A stretch of 64,000 nt of DNA from Pyxicephalus adspersus (lineage: Eukaryota; Chordata; Amphibia; Anura; Pyxicephalidae): positions 47,040,163 through 47,104,162 of the forward strand of contig NC_092869.1 of assembly GCF_032062135.1 (NCBI RefSeq), given 5' to 3'. The notes under the pieces are model-generated. The model saw only the letters and a list, made by a program, of their open reading frames with translations, made no database searches and was not told the DNA's origin. Position numbers and translations under genes: made by a program. Numbering within the stretch: the stretch's first letter is position 1; each line of letters begins with the position of its first letter. Positions 1 to 64,000 of this stretch are shown here, piece after piece.

Positions 1-46
1 TTCAGGATGTGGCAGGTAAGCAGGGTGCCTAGAGGAATCTCATGCA

Positions 47-119
47 TGCCAGGGAGAGTTTACAACCTTTATGCTGACCTGGCCAAGATTCAAACCGGGG
101 ACTCCAAGAGTGCTGCCAT
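47..119 (-). repeat. SINE head fragment (tRNA-like, inverted)
   Basis: Read on the minus strand this matches the promoter-bearing head of the SINE found elsewhere in the window: a B-box-like stretch (complement of gattcaaaccggggac) and the usual follow-on (complement of ctggccaagattcaaacc). It lies head-to-head with the body of a second, plus-strand copy just downstream. It is degenerate and too short to be a tRNA gene. Identification is by recalled family pattern, not a search. Confidence 0.5.
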
Positions 120-149
120 GTTTGGCACCAAGTTTAAATCTTGACAAGA

Positions 150-372
150 CTGAGAATGAAGGTTGTATGCTCTCCCTGTGTTTGATTGGGTTTCCCCCGG
201 GTTTTCTCCCACATCTTCAAAAAAATGCCGGTAGGTTAATTCGTTTCCCCAAAAAATTGACCGTAGGCTGTGATATTGATTATAACTGCATTAGATTGTG
301 AGACAGTTAGTGACATGACTATAGACTTTGTACAATGCTGCACAATATGGTGCCGATATATAAATACAAAAG
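150..372 (+). mobile_element. SINE body and L2-like 3' tail
   Basis: Plus-strand copy of the central and 3' parts of the tRNA-headed SINE. The recognisable run is ttgtatgctctccctgtg, gggtttcccccgggttttct, then aggttaatt, and finally the tail gtacaatgctgcacaatatg followed by gatatataaatac. The tail corresponds to the L2-type end GCGCTATATAAAT that a partner LINE reverse transcriptase would use. The head is replaced by the inverted fragment at 47-119. Open frames here are incidental. Confidence 0.7.
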
Positions 373-1392
373 AATAATGGAATAGATGAAGGCGATAGTG
401 AGTTGTTCACTGTAAAATGTTGAACTGTAGGGTGCCAGCCCTTAAGACCCACCCATGAACACCTGTTCCCACTAAGCAAGTAAAAATGCTGTTAAAAATA
501 ACTTGCAGGCAGATGTTGTAATATTTATTACAATTGCATATTTAAAAATGACAGATTTATTTTTGTAAGTATTCAGAATAAAATAATGGTACCTAGTGGG
601 AGGGCTAAGTGAGGTGAAGAGCAAAACATTAACCAACATTGACCAATCAGCAAATGTCTTTCACTGATCTGGCTACATCCCATTGGTTACTATACATTCT
701 CTTTGCACAGCATTTATTTTTTCCTTTTTTGTTCCTCCACTGCATTTTCTTCTGGTCAATAATAGTAAAACTGTTGAGATTTATTTCTGTTTATCAGAGA
801 TGCCCGCTCAACATGATTTGTGGACAGAAAACAGCTGGAGGGGTAATAACAAGGCTCGCTGAGCAGGAGACTTCCAGCATAGTATGAAACAAAATGACAA
901 GGCACGCGGTAAAGGTATGACGCTCAAATTGAAGTGCCAGGAATGCTGGTCTCCTGTGTAGGGTGAATCATAATGCATATAATGCAGCAGCGAGGAACTT
1001 CTGATTCTGCAGGCCCGAGGTGCAAATAGATTCTGTCTCTAGAAATCATAAAACGCTCTCAGTCTACAATGAAAAGCGAGCCAATTGATTTGCGTATGTA
1101 AGAGCGCACAGGCCAATCCATACTGTTTGTTTTAATCCAGGATTTGCTGAGATGCAGTTATTCACTTTGCTAATGGGCCCAATCAGTGAATTGGGAAAGT
1201 AAAAATATATTTTTTCAATACAGCCAGTATAAGTAGATGAATCTTCTTTAATTTAGCTTTCTATCATTTCCTTCCCACTGGGAAGATTTTCCTTTACTTA
1301 CTGACCCAGAGCTACAACAGGAAGTGAGAGTGGAAACTACCTAACACAGGGCTGTCCAGCCCCCGAGGGACTATTTTCCATTAAACAATCAC
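373..1392. other. No gene seen; mostly unique AT-rich DNA
   Basis: No open frame with family features. Around 630-690 there is a CCAAT/ATTGG pair (ccaatcag ... cccattggttact) of a kind common in frog repeats, but too short to classify. The stretch at 1100-1200 (ggccaatcc ... gctaatgggcccaatcag) is of higher complexity and could be regulatory; nothing proves it. Confidence 0.4.
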
Positions 1393-1842
1393 TCTCATAA
1401 CACCCCCCCACAAGCACCCCCACAAGCACCTCAGGTCATAACAATGCCCCAGGCACATGTAGATCATAACACTGCCCCCACAGACACCCCAGATCATAAC
1501 ACTGCCCCCACAGACACCCCAGATCATAACACTGCCCCCACAGACACCACAGATAATAACACTGCCCTCAAAAATACCCCAGATCATAACACTTCCCCAC
1601 AGACACCCCAGATCATAACACTTCCCCACAGACTCCCCAGATCATAAAACCGCCCCCACAGACACCCCAGATCATAACACTGCCCCCACAGTCACCCTAG
1701 ATCATAGTACTGCCCCCACAGACACCCCAGATCATAACACTTCCCCACAGACACCCCAGATCATAACACTGCCCCCACAGTCACCCTAGATCATAGCACT
1801 GCCCCCACAGACACCCCAGATCATACCACTGCCTCCACAGAC
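1393..1842 (-). repeat. 30-bp minisatellite derived from Tc1 transposase (array A)
   Basis: About 15 tandem units of roughly 30 bp, plus-strand form ccccagatcataacactgcc plus ccacagacac. On the minus strand the unit translates in frame as VMIWGVCGGS. VMIWG is a conserved block in the catalytic domain of Tc1/mariner transposases, and the same sequence lies in the transposase relic beside array B (22192-22857). Some units are 29 bp, so the frame breaks in places. The last unit ends acagacttgt, resembling the transposase sequence that normally follows. No other part of a transposon is seen next to this array; a SINE abuts it on the right. Confidence 0.85.
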
Positions 1843-1867
1843 TTGTGAACTTTATTTTTGGCCAGAC

Positions 1868-2132
1868 GGTGTATTATGCAGCACATAATATCTATTGTCA
1901 TGTCACTATCCCTCAGAAGGGGCCCACAATCAAATGTCCTTTCTGAAGCCATATGCCATTGGCAGTCTAAGCCAAGATTTTGGGGAAGCCAGATAACCTA
2001 ACTGCATGTTTTTGGGATGTAGGAGGAAACCCACACTAACATACATAACAAGAGAACATAAAACTCCATGTGGGGATTTTAACCTAAGACCCTAGTGCAA
2101 AGGTGCTAACCACTGAGCCACCATGCCACCCA
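1868..2132 (-). mobile_element. Full-length-like tRNA-headed SINE
   Basis: A minus-strand copy that keeps all parts. On the plus strand it begins with the inverted L2-type tail (tattatgcagcacataatat), then the middle (ctatccctcagaaggggccc), the block aacctaactgcatgtttttg and gatgtaggaggaaaccc, and ends with the inverted head (ggtgctaaccactgagccac). The head carries A- and B-box-like sequences of a tRNA-derived pol III promoter, but B is decayed (gattttaacctaagacc). It is an old copy, unlikely to be active. Confidence 0.8.
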
Positions 2133-4806
2133 CTTGCAAATAAACAAATGTAATGATCTCCAGAGATAGCATTGAGCACAATGGCGATGATGACGATGAT
2201 GATGATGTTTTTTCTACACATCTCAACACACCAACACTACAATTGCTGCCTGACATAAATCCTGCATGTAGTGAGTTATTAGTACCCTGAAAGTACAATT
2301 CTGAGCTTCCCCATCCCCGCACAGTACAAATTACCCAGTCATTAAATATTACCAGAATGACCAATATTCTGCTCAAATTTGACTTCATCACAAATCCAAA
2401 TCCAATTCCAACACCAATATTGTATACTGTGTTAAAAGAATCGAAAAGAATCATCGCACAAATAAAAAATTGCTATATGCCAATATATAATATATATACA
2501 TACAGGTGTTCTACACTCTCATTCATTGTTTGGTATAATTTCGTCGCCTTATGATGAAAAATGACAGCAGGAGTCAGGAAAGTTAAGTGTGTGTAATACG
2601 GAGCCGAACTGAAGACTGTAACAGCTGCGCTAAGAAAATTCACTGCGCATTACACTCATTACAGGAAAGATGAACCATATAGAAACTCAATTAACAAGTA
2701 GATGAAAAAGAAAATTAAAGAAACTGAGTCAGTGTATAGCAAACGACAATGGGGACTGGCAGCACCAAGTCTCATCTGTCACCGAGGAAATCAGTCCATG
2801 CAAAGCATTGGAAGTACATCTGTTGGACTAATCAGAGCAAAATCCGCTGTGCCCACCATTGTCTGATTGTAAGAACATTCCTCCGAAAGGCCGGCGGGGA
2901 GTCAAAGAAACTTTTTTATTGTTGGGAAATTCAAGAAAGTTTAAATTCCTGCCAATGTTTTCACGGTCACACTTCCCAAGAAAACATATGTCGGGACCAA
3001 TTCTTCTCTAACAACCCATCGGAGCTTCCCAAAATATTCACGTGGGAGTAGGATAAAATCTGGTACTTTGCTGTTTCCAGAAATTCCATATTTAATTTGA
3101 TTTACTTGATTTGTTTGGACAATAAAAAAGAATAATATAGACAAATAAGGAATAGAGTATTTGTTTCATTTATTTATCTTTTACTCAGGCTAGAAAAAAA
3201 AAAAGCTGCAATGACTTCAATTATCAATGGGAGCAGAAAATCAATTTTTTTATTTTTTTTTATGTTTTTGTGTGCACATTGTTAACTTTCCAAAATGAAC
3301 AGAATTTACTCCTCTACTAAATTATTCTCATTGTTAGAACATAAGGCAAGTGTAAGATTTATTTCCTGATATTTTATGTTTTTTAGACAATTTATGCATT
3401 TTCTTAGGAAATTAGTGGTGATATAAAATCCCCGATATTTATAATATTGTTTTAAACATGATTACAAATACATACTTAACTAGTTTTATGCAAGTAAGTT
3501 TTTTGGGGGAGAGGTTTTATGCAAGTAAGTAAGTTTTAAGTAAGTAAATCATCTCTGCTGTTTTTTCACCAGTCAAGGTAAGTGGAATTTTTTTGGGGGT
3601 GAACGTTCCACTTTAATAACCTCAAATTTAAGTGGGGGCTTCTGCAACACAAGATATTCTGAAGTTTTTTATAATTCTTCCATATTTTATTACCATTTCT
3701 CACACAGAGACTACACTTCGGTTCTTTGAGGGCAATAGGCATGACCACCCAAAAGGAAAAGTAACATCATAGAGAAAACTGTATTCTCAACAAACTTTAT
3801 TATCCGTTGCACTGCATTTTATTGGTTCATCATAACTCTCTTAATACCTACCTTGTTTTGTCTTGTTATGTTTTAAAAGTCACAAAAACACAGCAAAAAC
3901 TTTCCTGTGTTTTTTTTTCATTCTATAGCAAGCCCCCACCCCCCGCCGTCCCAACACATGGCTGCTTCCGGGACTTCTGTGCACAAGGCATGGCATCCTG
4001 AGGCGGACTGACAGAAGACCAGGAGCCCACAGATAAAGCAGAACAAAGGATCCTAGCAGAGGTAAGTCCAGAATACAGAACCAGAGGTCATTCACAGGAA
4101 ATTAATCCACCAGACAAGGTTTCTCAAGGATAAAGAGTTGGGGTTACAGACAAAGGTTGGTCCAGGCAGCAAGCAATAAACGGGTCAGAAATAGGCAGAG
4201 TCAGCAACAGTAAATCTAACAAATACCCCACCAGCAGCAGGTCAGCCTAGCCTAATGCTACAACTGGGGACTGTGGGCAGAAAGGCGAGAAAATCCTAAG
4301 AGCCAGTGACGATACAGAATGTAGCCAGGGACTAATATATTACTAAAATGTGCTGGGGATGCTGAGAAGATACATCTCAGGCTGCACGGCTAAAGGGAAG
4401 CCGGGGATGCTGCTATTTCCTTGGACAGAGTTAACCGGTGTGTGTGATACCGCAGTGGCATACAGCATAACATTTTTTTTCCTTCTAAGATAACACTTTT
4501 AGGTTCAGGTCCACTTTATTGGTTAATGCAAGTGCTGTTGGGGTGAAATAAAATTGTGCTAAGTTATTTTAGTTATTAATACTGTTTTAGTAGTTGGTTC
4601 AGTTTAAGACACCGGGGTATAATCAAATACTAACGTACCTTATAAGTAACAATTGCAAAATTACCCTAGCATGTAAAACAAAAAGATACTTGGTATGCTA
4701 CCTTTAAAATATATCTGTATATAAAATATTGCACAGTCTTATACACTGTTTAGCTTTTACATACCTTAATTTTACATCTATTAATATATCTAGCTATCTC
4801 ATTTAT
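2133..4806. other. No gene seen; unique DNA with minor repeats
   Basis: Contains a short GAT-rich run near 2183-2207 and GTAA runs near 3490-3550. A block at 2560-2720 (acagctgcgctaagaaaatt and surroundings) is complex and could be regulatory. From about 3930 to 4450 the sequence is richer in CAG/GGCAG words (for example aggcagagtcagcaacag) and looks like a decayed interspersed repeat that I cannot classify. Open frames of up to 100 codons show no domain. Confidence 0.35.
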
Positions 4807-4808
4807 AG

Positions 4809-4859
<51 letters not shown>

Positions 4860-4898
4860 CATCTATCCATCCATCTATCTATAGATAGATATAGATAG
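4807..4898. repeat. ATCT tetranucleotide microsatellite
   Basis: Uninterrupted ATCT units up to about 4858, then variants (atccatctatccatcc) and finally the inverted form atagatagatatagatag, so the right end can pair with the array. Such loci are usually length-polymorphic. Confidence 0.97.
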
Positions 4899-5419
4899 TT
4901 TCACTAAATTATTTCCCTATGATAATGTAATAAAATAAAGCTTTACTATAGCTGAATTTGTAAAAATTGTCCGGTTTTATATTAACCAACAATATCCCAA
5001 ATTATAATTACTATAGGCTTAAAGGTCATTATAGCAATCTTATGATCCAGGAAATAATAAAGATATATATTGATTTGGGAATTGATCCATATGAACTTGG
5101 GGGCAGGGGGTCAGAAGGAAACGTATTCTGTTTCTATGTTAAAGTAATTTCTCTTGGGTGTTATTTTTTCCCCATTTTCTGGATCAAACTGAGGAATAAT
5201 CTGATGAACATGAGTCTCAGTAAGTACTTTTACAGTATATATACATTGTGTATATGAATGAAGGCAAAGATTACCGAACAAGTAATATTTCAGTTTGGTT
5301 ACTTTCCCTAAATCTAATCGGCAATATGAGCTTCCATTCTCTGGTGATTTAAATATATCGATGGCCTCTTGTACAGGAGTCTAGACCTGGAAGTCAAAGC
5401 AGGCTTCTGCTTGACATTT

Positions 5420-5640
5420 TCGAGTGCAGAAAACTCCAGTGAAGCACGTACGGTTTAATTAGAATTAGCAGGGATATTGTCAAAGTAAATGATGCAGGCA
5501 CAATGCTTTCTACATTCCACTGGACATGTTCGACCAACTGCCTTTCATCCCGCTCATTGACAGTAATCCCAGCCGTCACCGGCGCACCGAGAGATGCAAA
5601 CAATTACACTGTTTGAAAGAAATGATGTTCTTTTCAATAG
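5420..5640. promoter_or_regulatory. Candidate conserved non-coding element
   Basis: Complex, repeat-free sequence with homeodomain-type cores (ggtttaattagaattagc), a TGACAG word (cattgacagtaatccc) and an octamer-like gatgcaaacaatta, and a local rise in CpG (ccgtcaccggcgcaccga) in AT-rich surroundings. This is the texture of deeply conserved vertebrate enhancers. No coding signature. Conservation is inferred from texture only. Confidence 0.35.
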
Positions 5641-6204
5641 TTTAATGTATGAAAAAATCTACAAATGTCCTAAAGCTCCAATTCAAACCAATCTGTCTTC
5701 AAGGGGAGGGCCTTGTGCTTCTATGTATTATATTTCTCAAATATGCCTTGCAATGGTTCCCTTGGTTGGACACAGACTTATGTTTGGCTTCTTCCAACAC
5801 TTAATTGAAATTTGCCAGGTAAGTAAAATGTTGTAGCTTATAAAAGTGCCCAACGGACAACATTACACAATCACCCAGCACAATTACCACTGTTTGTATA
5901 TCCAAAACAGAACCAATTTTCAGGACATTAAAGGTACTATTTATAAAGTTTATTACAGATTTGAAGTATGATTTATTATATAATTTTAAAATTCCAAGAT
6001 ATGTTAGCTGTTACAGAAACTTTGTACATTCAATCTCAAAATGTGTTCAACGCATTTCACAACATAAGCTTCCTCGGGACTGATGAGACTGGTATATCTG
6101 AAATCATATCTACCAAGTAATAAATCCAAAAGAAACAGCCACAACTTTTTCAAGATGGCAAATTCAAAAGGGGGCAGACCAGGCAGTGTCCATATCCAAC
6201 ATCC
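5641..6204. other. No gene seen
   Basis: AT-rich unique sequence without recognisable elements. The 80-codon frame over the left part has no motif or splice context that would support it. Confidence 0.35.
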
Positions 6205-6256
6205 ATGGGCCTGATTTAGGAAAGCTCTCCAACGCTGGAGAAGATACACTGCCTTA
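6205..6256. mobile_element. Terminal fragment of foldback MITE family X
   Basis: Matches one end of the element at 33739-33967: gggcctgatttaggaaagct, then ctccaacgctggagaagata. Only one terminus is present; the rest was lost or is unrecognisable. The family name is my own label. Confidence 0.65.
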
Positions 6257-6989
6257 AATTGGTATTAGTAATGAGCGAATTTGCACAGCGGGTATCAGCT
6301 GTCTGCTGTAAGCTGCCATTGCTTAGGCAGAACAGACATATGTTCTGTTCTATGCAAACCTCACCAAATGTTGTAAGTTCTGCTTTAATCTGTAATACTG
6401 GCTCCACTGTTTCAATCCCACAATGGTCACTTCTTCATTTGGCCATCGGGCTGCCTGTAAGGACTGCATACACCTTCTTCATACCTGATAGCCATACGAC
6501 CATCTAAAGCACATGGCAAGCCAATAACCCTGCTGCTCATTGTAAGCCAAGGAAGAGCAATGCTTGCAAAAGAAAATTTGTAATCATTTAAAAAAAAAAA
6601 CATTGTATCCTTTGTAATTAAAAAAAAAAAAAAGCTGATCGCCATCCTAGTGATCAGATTACAACATGGTAACTTTTTGGATGTAACATGGTGAATGGGT
6701 GCAGCAGGAGCTGATCTGTGCCATTTGTGAAAGGAAAAGAACTGAACAGGAAAAAGAAATCACATGATTTTATTCTCGTGACCCTGTATAACTGCAATAT
6801 AAAGATGGTACAGTCTTTTGGTAGAGTTAAGCAAATGAATGCATTGTCAGGGGGTATTATGTGATAAAAATATGGAAATAAATATACCAGATCCTCAGTA
6901 CACTATTTGGCAAGGTAAAAAACAATCATAAAAAAGAAATGGCGCCCTACCCTAGCAGTGAAATGTCAGAACTCTGTGCAGCCTTCTCT
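6257..6989. other. No gene seen
   Basis: Unique sequence with two short poly-A runs near 6588-6635, possibly the decayed tails of retroposed copies, although no body was recognised. The open frames on both strands at 6259-6645 are opposite-strand shadows of each other. Confidence 0.3.
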
Positions 6990-7240
6990 GAGCGTATGGC
7001 TGCTTGCAGCAAAACCTTTTCTTTTCCCGATAATTAATGGTAGAAATGCAGCATCTCAAGGTGCCCTCTAGATGCTACTTTTCTTTTTTTGTGCCATATG
7101 TTTTCCCCGACTGCGCTCTCCCGCGTTATATAATTGTATTCAGCATTCAGAGTACAAAGCTTGAACGTACACTTTTTATAGCGGTGATTGTGCTTTAATC
7201 CTGCCGGGTAATTTCTCTTCTGTTTTATGGAAAATGTTAT
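6990..7240. promoter_or_regulatory. Candidate conserved non-coding element
   Basis: Repeat-free, complex block with ccgataattaatggtagaaa, cccgactgcgctctcccgcg and gcggtgattgtgctttaatc. CpG is locally retained and homeodomain-like TAATTA cores are present. There is no open frame. Proposed from texture alone. Confidence 0.35.
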
Positions 7241-7675
7241 TCATACCATTTCCTCAACACATAAAAAAAAGAATGAAAATGTGAATAACAAAACAAAAAA
7301 GTAATGAGGACATTAGAGCTAGGAAAATAAAATGCACAGAGAAGAAAAAAACCTAAAAGTTATTTCTGGCTAACTTTAGCACAAAAAACAAATGAATAAA
7401 TAAAATGGGGGCTGTTAATAAGAACAAACATGCCATTCACCAAAAAATGTTGGTAATAAGAGAAAGCTATTTCTTTGCCAATAGCCTATCTGCCGCATTT
7501 CTAATGGTGGCGATGAGCAGAATGAGCTCACCAGTTTTAGAGAATCCCCACTTTCACTGTGAATCACTGTCACTCTTTTAGTGTTCATCAGATAACATTT
7601 ATCATTTTAAAACACCACAATGGAGATCAATGGTGCTTATTTCAAACATCCTGATTGGTATGTTTGCCGTGATCA

Positions 7676-7868
7676 TCGCTTTTATTATTAACTAGTATTT
7701 ATATAGTGCCAACATATTAGGCCCATAATCATATCACTAACTGTTCCTAAAAGGGCTCACAATCTCACAAAGGGGCTACAAACTCCTTGCAGATAGTCCT
7801 GGCTGAGATTTTAACCTGGGACTGGTGCTGTAAAGGCCAGAGTGCTAACCTCTGGGCCCCCGTGCCAC
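7676..7868 (-). mobile_element. tRNA-headed SINE, internally deleted
   Basis: Minus-strand copy. It begins with the inverted tail (tatttatatagtgccaacat), continues with aactgttcctaaaagggctc, then jumps to the inverted head (ctccttgcagatagtcctgg, gctaacctctgggcccccgt). The middle block present in the copy at 1868-2132 is missing, so this is an internal deletion. Confidence 0.8.
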
Positions 7869-8195
7869 ATTTCAGTGTTTACAGGTGTAGTGTAAGTTTA
7901 TGGCTGCTGATCAGCATTGGTAAAAGTTGCAGTCATGTCAGGACAGTAGATTCATTTGGGTGGATTTTAGACCAATCTGCATTGATGAACCATAGGCAGT
8001 CATAGAGAGGTCCACGACCTGTCTGTCAGGGAAGTTCTAATTAAATTTAGTAAATCCAAATATGTTGACATTCATATTCCTAAACCCATAATTACTCACC
8101 AATCCCTGTTCCATTGCAGGGTACCGTCATCTTTCTTCTTCTTTCCTAGATGGGATCTTTGGCCACCATGATTGGCTTTGCCTGTATGCAGAGAA

Positions 8196-8735
8196 TAGAA
8201 ATCGAGTTGCGCGATTTGAACTCAAGTCCAACTTATGTCACCTAATGAATGACTTGCAACTCGACTTGGGGGTGTTCCCTAGCAACTTGCAACTCGACTT
8301 GTGACTTGCGACTTGCTTTCTCTGCTGACAGGTTTCTCTTGATTTCTTTGCCTTCAGCTGTCAGAGGAAAAAAGGTAGAATACATGAAAGGTGGGAAGGA
8401 AGGCAGTGAGCGTTCTGTAACAATGCCTTCCTCCCCACCTTTCTTGCATTCTAAGTCCACAGCTTTCTCTTCTTACAGCTAAAGGGGATGGGAGGCTGTG
8501 TTGCAGAACTGCCTTCCCCCTTCAGCTGTCGGAGGAGAAAGCTGTGGACTGTTCCTGTGCTCAAGAACAGGATCAGAGCTCTGTTTCTATATGGGAACAA
8601 ATAGGGATAAATGAAGTGACTTGACTTGGGACTCGACTTGGAAGAATTCTTGGTGACTTGAGACGTGACTTGGGACTTGGTGCCAATGACTTGGAACTCA
8701 ACTTAGACTTGAAGGGTGATGACCTAGTCCAACCT
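8196..8735. repeat. GACTTG-rich repeat with foldback core
   Basis: Both flanks are packed with degenerate GACTTG/AACTCG words: left cttgcaactcgacttg twice; right gacttgggactcgacttgg, gtgacttgggacttgg and gacttggaactcaactta. The centre is an inverted repeat: 8386-8405 pairs with 8424-8443 at 19 of 20 positions, and weaker pairing extends outward about 40 bp on each side. This is likely a MITE-like element whose ends are simple repeats. The 72- and 77-codon frames inside are shadows of the palindrome. Confidence 0.65.
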
Positions 8736-10061
8736 CTGCCTGTATGACACTCATTTCTGGCACATGCAGGGGAAGTAAGGATTGCCGAGATTTCTTAGCA
8801 AATGTTGACAGTTGGGTGACAACCAGGCAGAAAAGGCCTTTTGGGATTTTAATTCCGGCCCGTTGAATAATGGTACAAAATTGTCCACTGGCAAAAAAGG
8901 GTGACCAACAACACTGAAAATTGAATATAAGTTTTATTTTACTTTTAGGGACTGGATTTTACACATAATTTATATCATTTCATATAAACACTTTCCATCC
9001 ATCTGGTACTGCCATCAGCCCATCTGTCAAATTATAAAACTCCTTGTAGCCCCTGAGCCAAAACATTTGCCCACCTCTGCCATAGAATGTGTTGTCTGCA
9101 ACAAAGATCCCACCTGTTTAAAACTTAATTTTACCATAAGCCGAATTGTGGGAGGAAATATTGCAGATAAAAACATTTCCATGAAGATAATATCTGTATA
9201 GCAATAATAAGACCCCCAACCTTCTGACATTCTGACTGGTAAAGATCATTAAAATCTGGTGACATCATCTACACTAATCCTTGGTTGCAAAACATTAAAA
9301 AACAGCAACAAATATAATTGCACAAACTAAACTGGCACAACATAACAAAAATATTTTGAGCATAATGCCAATCATTATTTTTCCATTTATTAGCCATTTT
9401 TATGATTTTTATTTTAAAATTTTACTTTTCATGAATGTTCCACACACACAAGCAGAGATTAGCACATTAAACATTTGAACTCTTATATCAAAAGAAGAAA
9501 AAAAAACATTTTGAATAGGCTCTGCTATTCTACATTTGCTTGAAAAGCAAAAAAAAAAAACAATTCGTATTTCAGCTTATCACGAGCATTAGCAAATTAT
9601 TTTTAGCCACATAAAAGCTCGGGAATTTGTTCTGTCTATTAGAATAACAGATATATGTGTTTATCTAGACCTTTTGTTTCCTTTGTTCTGCAGAATAAAA
9701 ATGTGAGTGGCAAAGTAGGCCATTCAGATGTGCCCACTGTAATCATTTCTTTTATTATTAGCAAATAAAAAAGAAAGGAAGAATATTCAACCATTCACCG
9801 ATGATAGACGTTAATGTACAGAAACTTTTGTATTGTAATAACAACCCATGGACTGGTCTGGTGCTTCGATAAGAAAAATTTGACATGCAGCAGTTTGATA
9901 ATTGGGGAAAAGTTATTTGTACTGCTCTTATCAGATTTAGTGTATGTCGAAATATAAATTGGGTGAAGGAAAAGAACCCCTGTCTGACCTTCTGTTTAAA
10001 TCTCTAAAGCTAACGTGAGTATTACTTTTGGAATTGCACCCATACAATGCTGTAAATAAGA
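8736..10061. other. No gene seen; unique AT-rich DNA
   Basis: Includes a TA/T-rich stretch at 9290-9560 and a more complex block near 9580-9700 (cgagcattagcaaattattt, ctcgggaatttgttctg) that could be regulatory. No repeats or coding features recognised. Confidence 0.35.
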
Positions 10062-10069
10062 ATGTTGTT

Positions 10070-10200
10070 TGTAGTGACATATTTGCATTACCCATTCTCT
10101 AATGGCTGTCATCCTTTGAACAGCAATTTATTGAATCTGCGAAATGCGTTGGTACATACTCATGCACCCTTGCATACCGCAAATCTTTTATTGGGTCTGA
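10070..10200 (+). repeat. Dispersed repeat with decayed hammerhead-like motif
   Basis: Closely related to 11655-11765: shared runs are gacatatttgcattac, taatggctgt, gaatctgcgaaa, gcgttgg and cgcaaatctttta. The core CTGAAGAA of the sister copy has become ttgaacag here, so any ribozyme fold is broken. Probably two copies of one retroelement end. Confidence 0.65.
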
Positions 10201-10340
10201 CTTATTCTGCTATCCAGGGTTCTATTTCATTCACCTTCCATCCAGCTGGCAATGGTTTTACCAAACTGGAAGTGAAGGAAAATAGCGAGCGAGCAAAATT
10301 TTTTAATTTCGGACTCTCACGGCGAATCGGGCACTCACGT

Positions 10341-10562
10341 GCCTCCAATCAGATGTGACCGCAAGTTCCAATGGTCACTGGGCTGTACCTATCAGCCCGA
10401 TGACCATGGGCACTGAACGTAGATGACCTCTCAATGGAAAAACTGAACTCAGATGAACTCTCAATGGAGAAAATGAACATTTGCTTGCCTCCAATCAGCT
10501 GTGACCACAGGTTCCCACGCTCCCTGGGCTCTACTTATCAACCCAGGGAGTGTGGGAACCTG
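10341..10562 (+). repeat. Two tandem hairpin units with covarying stems
   Basis: Two units 146 bp apart each begin gcctccaatcag, continue tgtgacc, and fold into a hairpin. Unit 1 pairs 10371-10384 with 10394-10407. Unit 2 pairs 10508-10530 with 10540-10562, about 23 pairs with one mismatch and one G:U. Between the units three base pairs change on both sides at once (T-A to C-G, G-C to C-G, A-T to C-G), so pairing was preserved. I do not recognise the family. It could be a repeat that moved with its hairpin or a small structured RNA. Confidence 0.7.
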
Positions 10563-10996
10563 CATTTCAATGGAATTCATGAAACCAGTTTTCAATCAAG
10601 ACACAAGTTTTTATGGCATATCTTTGTGTTTGATGCCACTTGAAATCAGTCCCAAGGCAAAAAAGAATATGAAATAGAAGAAACATTTTTATTCTCCATG
10701 GGCAGCCAATGCATTTTGAGGTCAAGCCAATGGGGGTGGGGGGTCAGCTATATAATTTGAAAAGGGGATAGAAAAATATGGTGGATCCATTTGAAAATGT
10801 CCTGAACAAGGTTTTGATCCAAAGGGAGCCAACACATTTTGGGGGATCTATAATTCCCCCTTCCTCAGAGCTAACAATAAATATATAACAACAGATGTAA
10901 CTAATGAATACAGAACACCATCTGTGTAATGCTGCAAATGCTTTGCAATACAAATTTTGTTTGTATTGACATATTTGCATTACCATTCTCTATTGA

Positions 10997-11630
10997 AGTG
11001 TTTCTCAATATTTTAACATGGGGAACCCTTGTAATTACTTTCAGGTCTTTAGGGAACCCCTTCTATAAATACTATATCGTGTATTATAGGTTGACAATCG
11101 AAAATCTGGCCATCAATAATCCGGTTCTTTCAGTTTTCCGATTGAATTTTGGATCGCATTTTCAATACTGGGACTGTAGTACACTGTTTGGCCACTAATG
11201 TTTTGATTGCGCTGTTCTTCAGAAACAGCTGTTAGGTCTTGCTTGCTAAACTGAATACAAGTTGAGATGTCCCTGCTGCCTGCTCCCTGGAACTGTGCCA
11301 GATGTCCACGGAGCTGCAAGAAGAAGGCTGGCCTGTGTGTGTGTAAAAATAAAATCCAGAATTTTCGAAAATCTGGCACTCCTCAGGTCCAGAGGTTGCC
11401 GATTGATTTTTGATTGTCAACCTGTAGTTATTATACTATAGTATAGTGTGGTGGTCAATGAGAAGAATTCCTCTTACATTGGGTAGAATGGGTAGATGGG
11501 TAGAATGTCACCCTTACAGATAGCCAAAAACATCATTGGGGTCACTTATACTGACCTGAGAAACACAAAACTGCTCATTGCTCAAAGAACCCCCAGCAAC
11601 CTTTTGGAAGAACCCTGACTGACAAACACT
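10997..11630. mobile_element. hAT-type MITE, copy 1, interrupted
   Basis: Starts agtgtttctcaat and ends acaaacact, the inverted hAT-like termini of this family. Internal landmarks are aggtctttagggaacccc, attcctcttacatt and gatagccaaaaacatcattg. It is split by the pogo-like element at 11087-11424; without it the MITE is about 296 bp. Non-autonomous, no coding capacity. Its left flank (gacatatttgcattaccatt) matches the repeat at 10070, so the MITE itself landed in an older repeat. Confidence 0.85.
11087..11424. mobile_element. pogo/Tigger-like MITE with TA duplication
   Basis: Terminal inverted repeats taggttgacaatc (left) and gattgtcaacctg (right), flanked by TA at 11085-11086 and 11425-11426. 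A further inner inverted motif, cgaaaatctgg, occurs near both ends. TA target and CAGGTTGA-type ends fit pogo/Tigger of the Tc1/mariner group. It is 338 bp and carries no transposase, so it would have been moved in trans. Confidence 0.7.
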
Positions 11631-11654
11631 AGTCTAGCTCTTGAGGATATTTCT

Positions 11655-11765
11655 CCTAATGGCTGTGATCTCCTGAAGAAGCAGTGGAGTGAATCTGCGA
11701 AACGTGTTGGAAACCTACTCACAGCCTTGAAAACGCAAATCTTTTAATGGGACTTTTTATGATTA
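11655..11765 (+). repeat. Dispersed repeat with hammerhead-like core
   Basis: Continuation of the repeat split by the hAT MITE. CTGAAGAA at 11673-11680, a four-base stem GCAG (11681-11684) with CTGC (11695-11698), then GAAACG at 11699-11704. The order matches C3-A9, stem II and G12-A14 of a hammerhead ribozyme. Stem I is weak. See the best copy at 40411-40450. Confidence 0.55.
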
Positions 11766-14125
11766 TAAATTATATGTCAGATCTGATAGATTTTGCTGTG
11801 AAAATCTCTCATTTAAGTTTCTTACGTTTAGTGAAGAGGGTTCCTTTTTTGTTTCCTCTGCTTCATTTTGGATTTACCTAAGGGATGCGGAAAATTGAAT
11901 TATATTTATTAGGATCCAAAATATATAATGTTAATTTTGTGAAAAATAGTAAAATAATTTAATATTCAGCAAATAAATTGTATATTGGTATATATATATT
12001 TTACTATATTTCAGTATATGTGACTATAGAGTATATGTTACAACAAATATGGAAACTCCCCCGAGTCTCTACTTTCCCTTTCAAATAATAAGGGTCTTGA
12101 ATATGGATGTGGCATATGTACAACAGAGGAATATTTCATAGCTAAATAGCTATATATATGACTGTATATCAGAACAGGGGGATTTATGCAACCCCCAAAA
12201 CATGTCAGCTCCGTCTGGTGCATACAAATCAATACTTTATTTGGGACTTTAATTAGAGTGGCATTTTTATTCCCTATTCTAATTCTATAATACAAAAGCT
12301 GGCGGCCCCCCATTGGCCTGACATACATTTCGAAGCCAAATCTAGTATTTTCAGTGGAATGGGGGATTAGGCCATCTGTGAGGTTTTTATTACTCATTTA
12401 AGACAGAATGCTTACTTGCTGTCTCAATGACATTTTGTTGGGTGCCGGTATAGAAGGTGTTACCTCTATAGCAAATATAGGGAAGTCTTGTTAGCAAAAT
12501 CTGATTAGTTATTTTTCTAATGATGGTCTGAAAACCCAAAAGACAGATTGAATAAATGATTATATCACAGTTTAGGAAAGAGGAGCCAGAGGGAAGCAAA
12601 TAGACATGTTGGATCTCTGCAGAGAGATCACTGCTTTTACACTGACAGCAATAGTTCTTTTCTGTAGGATGCTGGCAGGTGGTAATCTTTTCTACTAAGG
12701 CTGTGGCTGCTTTATAGATAAACTCTACTGCAATACTTTGCTTTTTTTGGTGAATAATTCAGTGAACAAGCATGTAGTCTTTCTTTTTCACAATCCAACA
12801 CTGTAAAAATTCAGCATTCAACAAATTACTGTGTGTTATCCAATGTCTGATCCATCTCATGTAGGTAAACGTAGCTGAACTTCTCTTTGAGTCCCGAGGA
12901 AAGGAAATAAAAAATAAAGCGTATTGTTACTTCTCTTTCATCAGACCACACACTGTGCTAATCAGTACTGCCCAGGAAATCTGTGATTGCAATCTTCACG
13001 CGTGGGGTGAGCGCGTCTGTATCCATGCTACTTCTTAGTGCTGGAAAATGATCGATTGAACGATCATATTCAAATATTTTGTCTGCATTCTTATTGAACC
13101 ATGCTCAGCTTCTTCTGCATTTCAAATACTGCACACATCAGATCGACACACAATGCAATAATCTGACATTCCCCCTCCACAAAGCACAATGATAACCTTC
13201 GTTCATTTCATTATATCAGCAGGTCACCCGCAGGATGATTGCTGCCCTAATTAGGTGGAATTAAAGGAAAACTTTATGTTATTTTCAGAGAGTACACATC
13301 CTGAATTCACTACATTCTTTATAAAGCAGCAATTTGGATTATGAAGTTTTTAGAGAAAAAACAATTTCACTATATGACCCTAAATTCAGCCATATAAGTA
13401 CAATTTGCAATATATTTATAAAGTCACAAACATTGGCTCCATCATTGAGTGGTCAGACCGTATTCCTGCAGAGAACAGAGCACAAATAATAATGTAAGTG
13501 CTGTTCATGTACTCGTGTTAGGAGGTCTTGGCTTGATGACCCACCACCGAAGATCCATGATTGCCTTTACTCGGAATAAATGGGTTAAAATGGAAATAAA
13601 TTCACCCCAGCACCTCACCACATCATTTTAGGAGGCTCCAATCAGTGCCCTTTAGGAACATGGCCCAACTCCCTTTTCCTAATAGATCTTAACTAGTTTA
13701 GTTGTATACAAATAAAGGTTTCTAATCTGTATCCATGATCCAGCACCTTGGGTTCTAATCTAGAGATCCATCCATATTTAATCCAACCTGTTTTTTTACA
13801 GTTTGGGGAATCCTCGTGTTTGTAGTGGACCTATTCCTTACTCATTGGTAGGTGATGAACTTCTGCCAAAATTTACACGTACAGCAATATGGCACATTAA
13901 TGTAAGTAAAAATAAAAGAGAGAAATATTAGGGGTTTAGAGGAAAAGTTTTGAGGTTTGTATTGCATATAGTGAAAATACAATAATATATCACATTGCAT
14001 ATTTAGGAGTGTTAGTGATCCCAAATCCATGCACTCAGGGAAGTATATTGGGATATCTAGACAAATGAAGTTTTGCTCTTACAGAGTCCTTGCGTTAGTC
14101 TGAAGGAACAATGTCAACACAGCCA
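11766..14125. other. No gene seen; unique DNA with one regulatory-looking block
   Basis: At 12930-13280 the sequence is complex and repeat-free (cttcacgcgtggggtgagcg, aatgatcgattgaacgatca, gattgctgccctaattagg) and could be a conserved element. The remainder is AT-rich. The 119-codon minus-strand frame at 12038-12397 has no recognisable domain. Confidence 0.35.
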
Positions 14126-14151
14126 CGTTTCGCCCACTTGGGCTTCTTCAG
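14126..14151 (-). repeat. Hammerhead-like core motif
   Basis: On the minus strand: CTGAAGAA, stem GCCC, loop AAGT, stem GGGC, then GAAACG. Stem II is a perfect four-pair helix of different sequence from the copy at 11673, which argues that pairing rather than sequence was kept. The stem III segment (acgtggc) deviates from ACGCGTC, so this copy is probably inactive. Confidence 0.5.
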
Positions 14152-15337
14152 GGGAAAACATAAGATATAACAAAGGTGCTAGTTTCATTGCATGGAATTG
14201 ATTTATGAGCATGTCTTCCATTATTTAGTCTGGGATGCAGTACAAAGGGGTACCAATTGTAGCAATAGGTAATCAAATCCAATCAAGGCTCTAGTTTGCC
14301 CAATCAAGTAGTTTAGGTTTGCTGCTATGCCGTACAGGGTTAGTGTAGACTGACTTAGTAGTCAGAGCAAGCTGCTTCCTGTAATGCAGCTAAATGGAAT
14401 CCGGCTAGCTGCTGCTTCCTGTTCTGTTGCCAGTCTCCCGGTGTTCTCCAGAATAAAGGGGCAATATGGATATATGGCCCAGATTTACTTGTGTATACCT
14501 GCCCTGTGGAGACAACAATTAGACCTACATCCTGGTGACTTTTTAGTTTTTTTGTGTTTAGGTCTGCTTTGACAAATACCAAGCTGGGCTCCTAAATACA
14601 CATTTAAGAAATAAAATTAACAGAGGCCTAACTTTTGTTACACAAATAAAAAAAAAAAAAAAAGTTGTTCATATTGATGATCCAAAACTTTACTAAGGGA
14701 ACATAAAGGCACCCTAAAGTACAATTCGTCCCAAACTTTTTTTAACTTTAAGTCCTTGTTCGTGAATCAGGTTTGCTTTAGCTATATCACTGTTTAGGAC
14801 TCCGGGTTTTCTATGTGACCTTGCAGCATTGTATCTTCTTACTGCAATGCAATCCATATGACCTTGATTCAAACGTTTATGTATCTATTACTGGATACAT
14901 ATTTCTATGGAGGATGGTTTGTTTAAAGGACATCACAATACGAGTAGGTATATACAGAGTTGAAACTCGCACTTTAATGCTTTTATTATCCAAACTATTT
15001 ATAAACAAAAAGCAAAAAAAAAAATCTTTCCAAATTCCTGTCTGCACTGAGGAATACTAGCAAGTGAACTACTTGTATTAGAAAAGGCAGGCAGGAGATG
15101 GGGTAATACCAGGCAAAGTATTACTGAAGTTACCCATGAGTACTGCACTTTCTGTAACCCCACCAATCCCCTCTTTTCCCCAATGTGAACACCTGGGAAC
15201 ATATTAGATTGACAACATGATGTAATGCAGTGAAGCTTGATTTAACTGTGAATAACCTCTCAGTTTGTGCAGAGATAATTAAAAAATAGATAATGTGCAG
15301 TAATGCAGTGAACAGCTGCTTATGATACAACGTTCAT
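14152..15337. other. No gene seen
   Basis: Mostly unique. The right part of 14340-14580 ends with ctggtgactttttag and ggtctgctttgac, like the end of other TTAA-type repeats in this window, but the boundaries cannot be set. A poly-A run lies at 14648-14663. Confidence 0.3.
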
Positions 15338-15440
15338 TGATGAAGCGGGAGGAGTACCCAAAACGTGTCGGCTTTATGTATTCGCTATCATTTGATTTTA
15401 AATTGGAATAAACCTGTACCTTGTTTTGAACATATTTGTG
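15338..15440 (+). repeat. Dispersed repeat with hammerhead-like motif and AATAAA
   Basis: TGATGAAG, a GGG/CCC stem, then AAAACGTGTCGG (G12 changed to A), followed about 45 bp later by a polyadenylation-type AATAAA. This layout recurs in the GAAACGYGT repeats of this window and fits the end of a retroelement. The core has two substitutions, so activity is unlikely. Confidence 0.45.
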
Positions 15441-15998
15441 TGGAGCTTCAGTTTCAGATCTCCCACACTCTGAAACTCAAACAAAATGTTCTGGCTGTAC
15501 ATACATTTTAATACTAATATTATTAGCCCTTCCACCATTAGTAATTTTAGTAGAAGTACCTCTATGTAATTTGATTGCACTTTTCCTTTTACAGCTGAAG
15601 TAAAGGATCATTTCCTGGTTCTTTTTATTTCCTATCCACTTCTCCACTCCTATTCCATTTCCTATCCACGTGCTAATAAAATTAATAAACACATTGTATC
15701 AAACCTCAGGTTGAACATAGACCTTCCCGGATTACCAATGTCCTTCCTTACCTCTCATCTTTCCCTCCTCTGAAGAATCCCGTTCATTGACCCTACCTTC
15801 CTCTTACTTCCTTTTTTCACCATCTACTTCTCTTCTTTCCTTTTATCTTCATATCCTGGTAAGTGACCTGCTTATTATTAACCCTTTGTTAGGCAGTGAC
15901 CCTAGGGCACATGGGTTCTTCAAGCCTCATCAATCTTTGTGGGGACTCTTCATTTATTCCACTGTGAATAACACTCTAAACAAGACTCTCCTCTCATT
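15441..15998. other. No gene seen
   Basis: Unique sequence with a pyrimidine-leaning stretch at 15740-15860. Nothing else recognised. Confidence 0.3.
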
Positions 15999-16100
15999 GG
16001 TCCCGATTTAAGAAAGCCCTCAGGTTTGCTAGATCACCCAGGTTCTCCAATGATAGTTTATCTTCTCCAGTCTTGGAGAACTTTAGTAAATTAGGACCAT
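15999..16100. mobile_element. Foldback MITE family X, deleted copy
   Basis: Left end ggtcccgatttaagaaagcc, right end cttctccagtcttggagaac then ttagtaaattaggacca, with aggtttgctagatcaccc between. Compared with 33739-33967 the left inner half is deleted. Confidence 0.75.
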
Positions 16101-16619
16101 TTCACCACATCCCATTTCCTGTCTATGGTAATTTCCCCTATTCTATTACTATGACATGTGATGTTGTAATGTTGATTGTTATAATCTCAACTGTTTAACC
16201 TTTGATAAGCTGGCCTCCCAAGGTAATGCCTGAAATTTATGCAGAATTTTTCATGATTGACAGACTTCAATAAAAGGGGGCGGATCAGGGAATGTTAAGC
16301 AGGGGAGGGAGTCTAGATGATGCCAGGGAATGAGTAAGGCTATGACCCGTTGCAGCTTCTATTGCACACTATAGGAAGCTCACCTTGTTCAGCGAGGTCA
16401 AACTGAGCATTTCAAGCACAAATATACAAAACTGAATTCAAGCCCAGATTTTAGCTTTAACTTTGACACTCTAACAGATCAAAAAGTTTCTTGTGAAAAG
16501 GAAAGAAGAGTTCAAACTGTGCCAAGATGAACCTATTGTACTAGTCAAATGAGAGCTTTACCCCATGACTTTTCATTTTGAAATGATGAATTGTTCAGAT
16601 GCCAGTCCAGGAAGGGAAG
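16101..16619. other. No gene seen
   Basis: Unique sequence; no repeats or coding features recognised. Confidence 0.3.
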
Positions 16620-16800
16620 AACAGTAGGAAGAGCGGGTCACAGATAAACACAATTATTTTTTGAAGAGCTATGTAGGAGTCGGTGGCATCTGTCGCTTTC
16701 ATCCCAGTTCCTCTCCCGGCGAGAACACATGATCTGCAGATTGACTAGGCAGTGATTAAAAGTCTAATGAAGCTGTCGGATTTCTTTGCACTGCTCACCT
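16620..16800. promoter_or_regulatory. Candidate conserved non-coding element
   Basis: Repeat-free complex block: cagataaacacaattatt, cttcatcccag-type unique words, cctctcccggcgagaacaca and gtgattaaaagtctaatgaa. It carries GATAA/TAAACA and ATTA-type factor motifs. Inferred from texture; no conservation test was possible. Confidence 0.3.
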
Positions 16801-17799
16801 GTAAAAACTTATTCTCTTTTATTCTGAACGGATGCAGAAACTTGCAAGCCTATGTGGGACAAATTTCAGATTCATTTCAGCTGTATGTTTTAATCTTTTT
16901 GAATGCTTTACTGAATTTAGCAATTGCAAATATATATTTTCATCACAGATAAATGTAAAAGTACAAACATGATACATAGAACAACCAATTAAATCAAAAA
17001 CAAAATTAGTTTGCAATCAGTTTCAATGTATAGAGGTTGGCTATGTTAACTAATGACTGACTATAAGGAAACATACCATACTCAATTAGTTTTATTATTT
17101 CTACCGCAGTACTCTTTTCCACCACTTGATGTCCTTAGTCTGAGGACCAGCATCATTTTATCCACTATATCAGAGACCAGGCTGTCATGAGTCTGCACTG
17201 ATCCTACTACTGGACAGGAAAGCAGAAGCAGCACTGTCCTGAAGAAAGTATGGTACATGGCTGATTGGCTCCTGTTGCTGATTCTTCCTCTCATGATCTA
17301 AGCTATGATGTGCAGACTGAAAGATATAAACCGAAAAAAGAATGAAACCACAGCATCTGCTAGGGTGCATCATATTGCCTTTTCAAAGTACGCTTTAACT
17401 CATTTTGGCATTAATAAGCCTTAATCCCCTCTCAATGTACTTCTTTCTTTACCACTTCATTGCTCTGTCATTGTAGAGCTGAATAACAGATTCCAGGCTT
17501 CCTTACAAAGAGGAAGAGAGCGGCCATTGCGTATTACAAAGCAATAAATTATGGAAAATTGTGCAGAATGGTCCCTGGCAGTCCTGCCTAGCTAAATAAT
17601 GAAAACAAAAATTAAAAAAAAATCCAAAATAATTTTGGAAATTATAAAAGCCATCCGTGGGTACAATTGAATTCATTTTTTCATAGGCATTGTACAGGTA
17701 AATTTATAAATATACTAAAAAAATGTAATAGCCTTTGTAAAATTATTATTTTGGTCACTTCTATGATCAATCATCATTTTGTTAGACTCTTCACTGTCT

Positions 17800-17880
17800 A
17801 ATATCCCTGAAAAAGCTGGAAACTCAACTGTGAAACGCGTTGGCATTTTATGTATCGGTTTCAGATAGAATACAATGTTT
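17800..17880 (+). repeat. Dispersed repeat with degenerate hammerhead-like motif
   Basis: CCCTGAAAAAG (17806-17816) and GAAACGCGTTGG (17832-17843). The 3' half is the best match in the window to the A-C-G/C-G-U stem III of compact hammerheads, but the U7-G8 area is changed and stem II does not pair cleanly. Confidence 0.45.
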
Positions 17881-18289
17881 TGAAGAGTTGCTTGTAATGT
17901 ATTGATTTTATCATTTGCTTCTTAGTACAATTTGTACAATAATAATACAGTCGCATAATAAAATGCAAAAATCCTCTGTAAAATATCCTTTTAGCTTTTT
18001 GTGAGGATGTCCTCAGCTTTCATTCTTGTTGTTCCACATTTTTTGGGATGTGGCAATCTAATCATTAATTGGATAAGCATGTATGGGGGGAATTTACTTA
18101 TTTAAAACTTACTTGACCATGCTATACCTTTAAATTGTCTATAGCTGCCCCGTGAAACAAATGCCATTTTTTAATACCAAAAATCCAAACCAACAACATT
18201 GTAACAATAGCAGAACAACCTCATCTAATATTTATCTCCTAATAAATAAACAACATGAAGAGCTAAATATACCCCCAGCATATTATTAG

Positions 18290-18450
18290 AGGTAAAAATA
18301 GCAGCGGCTGCTGGGACAAACGTCACTTTGTGGATTTGCATTGGCAGCGCTATAACATTAAATATTCTGATATGTACTGCAAACCCGAGAGCTAATCAAC
18401 AGCAAATATAAACTATCGTCTAATAAACTGCAGGACTGATGAAGTTGGAA
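18290..18450. promoter_or_regulatory. Candidate conserved non-coding element
   Basis: Complex, repeat-free: agcagcggctgctgggacaa, cgtcactttgtggatttgca, attggcagcgctataacatt and gagctaatcaacagcaaat. CpG is locally kept and there are CRE-like and homeodomain-like words. No coding frame. Texture-based call. Confidence 0.3.
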
Positions 18451-18739
18451 CTTTTTTTCTGGTTCAGATGGTTCATTCTCTACAGTTTTTTCTGCTTCTC
18501 GCAATCTGAGTTAATATTAAATGTTTTTTGAAGGTCAAGGTTGCCCTTACTATTAACGCACTCATAGATGGGAACCTACAAAATTTATGAGAGATAAAAA
18601 ACGTTGTTACTGATGTACTAGAGTAAAACTGCAAGTTGGCCGACTAGCTCTAGTATCGCAATGACTCACCTACCTGAAGTCCCCCCACTTCTTCCACCCC
18701 ATACACATTTGTTTTCTCTCTAATTTTTAGACTTGTCTG

Positions 18740-19153
18740 TTAAAGCAAACTAAAACCAAAATTAAAACTTTGCAACCTAGAAGGTCCTATATTGTAAAAG
18801 CGACAGGTGATGTTCCATCTGCAATAAAACCATCTTGCCTGTCTGATTGCTATTTCAAAATTGAACTCATCAGTCTCGGTTCCATCACGTGAGCTGCCAA
18901 CTTGTTCTTGCTTTCACTTTTTGGCCATCCTGATTGGACTGGAATGGTAACCATGCAGGTGTGCAGGAGTTCATTCGGTCCCGGTAGCCACAGGGGAAGC
19001 CAGGATGTGCGGAATGTGTCAACTACTTACACTGAGCTGCACATGAGCCGCTGTGATTTTTTGACCAATAATGATGGCCATCAAGCAGGTAATCATTACC
19101 TGTCCCTGCTCGATCTAAAATTTTGAAAGCAGAACTTTAGTTCACTGGGAATT
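18740..19153. mobile_element. Possible TTAA-type (T2/Kolobok-like) MITE
   Basis: Begins ttaaagcaaactaaaacc and ends gcagaactttagttcactgg; the right end inverted (gtgaactaaag) partly matches the left end. TTAAAG-type ends occur at 42353-43062, where the TTAA pair is intact. Here only the left TTAA survives, so both family and borders are tentative. Confidence 0.35.
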
Positions 19154-19399
19154 TCTCTTCTTGTAGGCAACTCCTGAACAGATTGAAGCCCCCAAAATGA
19201 CATCCCAGACGTTATAATGAGGTCACATTAGAAGTAGCATGAGCCTCGGTCAATGTGATAAGACACCTCTAGGGATGTGTTTGTATGTCAATATGGTGTC
19301 TAAGGGCACTATGATATGCTAATTTTGTATCACAATTATATATATAATGAACACATTCCTTTTTGATTGATAACAACTTTGATACACATTTTCTCCACT

Positions 19400-19480
19400 T
19401 GTAGCCCTGAAGTAGGGGGGTTACCGAAACGTGTTAATCTGTTTCATGATATTCAAAATAAATACAAAGAACCGCTTTAA
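19400..19480 (+). repeat. Dispersed repeat with degenerate hammerhead-like motif
   Basis: CCCTGAAGTAG (19406-19416), a short GG/CC stem, then GAAACGTGTT (19426-19435), followed by AATAAA about 30 bp on. Same layout as the copy at 15338. G8-A9 of the core is changed (TGAAGTA), so it should not cleave. Confidence 0.4.
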
Positions 19481-20623
19481 ATCATTCCATCTCTTAATAT
19501 AGCTGTAAAGTTATTGGTGGGGTGATCTTGCTCCAAAATCCACTGTGTTCTGTCCATCCCCCTAAACCCACAAGGTCCATGCTTCAAAATGCACCGCTTC
19601 CAAAAGCCTGGCTATGCCCGACCCCACAACTGGATAAGAACCTCATTCCCGCCAGATACAAAGCTGCCACACCAGGTTCCTTTTAAGAAACAAGCAATGT
19701 TCTAGAAAAGATTTAATTGGAATGCTAGAAAATTTCTGCAGTGAATTATTTTGACCATCACTAAATAGAATCCAGCTGAGCCAGCAAACACACAGCAACA
19801 GCAAAGAAAAGAAAAAAGAAAGAAATATTTGCACAAGCGAATTGAGTTATTTATTTATTTATTGAGCACAAGAAAACACAAAGGACAAGCGGGATGCAAA
19901 TCATTTGCTTTCTCTGGCGTACGCAAGAAATTTGAATGCATAGAAAATACAGCAGGTGAAAGGAAATAGTTTCAAGTTAATGGTGAATGTATTTTTATTC
20001 TCCCGGTCATAGTCTATCAAGCATGATTGAATAAAATAAGGGCTTTCCATGGAGTACAAACTATGATGAAAACAGCCCAAATAATTACCCAACTGTGACC
20101 GAAACACAAACAGACCAGCACACCCAACATGTTAGATATTGGGTATTTACCGGGATACAATGCAGGATAAAAAATGGTCTAAGCACAAGGAGAAAACAGA
20201 ATACGAAAGGAAAAAAAAATATTTGTAGATGTTTCTGGGGTTTGACTGTGAGATCTATTTTCTTACAAAAAGTCTTGAACCACAAGAAGCCTTAAATTGC
20301 AACGCGTGGAACATGCAAGTCGCCTTTTATACCCAATGGCACTCCAACACACGTCAAACAACACGTCACCGCAATGCATGTATGTGAATTTACAAGCACT
20401 GCATTGCATTGTGAGGATTTGTTTTCTTTATTGCCAATGGCTTCCTAACGGTCCTTCTTTCTTAGGCTTTTACCACTATGGGTCTGATTTAGACTGTTCA
20501 TGGTTAATTATTCACCTTGCAAGTAATATGTGTGAATTATTTAATTGCAGAATACTCATCATGTGCACGGGAACCCAAAAGAATATACATTTTTTTTTTA
20601 TGCACATGATTAGATGATAAAGT
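19481..20623. other. No gene seen
   Basis: Unique AT-rich sequence. Frames of 60-106 codons lack domains; the plus-strand frame at 20297-20617 has no start context, splice sites or motif that would support it. Confidence 0.3.
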
Positions 20624-21128
20624 TTGCAAAGCTGTATCTCAATTTTTAAATATATAAATGGTCCATATAGGGAATTCACTTCTCACTTATTCACCATAAG
20701 ATCGTTACAAAGCACAAGGGGACGCTCTTTGTGTCTGGAGGAAAAGAAGTTTATGCTCCGGATAAGGAAGGGATTCTTCACTGTAAGGTCTGTGATAATG
20801 TGGAATCGGCTTCCTCAGGAAGTAGTTTCAGCAAGTTCTGTAGATTGCTTTAAGAAAAAGCTGGATGATTTCTAGAAGCACAGAATAAAACTGGGTAATA
20901 AGGCTTTAAAGTAAAGATAACAGAGACTGCTGATCCAGGGAACATCTGATTGTCTCATGGAATCAGGAAGGATTTTTTTCCCGTTGCAGCACACTGAACT
21001 ATGCTTTGTATGAGTTTTTTTGCCTTCCTCTGGATCAACTATGTCTATGGGGTTTTACCTGGGATATGTTTGATTTCCTAGTAGTTGGACTTGATGAACT
21101 TTTTTCAACCTAACTGTAACTATGAAGC
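20624..21128 (+). mobile_element. LINE 3' end: ORF2 C-terminus plus 3' UTR
   Basis: An 83-codon frame (20624-20875) has the hallmark C-terminal block of CR1/L2-group LINE reverse transcriptases: IFKYINGP, then GFFTVRS, then WNRLPQEVVSAS and FKKKLDDF. After the stop come about 250 bp of untranslated sequence ending ttttttcaacctaactgtaa. The same family is present inverted at 43656-44040. Truncated at the 5' side as usual for LINEs, so no endonuclease or catalytic RT motifs are present. Confidence 0.75.
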
Positions 21129-21779
21129 TAAGTGAAATATCTCTTTCAAGGTAATAATTCACTTTGCTATGTAAGAAGCGTATATTCCTTAGTAAACAAT
21201 CCCCAATGTTTCCACACACATTACACAGACCTGGTAAATGTCATGCTTTGACAGACACAATAAGACTGTTTTCCTACAAGGTGTAGTTAGAGTAGAAAAA
21301 AATCACATGAAATGTTTCAATATATGTCTTCTGGAAAAGTTGTTTCGCAGGCCATGATTTCATGCTTTCACCCTATCATTTCACTCAATCATTCTCCATT
21401 TAGCAATACATTGTTTATTGCAAAGCTTGAACACGACATGCTGTAGATGATAGGCACAATTCACTAAGATAGATATGCAATATTTTAAATAATTTTTATT
21501 AGGTTTATAGATTATTTGTGTGCTAGAGCATTAATCATTATTCATAGCATACCATATCGTAATGATGAATAATATTATTATTACTATTGTTAAAGCTTTC
21601 TGGCTTTCTGTGCGGGATTTAGGCATACATGTTAAGATTAATGAGTGTTGCCGCTACTGTTATCCAAATGATAGGGTTCCATGATTCTTAGTTACACCCC
21701 TGAGAGAGCGGAAACAATTTGTGCCCTTCATGGCTACCAGGAGATATGATGAGTGAATAGATGTTTCATATATAGTCTC
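21129..21779. other. No gene seen; AT-rich unique DNA
   Basis: Very AT-rich near 21480-21600 (repeated TATTATTA). No element recognised. Confidence 0.35.
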
Positions 21780-22190
21780 ACACTTTAATATTTCATTGGA
21801 CCACCTTTGATTCCGGCACACAATCACTGGAGTATCGTTTCCATAAGCTCATACAATGTCACAACATTTCCCCCCAGATTGAGGATGGGAAGGGTCGAGC
21901 TGTGTAAAGTCTTCTCCAGATCATGCCAAAGATTCTCCCTGGGGTTCAGGTCTGGGCTCTGTGGTGGCCAATCCATGGGGGGGCAATAATGTCTCATGTT
22001 CCCTGCACTAATATTTCACAATTTGGCTGTGATGAATCTTGGCATCGTCATCTTGGAATATTTCCATACCATCAGGGAAGAAAGAAAAAGTAATTGTCAG
22101 GAAAACCTGGACCAGTATATTCATGGAGTCAAATGAGCTCATATTTTGGGCACATAGTGTTTTTGAACCTAGACCTGATCAACTGAAGCA
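21780..22190 (-). pseudogene. Tc1-like transposase relic (DDE domain, C-terminal part)
   Basis: On the minus strand one can read, from the array side: VMIWG at the junction, then SGLGSKTLC, then FFPDGMEIFQDDDAKIH (with the second catalytic Asp), a stop and a frameshift, then MDWPPQSPDLNPRENLW (with the final Glu), then HDLEKTLHSS. This is the usual order of a Tc1/mariner DDE transposase. The stops and the shift make it non-functional. The N-terminal DNA-binding half is missing; in its place lies the minisatellite at 22192-22857. Confidence 0.9.
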
Positions 22191-22191
22191 A

Positions 22192-22857
22192 CCCCAGATC
22201 ATAACACTGCCCCCACAGGCATAGCGCTGCATCCATAGGCACCCCAGAAAATAAGTCTGCCCCTACAGGTACCCCAGATCATAACACTGCCCCCACAGGC
22301 ATAGCACTGGATCCATAGGCACCCCAGAAAATAAATATGCTCCTACAGGTACTCCAGATCATAACACTGCCCCCACAGGCACCCCAGATCATAGTGCTGC
22401 ATCCAATGGCACCCCAGAAAAAAACACTGCCCCTATAGGTACCCCAGATCCTAACATTGCCCCCATAGGCCCCCAAAACCATAGCACTGCCTCCACAAGC
22501 ACCCCAAATTATAACAATACCCCCCACACACCTCAGATCATAACACTGCCCCCACAGGCACCCCAGATCATAGTGCTGCATCCATTGACACCCCAGAAAA
22601 AAAACTCCCCCAACAGGTACCCCAGATAATAATACTGTCCCCACAGGTACCCCAGATCATAACACTGCCCCCATAGACACCCCAGATAATAATACTATCC
22701 CCACAAGCAATCCAGATCATAACACTGCCCCCACAGACACCCCAAATCACAACAATGCCTCCCACATACCCCAGATCATAACACCGCCCCCACAGGCACC
22801 CAAGATCATAACACTGCCCCCGGGGGCACCCCAGATTATAGGACTGCCCCCACAGGC
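22192..22857 (-). repeat. 30-bp minisatellite growing out of Tc1 transposase (array B)
   Basis: About 22 units of a 30-bp sequence, directly continuous with the transposase relic; the first unit is the VMIWG codons of that gene. Minus-strand unit translation is VMIWGACGGS. Many units alternate in a higher-order pattern: a standard unit (cagatcataacactgccccc), a variant with atagcgctgcatccata, and a variant with ccagaaaataagtctgcccc. Because 30 is a multiple of three, a 121-codon minus-strand frame (22279-22644) survives by arithmetic rather than selection. The right edge ends acaggcttta, similar to array A. Confidence 0.9.
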
Positions 22858-24432
22858 TTTAGGAATTTTTTTGACTAGGTAGTGTCTAATGGTACAAGAA
22901 TTAAATAACACATAATTTTGACATTCGGGTAAAATGTATCTCTTTGACACCTTGAACAGAGCCATGTAGAGGGAGAGGGTGTAGTATTTGGGGGGAGGTG
23001 AAGAAATGTAAGTAGCCCCTTCCAAAATTACTTACATGCAATACCCATCAAGAATAAAATAAGATGAACGGGTATTTTATTTTTCTGCACTTTTAAACTG
23101 ACAAGCTTTGGGAAATGCATATACTCCAGAGATGTACTGCATATGTTTCTTTTAAATGTTGATTCTGCCCAGACATACACTTTATATGTCCTGATTATAT
23201 TAAATAAAGAAAATATGTACACAGTCATTATACATTCCCTTTAAGAGCCCATTGAGGAGAGCTTTTGATCTTTCCTGTTAATTCTGCAGGAAACAAAATA
23301 CACCAGACCAGAAGAAAAAAAATCAAATCAATGATAATGATGATATATGCAAATTACATGCAAATTGTACTCAGGTGGCTACTTTCATCTATACCATCAG
23401 AAGGTAATCTTTTATCTCTGTACAATGTATATGATTCTTTGTATCCTTTATTTATTTGTTTACTTATTATTTTTTTGACTGCTGAAAATCCAAATTAAAT
23501 AAAAGTGACTGTGGTAATCAACTAAGTCTTCAATAACCAGTGTCGGGGTCCTGTGGTTCTCCTGTAAGTGCAGGGATGTCCTCTTTGTTGCTACAATTTC
23601 CTCTCTGCAAAATCTGCTGACCACAGCCCGAAACCCCGAGCTTTCCATATACTCCAATGACAAAGGACATTGTTGGGCATTGACCAAGTCTACTTGATTA
23701 CAATTTAAAGGACCCCCTGGGTGCTGTGCAGTATATTGTGCAGATTTCGGGTCCCTAGAGGTGGTGACTGTGTTAGTTTTCTTTTTTTTTTGGTTCCCCC
23801 TTTATTTTTGCTGTTGTTCTCTGAGAGTTCGAATGCTCAGCCATTGCACATTGCACCATGTGTAGAGGAGCGCTGTCATGACCTTGTCTGCTTATTTGCT
23901 GGGGGGAGAGGGTAACCCCCATCATAACGTGCTCAAACATACCTTCACTGTGACAACTGGTCCTTCAAGGTCCCCCTTGTAGCCCCAAATGTATTTGCAT
24001 ATGCACTAGGGGTGACGTTTTGTTACCACCATGAGTTCACAGGTATTGTTAAACTTTTACGGTTCACCATTTACAAGAACATACGAGTTGAATGGGAGTA
24101 TTTTTTTTTTTATAACGTCAATGAGTATGCTGCTGGGATCTGGTTGATAATGTACATAGTGGATACAGTTTACATTGGCTGAAAGCTGTTAAGGGTGCCA
24201 CCCCTATCAGCCAACAGCCGAAAAGAACATTTCAGACCAACTGTAAGTAGTGTTGGCGTTATTTTAAATTGGCAACTTGGATCCTAACGAATACTCATAT
24301 ATTCACAGTAAATGGGTTCTTGAATATTATAGAATGTTCATCAGATCCAAAGCGAACCAATTAGGGCCAAGACTGAGGCCATGCTCACCCATTATTAATA
24401 AGCAGCCCTCCTCACGTTACATGGCAATAAAC
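22858..24432. other. No gene seen
   Basis: Unique sequence. The stretch 23530-23760 is somewhat richer in GC (ggggtcctgtggttctcctg) but shows no coding or repeat signature. A T-run lies near 23781. Confidence 0.3.
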
Positions 24433-24465
24433 CTGATGAAGGGCCCCTTAATGGGGTGAAACTAT
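24433..24465 (+). repeat. Hammerhead-like motif, degenerate
   Basis: CTGATGAA with the canonical U7, a CCCC/GGGG stem (24444-24447 with 24453-24456) closed by an A:T pair as in the copy at 40418, then GAAAC. Stem III is absent (TATC follows). Preceded by AATAAA. Part of the same dispersed set. Confidence 0.4.
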
Positions 24466-24599
24466 CAACTATCAACTCTTTTTGGGGAGGAGGGGGGCAT
24501 AGTTACATTTTTAAATGTTGCTTCCACAATATACTAAAAAATTCACCTATAAAAAATCCCTTCCCTCCTGCTCTCTCCCAACATTGACTGCTAAATTAC

Positions 24600-25265
24600 A
24601 GGTGTGACTTCATTCTGCGGAAGAAGATCTGCGTTGCAAATCCTTCACATTTTTATTGTCTACCAAATTGTAACTATGCAGCTGGTGGCGATCAACCTTG
24701 AATGTTTGAACATTCTGACAGACAATACGGGAAGGATGTTGCTGTGGCAACGGCAGGTAAAGGTTTACTCTGATCAAAGCACCTGCATCACATCTCCAGG
24801 ATCTTTGAATCAGCAAGAAGCAAAATGGACGGAACATTTTCAATCAAAGAGATGCTGCACAACCAATGCAAACAAAGAATGCTATTTCCTTTTTGCCTGA
24901 TGTTTAAAAAAGAAAAAAACAAACAAAAAAAAAAGGTAATACAGCCTGATTAGTATTTAGGATGGGGCATCAGAGGGGCCCCTGGCTCCCTGTCCTGCAG
25001 TAGCTGCACCAATTAGCACATGATGCATTTTGCAAGTGCTGCGCCTGTCATTTGGTCGCTTTCCCGAGCTCAGATTTTTTTTTTCTTGCACCACAAAGGG
25101 AAAGAGAAGAAAATAAAATAAAAACAAAAAGTCATGTATGCAAAAAACAATACAGTGACTGTAAATCTCAGGATGACATGGAGCTGGGCTGGCAGACTAC
25201 TTTCTGATTAAAACTGCATGAAGCAAACAGATGTTAGCTAGCGGCACAGACGTGGGCCGCCTACA
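24600..25265. promoter_or_regulatory. Cluster of candidate conserved non-coding elements
   Basis: Three complex repeat-free blocks: 24600-24900 (containing an RFX-type site, ttcaatcaaagagatgctgc and accaatgcaaacaaagaatg), 24955-25075 (accaattagcacatgatgca and cgcctgtcatttggtcgc) and 25140-25265 (agctagcggcacagacgtgg). POU/SOX-, homeodomain- and E-box-like words are dense. Frames of 77 and 98 codons overlap on opposite strands and are not convincing. Confidence 0.4.
24738..24751. promoter_or_regulatory. RFX-type X-box
   Basis: GTTGCTGTGGCAAC: two half-sites GTTGC and GCAAC inverted around a short spacer, matching the symmetric RFX consensus (GTTGCC-ATGG-CAAC type) closely. RFX sites drive ciliary and some neural genes. 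Located in a candidate enhancer. Confidence 0.6.
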
Positions 25266-26859
25266 AAGCAGGGGCAGAGCCCTTTGTTGCTGAGCAGAAT
25301 TATTATATCTTTTATAAGTTACATTGTATGGATGGAATTTATAGAAAAGAGCCAGGTTAAAGGGCGGCTACAGCTACACAGATACATACATGGGAGTGAT
25401 GTGTTAAGAAATCCTTGCAATTCTCCCTTTGTGATCTTTGCGCGTCAATAAAACCAAAAACATACAATTTTACATTTGTTTTGTTTTAATGATATTTATA
25501 AATATTTGTCCCTTACGTTACATTTTCAGTTAGTCCCTATAATTCTCTTTTAACCTTTGCAGACAGCTTCATATCCTTCAGGCCTGTGGCTACAACTCAT
25601 GCTCCGTGTCTTTGTTTGTAGCCACCCTATTGTGCTGTAGAAAGCTGAGGCTAACACCCCCCCCCCCATCTCCATGATACACAATGCAAGGAATCATGGG
25701 ACTTGATTATCTTATAGGCAGGACGCTGACATTGCAGCTATTCTGTTGCCCTCTAGTGTTCGGGTAAAATAAATGAAAACCACCAGCAGCCTGTACACAC
25801 AGAGTGACTGCATTAATCAGCAATTTTATGTAAGAAAATTGATTACTCTTATATGACTGTGGGCTTGATGCTCTGTAATCATTTTTAGAGGGTTCCTGCA
25901 GATTGGGTTCCATTGATCTTTTTTCTGATGAAGAACATAAGAACAGGAATCTTATAGTACAGAATTTAAAGAAAGGGAGGAGGAGAGGTGAATCAATGAG
26001 GAGGTTTGGTGCAATTAATCAGGTCTAACGCATTTTAGATGAAACTACTGTGATAGGATTTGCAAACCCCTATAAAAGGGTTCCTATAAAATACAAAAAA
26101 ATCTACTCTAACAAATGCTTATTACTTGCACCCAACCCCCTTGTGTTCATCTTTCGGGACTCCTTTAAATCTTTGTTTTTGCCAAAGCTCCTCAGGGGCT
26201 GGCACAGAAATGCTTTTACTTTTTATCTTACTCTTTTTTATCTTTACCCAAAGTTCATCAGAGATTAGCAGGGACTTTTTTTTTTTAAATAAATCACTCA
26301 GTTTTCCTGTACCCACCATAGCGATGAGCTTACTCATATATAGAGAAATGGAAGAGCTCCAACACTTCCCAGGTGAGTCAAAATTTGGCCATCTTGGCTC
26401 TGCATTTGGGCATTGAAGAGACACAAAAAGCTGTACAGGAATACACAGTCACCCATAACCATCTGTCATGCCAGTTATCTCGCTTCAATACATGTGAGTG
26501 ACTGATCTGCATGCAACCATTGAAGCTCCTAAGCTCCACGCTTGTTTAAGGCCAATGACTCAGAAAGTATTGGTTCCCAAATGGGCCAACAGGTTTTAGA
26601 GTGGGGCAAATTGGACAAATGCCCAGGTTACCCAGCTTCCATATGCTGGAATAGAAGGGTAATACTGCTGCACATGTGGCACCCCTTCCATATATTTCCC
26701 CATGGCTCCGTGTTGACTAAAACCATCCTTATATCCCAAGGATCAATATTTCCAACAATGGCATCATGCTTATTTCCTTTAAGTCAAGTTGTCATAATTC
26801 AATGCTTTCTTTTAATTTTAGATTGCGGCTTTGCGTGATGTCTCTGTACCTATATATTA
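25266..26859. other. No gene seen
   Basis: Unique sequence with a C-run at 25660-25669. A pair of opposite-strand frames at 26122-26424 are shadows of each other. No repeats classified. Confidence 0.3.
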
Positions 26860-27170
26860 AAGTTCTCATTAATTCCACCTACCGGCTCTCAATTAGGTTC
26901 TTTCATGAGCAAACACAAAGCTGGAGTTTTTCGACGGTACAAATTCAGCCCTTAAAACCTCATTACTTAGTCATGGGCACAATACATCGTCATATCAGAA
27001 GTTTCGCCTTCTCTAAAATTACAGGAGCAGCAACTCACTCTGTTAATTGATCTTTTCATTTCGCCTCTCAGCTCTGCAAAGTTGCTGGGATATAATTTGT
27101 TAGATTTCAAATTAATATGAATTATTTATCCCATCCTGAGCCCTAATGCCAGACTATTCCAGATGAAATG
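26860..27170. promoter_or_regulatory. Candidate conserved non-coding element
   Basis: Very homeodomain-rich, repeat-free block: ttctcattaattccacctac, ctctcaattaggttctttca, ctctgttaattgatctttt, ctctgcaaagttgctggg and caaattaatatgaattattt. The texture is typical of developmental enhancers. Conservation untested. Confidence 0.4.
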
Positions 27171-27965
27171 ACCCTTGATAACATTCTCCCAAAAACACCT
27201 TTTACATTCTTTCTTTTTACATATTCAGCGGGAAACTCGCGGTTTGCAAACAGTGAATGGATTCCATAAAATAGATGCAAAGTCCGATTAAGAAATAGCT
27301 CAATGTGGTGCCTCATCACATCTCCCAGGGTGAATCTCTCAGGGTGAATCACAGGGTCATAATGCATAGACACATCTGGGAGACGGGGACACAGTGCTGT
27401 CATCCAATACCAGGCAATGACCATTATGGAAGGATCACCAGGGATTATTTTAATAAAAGCTGAAAATTTATAAACTTAAAAAATTACAATATGGTAAGGA
27501 ATATAAAAGATTTTAGTGATTAGGTTTGCATCCAATTTAAAACGGGTGTGATGGCATATATCATTTTTTTTATATCCAATGAAGTGTGACTTCTTGGCAC
27601 ATGAAAAAAAAGTTAAACAAGCGTAAATATTTATAAAGCAGTAAATATGAAATTCACCAAACATTTACTGCATGTGAATCTTTCAGGTTCATGCGTTTTA
27701 AATGTAAAGAATATATTGACCACTAGTGCATGTTTGGTAAAGGTAACATTCACTCTTTTTTAAATATACCCCAATAATACTGATTGGTCAATATAGGCAG
27801 CAAATTCTATTACTATCCTTTTTTTTTTTTTTACTGAAACCATTGCTCAGCCAGATTTGTTTTTAGTGTTGCATAAAATGGGGAAAGGTCCTTGTTATAG
27901 AGTTATGGGAATTCCAGAAGTTTAATATTGTCACTAGATACACCACCAATAACTTTTACAAAAAA
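27171..27965. other. No gene seen
   Basis: AT-rich unique sequence, T-run near 27820. A 93-codon minus-strand frame at 27143-27424 has no recognisable domain. Confidence 0.3.
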
Positions 27966-28006
<41 letters not shown>

Positions 28007-28069
28007 ATGTACAGCGCTGCGTAATATGTTGGCGCTATATAAATCCTGTTTAATAATAATAATAATAAT

Positions 28070-28102
<33 letters not shown>
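27966..28102 (+). repeat. L2-type tail between TA and TAA microsatellites
   Basis: A TA array (27966-28003), then the SINE/L2 tail aatgtacagcgctgcgtaat and ttggcgctatataaatcctg, then TAA repeats (28050-28075) changing to TA (to 28102). The TAA run is the normal tail of this family and probably seeded the microsatellite. Confidence 0.9.
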
Positions 28103-28104
<2 letters not shown>

Positions 28105-28284
28105 GTTACATACCCGCAGCAAAGTTCCATGTTTGGTGAATGTTTCATGTTTGCTGGACCTGGTTTGATTTTAACATGAACCAATGTTGATGGTGATGGC
28201 GGTGAGGGCAGCGTTTTCATTGACTGGTAGTTGTCAGGAGTCAACAATCATCAGATAATGGAAATGCTGCCCTTTGGGTATCCT

Positions 28285-28578
28285 AAGGGCCAATTCACAC
28301 TGGAAGTGAGGTTGTGGTGTATTTACTATTTACCACTTCCTCATGGCAGAAAACAATGGCGCTTGGGGAGGCGCCACACTTAACAAACCCCTGTGGCAGC
28401 CCCATATGGAATGAATGGGGGCTGTGGTAAGCGGTACTAGTATTGCTCACTGCCACCCGCTGTCACATGTGCAGTTCTTTTTGAACCAGCGCTGTCGTAC
28501 TAGTGTGTGGCTCGGGTGGCTGCTAAGGTTCCAGCCTAGGGGAGTCATGCAAAATTGCACAGGTGTGAACCTGCCTTA
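28285..28578. mobile_element. MITE with TTCACAC inverted ends
   Basis: Left end aagggccaattcacactgg; right end, inverted, taaggcaggttcacacct. About 294 bp, no coding capacity. Internal sequence is GC-richer (cgcttggggaggcgccacac, tgccacccgctgtcacatg) with partial inner palindromes. Target duplication is unclear, so the superfamily is not assigned. Confidence 0.65.
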
Positions 28579-28748
28579 ATATTGTCTACCTTGTTGTAGA
28601 ACAGATCTGAATGTCAGAGGTTTGGATTGATTTTGCCCTCAATCTGAACACAAACAGTCTTTCGTGGTTGTGTTAATTTTTTTCCCTCTTTTTTTTATTT
28701 GGCAATCCATCCAGTAACACACTTCATTCCTAAGGTGGCAACATTCAA

Positions 28749-29180
28749 TTAAAGTGGAACTGTACTCGTGGTGAGCATCTGCCATAATCAGCAAGTACGT
28801 ACCATGATTATACCAGCACAGCCTTATCTGTGTGCAGCTTCCCTGCAGCGATGACGGCTCCAGGATCCTTGCATCCTAGGAAGCCGCCATCTTCACCTTC
28901 AAATCCAATATCTAGCTGTAAAGAGAACCTTTGGTTATTGGATAGCCATTGGTGACACAACGCATGTGTATTGAGTAGGAGTTACATTGTCCCTGGCTAC
29001 CAGGTCTGTATACAGCACTGCTGCTAACATAGCTGAGCCCTACACAGCACCATGAAATGTATGGCTAAAACAAAAAGTCACCGGGATCCAGGGACCTATT
29101 ATTTACACAAAAGAATCATTGCATGTTTCCTATAACAATTAGCACTATCTCCTGGTGATTTTATGTTCAGTTTGCTCTAA
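28749..29180. mobile_element. Possible TTAA-type MITE, decayed
   Basis: Left end ttaaagtggaactgtactcg; right end inverted is ttagagcaaactgaac, similar to the left end at 18740 (ttaaagcaaactaaaa). The right TTAA is lost. Tentative. Confidence 0.3.
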
Positions 29181-29829
29181 CTATTGTATTAATGGAGGAA
29201 GTTCTGTTGCCATCTTTGGACAGGAATTGCATTAGTATTATGAATTTTCTCCCTGTCACCACTGATCTATACCATGGGGGTAAAGTGAAATCATGAATGA
29301 AGATAGAAGATCAATTTTCTTTCTTTTAACGTGGTTGGAATAAGAATTGAAATAAGATTTACCCAAGGTTAATATCACTGTGCTTCTTGACAGTCATGCT
29401 GTGCAACCTAGGGGTCCTCAGAGGTGTTATGTCTATTGGAGTACATATGTAAGGACATATTTTTCCTGTCTGATATAAGATGTGGCATACATGTTTACAG
29501 TCCTGGTAGACCACATTCACAAGCAAGAAGACATCCTAAATGTCAGATTCTCTGCATTGTATTCTAAAGCCACCAGCTGAGAGTTTCAGCATCATGACAT
29601 GACAATATCCTCTACAGCCATGTCTCCAAAAATGAAAACCAAACACGTGCCATCATGACCTTTATTTGCTGCTTTAACCATTGCCAATAACCCTGAATCA
29701 TGCCCTTAAAACATTGCACAATTCTTCCACGGCAGAAGTTGAAGATTGTTCATAGCATGACATCATTTTATGTATATTTATATCTCGCTAAGAACATACC
29801 CTTATTGATCACTTCCCTTCATTTAGACA
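29181..29829. other. No gene seen
   Basis: Unique sequence with no recognised element. Confidence 0.3.
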
Positions 29830-30080
29830 CCAATCAATAACGGAAGATCTTGCAGATACCTCTCCTCATTAAGGGGCCGTTCTGCCTTAGCAAAATGTTT
29901 AATAAACCGGCCCTGATAAACCAAAGCTGCAAATTATGTCTCTCTGTATCTGCCTGTACCCAAGTGTGCAATTAAACAAGTTTATTTTTCACCGGCACAA
30001 TCAGCAGCTACTGACGGTGCAAATCTAAGCACAGGAATTGAACATCCATATTTCAAGGCATCGACTAACAAAGGTGAAAC
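29830..30080. promoter_or_regulatory. Candidate conserved non-coding element
   Basis: Complex repeat-free block: accaatcaataacggaagat, ctcctcattaaggggccgtt, accggccctgataaaccaaa, aagtgtgcaattaaacaagt and caccggcacaatcagcagct. Retained CpG and many ATTA and HNF/FOX-like words. Texture-based. Confidence 0.4.
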
Positions 30081-30711
30081 ACATACAGATTTTCCACATA
30101 GATAACAAGATCCATTTATATTCCTGGGCTCCTAATCTAAATAAACGGTTAGGGTAAGGATCCAGGGTAAAAAACAAAGACACTCATTGCAAATCTACTC
30201 CATCGAATGTTTCGGGGGAAAACATCTACAAAATATTCCTGTTCCCCAGTATACTAGTAGGGAAAGGATCCTTTATCCTCATTGTTAATTTCTTTACATG
30301 CTGTAAAAATAAATCTATCGCACATACACAGGCCCCTGATAACCTTCATTTGAGGTTTAATTTGCCAGAGGGCAAAAAGTGAAGGGAACAATTGGAATTT
30401 TCAATCTAGACAATGACATCAGTGACATAATTGTAACAATGCACTGCATTATTTGCTCAATGAGATGGAGTTGTAGAGGTAACTGGGTTAAAAATGGCAC
30501 CAAGTCCATCGAGATCAACAAATAGGAATAGAAAAGAAAAAACTCATGGCACATAGTCCAGTTTTGCTCTGACAGAGAAAACAATTTGCTCCTGATCCAC
30601 TATGACAATCGGATAATGTCTGGATCCGGGTGTCACTCAAAGGGAAAGAGACTTCCCCCATAGTGATGTCATGATGCCAGAGCCCATCCACTCTCTTATC
30701 ACAGGTCTGAG
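30081..30711. other. No gene seen
   Basis: Unique sequence; right part (from about 30550) may already belong to the hAT-like element that ends near 30810, but the left border was not found. Confidence 0.3.
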
Positions 30712-30806
30712 CCAAGCGGGGTCCTTTTTCTGACCCCGCTTGGGGGTGCCAAAGCCGCAGACCACCAAAATGTTTGGAACCACCAGTTGGCGACCACGGT
30801 CTATTC
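30712..30806. mobile_element. hAT-like end with strong hairpin
   Basis: A perfect 12-bp hairpin (30712-30723 with 30732-30743; ccaagcggggtc, 8-base loop) precedes ccaccagttggcgaccacgg, which inverted reads like a hAT terminus (cgtggtcgccaactggtgg). Only this one end is recognised, so the copy is truncated or its other end has decayed. Confidence 0.5.
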
Positions 30807-31338
30807 CACGTTTTCACATTACCTTACTACAGTGATATGTTTAAACATTGGAAGTATTTGAAAAGATCGAGCAGAGTTCATAGAGAATGGAAGGGGGTCA
30901 CAAAAGCACAAGAAAAAGGGTGACCAGCTGAGCAACATGAAAATTTTTCAATATACAGAATGGCACAAGCTGAACCAGTTACAGACAACCTTGGGTGATT
31001 TGTATGATCTGTGACTTACACAAATTCAACGTTTGCTGTTATGTATCTGGAAATGTGCACTGCCTTGGCCCGGGTTGCCCTCCTGGAGCTTTCTGTCTCT
31101 GTTTGCCAAGTTTATTGGGACAATCTTTAAATTGTATGTTTATTGTTGCTCCACAATGATGGAGTACTCTAATTTCTATGCTAGATTTATGTTGTTTGAT
31201 AAATTGTTTGTTGAAATCTTTATATTATTTTCCATGTGTTGTTTTTTTGTATGGTTCAAAATATGTGTTAACAAATTTCAAACAGAAGCTTCTCGACCAA
31301 TTCTAAGCTTAAGAGACCCCACTTCCTAAATATTAGAT
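30807..31338. other. No gene seen
   Basis: Unique sequence; the 98-codon frame at 31033-31329 is hydrophobic and Phe/Cys-rich because of T-rich DNA and shows no domain. Confidence 0.3.
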
Positions 31339-31637
31339 CAGTGTTTCTTAAACTTTTTCTCAAATTTTTTTTATCATGTTTCTCAAACATGGGGGAACCC
31401 TTAACAAACTTTCAGGTCTTTAGGGAACCCCTGTTTTAATTATTATATCCACAGGTCACAGTATATTAGTGTGGTGGTAAGCGGGAAAAATTCCTCTTAC
31501 ATTGTTGGACATTGGGAAGAAAGTCACCCCCAAAGATAGCCAAAAAGATCATTGGTGTCACTTAGTCTGACATGAGAGTCACAAACTACTCAAGGAAGCC
31601 CCAGCAACCTCTGAAAGATCCCGGGTTGAAAACACTG
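31339..31637. mobile_element. hAT-type MITE, copy 2
   Basis: Ends cagtgtttcttaaa and gttgaaaacactg. Flanking 8-mers tattagat and cattaaaa agree at 5 of 8 positions, compatible with a decayed hAT target duplication. Same orientation and internal landmarks as copy 1 (aggtctttagggaacccc, ttcctcttacattg). Confidence 0.85.
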
Positions 31638-32420
31638 CATTAAAAGATCGGGCATTGGGCAAATCTATGCTGTCTATTGTTGCCTGCAGACACTGTTGTC
31701 AATAGATCTAAAGGATTTAGTTAGAATACTTGCTTCAGTTTCTATCAATGTCCCTGGTGCTGGGATCTATCTTTGTGTGTCATTCTGACCAATCTCCATA
31801 AAAACATAAATGCTCAGGCATGCCATGCATTTGCGTCTTCAAAGACCCTGCAAGTACAGTACATACTCCCTATCATTCTGTCAGTATTGCATAAAACTCT
31901 AAATGTCCTAATATGAGCTGGCAACAACCATCATTTATATCATATAATATAAACATATTGTCGGACCTTTCCAGCTTTATTTTTATGAAACCACTCAATC
32001 TTTCACAGTCACTTAATCCTCAAATCATAGGAAATAATTGTCTTGTAGTCCCAATATAAGTATTGGGAGGGCTAAAGGGACCCTTTGAGATAACATGGAG
32101 CTTCACCCTATTCACCAAGCTGTGATTTATTCCTTACAGAGTGAATTCTTTTAGCAACTAACTCCAATGTCTCTTATATTAAAAGGACAGAGTATCTGCA
32201 ATGTATTTTGTTGCTGATCCAGCTACTTCATTGGGTATGGTGGTTCCTTTACATAGAGAATTTTGGCGTCCTTTATAATATATATATGATATAAATCTTT
32301 CCTAAAAAGAGTAATTCTAATATCCACTAAACATTTTCTGATAAAGAATCATTGGCTACCATTTAAATATGTAGAATAATGGGTAAATTTTAGATTCATG
32401 GCTTTAGAAATAGACCACAT
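31638..32420. other. No gene seen
   Basis: Unique AT-rich sequence with no recognised element. Confidence 0.3.
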
Positions 32421-32600
32421 TGGGCCTGATTTATTACAGCTCTCGAAGACTGGAGAAGATAGACTATCATCAGCGAACCAGCAAACCTGGAGAGAGTTTC
32501 TTAAAAATCATTTCAATGTTTTTAATCCTGGACCAGATCTTTTCCAAGTTTTCTTGATCATCAAGGTTTCATCATGATTGTCTATCTCCTCCTTTTCTCC
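32421..32600. mobile_element. Foldback MITE family X, partly degraded
   Basis: Left end tgggcctgatttattacagc, then actggagaagatagactatc and aaccagcaaacctggag. The right half is recognisable only as ccaagttttcttgatcatca and gattgtctatctcctcc; the terminal gctttaataaatcagg part is missing. Confidence 0.75.
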
Positions 32601-33738
32601 CCATCTCCTTATACTTCCATTTTTGGTGGCCCTCTGAAGAAGTCAATTGACCATTAGTAGTAGACCACGCAGCATTTTTGAGTATGTATACAAGACCTAG
32701 TACTGCCCTTAAAGAGCAATTCAAGCCAAAACAAACATTTATTTAATTTTAGGAAACAGCAGGGAAAGGTTAGCACCCCATGTATAGATTTTGTGACTTT
32801 CTGTGTCCCATTGGAAAAAGTTATCTTTACATCCCCTGGAGCAAGAACAGTAGGTGGATAGAAAACTCCCAAAAGAAGAGGACAGTTGTTAACAAAACAG
32901 ACACCCCTATTGAAAGATTTTCTCTGTATCCTGTCATATGTATGCCCCAGTAATGTTTTCCCAAAGCCTATGATCATCATGAGAAGCAATGAGTGTGATC
33001 TGCTATATAAGGGACACAAAACAGCAATAAAAAGACAGAGGTGCAAACATTTTCAAACCACACCTAAAACTTAAAAAAAGGCACTGATTACATTTTAAAT
33101 AAAGTTGTCATGAAAACATTACTTGAGCTGCCACTTTTGGTCTTTTAGTAGTTTCCTTGATATAGATGGCTACCATACCTTCAGCTTACACCTTCAACAA
33201 ATATGGAGAAATAAAAGTCAGAGCAAGGTAAAAAATCAGAAATATCATATTTCCATATTAGAAGTATTGCTCTATGTTGGTGAACTATGAACAGCCAAGA
33301 AACCGGCATCTTCAGATATTCACCTGGCAGCCTATATGCTCCTCTCCAGACAGATGCATTTCAAATCACTGTAGGGCTCTCACTATCCTACCCATGGAAA
33401 TACAAAGCTTGGCATTGCAAAAGAAGAACCAAGCTGTGTTAAGGCTAACAATGTTTTTCTCAACTGTTATGTGCTCTGAAATAGGAGCAATTTTCTGAGT
33501 TGACTGCTGCTAAAGAAAATGTTCAATGGGGGGTCATATCTCTGTATCAATACACCGAATTCAAACACAAAATATTATGCTTCTGCAGAGATCGAGAGGG
33601 GATAATTTTTCTAAGGAAGAACCTTTAATACTCACTACCCACTAGTGAAAATATTTGATTTTCTTGGCATTACATTATGCAATTCCATAGGGATCACCTG
33701 GATAAAAAATAAAAACAGAGGGATGAAGCCCAAAGCAG
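32601..33738. other. No gene seen
   Basis: Unique sequence. A 130-codon minus-strand frame (32654-33046) is Cys- and Leu-rich without a recognisable domain and has no supporting splice context. Confidence 0.3.
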
Positions 33739-33967
33739 AATGGGTCTGATTTATTAAAGCTTTCCAGGCTTGGAGAAGATAGAGTATTTTAGGAGAATCA
33801 GGGTGATCAAGAATACTTGGAATGGATCTGGTCAAGGATTGAAAACATTGGCCAGATAATAGCAACTGATTTTAGGAAATCTATTCCAGGTTTGTTGGAT
33901 CACGCAGGTCCTCCCATTATAGTCTATCGTCTCCAGTCTTGGAGAGCTTTAATAAATCAGGTCCATT
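33739..33967. mobile_element. Foldback MITE family X, complete copy
   Basis: Near-palindromic. Left aatgggtctgatttattaaa and gcttggagaagatagagtat; right ctatcgtctccagtcttgga and gctttaataaatcaggtccatt. The arms run inward to about 90 bp each (tcagggtgatcaagaatact against ggtttgttggatcacgcagg). About 229 bp. No coding capacity. The best reference for the copies at 6205, 15999 and 32421. Confidence 0.85.
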
Positions 33968-34154
33968 GCATAGTACCTAAAGCTTAACATAAAGCTACAC
34001 TCCAGTTTGACAAGGAGACACTGCCATATATATTGACCCAATTTCCATCTTGGCATTTCTACACAGCTGTTTATACAGGATTGTAAATCTGAATGTATAC
34101 ATTGATTGTACTGGAGACAGAAAACAAGAGGTGCTGTAATAAACATTATACATA

Positions 34155-34476
34155 TAGTATGTGTTCATCTAAGGCCAGGTACTGAAGTTGGAGAAGATGT
34201 GTCTCAATTGTGCTTTTCAAATTCATCCCAAAGATATTCAGTAGGATTGAGGTCAGGGCTTAACGTAGAACATTCAAGTTCCTCCAAACCAACACAGATA
34301 CACAGTCATGGGGAAACAGAAAAGAGTCTTCATCAAACTGTGACCACAAGGGTGGAAGAGCCCAATTGGCTACAATGCCTTGTATGTTGTAGTATGACCG
34401 GTACCCTTAACCAGATACTAAATACCACCATTGATTTGAAGAGGGGTTCCCACACTTTTGGCCATTTACTGCAGTT
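34155..34476 (-). mobile_element. Tc1-like element, internal deletion derivative
   Basis: On the plus strand it reads as the complement of a second Tc1-type transposase gene, distinct from that at 21780: aattcatcccaaagatattc, agtaggattgaggtcagggc (complement of the LNP-E motif region), cattcaagttcctccaaacc, gaacagaaaagagtcttc. It then jumps to a terminal part gatttgaagaggggttccca and cacttttggccatttactg. The middle of the gene is missing. The 124-codon plus-strand frame here is antisense and meaningless. Confidence 0.8.
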
Positions 34477-36027
34477 CTAAAAGTAAGTTTATTAAATGCA
34501 GAGGCTGCAAAACAGAATCGTTTCGGGCTGTAACACCACCAGCTTCCCTCTCAAACACAATTTGCATAGCCAATGCAGGGTTATGTATACAAAGTGCAGA
34601 TGGAGTCGATGGAGTCTACATGAAGTTGATCATTCTTCAGCCAATTGCAGACAAAACATTTGTGTAAGGCAATGTTACATTGCCAGCTTCGGGATTTGCA
34701 ATCTCAGGGACCCTGTAAGGGAACTACTTGGATTCGTAGACAATTATTTAAAGAGAATTCAGATTATTGAGTAAAAGTTTCATATTTTTGGCATTATTGC
34801 TGTGTTAGCTTGATAGTATATGCTGTCTGCTTCCAACTGTTTCCCCAGTTTTGATGCACGTGTGTTTTCTATCACCCAATTTCGGGTGGCACTATAAGAT
34901 TGCACACACTCTCACTCACTTTCTAAAGGACCTAAAACCTTGAAAATAAGGGACACTTATCTGTCAAGCTAAATAACACACAGTGGATTGTTGCATTGTG
35001 AACTCCTTACCACTGTAGAGCCATCCCCCCTGTCTTGGTTATGTAGTGTGTTAGGAAGCTTCATAGGTAAGTGAAGATACTTAGAGCATGACAGTCAAAA
35101 TGACCATACAAGACCTGTTCATAATAAATTATCTGGGGTTTAGGAGTTCCAATGTTAAGTATGGAGGTGCTCGTGGGTAAACTTGAATTTGCAAGCTCTA
35201 GATGGCCCAATATCACCCAGCTTACACAGATCATGCATGTGGATAACATCCCTTAGATTTTAGGGGTGTCCAATCTCCAACCCCAGCCATGTGAATGGAC
35301 AATAAAGGAGCAGACTGATAAAGTCAGGCTCACTTTACTCTTCACCAATCAGCCCAATCCTTGTCTTTTATTGCAGCAAACCTATTTGGCTCCCAGTCCT
35401 CCAAATCTGAGCTTTCCTGCGAAAGACTGACCAATCAAATGCAAATATTTCCTGAATACGTCCTTTTAATTTGTGTCATTTTAGTTTTAATGCTTATTTC
35501 TAAAGCATGATAAAGCAAATAGATGTTTTTCCCAAGCAATTTATATAATTTTTTAATAAAATGTACAGCAAGGTGTCATAGCAACTATCTACATTGCAAA
35601 CTGCAGGAAACAGATTTATGAACTAAATGAAATCTAATAAAAGTTACATTAGGTAATCATTATATAAAGGAGCCCTCATTGTATTACACATTTCATGTAT
35701 GAATATGTTAAAATTAAATTGTTCTTTTTTTCAGTGGTAAAATACATTGATTTGCACAGGAGATGGAAAACAAGAGGTGCTGTGATACACATAACTATTC
35801 AAGGACATGGAGACGTCCTTGAGGAAGCATGGTGCCAGATACGAGAGGCTGTTCAATAGCCGAACAGATCCCACATCCAGAATAGCATCTGCAGCATCAA
35901 TGTTACTACAATGATTATCATAGAGGTTCATGGGGGTGATACCTTCCAGGGAAGAGCATGTGGGCATGCAGCAGTTCACTAATTAGACTGATTGGATTAC
36001 AAGAAAATTCACACAAGGAGGTTGATT
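34477..36027. other. No gene seen
   Basis: Unique sequence. A short run ggagatggaaaacaagaggt at 35760 is repeated with changes at 34113 (ggagacagaaaacaagaggt), so an unclassified dispersed repeat is present. The 82-codon minus-strand frame at 35731-35979 lacks a recognisable domain. Confidence 0.3.
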
Positions 36028-36165
36028 TCTGAAGGAAGAATCTAACGTTCACTGAAGCATTCCCTGGTGGAGAACCAATTACGCCACTGAAACACATGGG
36101 CCTGGAATATTCTCCAGCAGGGAATGTTTCAGTGAATGTTAGATTTGCTAATTTATAAATACTAT
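36028..36165. mobile_element. Foldback MITE family Y, copy 1
   Basis: Palindromic ends: tctgaaggaagaatctaac and ttcactgaagcattccctgg against cagggaatgtttcagtgaat and gttagatttgct; the right end also keeps atttataaatact. Centre accaattacgccactgaaac. Same family as 36517 and 63556. Confidence 0.75.
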
Positions 36166-36516
36166 GTCCATGAACAGACCATCACCCAACATTCCTGATT
36201 CCAATAAACTTAGGAGTTGGTATTTTTACATTGACAACCTTTGGGGACCGTGTCAGTAGGCCTTGGTTCTTGTCTATGACATGCTTTTGTAACTTGAGTT
36301 GAATTGACATTGAGTAGTACCTATGGCATTTCAGGGGCTGCATTTTGCAGTTTTGTTTAAAGTTGCTGAATTATTTTGTCGAAGTGATTTGCCATTTAAG
36401 TGCATGCATGGGCTTTGGAATATCCTTTACTTAACCTCAACCAATGGTCCATCAAAGTAAAATGACTTCAAATGTTGCAATACACCTGAAGAAGCTATGA
36501 ATATCACTCCAATGGT

Positions 36517-36658
36517 TCTATTTATAAAGCAGAGAATCTGACATTTCTTCAAACATTCCCTGATGGGAATCAATTACTGTCATTGAAACACAGGGACCTG
36601 GAATTCTCCACCAGGGAATATTGGAAGGAATGTCTGATTCCCTGTTTTATAAATACTG
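36517..36658. mobile_element. Foldback MITE family Y, complete copy
   Basis: Left tctatttataaagcagagaa, then tctgacatttcttcaaacat; right gaaggaatgtctgattccct, then gttttataaatactgta. The arms are inverted repeats of about 50 bp around attactgtcattgaaacaca. 142 bp, non-coding. Confidence 0.85.
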
Positions 36659-36957
36659 TAGATACTTAAATGAGAGACTTTGGACATACCCCAATACGGT
36701 GTAATTAAAATATTAATACTGCATTACAAAGTTGCCAAATTACAAACTTGATCTGCTTGTTGTGTAACTCATAAAATGTTATAACTTTAAATCTTTATTT
36801 TAAAACAAATTCAAATATTATTTTCGTATTGTATATACCTTAATAAGGTATGAATTAATATTGAAGAAGCATGACTTGGGCTGGACAGACTTTATTTATC
36901 ATTGATTTTGGTATTTATAGCCTTTGCTAACAATGAAATAATGGAGATTATAATTAA

Positions 36958-37231
36958 TGTTGATTTTCAACCTGTTTAACAAGGGGAACCCCTGGAAATC
37001 GCTTTCGGGGTAAACCCCTGCTATAATTCTTATTTATACAGATCACCTTACAATAATAGGGTGGTCAGTGGGAAGAATTCCTCTTACATTGCTGGCCAGT
37101 GGGAAGAATGTCACCCTTACAGATAGCCAAAAACATCATTGGGGTCACTTATACTGCCCTGAGAGGGGCAAACTGCTCATTGCTCCAGGAACTTCTAGCA
37201 ACCTCCGGAGGAACCCTGGCTGAGGAACACC
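36958..37231. mobile_element. hAT-type MITE, copy 3
   Basis: Landmarks ggggaacccctggaaatc, ggtcagtgggaagaattcct, gatagccaaaaacatcattg and gaaccctggctgaggaacac. Same orientation as copies 1 and 2. The left terminus is decayed (ttcaacctgtttaac). The 61-codon frame at 37099 is an incidental product of the repeat. Confidence 0.85.
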
Positions 37232-38010
37232 GATCTATCAAGACAAATGAATATCTTTCATTCTACAGATATGAACAAACTTGACAATTAGAAATCCTGA
37301 TGGTCCAGCCTTGTACAAGTAAATGTGATTGACGCTGAGCCTGATTGTGGCTATCGATTGTCTATGTTATCAGGCTGTCTCCTTGTGGGTAACCCACCTC
37401 TTGACCTCTCTAGATTTGGATGGTGCACATGGAAGGCTTGCTGGGTGATAGATGGCCCCTTGTGTGACAATCAATGTAAATCCATACTCAGTGTTTTTCT
37501 TGGAGAAGAAGAAGGCCGGTCTCAGGAAATGCAGGATGGGTTTTATGTTGGTGTCCTTGTTCATCAATTGATCTCAGATGCAGTATAAACCAAGATACGA
37601 TTTTAAAGGGAGAAAGAAACGTGATTTCTACATGTCAGTGAGTCATTAGGCAGTTAAGCTGGGATCAAAAGAGTCTTTCTTGTGTCACCACTGCACTTAG
37701 CAAATTATTCTTCCATATATCAGAGCAAATGGGAGTCTAGAAAATCCCACACACATATTTCTTTCAATTAGGTCTCATGAACCCAAAAATGTAATCATGA
37801 CCCCATTACAATGACTCAGATGATGACTACATCTCCAGAGATGACTACGTGTTTTGCTTAAAGCAGAACTATCATTAAAAAAATAATAACACTTAGCTTT
37901 ACTGGTGGAAAGCCATCAATTTCTCTGTGATCCTAGTCCAGTTTGTCCAGCTGTGGTCCAGTCTTCCTTCTTCGTTCTGGTGCAGCCTGGACCCACCACT
38001 CCGTTGACGC
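37232..38010. other. No gene seen
   Basis: Unique sequence on the left. A TTAAAGCAGAACTA word at 37858 resembles the left end of TTAA-type MITEs and may start a larger repeat that includes the inverted repeats at 38011-38500; the other end was not found. Confidence 0.3.
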
Positions 38011-38500
38011 GCTTTCCGGGAAATGTAAAAAAAATGCCAATCTCACTGCACATGGGGTAGATCCACAAATTTTTTGTTTTTTTACATTGGAGAAAAGCCC
38101 CTTCTGTACATGTTCATAATCAGGCATGGGCAGAAGTAGCAGCCTGCAGGTTTCTGGGAAACATGACATATCCCAGGGTGCTGTAGGTTTCTCCTTTAGT
38201 CATTACTGCCGCGGCAATAAAGACAGAATAGAAGGGGTCTCCCTTTTATACCCACATTTGGTTATCCCTTTTATATAATGTTGGGGAGGTTTTTAACCCC
38301 CCAGCAGAAAAGACTGAAGGGGAAGCCTGCAGCCTGTATGTGATCAATATATCCCCGGAGGCTGTGGGTTGCCTCATTTTGTGCATTCTTCTCTCATTAT
38401 TGGGTATGTGTTATCAGGGGCTTTCCTACAATGTAAAAAAGGGAACAATCTCACATTGTGCAGCGAAATTGGCACTTTTTTGGCATTTCAGGAAGACATT
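38011..38500. repeat. Inverted repeat pair, about 90-bp arms
   Basis: Left arm 38011-38104, right arm 38416-38500. Inverted, the left reads ggggcttttctccaatgtaa ... gtgcagtgagattggca ... acatttcccggaaag; the right reads ggggctttcctacaatgtaa ... gtgcagcgaaattggca ... gcatttcaggaag. The spacer of about 310 bp contains aataaagacagaatag and a TATATAA word. Likely a foldback-type element. The 167-codon frame starting at 38340 crosses it and is not credible as a gene. Confidence 0.65.
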
Positions 38501-39767
38501 TTACCCAATCTCATGCTTGCACATTGACATGAGGAACCGGGAAGAAAGAAGATGCTGCCTTGGCTTTCCACCTCCAGCGCCATTCAGCCCCAGGAAAAAG
38601 AGGGAAGTCGAGACAGCATTGGACTTGCTGGGCACAGTTTGGGGCTGGATCAAGGACTTTCTCCCAGAAAGGAACTCACACAGTGCTGACAACGCTGCCT
38701 GGAAATTCAGTGCAGCAGAGGCGCCGTGTTGTCTTCTCACGAAAGGAAGTCAGGAGCTCAGTGGATTTGTGGCAGATCAAAAGATATTTAACTGTAGTTT
38801 CATAAAGAGTCAGAACATGGAGAAATATGCAGAGATCTACTGAATATGTTCTTTTTATTATTGTTTTTTAATTTACACTTTAGGATTAGGGATTATCATG
38901 AATTGAAGGTGGCTTGCCTGTCATTTGTGTATTTCTTTGATCTCTTTTCCAGTCCTTCTTATGGATTATGTTGCTGCTGCAATAAATTCCTATTTCATAT
39001 TCGTTATTTATTAATGTCACTATCTCTGCATTTACACACAAGGATTGGTGGTTTGGGTATTTCTGAATAAAGTGGACCTGACATGTACATATGGACAATT
39101 GTGCATTAGATTGGGTGCTGGGTCATGTGGAAGGCCTCCTAAGGATGTGGTGCCCATTGTCACTAATGGCCATAGCAAGATCAAGCACTGGCCAAAAGGG
39201 CCCACAAGAAAGATGGGGGAGCAGAATTGGTGGTGTGGGAGCAAAGCGGCAGGGCAGATGCTGACAATGCAGGATGGGTTTGTATGGGTGAGTATTTAAT
39301 CAGCATTTTAGAACAGATAAAGGGGAAGTTGGGAAGACTTTTGCAAGGTCTATTTTAAGTGCAGCATGCTAAGCAATGTGAATGTATAACACTTCCAGAT
39401 ATTTATTAACTCTCTTCTGCTTTTCTATTTGCAGGTCAGAGCCATCTCTTATCAGGCATCATCCAGGGTTACCATCTACTAATGGACAATGTTGCCTCCT
39501 TATAGAGGACACAGTCATCTAAATGTTGGTGTCTGCAAAGTTCTTGTTCAAAAATGTATGATATAAATAATTTCCTGCTGCAGTTACAATGTTGCAGTCT
39601 GATTATTGGTGTAGAGAGGACTGAAGCAGATTGATGATATGATCTAAGACTAGGCAAAGTATTGATTGACACTTAGGGGTGGTGTTTTCATAATAAAAGA
39701 AAAAGCTTACTGTATATATATGAGTATAAATTCCCACCCCCTTATGAAAAGAACCCAGGTTTATGCA
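38501..39767. other. No gene seen
   Basis: 38540-38770 is GC-richer (cctccagcgccattcagccc) and probably repeat-derived. 39050-39300 is also GC-rich but unclassified. 39700-39767 contains atatgagtataaattccc, which resembles a common frog repeat with stacked TATAAA-like words. Confidence 0.3.
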
Positions 39768-39782
39768 CCAGCAGATGGCGCT
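39768..39782 (+). promoter_or_regulatory. CTCF-type core site
   Basis: CCAGCAGATGGCGCT fits the CTCF core (CCA-NN-AG-NN-GGC-G-C) at every constrained position. It lies inside what looks like an interspersed repeat, as many lineage-specific CTCF sites do. Occupancy cannot be judged from sequence. Confidence 0.55.
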
Positions 39783-40251
39783 GTGCCTTCTTGTAAAATG
39801 TGTAACAAACATTTGGCATGAGAAATGAGTTTGTTACATGGGAACACAACTCCGTCTACTGATGGCCACCATCCATGCACATTGACCATCACACAAGACC
39901 ATTTAGGAGCAAATAACCCATCATTACTAACTCAAAATACTTTAACTTGTAAAAGGGGGAATAGAGGTATACAGTCTGAGCCTATGTAATTCTTTTTAAC
40001 TACATTTAAAAATATCACACCATAGATACATATATAAAATTTAATTTGGATTGCTATTTTGTAATGTAATGGATTGCTAATGATTATAGTGAAGTTTGAC
40101 GGTTTTTTTTACTATTTGAATATTTGAATCAGTATTTTCTCCCCATTATTCTAATGTAAAAGTAGGTTTATTTTCAAGTATTTGAAAAAAAAATCAGTTT
40201 TTATGTTGCATTTGTTCCTCTTACATCACAGACTATTAACCTTTGTATGAG

Positions 40252-40783
40252 GTAAGTATTAAAATAGGGAACAATAGAAAAAGCAGGTATTTTTGGCACA
40301 AATAGTATATTGTATTACATTCAGTGGATAATAGTAATACAGAACATAACAGGTTTAAAATAGGCCACAATAACTTCCAATCATAGATATTATTCCTGCT
40401 GATCGTTGTACCCGACGCGTTTCACCCTATTCGGCTTCCTCAGGGGTAGCGGTTTGTCAACATATGTTTGGCACTTGTAGTTATTACGTCTAAATTAATA
40501 GGAATTTGCCATATTACATTGCGTAATACATACAGGTAAGTTGATATTGTATATGAATAAGTAAATAAATAGGTATTCCAATACATCTTGCCTGGCTATA
40601 CATCCCAAATTGTAATAAATGCAATGTAAGTAAATACTGTCACATACATAAAAAGATTCAAATAAGAATGTTAGTGTTTATATATCTGCTGAATTTTATA
40701 TATAACCACTGAATGTAAAACAATATACTATTTGTGCCAAAAACTCTGCTTCTTCTCTTGTTCCTTATTTTAATACTTTACTT
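40252..40783. mobile_element. Inverted-repeat unit enclosing a hammerhead-like core (PLE-like?)
   Basis: Arms of about 75 bp: 40252-40327 and 40706-40783 are inverted copies. The inner 38 bases (ccactgaatgtaa ... actatttgtgccaaaaa) differ at only about one position, and the full arms agree at roughly nine of ten. The spacer of about 380 bp holds the best hammerhead-like motif of the window on the minus strand (40411-40450). Penelope-like elements are known to carry hammerheads in their terminal repeats, which may be direct or inverted; assignment here is inference. No reverse transcriptase is present. Confidence 0.6.
40411..40450 (-). ncRNA. Hammerhead ribozyme-like motif, best copy
   Basis: Minus strand order: TACCC, CTGAGGA, a stem II region closed by an A:T pair with two more C:G pairs (one G:G mismatch), GAAA, CGCGTC, GGGTA. 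TACCC pairs fully with GGGTA (stem I), ACG with CGT (minimal stem III), and cleavage would follow the C of GTC. CTGANGA and GAAA are the invariant hammerhead core. The very short stem III resembles newt satellite and Penelope-type hammerheads. Stem II has one mismatch; whether it cleaves is unknown. Confidence 0.5.
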
Positions 40784-41635
40784 AATAAGGGTTGGCACTT
40801 AGTTTTACAAGAACTGATACTAAACTGCAACCCCCACTAACACTTCAAATACTTTGTATGAACAAGCACTGACACAGCAGTCCAGTCCACGGCTAGCTCA
40901 GTGCCCCAGATGAACCCGTCCATAAGCGGAGAACATGAACGTTTCCCATACATTTCACAAGCTGATAGACTTTCATTATAAAGCTGGCTGCAGTTCTGAA
41001 CATAACAGTATATACAAAAACAAAGAAAAATAAAGTTCAGAGGTCTATTACTGGATGCTATTTGCATTGGTCATTCAGTGTGTCTTGCAGCATCGGTTCT
41101 CCGGAGTCTCAGTACTTATGGAAGAGAAAATTGTTTGTATTCTCCATAATGGCGACATTACACTGACAGAATTACAGCGCAAGCAAATAAAATTTATGTG
41201 ATTGAAAAATGATGCCTTCTCCCTACTCTCATGAATCCTGCCTGCAGTCCATTAGAACATTGCTTTTATGACCACAAAGTAGTTTTTAATGTAAATCCTA
41301 CTACGTGTGTCTGGCCTACCTTCTGCCACCTCCTCAGAGAGGTCTCAGCTCGTACAAACCATCAGATCATTTTTTTGTTTTTCAGCAGAGAAGATAATAA
41401 TGAACAATAAGCGGAACTGCCTCTCGTACGTATCAAGTACAGAACATTATAATAAAATGAACATTTGTGATTATCACCGCACAAAAATGGGAATAAAAGG
41501 CGAAGCTTCCCTTCATGCAGAATCAACCCCCCAGTTCATGCATTTTATTCGAGCACAACACGCCCCCACTCTTTTATTGGTACACTGTATTTATATTCCA
41601 CCAATATATAAGGTAAATTGGGGGGGGGGGGACCA
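40784..41635. other. No gene seen
   Basis: Includes a complex block near 41150-41290 (acagcgcaagcaaataaaat, ctctcatgaatcctgcctgc) that may be regulatory. The long plus-strand frame 41307-41852 (181 codons) begins here but runs through the SINE and minisatellite and has no domain. Confidence 0.35.
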
Positions 41636-41791
41636 TTTAACCCAACTGCATGTTTTTGGAATGTGGGAGGAAAACACACAAGCACTGGGAGAACCTGCAA
41701 ACTCCATGCAGATAGAGTCCTGGCTGAGATTTGAACTGGGACCCAGCACTGCAAAGACCAGAGTGCTAACCACTGAGCCACTGTGCTGCCA
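41636..41791 (-). mobile_element. tRNA-headed SINE, head and centre
   Basis: Minus-strand copy: aacccaactgcatgtttttg, gaatgtgggaggaaaacaca, aactccatgcagatagagtc, gatttgaactgggacccagc (B box region inverted) and gctaaccactgagccactgt (A box region inverted). The L2-type tail is missing. A G-run at 41621-41630 precedes it. Confidence 0.85.
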
Positions 41792-41794
41792 AGG

Positions 41795-42265
41795 GACATC
41801 TCCCCTTCCAGCACAGTTCCCCCTCATTCAAGCACAGTCACCCCCTGCTTAAAGTACAGCTCCTCTTAATCACAACCCCCCCCCATACATTCCAGCACAT
41901 CCCCTTTAACCCTTTAAACACAAATACACCCCAACTACAAGCACAGCCCCCATTTAAGCATAGCTACCCCTCAATTAAGCACAGCCCCCCCTTTAAGTAG
42001 AGCCACCCCTGACTTAAGCAAATCTCCCCCTAAGCACAAATCCCTCTCCTAATAGGCACATCTCCTCTCCCCCTTTAGGCACAGCTCCCCCGTCCCCCAC
42101 TTCTAGCACAACCCCCCATTCCAGCACACCAACCCTTTTTAAGCACATATCCCCTTCAATAAAGCACACCCCCCTTTAAGCGCACCTCCGCACACTTAAA
42201 GCATAACTTCCCGTTCAAGTACCCCTGTTAAGCACAGCATCCCTTTTAGGCACAGCTACCTTTCC
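41795..42265. repeat. Degenerate minisatellite of about 20 bp
   Basis: About 22-25 loosely conserved units around the theme tttaagcacagcccccc, for example aattaagcacagccccccct, ctttaggcacagctcccccg and tttaagcacatatcccc. Strong strand bias (C-rich plus strand). Directly abuts the head end of the SINE, so it may have grown from sequence beside it. Any open frame is incidental. Confidence 0.85.
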
Positions 42266-42352
42266 CCTTTTGCAAAAACCTCTGCACCACACTGCAATAA
42301 AAGGAATCCACAGGAAAGTTTACACTGACAACACTTTGTTGCAAATAACTTT

Positions 42353-43062
42353 TTAAAGAGACCCTGTCACCAACCTAAAATATTGTAAGTAAAAACATGG
42401 AAACATTTATAATGGTTACCTGCAGTGTTTCACATTACTATAAGCAATCTGCGTTGCTTTTCAACTTTGAACTTCCTAGCAAATTTTAATTCTTCCCTCT
42501 CCTTTCTGTGTAAGTGAGTAATTTATTTCTGTGCTGGTCCATCTGCTCTGCTCCTCAACTCTTTACATGACATTTATGTAGCTGATAGAAAAGAAAGAAA
42601 AGCATTTCTTGGTTCAACCAATTATCTTTTGCATTTTGTATGGTCCTCCAAATGGGAGGTGGCAGTCATTTGTTTAAAACGTGCCCCTCCCTATGTCTAA
42701 AGGTTAGGACAGTGTTTTTCAAGAGGTTCCTAGAGCAATTTGTGAATCTCAGATCAGTTGTAAAGACACCAATGACCATTATATCTGTAAAGGAGATATT
42801 TTTTGGTCATCAATTTAGGAGGAATTCTTCCCACTGACCACCACAGCAATGTACCGTAAGCTGTGGATATAGTAATTATTGAATGGGATTTCTGAAGACC
42901 AGAAAAATAGTTCCAGGAGTTTCCCTATGTTGGAAAGGTCCAGAAAATAATAGGTAGGAGCAGCTTTGAGGATACAAAGTACCAAGATGGTAGAGACCAA
43001 TGGCAATACTGGTGACTTTTCCCTTTTTTGGGTATACTTTACACAGTACAGGTCCTCTTTAA
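42353..43062. mobile_element. TTAA-bounded element (T2/Kolobok- or piggyBac-like) with nested MITE
   Basis: TTAA at 42353-42356 and 43059-43062 with inverted ends ttaaagagaccctgtcacc and, inverted from the right, ttaaagaggacctgtactg. Internal sequence tggttacctgcagtgtttca is typical filler without coding. The hAT MITE at 42710-42950 sits inside; without it the element is about 470 bp. Frog T2 (Kolobok) MITEs use TTAA targets and TTAAAG ends, which fits; piggyBac also uses TTAA. Confidence 0.65.
42710..42950. mobile_element. hAT-type MITE, copy 4 (nested)
   Basis: Starts cagtgtttttcaagaggttc; landmarks agcaatttgtgaatctcaga, ggaggaattcttcccactga and ccaccacagcaatgtacc. Opposite orientation to copies 1-3. 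The right terminus is decayed (tggaaaggtccagaaa). Lies inside the TTAA element, so it is the younger insertion. Confidence 0.85.
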
Positions 43063-43655
43063 GCCCCCGCCTTATTTTTTACAGTCAGAAAGCCTGGGAT
43101 TGGTATAGGATAGGCTACACCTCTAATTATAAGAATACCTGTTCCTAAGAAATTTATACTGATCCCACCCGGGCAACAAATCCAAGATGACATCAAGTAT
43201 TCATGATCTGATTTGGATCAAATCACAATTCTTAAGGTTCAGTTTGCTGACCTTTAATAAGTGCTCACAAATGGCAAGTCGAATGTTAACAGACCGATAA
43301 TTATAACCTGGAAACTGATCAATATTATCTCATTACATTCCGGGAGAGGAGGGATAGACACGAGATTGAAGAAAATAACTCATTCATTAGACGATGTCAC
43401 AAAACTTTGAACTAATAATGACAAAGGAAAGATTGGCCTCATAGATGGATTCCTAATCCAGACAACAATGGAAGGCATGGATGATAATTGTATTTTTTGT
43501 CCCTGTTCAACTTCCATTGTGTAACTGTCAGTTTTGTATTTTGTAATATTTCATGTAAGTATAAGCCAAGAATTTGTCAATCACAAGAACCCATCAGTGG
43601 TGTGGGAAAAGGTCATAAGCAGCAAGGTTAGACAAAATGGGGCCTTGGTCAAATA
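43063..43655. other. No gene seen
   Basis: Unique sequence; 43270-43400 is complex (accgataattataacctgga, ctcattacattccgggagag) and may be regulatory. Confidence 0.3.
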
Positions 43656-44040
43656 TAGTTACATAGTAGGTTAGGTTGAAAAAAGACAAAAGTCTATCAC
43701 GTTCAACCACCAGGGAAATAAACATATCCCAGATATAAAACCCTATAAGACCAACTATTGGTCCAGAGGACGGCAAAGAAAAAACCCCGGGTACAATTTG
43801 CTTCAATAGGGGAAAAAAATTCCTTGCTGATTCCATGAGGCAATCGGATGTTCCCTGGATCAGCAGTCTCTGTTATCTTTACTTTAAAGCCTTAATCCCC
43901 AGTTTTATTCTGTGCTTCTGGAAATCATCCAGCTTTATCTTAAAGCAATCTATAGAACTTGCTGAAACTACTTCCTGAGGGAGCCGATCCCACATTTTCA
44001 CACCTTACAGTGAAGAATCCCTTCCTTATCCGGAGATTAA
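43656..44040 (-). mobile_element. LINE 3' end, inverted copy
   Basis: Minus-strand copy of the family at 20624-21128. From the right: complement of ccttccttatccggagatta, then the WN-LP-EVVSAS coding stretch (complement of cttcctgagggagccgatcc), FKI/KLDDF region, and the 3' UTR down to atagttacatagtaggttag, the LINE 3' terminus with its ACTATGTA-type tail. Coding frame is interrupted and 5' truncated. Confidence 0.75.
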
Positions 44041-45361
44041 ACTAAATATGTGGAGGCCACAAATGCACAGCATTCTTGCTCCTTTTACCCCTGACATTTT
44101 GTCAGTTAGGTCCCTGGAGAAGGTGAGCATTGTCCAGTTTACCCTCCCATAAAACCAGCCCTGAACACATGGCATTCCATGAGGGTTTTGGACTGCCCTG
44201 GTTTGAAGCTGATCTCCAGGCAAAATAGAAAGAACCTTGTCCAGAGAACCATTGACCAATGCAATTGCACCCACATACCTGGTCCCAGCCTGTCTTCTTT
44301 TGCCGATAGCACTCCTTTTCTAATTGCTAAATAGAAATTAGTGGGGTCCTTTTTTGGGTGTCCATATACGATATGAATCATTCGTTAAGGATAATTCACA
44401 CATTTTCTTACGGAAACTAATGTAAAAATTTCACGTGCAAATGTAACTCTTTATAGTACGTTTATGACCACATCTAATTAATACCGTTTAGACATTTCAG
44501 TACATTCACCCGCTGATAGTCAATGCCTTAGCTACATTTGCCCAACAGAAACTTTCACATTCAATGCTAGAACATTCGATTGCCCCAATTTGCAGAGACA
44601 CATATTTTATCCCTAAATCAAAGAAATGAAACGACCCTTCAAAAAATGTAGAGAGTAGAAATAATTATACGATAGTTCAATTCTTCTCCTGGCTTATTGG
44701 CTTATATTTTCTGCAGATTTGATTTTTTTTTCGGTTGCAGAATCTTTAAACTTGTTACATTGAACTGCATTACTTTTGTGTCACCTGCTTACCAAGTGAC
44801 CTGAATGAGCCGTACATTAAAATTCATCAGCAATCGCCAGCCCTGGTGGAGCTTCCGTACACAGCCGCCTTTCAGTGCAGCCACCGGTTTCCTGGAGGCT
44901 CGGAGGCTTCCATTTTGTGTGATCCCTGAACCCTGTTTAATGTGCATTGTGGAATGTATTCAGCTGGGAGATGAGTGGAATGAGTATTTGGTATCCTCTT
45001 ACTGTGGAGCCTTCACAGAACATGATTTATGATCTATTATACAGGAGGAGCGGAACCATCTATACTACTTGTGTTTCACTAGTGGATGAAGAAAAATATA
45101 CTTATCTGATAAATATAAACCCTTTACACATTTTACAAAGTGACTATGAATATGTAATAGAGGTTACAGTAACAAAAAGACAAAGGTGGAGGATGGTTGG
45201 TATTGGAGAGTATTTCATGCGAAGAACACTTAGGATGCAGTAACAACTTCATTGAAGCAGAACTAAACACTCACACATTGTGCATGGTTTTGAACAACAT
45301 TCTAAGAAAAAGGGGATTGAAGAATTTCTTGCTACAAAAATATAGATTACTGTGTTCATTA
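44041..45361. other. No gene seen; some regulatory-looking sequence
   Basis: 44400-44640 (atttcacgtgcaaatgtaac, acatctaattaataccgttt) and 44790-44960 (aatcgccagccctggtggag, cagccaccggtttcctggag) are complex and repeat-free. Frames of 75-98 codons lack domains and overlap each other. Confidence 0.3.
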
Positions 45362-45486
45362 TTTATGGGGTGGCATGGTGCCCTTTGCAGTGCTGGGTCC
45401 GCTGCAAGAAGTTTTATGATATCCCCATTTTTTCTGTGGGTTTCCTTTGGCTTGTTCTTACACATTCCAAAAATATGCAGGCTGCA
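45362..45486 (+). mobile_element. tRNA-headed SINE, 5' part
   Basis: Plus strand: ggggtggcatggtgcccttt (head), gcagtgctgggtccgctgca, then tgtgggtttcctttggcttg and acacattccaaaaatatgca. The B-box area is rearranged (agaagttttatgatatcc) and the copy stops before the L2-type tail. Confidence 0.75.
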
Positions 45487-45898
45487 CTAGTCACACCAGA
45501 ATTTTTCTAAGATGGGTGGGAAAAAGCTATAGGTAAAGGTGGCCCCTGTATTGTGACCCAACTTCTTAGTAACCACTCACAAACAGCCAGGTGGTCACCA
45601 AAAATTGAGTGGTGCACATCACCTAGATAAAGGGAGATTACTGGGCTGTGTAATGATGTATGATTATGGTAGGAAACTGTGCACATCCTGTGGACCTCTG
45701 ATGCCCAGCCTGGGGTTCATTGGTTCTCATTATATAACCCTTGGACCCCAACAGTCAGAAGTTGGTGCATTGATTTATAAAAGGATTAATGCCACTGATT
45801 CTTGAGCGACAGATATTCCATGCTTTGGTAAAGGGGGGACTTGGGGTCCCTTAAACATCATGTTGGGGTCTATGAAACTCTAGCAAATGCCTTCTTAC

Positions 45899-46090
45899 TA
45901 GCCGTGTTGCCTTTGCGCTTTCAGGTAGTGACACAGTGCCATTGGTTCCGTGCATCCTTTCTGGACACCAACAGGGTACTATAGCGTAAGGTGGAGCTAT
46001 TACTCGTCTCTCGAGTTCTTCCATCCCCTTCATAATATATTTTGCAGATTTGTTTATCTCTTTTAGAGAATTGTTACAATTTGGGGTAAA
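45899..46090 (-). other. Weak candidate exon, 64 codons
   Basis: Minus strand: AG acceptor after ggtgtttcag, 192 bases open in phase 0, and a donor GTAAGA. The peptide contains EINKSAKYIMKGMEELERR, a charged helix-like stretch, followed by VPCWCPERMHG with two cysteines. I recognise no family. The polypyrimidine tract is weak and a stop occurs soon after the donor, so chance is a fair explanation; a relic of a retroelement gene is another. Confidence 0.2.
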
Positions 46091-46628
46091 CTGAAACACC
46101 AGTTTTTAGTTCAATGAACCTTTCGAATATGGTTGTTTCCTAAATTGCTAATATATGAGGGCACATTTGCATATTCGTCAGCATATTTTATTCTTGGTTG
46201 CTTTATGTCTTTTTGTTATACAACTTCCTCTAAAGTTCTCATTTTGTATATTTGTTAGGTAAAGAGCAAGCTGCATTATGTGGTTGGAAAGACAAAACTT
46301 CAGCTTTCTGCTAAGCATACAGCAAACTTAATTGGTTTGTTGCATGCTAATGAAACCAATTCAAAACCACTGGCAGGAATACAACCCTGGAGGGTGGAAG
46401 TTAATCTATGAGCTCACAGGTATCGTGTAGGGTTGGGTATTGTGGCTGTATATCACAGCTGCAGCTTTATGAACTCATGGAGAAGCCAGTCCATTGTAAA
46501 AACGAAAAAGAAAACTAGAATTTGAAGATATATAGCAATGTAACAAGTTAAATGACCCAACATTAACATTTGAAGTAGCTGTAACCCTTTAAAAAATTAC
46601 ATTTTGGTGATTGTGTAGCACCTAGTAG

Positions 46629-47245
46629 TAGGGATGAGCAAGCAAGAATATTAGGTTTGATCTTGCAGGGAATCGGGCCTTTCTCGCTTACCGAAAATGT
46701 AAGCAAGAACGGCCTTCTGATTCGCAGAGAGGTCGAGCTCTTGCCAAAAAGGAGGATTTGCATGATGCAGCCCTGGAAATTCTCTGCGATCCCCGGGCAC
46801 TAAAAGTTAATTAACCTCCAGTGCCCCAGGGATCACACACTCTTCTCAATGATTGCAGCCACAGCTGAAATCATTGAGAAGATGTCCAGCACAGGGGAAT
46901 CTCCTGGCATTGTAATATAAGTATCTCTTACAAATCATACATTTATATCTGTAACATGTATCATTTGTAAGAGATACTTATACTACAATGTCAGGAGGTT
47001 CTCCTCTGCAGGGCATCTTCTCAATGATTGCAGCTGTGGCTGCATTCATTGAGATGAGGGTGCTATCCCCGGGGCACTAGAGGTTAATTAACCTCTAGTA
47101 CCTGGGGATCGCGTGAACAGGAGGATTTCCAGGGCTGAATGCAGCTCTGGGAATCCTCCTGTTTTAATTTCCTCCTCCGATGGTTACGCGAAACCGGTTC
47201 GCCCAAACTTCGTGGAACCATTGGAAGTTCGATTTGGTCTACCAT
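46629..47245. mobile_element. Large foldback element with about 200-bp arms
   Basis: Left arm about 46751-46935, right arm about 46963-47163, loop 46936-46962. The inner pairing gtatctcttacaaat / atttgtaagagatac is perfect; further out tctcaatgattgcagcc, aggttaattaacctc, atccccgggcac and ggaggattt are matched across. A secondary 22-bp hairpin sits at 47116-47163 (two mismatches). The outer parts (tagggatgagcaagcaag; cttcgtggaaccattgg) are not inverted copies. A long non-autonomous foldback repeat of unknown superfamily. Confidence 0.8.
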
Positions 47246-47627
47246 AAATGTATTATTTAGGTTGAAGTAAAGCCATAAAACAAATTTCAGCCAGCATTCT
47301 GGCAAGGGGGTTCAACAATCCCTTTTATCACATAACTAGCTGAGCAGATAGATTTGTCTAATAGCTTTACAATACACAGAAAATATTCAGATTGCAAATT
47401 ACAGATAAATCTGACTCTGATAACCATCTTTAAAACTGGATTAGGCCAAAACATTTTAGTGAGGATCATGGTTTTTATTTTGCAGGCTTAATAAAGTATT
47501 ACAGTGGATTTGGTTACCTGCCAGCCTGGATGATTCAGTCTGACCTATTAGTATTCAAATATTATACATGGCTGTGGTTGCTGGTCATGTACTCTCAGTC
47601 AGTCCCAGGGGGCCAATTGTGTGGTGG
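47246..47627. other. No gene seen
   Basis: Unique sequence up to the gap. Confidence 0.3.
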
Positions 47628-47638
47628 NNNNNNNNNNN
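47628..47638. other. Assembly gap, 11 N
   Basis: Eleven undetermined bases between tgtggtgg and gtttgggg. Both sides are G-rich, so a G-run or short repeat may be the cause. Confidence 1.
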
Positions 47639-49827
47639 GTTTGGGGTTTACATTGGGGGTGTGGGAGATTGTCACTAGATCGCTTAGCCAAATAGAAAAG
47701 GTAAATTTTACAAAAAGCAACATATACTTGACAAAAGGTCCAACTTTTCCTTACTATATTTCCAATTCTAAACATTAGAACAAATCCATTTAAATGACTC
47801 TCAAATTGTTTTTTACACAGCCTGTCTTGTTAGTGTTTGAACAATACGTTGCATCGGTGACACCCATTGAAAAGCTCACTGTCACTGGGAAGACGCTATG
47901 TGGTTGGGGTCATGACTCGTGGAGATCATTTCACACTAAGTTATATAGACGACATTCAACTTTATATTTCACTCTGAGCAAAAAAAAATCAATAAATAAT
48001 CTGTTATGTACAGCACTTGCTTGGTTACTTGTTGAATAAAGGTCAGGAACTCTGGATCATAATGCTACAATTTCATAGACAAGAAGAATACTTCAAACCT
48101 GAGCTGGTAAAATGTAAATCTCATTGCATTGACTCACACTATTGGAATTCATTACTAGTTCACACTGTACAAATGTGTGTTAAAATGCAATATAATATCT
48201 ATATATAAATCTGGTATTGAAAAGGTGTAAAGTTCCCAAAATTTGGTTGTATAATGATTTGCCCAATTTTGTGTTCTAAATATCCAGTATAATTCACCAA
48301 CATGTGGGCAAGAGATCTCCCGTTTACTTTGTTTATTTATCTACTTCTTGTTATTTGTCTTCCTATCTTTATCAATGTGATCAACACTTCATATTTCTAA
48401 CTTGTAGCTGATTGAAAACAAGATTCTTTATCATGCTAGCCACGATTACCATAAATAGCCTTGCCCCATTCTGACACCAGACACCATACTCAGGCCAATA
48501 ATAGGCTATTGGTATTTATTCAAGTGACCCTGCCAATCTTTCAATGTGTTCCAAATTTACTGAGCCCTCCCAGCTACTTTCTACAAAGAAATGTTTTCCG
48601 GACTAATTCATCATAACTATTTATCTCCTTTAAAAGCTCTCCATATGGGTCTATCTACCTCCGATACTTGTCTTAAATGTAATACTTCTGGAGCTGATCT
48701 CTATTGTAACTTCTGGGGCTGAAAATTGATTCCTATTTTCTGGAGACAGTTTGTTACATTCATAAACACTAATATTCCATACTCTGCGGTGTTAGGTATC
48801 ACTAGAAACAATGGTGTTCGATAGTCCAGGCAGATGATTGGCCCTAATGCTCTTGGCTATTGGCAGGAGGACAATTCTGCAATGTTCATCGCGTACCCCA
48901 CCAACATGTGCTTGTTTCTAAACAAATTACAATTTTTATTCCATGTGGAATGGATTGAAACCTTTCTACAAAAAGAGCAGAGGATACATTTTTTTTTGAG
49001 ACCTGTGAAAGCTTTATATCCACAATAAATCTCACCACAAAATAACAACTCCAGAAACACTACCATATGGTATCTATATAGGATGGTGGAAAGAGATCCC
49101 CCATATCCTTGTAATCCGTTAATACCACTATCTGCCCATTATTTTCTCTTTTCATTTATTTTTGAGCAGCAATGTGGGTTATCAACTTCGGTGCCACTAC
49201 CAGTTGAGGATTCTACACTATATATACTACACTATACACACTATACACACTATATATAACTACAGTATAAAATAGACAACCATCTAATGCTCCTCCACCA
49301 GAGGACTTTTCTATATCTGCTATATGGAAATTCTTTGACTACAGATATTTTAAACTTACCCATAAAATTCCATCTTGCACAATTGTTTACCCTTTACAAT
49401 ACTTTGATATAAATTTCACTCTAATTAATCTTTGATTGTTTTATGAACCATAATAAATACATTTTTTAGTGAACCATAAGTGTTCCTTTTTAAAGCACTT
49501 GTTCACTGATGTAGATATAACATTGGAGTCCCATGTAATTGAACACAGCAAGTATTTTTCCATTAGTTGTTCTGAAATATTATATTTATTTATGGTTATT
49601 TGTACAGTATTTACCCCCTTTAATTCCTGTCCTTCCTGGTATAGACTGGCAATGCTCTATCCTGGGCCCCAATTGTACTCCTGTATGGCATATCATGGCG
49701 CGCATTTCCAGTAAAGTCTACATGAATGTGTATATTATCTTTGCCTGAAAGAACAGGGAGGCCACATACTCCAAAACCCATTTAATCACACAATACACGG
49801 GTATGGTTGATACTTCTCCCATCTCCT
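47639..49827. other. No gene seen; AT-rich unique DNA
   Basis: A low-complexity stretch of TACACTATA words occurs at 49205-49260. No classified transposon, no coding signature in the short frames. Confidence 0.35.
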
Positions 49828-49957
49828 AGATTGTAAGCTCTTCGGGCCAGGGTCCTGCCCTCCTCTCGTGACACTGTCTGCTATTTCCAACCCCTTTTTA
49901 ATGTATAGAGCTGCGTAAAATGTTTTCACTATATAGATCCTGTTAATAATAAATAAT

Positions 49958-49989
<32 letters not shown>

Positions 49990-49995
49990 AAATTA
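49828..49995 (+). mobile_element. L2-type repeat 3' end with AAT microsatellite
   Basis: ctagattgtaagctcttcgg, gccagggtcctgccctcct, then tttttaatgtatagagctgc and actatatagatcctgttaat, ending in AAT/TAA repeats to 49992. The same tail is at 27997-28075. The GTAAGCTCTTCGGG start is a known-looking frog repeat end; the superfamily (L2-tailed SINE or L2 itself) is inferred. Confidence 0.85.
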
Positions 49996-50289
49996 ATAAT
50001 GATAATTGTTCACTGATGCCACCATTCATAGACCCACCTTGAGCAATGCCTTGTAGCCATTGTTGGAGTGCAGAATAAACACGTTTGTGATACAAAGAAA
50101 ACTAAATATTATTCCATTAAGGTTTACACCTACAGCGGGACAAATAGGTCAGAAGGATTTGGATCCAAAAGAGAGAAAAGGAAGGAAAAATACTTTTTTT
50201 AGCCTTAATGTTTACAGCAGACGCTTATTGATTACTAGTCTCCAGTCCAAAGTGTATCAGTGACCATTTAACAATACATCAGCACAAAC

Positions 50290-50780
50290 CATGAGCAGGC
50301 CATGTCAATTTAGCATTTATGCCCCTCACTGCAGCTTGACAAGCAGGCTCCGGTGAATTTGCTGCAGAGACCAAGAGAAGTTCAGTAATTATTAATATGT
50401 TTGCCTTTACAATTTAATGCTACAAGCATAATATCGCCCAGAGCGCTGAGCTGCCTATAATAATTGATCGTACAAATCAACACATGACATGACTCATAAT
50501 ACTGCTGTACACAGCTAGATGTTCCTGCGACGGCTTGTACAACATCCGCAACATAGCAATGCATGTTCTGGTTTAGAGTTCACTTTCAGGGACCCGGTTA
50601 ATTAACAAGCCAATTTAAACAACTAAATAAGTCAGTTTTCCCTATCTGCATGCTCATTAGTACCAACAGGCAATACAAACCTCGCCAATAGCTAATGTGC
50701 AGATTGTGATCATTAGCATAATCCTGATGTCTGCAACTTAATTATGGCTCAGAAGGAAGGAAATCAGGAATATATTAAGG
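50290..50780. promoter_or_regulatory. Strong candidate conserved non-coding element
   Basis: Almost 500 bp of complex repeat-free sequence dense in homeodomain, POU and SOX-like words: cagtaattattaatatgttt, cctataataattgatcgtac, cccggttaattaacaagcca, tgctcattagtaccaac, tgatcattagcataatcctg and gcaacttaattatggctcag. CpG survives (agagcgctgagctgc). In texture this is the best enhancer-like block in the window. Conservation not tested. Confidence 0.45.
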
Positions 50781-53381
50781 AAGATCTGGATCATACGAGG
50801 ACCGGTCACTTTGTCATAAACATGCTATAGGGATGTTAGTGGAAGGAAGGCTGTTTCTGGCCATTTTGGTGCACCAAGTAGGACACCCTGGGTGCTGCTC
50901 CCCATCCCAACCAGAAAGACATCCACACACCGTCATGTCATACTAAACAAGAACATATGAAAATTTAACAAGATCACCCCAACAGTCATCACCTTCCGTG
51001 ATGTATAGGTCACTGTACAACACGCCATGAAAAAATTGTGCCATGGTGCAAGAACCTTTCTGAATAAATATACAATGAATTCATTGTTTTGTAGGGGAAT
51101 GCATTATATACAGTTTTTAGTAAACCTAATGAGAATTGTACATATTTTGCCCAATTAGCTGTTGAGATATTTGAATAGCTTGCCATTAGTGGTGGGGGGG
51201 GGGGATTCTGCAAGTAGAAAGGCAAGCACCTAGCAATAAGCATACCTACCATAACCTCCTGTTACATTCCAATATGGGAATGTTCTGTTAGACAGAAGTT
51301 GGGAAAGTGTGTAGCTTGCTTTGGAGTGCACATCTTTTCCGCACTCTAATCCATATCCCATTACTATGACAGACAGGTGGTTTAGCCAACAAAAAGGTCT
51401 GAAGGATACACATCTCTCAGTTTACTTTTATTCTTTATACTTTCCCCTTACCGCTGAACATCTTTCTTCCATTATCTCAAGCCCCCCAATGTCTAATATA
51501 TGATGATATGGATTGTAGGTAAAGAATAAAACTTGAGCCCCCTCTCTTGAACATAAAATTTCTTTAAAAAGGTTGTCATCACGAGAAAAGACAAGACCCA
51601 GACTTTTCTACTTATATCCACTGCAATACTATTACATTTATTTTGTAGGCCCTAAAAGGGATTTGGTGATGTGTGGAGTACAATTACCCATCATCACTTT
51701 CCTTTTACCATTCCAGTTGTAGTAAATTAAACTTTGATTGGATGCATTGGCTAAGTTTTTTCTATATAATTGCTTTTTGTACATCCTTACTCAATAGGCC
51801 CACGTAGATAACGTTTTCATGTGTATATTAATCTCATGGTTACCTTTGGGGTCAAATGCATTAGTGATCCTAATCTCATGCTGCTGAGGGATTTAATTAC
51901 TGTTTGGCAATAACCTGACTTGCAACAGATTGATTCCAATCCCTCAGAAGCCTGAGATTAGGATCACCCGTATAGTTTAGCCCTTACTATGTGTAGCGGA
52001 CAGGTGTTGCATATATTAGAGTCAGGTTACTTGTGGGAAAAACACAAACTTGTTTTATATCTGTTCTCTTCTTATCCTCGTGCCAATAACAATGAAGATC
52101 TAGCTCCTCCAAGTTCAGGCCACTAATGCATTTTACTTTTAAATTAGGTTACCTTGCATGTATACTAGGCATTCTTTCTGGTGGATTGTGGTATCAACAT
52201 CAGTGAAGGTCCAAACAGTCGCAGGATCCAGATTCTTTCTATATTTTCTCCATACATAAATAGGTTTATGCAGCCTATGACACATTCACAGTTTCTTCAC
52301 CACCAGACACTTGTCTCTCTTCTTGATGTGGTTTTTCCCACCCTAGAGCCTCTGATGGAAATGTGTGAAAGGATGAGAGGTGTCAGCCTGGCGGTGAGGA
52401 GTTAATTTGTGGATGTACCATTAGCTGAATGGATATATAAAGAAACTAGATCTCGTCATTCTGTGGTTGCACTCTTTGATAGATGTGGCAACTGGGGAAA
52501 TGCGCATGCCCTGGTGGCCAATACTCATCAGAAACGAAGCTGGCCGGTCCTTAAGCAGTGAATTCTTTTGGAAAGGAACTAATTCTACAATGAATCAGTG
52601 GCATCTATTTGGATTGCTCATCATTGTTAGCAAGGTCATGCTGAGGAGTGGCAACTCGAACACTATTCTATTGCTGGAGTAAAAAGATAACCCCAATCAA
52701 GATATTGTCAAAGATGGTTCCAAATACAATAACCACCATACTCCAAATGCAAACAACTAGGAGAATATTCTCTTTACCAGAGTAATGGTAAAACCAATTT
52801 TCGAATCTGATCTAAAGTGTTCAGTTTGCTCAAACCTGGTTTCCATAGAATTGCAGATGAAGTGCAACATTGACCTGGACACCAAAAGAAGAATTAGTAG
52901 ACAGAAAGTCTACTTTTTATCATGCTGTAGACAAACAACCTCCAAAAGATGTCCAAATAAGATAACAAACAAATACAAATTGTGTATTTTGTAAGTACTA
53001 TTTATGTACAAGGTATAAAAATAATGCCTACACAATAGATGTCTCTTAGAATTAGGTTTTTATGGGGAGTGATGGTCCAACTGCCCATCAACTTCGCTAC
53101 TGACGAACCTCTTTTTGGTTCCAGCAAAAGTCTTTGATCAGGATGTGGTAGAAGGAGACCAAGCGTCTCCATGTTAATGAACAAAGTCACTTGATCTCAT
53201 GGCTTTTAGTTCTGACATCTAACTATAATTTAAAAATCAATCCTGTATATCCGACTCCATGATGTATGTCCAATATCTTCAGTATAACACGGCTAAGCTA
53301 TTGTTGTGCCATAGTCTAGAAATAAGAAGGGGTTTTTTATGCCTTTTTAATTTTATTTTAGATATTTGTAAAATTGACACT
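50781..53381. other. No gene seen
   Basis: Unique DNA with a G-run at 51195-51204. At 51850-51970 an inverted pair (gatcctaatctcatgctgct; cagaagcctgagattaggatc) forms a palindrome of about 110 bp that may be a small MITE. Frames of 60-74 codons lack domains. Confidence 0.35.
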
Positions 53382-53589
53382 CTTAGGTGTCTATTTATAA
53401 ATGTTTTAACCCAACTATTACCTACAATTTACACTTTTTGCACATTGGATTCAATAACAAAAATAAATCTCCTAGAAAAAAAATTTCGATTAACATATCT
53501 TCTTTTTCGAATCCAGTGTGAAAATAGTGTAAATGCTGAGTCTAAGTTGTGTGAATTATAGGTGAAACATTTATAAAAAGACCTCTTAA
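53382..53589. mobile_element. Palindromic MITE (family Z)
   Basis: Left ggtgtctatttataaatgtt and tttacactttttgcacattg, right (inverted) ggtctttttataaatgtttc and tttacactattttcacactg, with ggattcaa/ggattcga next. About 208 bp with near-palindromic structure. The TTTATAAATG end recalls family Y, so the two may be related. Non-coding despite the 100-codon frame that crosses it. Confidence 0.7.
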
Positions 53590-53974
53590 AGTGTATTTTA
53601 ACTTTGTTTAATGTGTCTGGCAAAGTTTACACTCACCGGTCTTTTTCTTCCCTTTTACTCTATTTGTCCACCAGAAACAAAGACCAATACTTCAGAAAAC
53701 ATGGCACACAACAGCACTGGTGCTTACTGATTGGCTGATCAAGGTGCTCGTCATTGTCACATGGTAGCATAGATGGAGTTTTTAGCTCATTGTAAGCCCC
53801 AAATCTTGACTGGTAGTTTACACCAACTGTATTCTAATATTTTCTGGAACAGAGCACCACATTTTTTGGAGATAATTTGTAGTCACTGACATTGGCAATA
53901 CTTGATTATTAATATAAAGGTTCTGCTGCCTGAATAAGATATCTCCACTATACATTTGACTTGTAGATTCCTAG

Positions 53975-54224
53975 CTTTGCAAAATAATTCCAGAGGTTCC
54001 ATGAGCAATTTGTGACCCTCAGGTCAGTTTAGGCGACAATGATGTTTTTGGCTATCTGTAAGGATAACATTCTTCCCAATGGCCAGCAATGTAAGAGGAA
54101 TTATTCCCACTGACCACCACACTAATGTACTGTGATCTGTTGATATAGTTATAATACCTGGGGTCCCTAAGACCTAAAAGTTATTTTAAGGGTTCTTTCA
54201 TGGTAAAAAGGTCCATAAACACTG
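53975..54224. mobile_element. hAT-type MITE, copy 5
   Basis: Landmarks ccagaggttccatgagcaat, atgatgtttttggctatctg, aggaattattcccactgacc and the right end ggtccataaacactg. The left terminus is lost. Orientation as in copies 4 and 6. Confidence 0.85.
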
Positions 54225-54828
54225 CTCTAGACCCTGGTACCCAGCCCCACCATAAAACCTGATTATGTATTTACTATGTTAAAGATAATAGAAAGACCAG
54301 CCTAGCACTCTGGGTATATATCCACATAGCTATTTGGCTCACACCAATCCTAATGCACACTATATGTTTGAAGACTTATATCTGAAATAACCAGCGCTGA
54401 TATATACCAGTCTATTGTACTCTACATTTCATGGACGTGGAAAAGAGCAACTGGTAAAGGGGTCTTCCTTCTCCTCACCTATTCATTATGATGGCTGCGG
54501 TGTAAAGAAGTCTAGTATTTTCGACTGTTGCTGGCAATCGTACACACGTTACATTTTTATCAGGAAAGGAACAGAAATGATACAAAATGATGACATGAAA
54601 ATACTCAATATCTTAGCACTCATTTACACATGAATTGGTCTGTAGAAATAAACAATAACAAACCAGAATAACTTAGTTTAAATGGTTGTGGAGATAACGA
54701 TATCTTTCACACATGTTTAATGCATTCATCAATAAAATGCTTGGAAGGCTTAAGCCAAAATCTATAGTAAGGTCACAAAGGTTTATACTGCAGTCTAGGA
54801 GAACATGTCCTGCTAGTAATATAGCAAT

Positions 54829-54915
54829 ATGGTGGCCTCATGCTTGGCACGGAGACCTTGCAATGGTGGGGTCCTAGGTTTAATCTCTTCAAGGGGCTTT
54901 ACCTTGTGTTCAGAG
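54829..54915 (+). repeat. SINE head fragment
   Basis: aatatggtggcctcatgctt, then ccttgcaatggtggggtcct and aggtttaatctc: the tRNA-like head of the window's SINE with a decayed B box. Not a functional tRNA: no acceptor stem partner or anticodon arm. Confidence 0.6.
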
Positions 54916-55361
54916 TTTATTAAATGAGTTTGAAAATTATTGGATCAGCTCAAAATGGCTTCTGTAAGTCAATAGCACAAAAATATAGAACTTTTTTTTA
55001 TTTGACCCTTCTTCATTCTACCTCTTTCTGAAACCTCTTCATTTCAATCATCTTGATTCATTCTTATCACTTCTTTCATTTTTATAATTTAGTTCTCACT
55101 TTTATAGTTGTCTTGCTTCTGGTTTTTGGTATTTCTTCCTTTCTCTTTCTCCCTCTCTTGGATTCTTTTACCCCTCCATCTCTATTCCCTAGCTCTGTCC
55201 TGTTCTCTCCATCCTGTTGCTTTTTTTTTATCTTGGGGGAGAGAAGAAATGATTTTGTGGCCAATGGCTGATGGTGTCATTTATGTTCCATGCAATTAGA
55301 GAAATAAACACAAAATCAGATTCAGATCCACTTTTACTCCAAGTTGTAATAAATTACATTT

Positions 55362-55690
55362 CTTGCCCCCTTTCTGTACATCTTCTTCTCTAAATAATCC
55401 CCTCTCTCTCTTTCTTCCTATCCTCCCTTTCCTCCCCTCTGTCTTTCTCTCTTCTTTATTTTTTCTTTCTCTATCTCTTCCACGTTCCCTCTATTTCTGT
55501 TCCTTCTCCTCCTCTCTGTACTTCTATCCGTCTCTTCCTCTCCTCTCTTTCTTATTCCCTCTCTCTCTTCTATTCTCTTTCATTCTCTCCCTGTTCCACC
55601 CTCTCCTCCTCTGTATTTCTCTCCCTCTCTCCTCTTTCTTGACTTCTCTCTATCCCTCTCTTCTCTCTCGTTCTCCGTCTCCCACCCTTT
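55362..55690. repeat. Polypyrimidine tract (TCTC/CCTT-rich)
   Basis: About 330 bases with very few purines on the plus strand, built of degenerate CTCT, CCTT and TTCT words. The plus frame of 109 codons is Ser/Leu/Phe/Pro only, and the minus frame gives Glu/Arg/Lys repeats; neither is a gene. Such tracts can adopt triplex (H-DNA) structure. Confidence 0.95.
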
Positions 55691-56218
55691 AGCAGTCGCA
55701 TGATGTGATTCTGCAATCCCAATAAATGACATGTACAGGAATCCTGTTGGAGGCGGGGTGGGGATATAAAAAATGTCAGGCTGCTCTGATTCCATGTAAA
55801 TCCCTGTTTTGAATGCAGCTACAGGGCACCCAAAATGGCGTGATCTCATTCTGTAACAAATCCCATGGAGCAGAGAGGGAAGAGAAGCGGATGGAGGGGG
55901 GCTCCTGGAATGGGATTTAGCAGCAGTCGGGTTCATATCATCAGAACACTTTCATTTAATTGGCATGTGTGGGATCCAGATTGCTTGTTATACAGAGAAT
56001 GCTCCTCTGTTTTGTTCAGTTAGATAAGCAAGCTATTCTCTCTCTATATATTTCTATCAACAATGCCAAGACCCCTTGTTTACTAATGAAAAGATTTTGG
56101 TGCAAGTATCATAAAATATCAATTATATCATGGCTGGCAGTAATAAACTATAAACCAACACATTTCATTTTGCATTTTGTTTTTTAAAAGGCCTTTATAT
56201 AAACACAATGCACCAGGG
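55691..56218. other. No gene seen
   Basis: A direct similarity between cgcatgatgtgattctgcaatccc (in part) and ggcgtgatctcattctgtaac at 55697 and 55835 suggests an unclassified repeat. The rest is unique. Confidence 0.3.
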
Positions 56219-56330
56219 AGCAACAAAGTAACCTATAGCAGCCAATCACAATGCACGGTCAGTAGCTTAACCTTGTTGGACCAGTGATAGCAAGTTTTTG
56301 ATTGGTTGGTAGTTATTACTCTTTGCAGAA
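56219..56330. repeat. Small inverted repeat with CCAATCA/TGATTGG
   Basis: agcaacaaagtaacctatag and agccaatcacaatgc on the left, tttttgattggttggtagtt and attactctttgc on the right; the right, inverted, matches the left. A frog-type MITE with ends of this kind is plausible. Confidence 0.5.
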
Positions 56331-57079
56331 CACAATCCCCAAAATGTGTGCAACAAACAGCCATAGAAGAATATGTAGAAACCTGTTTATTAATTCATAA
56401 CTTGTGTTCCAGAAGATCAGATAACACCTAATATATCAGTAATCACATCTCAGTGATTAGCAAATATTCAGCCTGAGAAAATAGCCAGGACAAGTACCAA
56501 TCGATATGTTTATTTCATGACAGCTGACACCATCTGTATGAACAAACCCATATACAACCTCAACAAAAAGAAATACACACAATTGCATTGCAATTTGGAG
56601 CTTGTAGCTAAACAGTAATTAGCTGAACAAATTGGAACTAAAGCATTGTAAATAGTTTGTGGCTGACTTAAAGGAGACTTCTTAGTTATGACTCTCACAT
56701 TCAATGGGCACCACTACAAGCTTCTGTAATTTTCTCATCAATCTGTTGGCTCCTTGGCATACCACAGGTTAAAAATGAGAGGTAAAAAAAGTCCCCTAAA
56801 GGTGGCTCACTGGCACCCTCAACCTGCCTGTTGAAGGAACTACATCCTTTCCTCTCCATTCCTATATCCAACTGCCAGCAAATGCCATTGAATAGAAATA
56901 TGCGAAAATGCACCAATCCACTAAAGAAAATGAAAAAGCTCATTTTTCCCTTCCCAACAGCTGCTTGAAAATGAAAGAAAATCATCCACGTTCGCTCCTG
57001 AGGAAAGTGGAGTTTCAAAGAGCGCAAGGCCAAGGCACAGAGAGGCACATATTAAATGTGGGATTGCTGTAATACACCC

Positions 57080-57430
57080 AGGCAAATAAAGCATAATGCA
57101 TTTGAATTATTAACCTGTTCTGCTCCATAAGCATGAAACATTCATGATCCCATTTTGTAAGGCAAATGCATTATAGCACTTTATATGATAGACATTTCTA
57201 AGTCAGTCTTCCTCTAGTTTTTTGGGTGAATGGATACATATACAAACACACACACATTTATATAAATATAACACAATGGATTATTTGATCAAGCCACCAG
57301 CTGAAGCTCTTAAATGTGAATTGCTATCTGTGCCGCATGAATCTTTCACGTTTCCCCCCAAGCCATCTGCTTGTCTTACATAACTGGGGCAATCACATAT
57401 GCATTTCATTAAAAAGTGGGATTGAGTGCT
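57080..57430. promoter_or_regulatory. Candidate conserved non-coding element
   Basis: Complex repeat-free block: taatgcatttgaattattaa, cataagcatgaaacattcat, gtaaggcaaatgcattatag, ctgtgccgcatgaatctttc and gggcaatcacatatgcattt. Octamer-like ATGCATTT words recur. A short CA run interrupts at 57240-57255. Confidence 0.35.
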
Positions 57431-58599
57431 AGTTTATTTTACTATATTCTAAGGAATCCTTTAAATCTGGAGCAGAGATCAGAACATCACCAATAAACCG
57501 CTACCTATTCTTCCCAAACAGGACTTGACACATAATCTATGATATAGAGAACCTGCAGCATTAATATTTGAGTTTTCTTCTAAAAAACATAGATTGTTCC
57601 CTAAAGCAGACTTGAAGATTTGCAAGGAGCATTTGGCTTCCAGCTCAAGTCCAGGAAGCTAGGTAACCTAATCCCTTCTTCCAAGCATAGATTAAGTGCT
57701 ACAGTATAGATTTATTTTGCAATGTAATAGAAATTATTCCTCTAGAACAAAATACAAAGGGGAACCCATGGGTATTTCATCTCACACTAACAAACGTGAA
57801 AAAAGCATTAATAAGTAAAGCAGTCTGCAATGCAGCTAAAGCAGAAAAGACAAGATACATCACAAACACAAAAAATTGTATGAAAGGATTAAGCTTGCTG
57901 TTTACCTGCTCTCTCTAGAGTCAAGACGGTTGCAGTTGGACCTTTTACCTGGAGATAAATTTATTACAGGGTGCCTAAGGGAGGATCTCAGAGTCTTGCA
58001 AATTGTTTTCTGGTTACTTCTCTGCCCTTTGCCATTACCCAGCACTGGCATTCTAGAACTGTAGCCTTGATTTTTCACTATAGGTAATCCAAAGGGTATG
58101 CTCCATTAAAACCAACATCTGGAGGGAACTGGAGGGGAAACAGGGCAGATGCAAAGAGATTTGGTTGGTGGTACCATCCCCAGTGCAAGCAAGGAGGCAG
58201 TGAACAGCCTAAGCATGGTAGCCTGTTCACATAACAACACCTTTAGCCCCCAAATCGGTCTAGAGGACACATGATTATTGGTAATTAGGCAAAAAGAGCA
58301 GTTTGAGGCGTTCACAAAGCAGTAAATCCAAAGGAGACCAATAAGTTTCCCCAGCTTAGGTTGGTGGAAGGCAGACAGGTAAAAATTGTGCTGTGACCTT
58401 GCAATGTACCTGATCCAGGTTAAGCCTTCAAACCCTTTTTCCTTCAAGCCAAGGCTAACAACAGGATGCCCCAAGCTAGCACAGTACCCACCAGGCTAGC
58501 AGCCATGGAGAACCTTTATGAGTGCAGCACTTGTATTCCGGGGCTTTGATGTTGTTAGCTGATTCTTGCAATCAGCAGATGATGGGAACTTCAGAAAAG
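57431..58599. other. No gene seen
   Basis: Unique sequence. Minus-strand frames of 122 codons (58106-58474) and 159 codons (58496-58975, continuing right) show no domain; the latter is built from the GATCC-type repeat. Confidence 0.3.
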
Positions 58600-59090
58600 G
58601 AGCCAGTCTGCTGCTGAAGCAAATTTCTAGACAAGGGGCTGAAACAGATTCCTGTCCAAGGTGGTGGGACAGATCCCTGTCCAGGGGGGGATTGTGATCC
58701 AGATTTTGCAAGAGGAGGGGAAGAGGGGATCCAGATGCAGAATAAGGAGTGGATCCTTGTCTCAGGAACTGATCACAGCTGCTGATTGGCAGGCGCTTGG
58801 TGGCTCTCCAAGGTGCTGAACCAGATCCTTGCGCTGAGTAGTGAGTGATCCAGATTTGTGAGCAGAGGGAAGGGAGGGGGGAATGATCCAGATGGTTGTG
58901 TAATGTACTGTGTTGGATCTTGGTGCTGGATCCTGGTGCTGGATCCTGGTGTAGATCTTGGTGCTGGATCCTCACACACTGATCACTGTGCTAAACTGCA
59001 GATCTCCCCATCAGTCGCTGTCCAGGGTGCTGAATCAGAGCATTGCGCATCCACCAGCCGCTGTCCAGGGTGCTGAAGGTCAGCAGGTCC
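58600..59090. repeat. Degenerate GATCC/CTGTCCAGGGTGCTG tandem region
   Basis: Repeated but diverged words: gatccagat at several positions, ctggatcctggtgctggatc in a 13-bp run at 58917-58972, and two copies of cgctgtccagggtgctgaa (59011 onward and 59059 onward). GC is above the window average. Could be the relic of an unstable minisatellite. The 159-codon minus-strand frame derives from it and is Ser/Pro/Gln-rich. Confidence 0.55.
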
Positions 59091-60297
59091 AATTCAACCC
59101 TTCTGGCTTGCTGATTTCCCTGCTGTGGGTGTTCACAGGGAGGATTCAGGGCTGCAGTTCCCAGCCTCAGACACTAGACACAGACACTGCTGGTGATTAA
59201 ATCGCAGAAAAGCCCTTTCTGTAGGCAGCTCAGGCGACCTCCACCCTCTCTGCCTTGGCAGATCAGCACAAGCATGCTCCATGCACAGTCAGGGCTGCAT
59301 ACAGGAGATCCAGGTTTGTGGCTGCTTCCCATCCAGCAGTGACACAGCCATCCCTGCCAACTGAAGGAGCCCAGCCTCAGTCTGCATCTGGGGGGGGGGG
59401 AAATAAAGCTTCTCTCCTCTGCAAGCTGGATGCTGTCTCTGCAGTGAGAGCTATCAAGTGGCTGAGATGGGAAAGTCAGATCAGATCACAGCAGGCAGAA
59501 TTGCACTGCTGCACCTAGTACTTCCCCCAGTACAACCTCCACACTGAGTTAATCCTAAGAGTGATTGTATGCCACATGCATGGGGTAAGAGGGGAGCTGC
59601 CTTCAAAAGCCCTTTCTATAACCTCTTTAGCAGAATAAATGGATTATTGAGCAATATTCACATTGATAAGCCATTGTCATTCTTGGATTGCCATTGCAAT
59701 CCGTTGAATTTCTTGATGATGCTTGCAAACACTGCAAACTCCCAACATTCTATATTGATTACTAAATCCTATTTAATAAATGCATAGCCCTTCATTAGAA
59801 CTCATTGCTTATGTGCAGGTAACTACTGGCTTGCATTGGTTCCTCCAGGCTCAACGCCAAGAAGCCCCTGTACAAACTGATCGGATCCCCATGGAGTAGC
59901 CAAAGATTAGGGAAAGCAATAAAAGTCTACAAAGTTCAAAAGAAACGCAGGATATCCGGAGGGGCAGGAGTTGGGATAGTTGCTTCCAAAAGAACAAAAA
60001 GAACACCTGGTTAGACAAAATATATGAGTAACCAGGGCAAATGGCAGACAAGCTCAGAGCTCAGGGAAGGTGGGGTCTGCATGCAAGGCTTTGCAGATGA
60101 ATACAAGAGGGAATCATTGCAATCACTGCCATTGCAGGTAAGAGAACACCTGGGCAAGCCTAGCTAAACTCAATCTAAGCATCAGATCCCAAGGAAAGCA
60201 TAATCAGGCGGGGCCAATACACAGGTAGAAGCCAATCAGGGCCAAAAAACGCACTGACTTATGCAAAAAGCTAGAAAAGGGCAATGGGGAGACATGC
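59091..60297. other. No gene seen; GC-richer unique DNA
   Basis: GC-richer than the rest with a G-run at 59392-59400. This is the part of the window most like a 5' untranslated or promoter region, but I find no CpG island, no credible start or splice pair and no domain. Confidence 0.3.
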
Positions 60298-60396
60298 ACC
60301 ATACCAATACTATACCAGTACCATACCAGTACTATACCAGAACTATACCAGTACCATACCAGTACTATACCAGTACCATGCCAGTACCATACCAGT
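60298..60396. repeat. 11-bp minisatellite, nine units
   Basis: Nine head-to-tail units of accataccagt or actataccagt, with single-base variants, over 99 bases. Two unit types alternate in part. The 11-bp period is not a multiple of three, so three units (33 bp) are needed to return to the same frame; the Tyr/Val/Pro frames seen are by-products. Confidence 0.97.
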
Positions 60397-61434
60397 ACAG
60401 TGTCACTTGGGATGACAAGCAAGGCTTATATGCATGCACCCACCCTCTGAGACAGCTGCACACCATGTAGACTTCAGTACCTCCTTCTGAGTCCACCAGA
60501 CTTATCAAGAAACTCCTCACAGAAGGCTGAAGCTTTGCTTTGCTGGATCTGCACTTCTCTTGTGGTTTGCTGGAAATGATTTGCTTTGTGGAACCCGGAT
60601 TATTGCCTCTTCAGGGATGTCAGCTTCCTTCAATGTAGGAAGAGAATCTTAAGGTCTTCTCAGCTATTTTTAATGTTTTAGGCAGTTTGTGCCTTTGTGA
60701 TAATGTGGTAGGACAATGCCAGCTTTGCTATATTGCATAAATATTGTGTTTTATTCTCTTCAAATGTTTGTCTGCAACTATGTTTCTACAATCATGAAAT
60801 GTACTGCTTTGGAATTGTGAACATCAATGATATTTGAATGGCTGTGCAAAGTTTACTTACCTACGGCAACTAATTTATATCTTTGGGTAATCAGAATTCA
60901 ATGGAAGCAAAGATAAAGAAATGCCAATGATTACTGTAGATGATTTCCTGTAATGTGTATTTACTTATTCAATACCTTATTCTTTACATGTCTTACCAAG
61001 GATATAAAGTTTATGTGAACTTATAACTAAAGGAAACTTGACCCTAAGGAACACTTTTAATACTTTTTTAAAATGGCGTTTGACTCCAGCTGACTTAAAT
61101 CTGGTTGGCTGCTATTGGTTGTATATTGGTATGTCCACCTACCTAACTTAATTTGACTGTGTTGTTAGTTATGTTTTGTTTTGGGAAGTTGAAGCCCAAT
61201 ATTCAGATATTGATAGACCTGTGAAGAGGCAAATGTCTTTTTAATGTCAATTCAAGGTATGCCTTCTTTGTTGAAGCGTTATTAACTCTGTGCCAGTTGC
61301 CACTACTACTGCTACTGTGCCCATGACAACAGGGAAAATATTTTATATTCCCAAAAATTGTCATTGGTAACTGTTTTAACACAAAAAATGCAAGTATTGT
61401 ATACAGATACCTTGGTGTCATCATAATATAGTGA
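60397..61434. other. No gene seen
   Basis: Unique AT-rich sequence, nothing recognised. Confidence 0.3.
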
Positions 61435-61703
61435 AGTGTTTCTCAGCCAAGGTTCCTCCAGAGGTTGCTGGGGGTTCCTGGGGCAATGAGCAGTTTGCAC
61501 CTCTCAGGTCAGTATAAGTGACTGCAATGATGTTTTTGGCTATCTGTAGGGGTGACATTCTTCCCATTGGCCATCAATGTAAGAGGCATTCTTCACACTG
61601 ACCCCCACACTGTGAGCTTTGGATATAGAAATGATAGAAGGGGTTCCCTGAAGACCTGAAAGGTATTTCAAGGGTTCCCCATGATATAAAGGTGGAGAAA
61701 CAC
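61435..61703. mobile_element. hAT-type MITE, copy 6 (best preserved)
   Basis: Starts agtgtttctcagccaaggtt, continues ctccagaggttgctggggg, tcaggtcagtataagtgact, gatgtttttggctatctgta, gaagacctgaaaggtatttc and ends tggagaaacac. About 269 bp. The inverted hAT-type termini are clear. No transposase coding. Reference for the other five copies. Confidence 0.9.
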
Positions 61704-63555
61704 AGCCCCTTGGGTGCAATTCTGTGTCTTTGGGATTATTGTTAGGAACCCTCCTAGCTTTTAAACTCCTCCCTACAAACTGATTTGGCTTTTCCCAACC
61801 AAACCTTCCACAGACTCTAAATTTTTTATTTGTTATAATTTATCATTGTTGGGAATAGTTAAATCTGCACAAACTGATGTTTCACTTGGAGAAACAGTTT
61901 AAGTTCCCGGGCTGTGCACAGAGTATTGCAGTTATGGACCAACTCCTTTTTTTCCTAATTCCTAATTTCTGGCAATGTGTTTCATTGTGTTTAGGGTACT
62001 TTGTGAGTCTGATATAAAGAGACTTACCTGATGATCCTACCAGTAACAACACAGCACTGGGCACCCACCCCACAAATGGCAGCAGCATTGTCTACTCGCC
62101 AAGTGTGTGTATAGACAACCCAATGGTCATCTGAATAGGGTTGCATGGGCGGCTTGGCAGTAACAAGCAGTGTTGTTAAGGGCAGGATCATTAGGTAAGT
62201 GACACAAAATACACTAAACACAGTGTAAAACTACTGTCTGGTTATCATTTGTAGATCAGTCCCTGTTAGGGTGAGTGACTCTCATTACTTGTTCAGATCA
62301 CAGATGTCACCATGAATAAAAGTTATGGAAGATTTTGAGTTGCCACCAGAATGGTAATAGATCTGGGCTTTCATCTCTCCAGTTCCAAGTCCCACCAAGC
62401 CTTTCCCTTATACAATACAGGATCACCGGTCATCACTTATCCTGCATTGTATGCAATGATGTCATGGCCTTGTCCACATTGTAGAGCTAATGCATCAAAA
62501 AGTATTCTCAGCTGCTGCAGAACTAGGGGATAAGTAAGTATTTCTCTGTATAAAACACCTGGACTGGCATCAGATACTTTAGGTAACTCTACCTCCGCTG
62601 GCCTTCTTTATTCCTATAGTACATCCTACTACCATTTCTCCAATAAATATTATATGTATACGTGGCCATGGTGATCTTTAATAAACATGATTTTTTAGAC
62701 CAGGTCACCTTTTTACACTACACACCACATAAATTAATGATTTGGGCTCAGATGATTCCATTGCTGGTTCACCAGTTATTTTGCCAGGCGCTACCCTCTG
62801 CATACCAGGAACAGCCCACTTGCAGCTTTAGGAACACTCTAGTCCATAGTAGTTGTTGTTTATTCATTAAAATTTGGTCAAATTCAAAGTTGGGTAAATA
62901 CTTACTGGCTGTCTCTTGTTGCTTAATAGTGTCCAACCCTTTAATAAGTGCTGCTGTATTGAGATCATAAGCAATATTTATTTTATATGTTAGTACTGCA
63001 GTCAGTAGTTATGATAAAAGCAAATTTATTTCATTGATAAGGGTAGGAAGGGCATTGAATGGCTTGATTGTTATAGAAAATCTTTTCAGCTACCCTGAAC
63101 CTGTTAATGTGCCAAAAAACGTACACCAAAATGCTCACCAAGGACAGGAAAAATGGCCAATATTTCTATTTTCCTGGGTGCATATGGTGGGCAAACTTTC
63201 CTGTGTAACATTTGCTGGAGAGCTCCAAAGGAAAACTTTGCTTTGAAATGCTTCCCAATTTTTGGGCCCCAGAGAACAAGTACAATGGCAAGCTAAATGT
63301 TGGAAAAGTATTGTGCAATGGGGAGAGGGTATTAGAGAGAGTAACAAAAAAATACACAATCCATTCAATTGTATGTTTGAGCAATACCTTAATGTGGTAT
63401 ATGGAGTCATTTTTTGATTCTTTTCAATTTAATAAAATTATTAACCCGCCCAATCAGATCTCCTAGATAAGCCCAGACCACATACCTCTCAACATAGGGG
63501 GATGGAAGGGGGACCTCAATTTTAGGGTGTCACAGTTAAAAAAACACTATCAAGT
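61704..63555. other. No gene seen
   Basis: Unique sequence with no recognised transposons. Frames of up to 102 codons without domains. Confidence 0.3.
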
Positions 63556-63690
63556 CTATTTATAAAACTGTGAATCTGACATTCTCTCATACATTCCCTG
63601 GTAGAAACAATTACTGCCATTGAATACATGGACCTTGAAGTTCCCCAGGAGGGAATAATTGAGGGAATGTCTGATTTTCTGTTTTAGGAA
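63556..63690. mobile_element. Foldback MITE family Y, copy 3
   Basis: Left tctatttataaaactgtgaa and tctgacattctctcatacat; right gagggaatgtctgattttct and gttttagg. Central aattactgccattgaatac as in the copies at 36028 and 36517. Confidence 0.8.
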
Positions 63691-64000
63691 GAAAGCCCTA
63701 TGTGAAATAATCTAAGCTAGCAGAAATCCCCCCTTCCAAGAAAAGCCCTCTTAAAGTAAAAAAGTACAGAATTATTTAAATAAAGCAAAGTTTGCAGCTC
63801 AGTGAGCACAACTGAGAATTTCCACTTTGGTAAATTTATTTTGGCAAAATCATTTGTTCATTATTTGTAATTAGCGGTATTTATTTCTGTTTATGAGATT
63901 TCAGAGAAACAAAAATGTCCCAAGAAGCAGAAATCAGCTGTGGGACATTCAACATCTGAACAGGCGAGGTTTTTCAATCATGAGAACACCGTCTCAGATT
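63691..64000. other. No gene seen
   Basis: Unique AT-rich sequence to the window edge. Confidence 0.3.

Follow-up and report, generated by a model that had tools for sequence, protein, structure and literature searches.

Penelope-like elements (PLEs) are known to carry minimal type I hammerhead ribozymes in which stem III is almost absent and which, as Cervera and de la Pena in 2014 and Lunse et al. in 2017 reportedly described, are possibly dimeric and lie dispersed in their thousands in animal genomes. Minimal hammerheads in PLEs are likewise already described in the accessible parts of two further reports (PMC7761336, PMC6155905). How Penelope elements integrate is still debated between self-priming, put forward in 2013, and priming on both strands, observed in vitro in 2024. 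In the first case, self-priming on an antisense template was proposed for Penelope of the rotifer Adineta vaga, and the accessible text gives inverted pLTRs, a tail on one pLTR and short duplications as the typical structure of animal Penelope elements (PMC3846280). In the second, both target strands were cut and extended by a Poseidon PLE; according to the accessible part of that study, reverse transcription begins at internal positions of the RNA, two of which flank the tail, and the start sites used in vitro were alike on both strands (PMC11167929). Since hammerhead mutants left insertion unaffected in that system and the ribozyme required protein, the hammerhead need not take part in the insertion step (PMC11167929).

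The window, that is, the whole stretch of 64,000 nucleotides of Pyxicephalus adspersus analysed here, carries a single insertion of 601 bp (40251-40851) that is flanked by a target-site duplication of 10 bp, CTTTGTATGA, a 10-mer that has one further occurrence in the window, at 21004. We have little doubt that this feature is a PLE insertion. The complete statement, namely a single 5'-truncated, two-sided PLE insertion that arose by priming on both target strands, is given a probability of roughly 0.68. The insertion is composed as follows.

40241-40250, no strand: left target-site duplication CTTTGTATGA, an exact 10-bp match to 40852-40861
40251-40694, minus strand: longer PLE fragment, 5'-truncated, with its short (tail-less) 3' end at 40251; supported by 36 further core copies
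40254-40330, minus strand: left inverted arm, the 3' region of the longer fragment; 77 bp, 89.6% identical to the right arm
40408-40449, minus strand: minimal type I hammerhead; Rfam RF00163, 26.9 bits
40690-40706, no strand: head-to-head junction of the two fragments, placed by the limits of homology, its exact base not fixed
40703-40779, plus strand: right inverted arm, a second short piece of the same PLE 3' region; placed by the arm alignment
40780-40851, plus strand: AC-rich tail extension of 72 nt, at the right end only; common to tailed ends and absent at short ends
40852-40861, no strand: right target-site duplication CTTTGTATGA, an exact match to the left copy

One duplication encloses both arms and the tail. 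At each outer end stands a 3' region of the same element, short on the left and tailed on the right. Homology with other copies ends near query position 443, which corresponds to window position 40694, and the right arm starts near 40703; a 10-bp AT palindrome (40696-40705) lies inside the junction. Most copies carry about 90 bp between the hammerhead side and the arm that are missing from the window copy, between query positions 126 and 119. A first-pass annotation of this DNA had described 75-bp inverted arms about 90% alike, which proved to be real when a gapped alignment was also run (the 77 bp listed above), and had set the right edge at 40783, short of the end of the insertion at 40851. 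The arms are two inverted pieces of a PLE 3' region and not transposon termini. An early guess of a TAAG duplication and the idea of a palindrome invaded by a PLE were both dropped once the outer duplication had been found.

The minus strand from 40449 to 40408 reads TACCC-CTGAGGA-A-GCC..GGT-GAAA-CGCG-TC-GGGTA, corresponding to a 5-pair stem I, CTGAGGA, an unpaired A, stem II (GCC/GGT), GAAA, CGCG and UC, so that the order, the 5-pair stem I, the minimal stem III and the invariant core named in the first pass are all in place. The core (C3 U4 G5 A6 N7 G8 A9, G12 A13 A14, A15.1, U16.1 and H17) is complete in the window copy. A9 does not adjoin stem II directly, as an A intervenes, and stem III is almost absent, with A15.1-U16.1 closing a palindromic CGCG loop. 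Judged from the sequence, cleavage would be expected 3' of C17, at position 40414. The Rfam model Hammerhead_1 (RF00163) matched at the core; the E value is 2.4e-4 when a 651-base stretch is searched and 0.024 when the whole window is. The check with the Rfam hammerhead families proposed earlier was therefore positive as to the match and negative as to the threshold, since 26.9 bits lie under the gathering score of 34 bits; no gathering score at all was reached within the window. A model from this genome gave 55 bits for the window hammerhead, the window sequence being part of the training set. A descriptor combining the core with a stem I of at least 4 pairs and a stem II of at least 3 (G-U allowed) found a single match in the window, with 5 pairs in stem I; 300 Markov sequences of 64 kb yielded 0.047 matches each, and 0.02 with at least 5 stem I pairs. 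The pattern CTGANGAAG..GAAAC was matched four times in the window compared to 0.03 times per Markov sequence, and 0 of 60 such sequences reached four.

Three more PLE-type hammerheads were observed in the window at 11667-11714 (plus), 14119-14157 (minus) and 17801-17847 (plus), scoring 38.3, 29.6 and 28.2 bits (E 1.9e-8 to 1.2e-5) with a model from the same genome; at 11673 an 8-bp GGCTGTGA/TCACAGCC pair could lengthen stem I. Weak, possibly decayed hammerheads of 15-16 bits lie at 10825-10874 (minus), 15331-15375 (plus) and 6043-6083 (minus).

Two observations would suit a chance resemblance to a hammerhead, namely the Rfam score under gathering and the poor fold of the isolated piece: folded alone, 51 nt around the hammerhead were not more stable than shuffles (z 0.24), and the lowest-energy fold of this piece engages part of the core in other pairs. 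The genome argues strongly against such a coincidence, which we regard as practically negligible. The motif CTGANGAAG..GAAACGYGTYGG is present at 3,507 places (1806 + 1701, searched as CTGANGAAGN{2,32}GAAACGYGTYGG) compared to 0 (0 + 0) for the reversed control. The motif pattern played no part in finding the 37 aligned copies, of which 25 keep the full core with three letters allowed at H17, whereas for 12 well-filled columns drawn at random the mean is 5.6 intact copies and 25 is reached by 0 of 2000 sets; a core varying freely, which would have spoken against the first-pass annotation, was thus not observed. Mean conservation was 0.90 for the 21 motif columns and 0.84 elsewhere; of 10,000 random draws, 210 were at least as conserved as the motif columns. 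Directly before GAAA, 20 of the 37 copies have C, 16 have T, among them the window, and one has G, and on these counts the T of the window looks like CpG decay.

The stems, which also speak against chance, covary. With the first A left unpaired, pairs 1 to 3 of stem II form in 39, 34 and 32 of 42 among 43 distinct motifs, compared to 13 of 43, 5 of 42 and 29 of 42 in the other register. Shuffles reached the value of pair 2 in 33 of 2000 cases and that of pair 3 in 0 of 2000, pair 1 being uninformative; in stem I, 8, 116 and 62 of 2000 shuffles reached pairs 4, 3 and 5, respectively. Covariation was analysed after aligning the window with 35 of 40 loci (L062, L063, L064, L082 and L095 were left out), with invariant columns fixed by the search pattern and shuffles that ignore relatedness. 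Pairing cells amounted to 79.2% compared to 71.5% in shuffles (0/500), and cells changed on both sides to 24 compared to 11.4 (0/500). The number of pairs with two-sided change was 5 versus 4.2 (160/500), that of further pair types 17 versus 14.0 (29/500), and the covariation score was 0.280 versus 0.179 +/- 0.020 (0/500). The true register gave the best pairing and covariation score among all slides.

The unpaired extra A after A9 occurs in 33 of the 37 aligned copies, and genome-wide A9 is followed by A and then G at the 3,507 places, compared to 103 places with a different base after A9. This nearly fixed A may explain the low score from the standard Rfam model.

The search of the 1.44 Gb genome with the 532-bp query returned 121 matches from the best 40 of 467 candidates scored, so that the copies studied are the best-scoring ones. 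From these, 36 further core copies were fetched (L025/L030, L035/L036 and L049/L051 are halves of one locus each); together with the 3,507 exact motif places they agree with the many copies anticipated in the first pass. With the window minus strand, on which the hammerhead lies, taken as the sense strand, coverage in the 36 copies is near complete around the hammerhead and drops stepwise upstream to a handful or none, and therefore bears the mark of 5'-truncating reverse transcription. The copies are 5'-truncated at differing places and several have one arm only. As a separate observation, a 39-bp piece of the arm (query 88-126) repeats between the hammerhead and the 3' end in steps of about 76 bp and in varying copy number; nine copies (L024, L026, L029, L030, L034, L044, L046, L048 and L050) carry extra repeats of this kind.

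Two kinds of 3' end exist in the family, one short and one continuing into the AC-rich tail, and both occur among copies without a recognised second arm. For the two-sided copies, window included, 9 of 12 showed a duplication scoring at least 9, compared to 1 of 132 mismatched flank pairs. These nine duplications are 9-17 bp long, three of them with a mismatch, and the copies span 611 to 3,917 bp. L028 represents a tenth case, with a 14-bp duplication containing one mismatch and a second side that is hardly more than tail. All ten two-sided copies with a duplication, window included, clearly have exactly one tailed and one short end. Three of the 13 two-sided loci do not fit cleanly: L052 and L053 lack the duplication and break off on the right within the element, and L058 could represent two insertions, because its two arms come from different subfamilies and a duplication is absent. 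In the other loci, duplications scoring at least 10 and above all 20 controls were found in 6 of 21 tested (L019, L028, L031, L044, L050 and L060); the remaining 15 of the 21 loci without recognised second arm showed no duplication of this standing. By eye, L031 and L060 show the duplication followed almost directly by the truncated element. Two peculiarities were seen on the 5' side: in L019 a G-rich filler of some 60 nt stands between the duplication and the truncation point, and in L050 an inverted internal piece of the element directly follows a duplication of 14 bp.

These ends bear on the possibility that the feature is a MITE or another DNA transposon with terminal inverted repeats (TIRs) that carries a hammerhead. 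The 75-bp inverted arms would be in line with this, as would the other inverted-repeat elements in the window. Nevertheless, we consider it very improbable. The two equivalent termini, with a spacing constant apart from deletions, that are the hallmark of TIR elements and MITEs were not found; instead, the ends are unequal with a tail on only one, the spans vary from 611 to 3,917 bp and the duplications in length, one-armed 5'-truncated copies have duplications of their own (L019, L031 and L060), and long copies contain GIY-YIG sequence. The first-pass annotation had taken the locus for a distinct, short non-autonomous PLE relative with inverted ends. This part of it has to be given up, as the arms are inverted pieces of the 3' region of one PLE, and the variable truncation, the one-armed copies and the range of spans do not describe a separate family with inverted ends.

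Inverted-repeat elements, perhaps MITEs, were observed elsewhere in the window at 46786-47112, 32418-33968, 36038-36655, 8376-8550 and 51864-51967, the largest arms among 25 of 46 pairs measuring 157 bp. Two minisatellites (1461-1842 and 22233-22857), about 20 kb apart, have related 30-bp units.

Comparable structures were found in other PLE subfamilies of the genome. The first 41 listed motif places represent 39 loci, which were fetched with 1 kb upstream; L064, chosen as a pair, was left out of the 39. An inverted copy of the hammerhead or downstream sequence was present upstream of the hammerhead in 9 of the 39 loci compared to 9 of 200 segments drawn at random from the window, its own element included. 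One locus, L063, has an arm at the very edge of the criterion and a second, opposite hammerhead upstream. A shorter motif pattern gave 3272 + 3245 places (control 282 + 253). A hand count of its first 100 places yielded, for neighbours less than 2 kb apart, four outward pairs, one pair facing the same way and no inward pair, and two inward pairs among these places are 2.5 and 3.2 kb apart. Three of ten two-sided loci of other subfamilies had a duplication scoring at least 11 (L097 with 14 bp, L100 with 13 bp and L092 with 11 bp). In each of these three the offset is short on one side, at 0 to 26 nt, and amounts to 78-134 nt on the opposite side; the scores of the other seven were not above controls. 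The 90 controls had a maximum of 10, except one value of 159, which is taken as homologous flanks.

The family is assigned to the PLEs because, in copies of it, part of a GIY-YIG endonuclease lies upstream of the hammerhead, which agrees with the Penelope kinship suggested in the first pass. The search for a parent with GIY-YIG, also suggested there, found PF01541 over the Pfam cut-off in L053 (E 8.7e-6) and L104 (E 5.2e-5) and under it in L103 (19.9 bits). The endonuclease piece of L053 returned 151 matches from the best 150 of 3074 candidates scored, and such matches lie upstream of the family core, in the same sense, in L024, L045, L052 (both halves) and L054. In L052, two halves of about 2.6 kb each, 84-92% alike, stand in inverted orientation, and they include the coding pieces. 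The longer copies contain RT-like in addition to endonuclease pieces, the ORF material consisting of broken pieces between stops that were each looked at apart. The RT evidence for PLE identity is weak: Pfam RVT_1 reached E 0.051, under the cut-off, for one RT piece, and five other pieces matched no RT family. By eye, the RT-like pieces contain what we take to be a YIDD box and PLE-like words. A piece of L103, 240 aa long and containing the GIY-YIG stretch as well, matched an uncharacterised lungfish protein with E 7.3e-14, one of 3 proteins found in the search with this piece; a protein search with a piece of L053 gave no match, and no meaningful match emerged when three pieces were compared with PDB sequences. 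In a Pfam scan of 40 of the window's 213 ORFs of at least 65 aa, no RT or endonuclease was found at E <=0.05. Seven viral contigs match the motif pattern, none of which looks related when judged by eye from motif context alone, and the arm 18-mer had 0 matches in viral contigs. Taken together, endonuclease, hammerhead, tail and truncation pattern fit a PLE. Further PLE features present are 5' truncation combined with a target-site duplication, and an inverted pLTR with an optional tail on one side in the ten duplicated two-sided copies.

The endonuclease pieces also bear on a retrozyme-like satellite, in which tandem hammerhead monomers are moved via circular RNA. The type I architecture, the very weak stem III and the palindromic CGCG loop resemble the dimer-cleaving amphibian retrozymes, as the accessible part of their description has them (PMC7229834). 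At the locus, no tandem array of hammerhead monomers was found, and the long copies have an endonuclease piece upstream, which makes this origin extremely improbable.

A PLE insertion by priming on both target strands would proceed as follows. The PLE endonuclease would cut both target strands a few bases apart, and each target 3' end would prime cDNA synthesis from either of two sites inside the RNA, of which one would give the tail and the other none. Both cDNAs would stop early and be joined head to head. The hammerhead would lie within an untranslated region of the parent RNA, where its putative cleavage probably takes place as a dimer or with the help of PLE protein; in the dead window copy it is a passenger, and the arms are not its product.

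Priming on both target strands explains the layout best. Its rival is self-priming, in which an antisense PLE transcript makes the inverted part and the hairpin product is then inserted. In the accessible text of the paper that proposed it for this layout, the argument came from palindromes at inverted junctions (PMC3846280), and both the 10-bp AT palindrome at the window junction and the arms of L047, identical over 97 compared sites, would suit it. Nevertheless, the window is the only one of nine two-sided copies with a palindrome of at least 10 bp near the inner arm edges, which are BLAST ends and hence rough, and 9.6% of 900 random draws from the same loci gave one as well; the other eight have none. 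In addition, self-priming needs an extra rule to explain why a tailed end is paired with a short one in 10 of 10 copies, a combination that two priming events at two start sites give, and we consider self-priming unlikely. The sister arm is the nearest relative for only 5 of 20 arms from ten two-sided loci, and a single source RNA is therefore not established.

More tentatively, we suggest a fixed asymmetric rule, by which the two target strands prime at different RNA start sites, one always and the other never giving the tail, together with a hammerhead class that has a nearly fixed extra A10. The 10 of 10 duplicated copies with mixed ends speak for a strict strand rule, and the in vitro data, which in the accessible part of the report show no difference in start sites between the strands, speak against it (PMC11167929). 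If the rule were true, the genome would be a fossil record of two-sided priming. Since thousands of motif places and copies with readable duplications and unequal ends are available, the two models of Penelope integration can be tested by counting. A literature search found no statement of the one-tailed, one-short rule in numbers and none on A10 in PLE hammerheads; key papers, among them those of 2014 and 2017, lay beyond its reach, and novelty is not claimed for either.

An ordinary stem III is found in the hammerhead of chrysanthemum chlorotic mottle viroid. Its plus-strand hammerhead has an extra A10 between A9 and stem II, which, according to the accessible part of the report, moderately lowers the trans-cleaving rate and leaves the hammerhead active (PMC3705267). 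The viroid hammerhead is an unrelated RNA that shares the extra A10 with the window family. Type I hammerheads in interspersed repeats have also been described for another amphibian, Xenopus tropicalis, the likeness resting on the description as far as accessible (PMC3088659).

The endonuclease-containing Penelope of Adineta vaga resembles the family studied here in its 5' truncation, inverted pLTRs, one-sided tail and GIY-YIG domain, and the duplications of 8-10 bp in several of its copies compare to 10 bp in the window. It differs in a shorter tail of 31 bp, compared to 72 nt in the window copy, and in its low copy number; these points are taken from the accessible text, and the words hammerhead and ribozyme are absent from the main text of that paper (PMC3846280). 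In PAc, the Poseidon element of Anolis carolinensis, inverted genomic copies are not discussed in the accessible part of the paper and the tail has 30-40 bp, in contrast to the 72 nt of the window. As in the window family, PAc has a hammerhead, situated in the pLTR-ORF region, and an AC-rich internal start of reverse transcription (PMC11167929).
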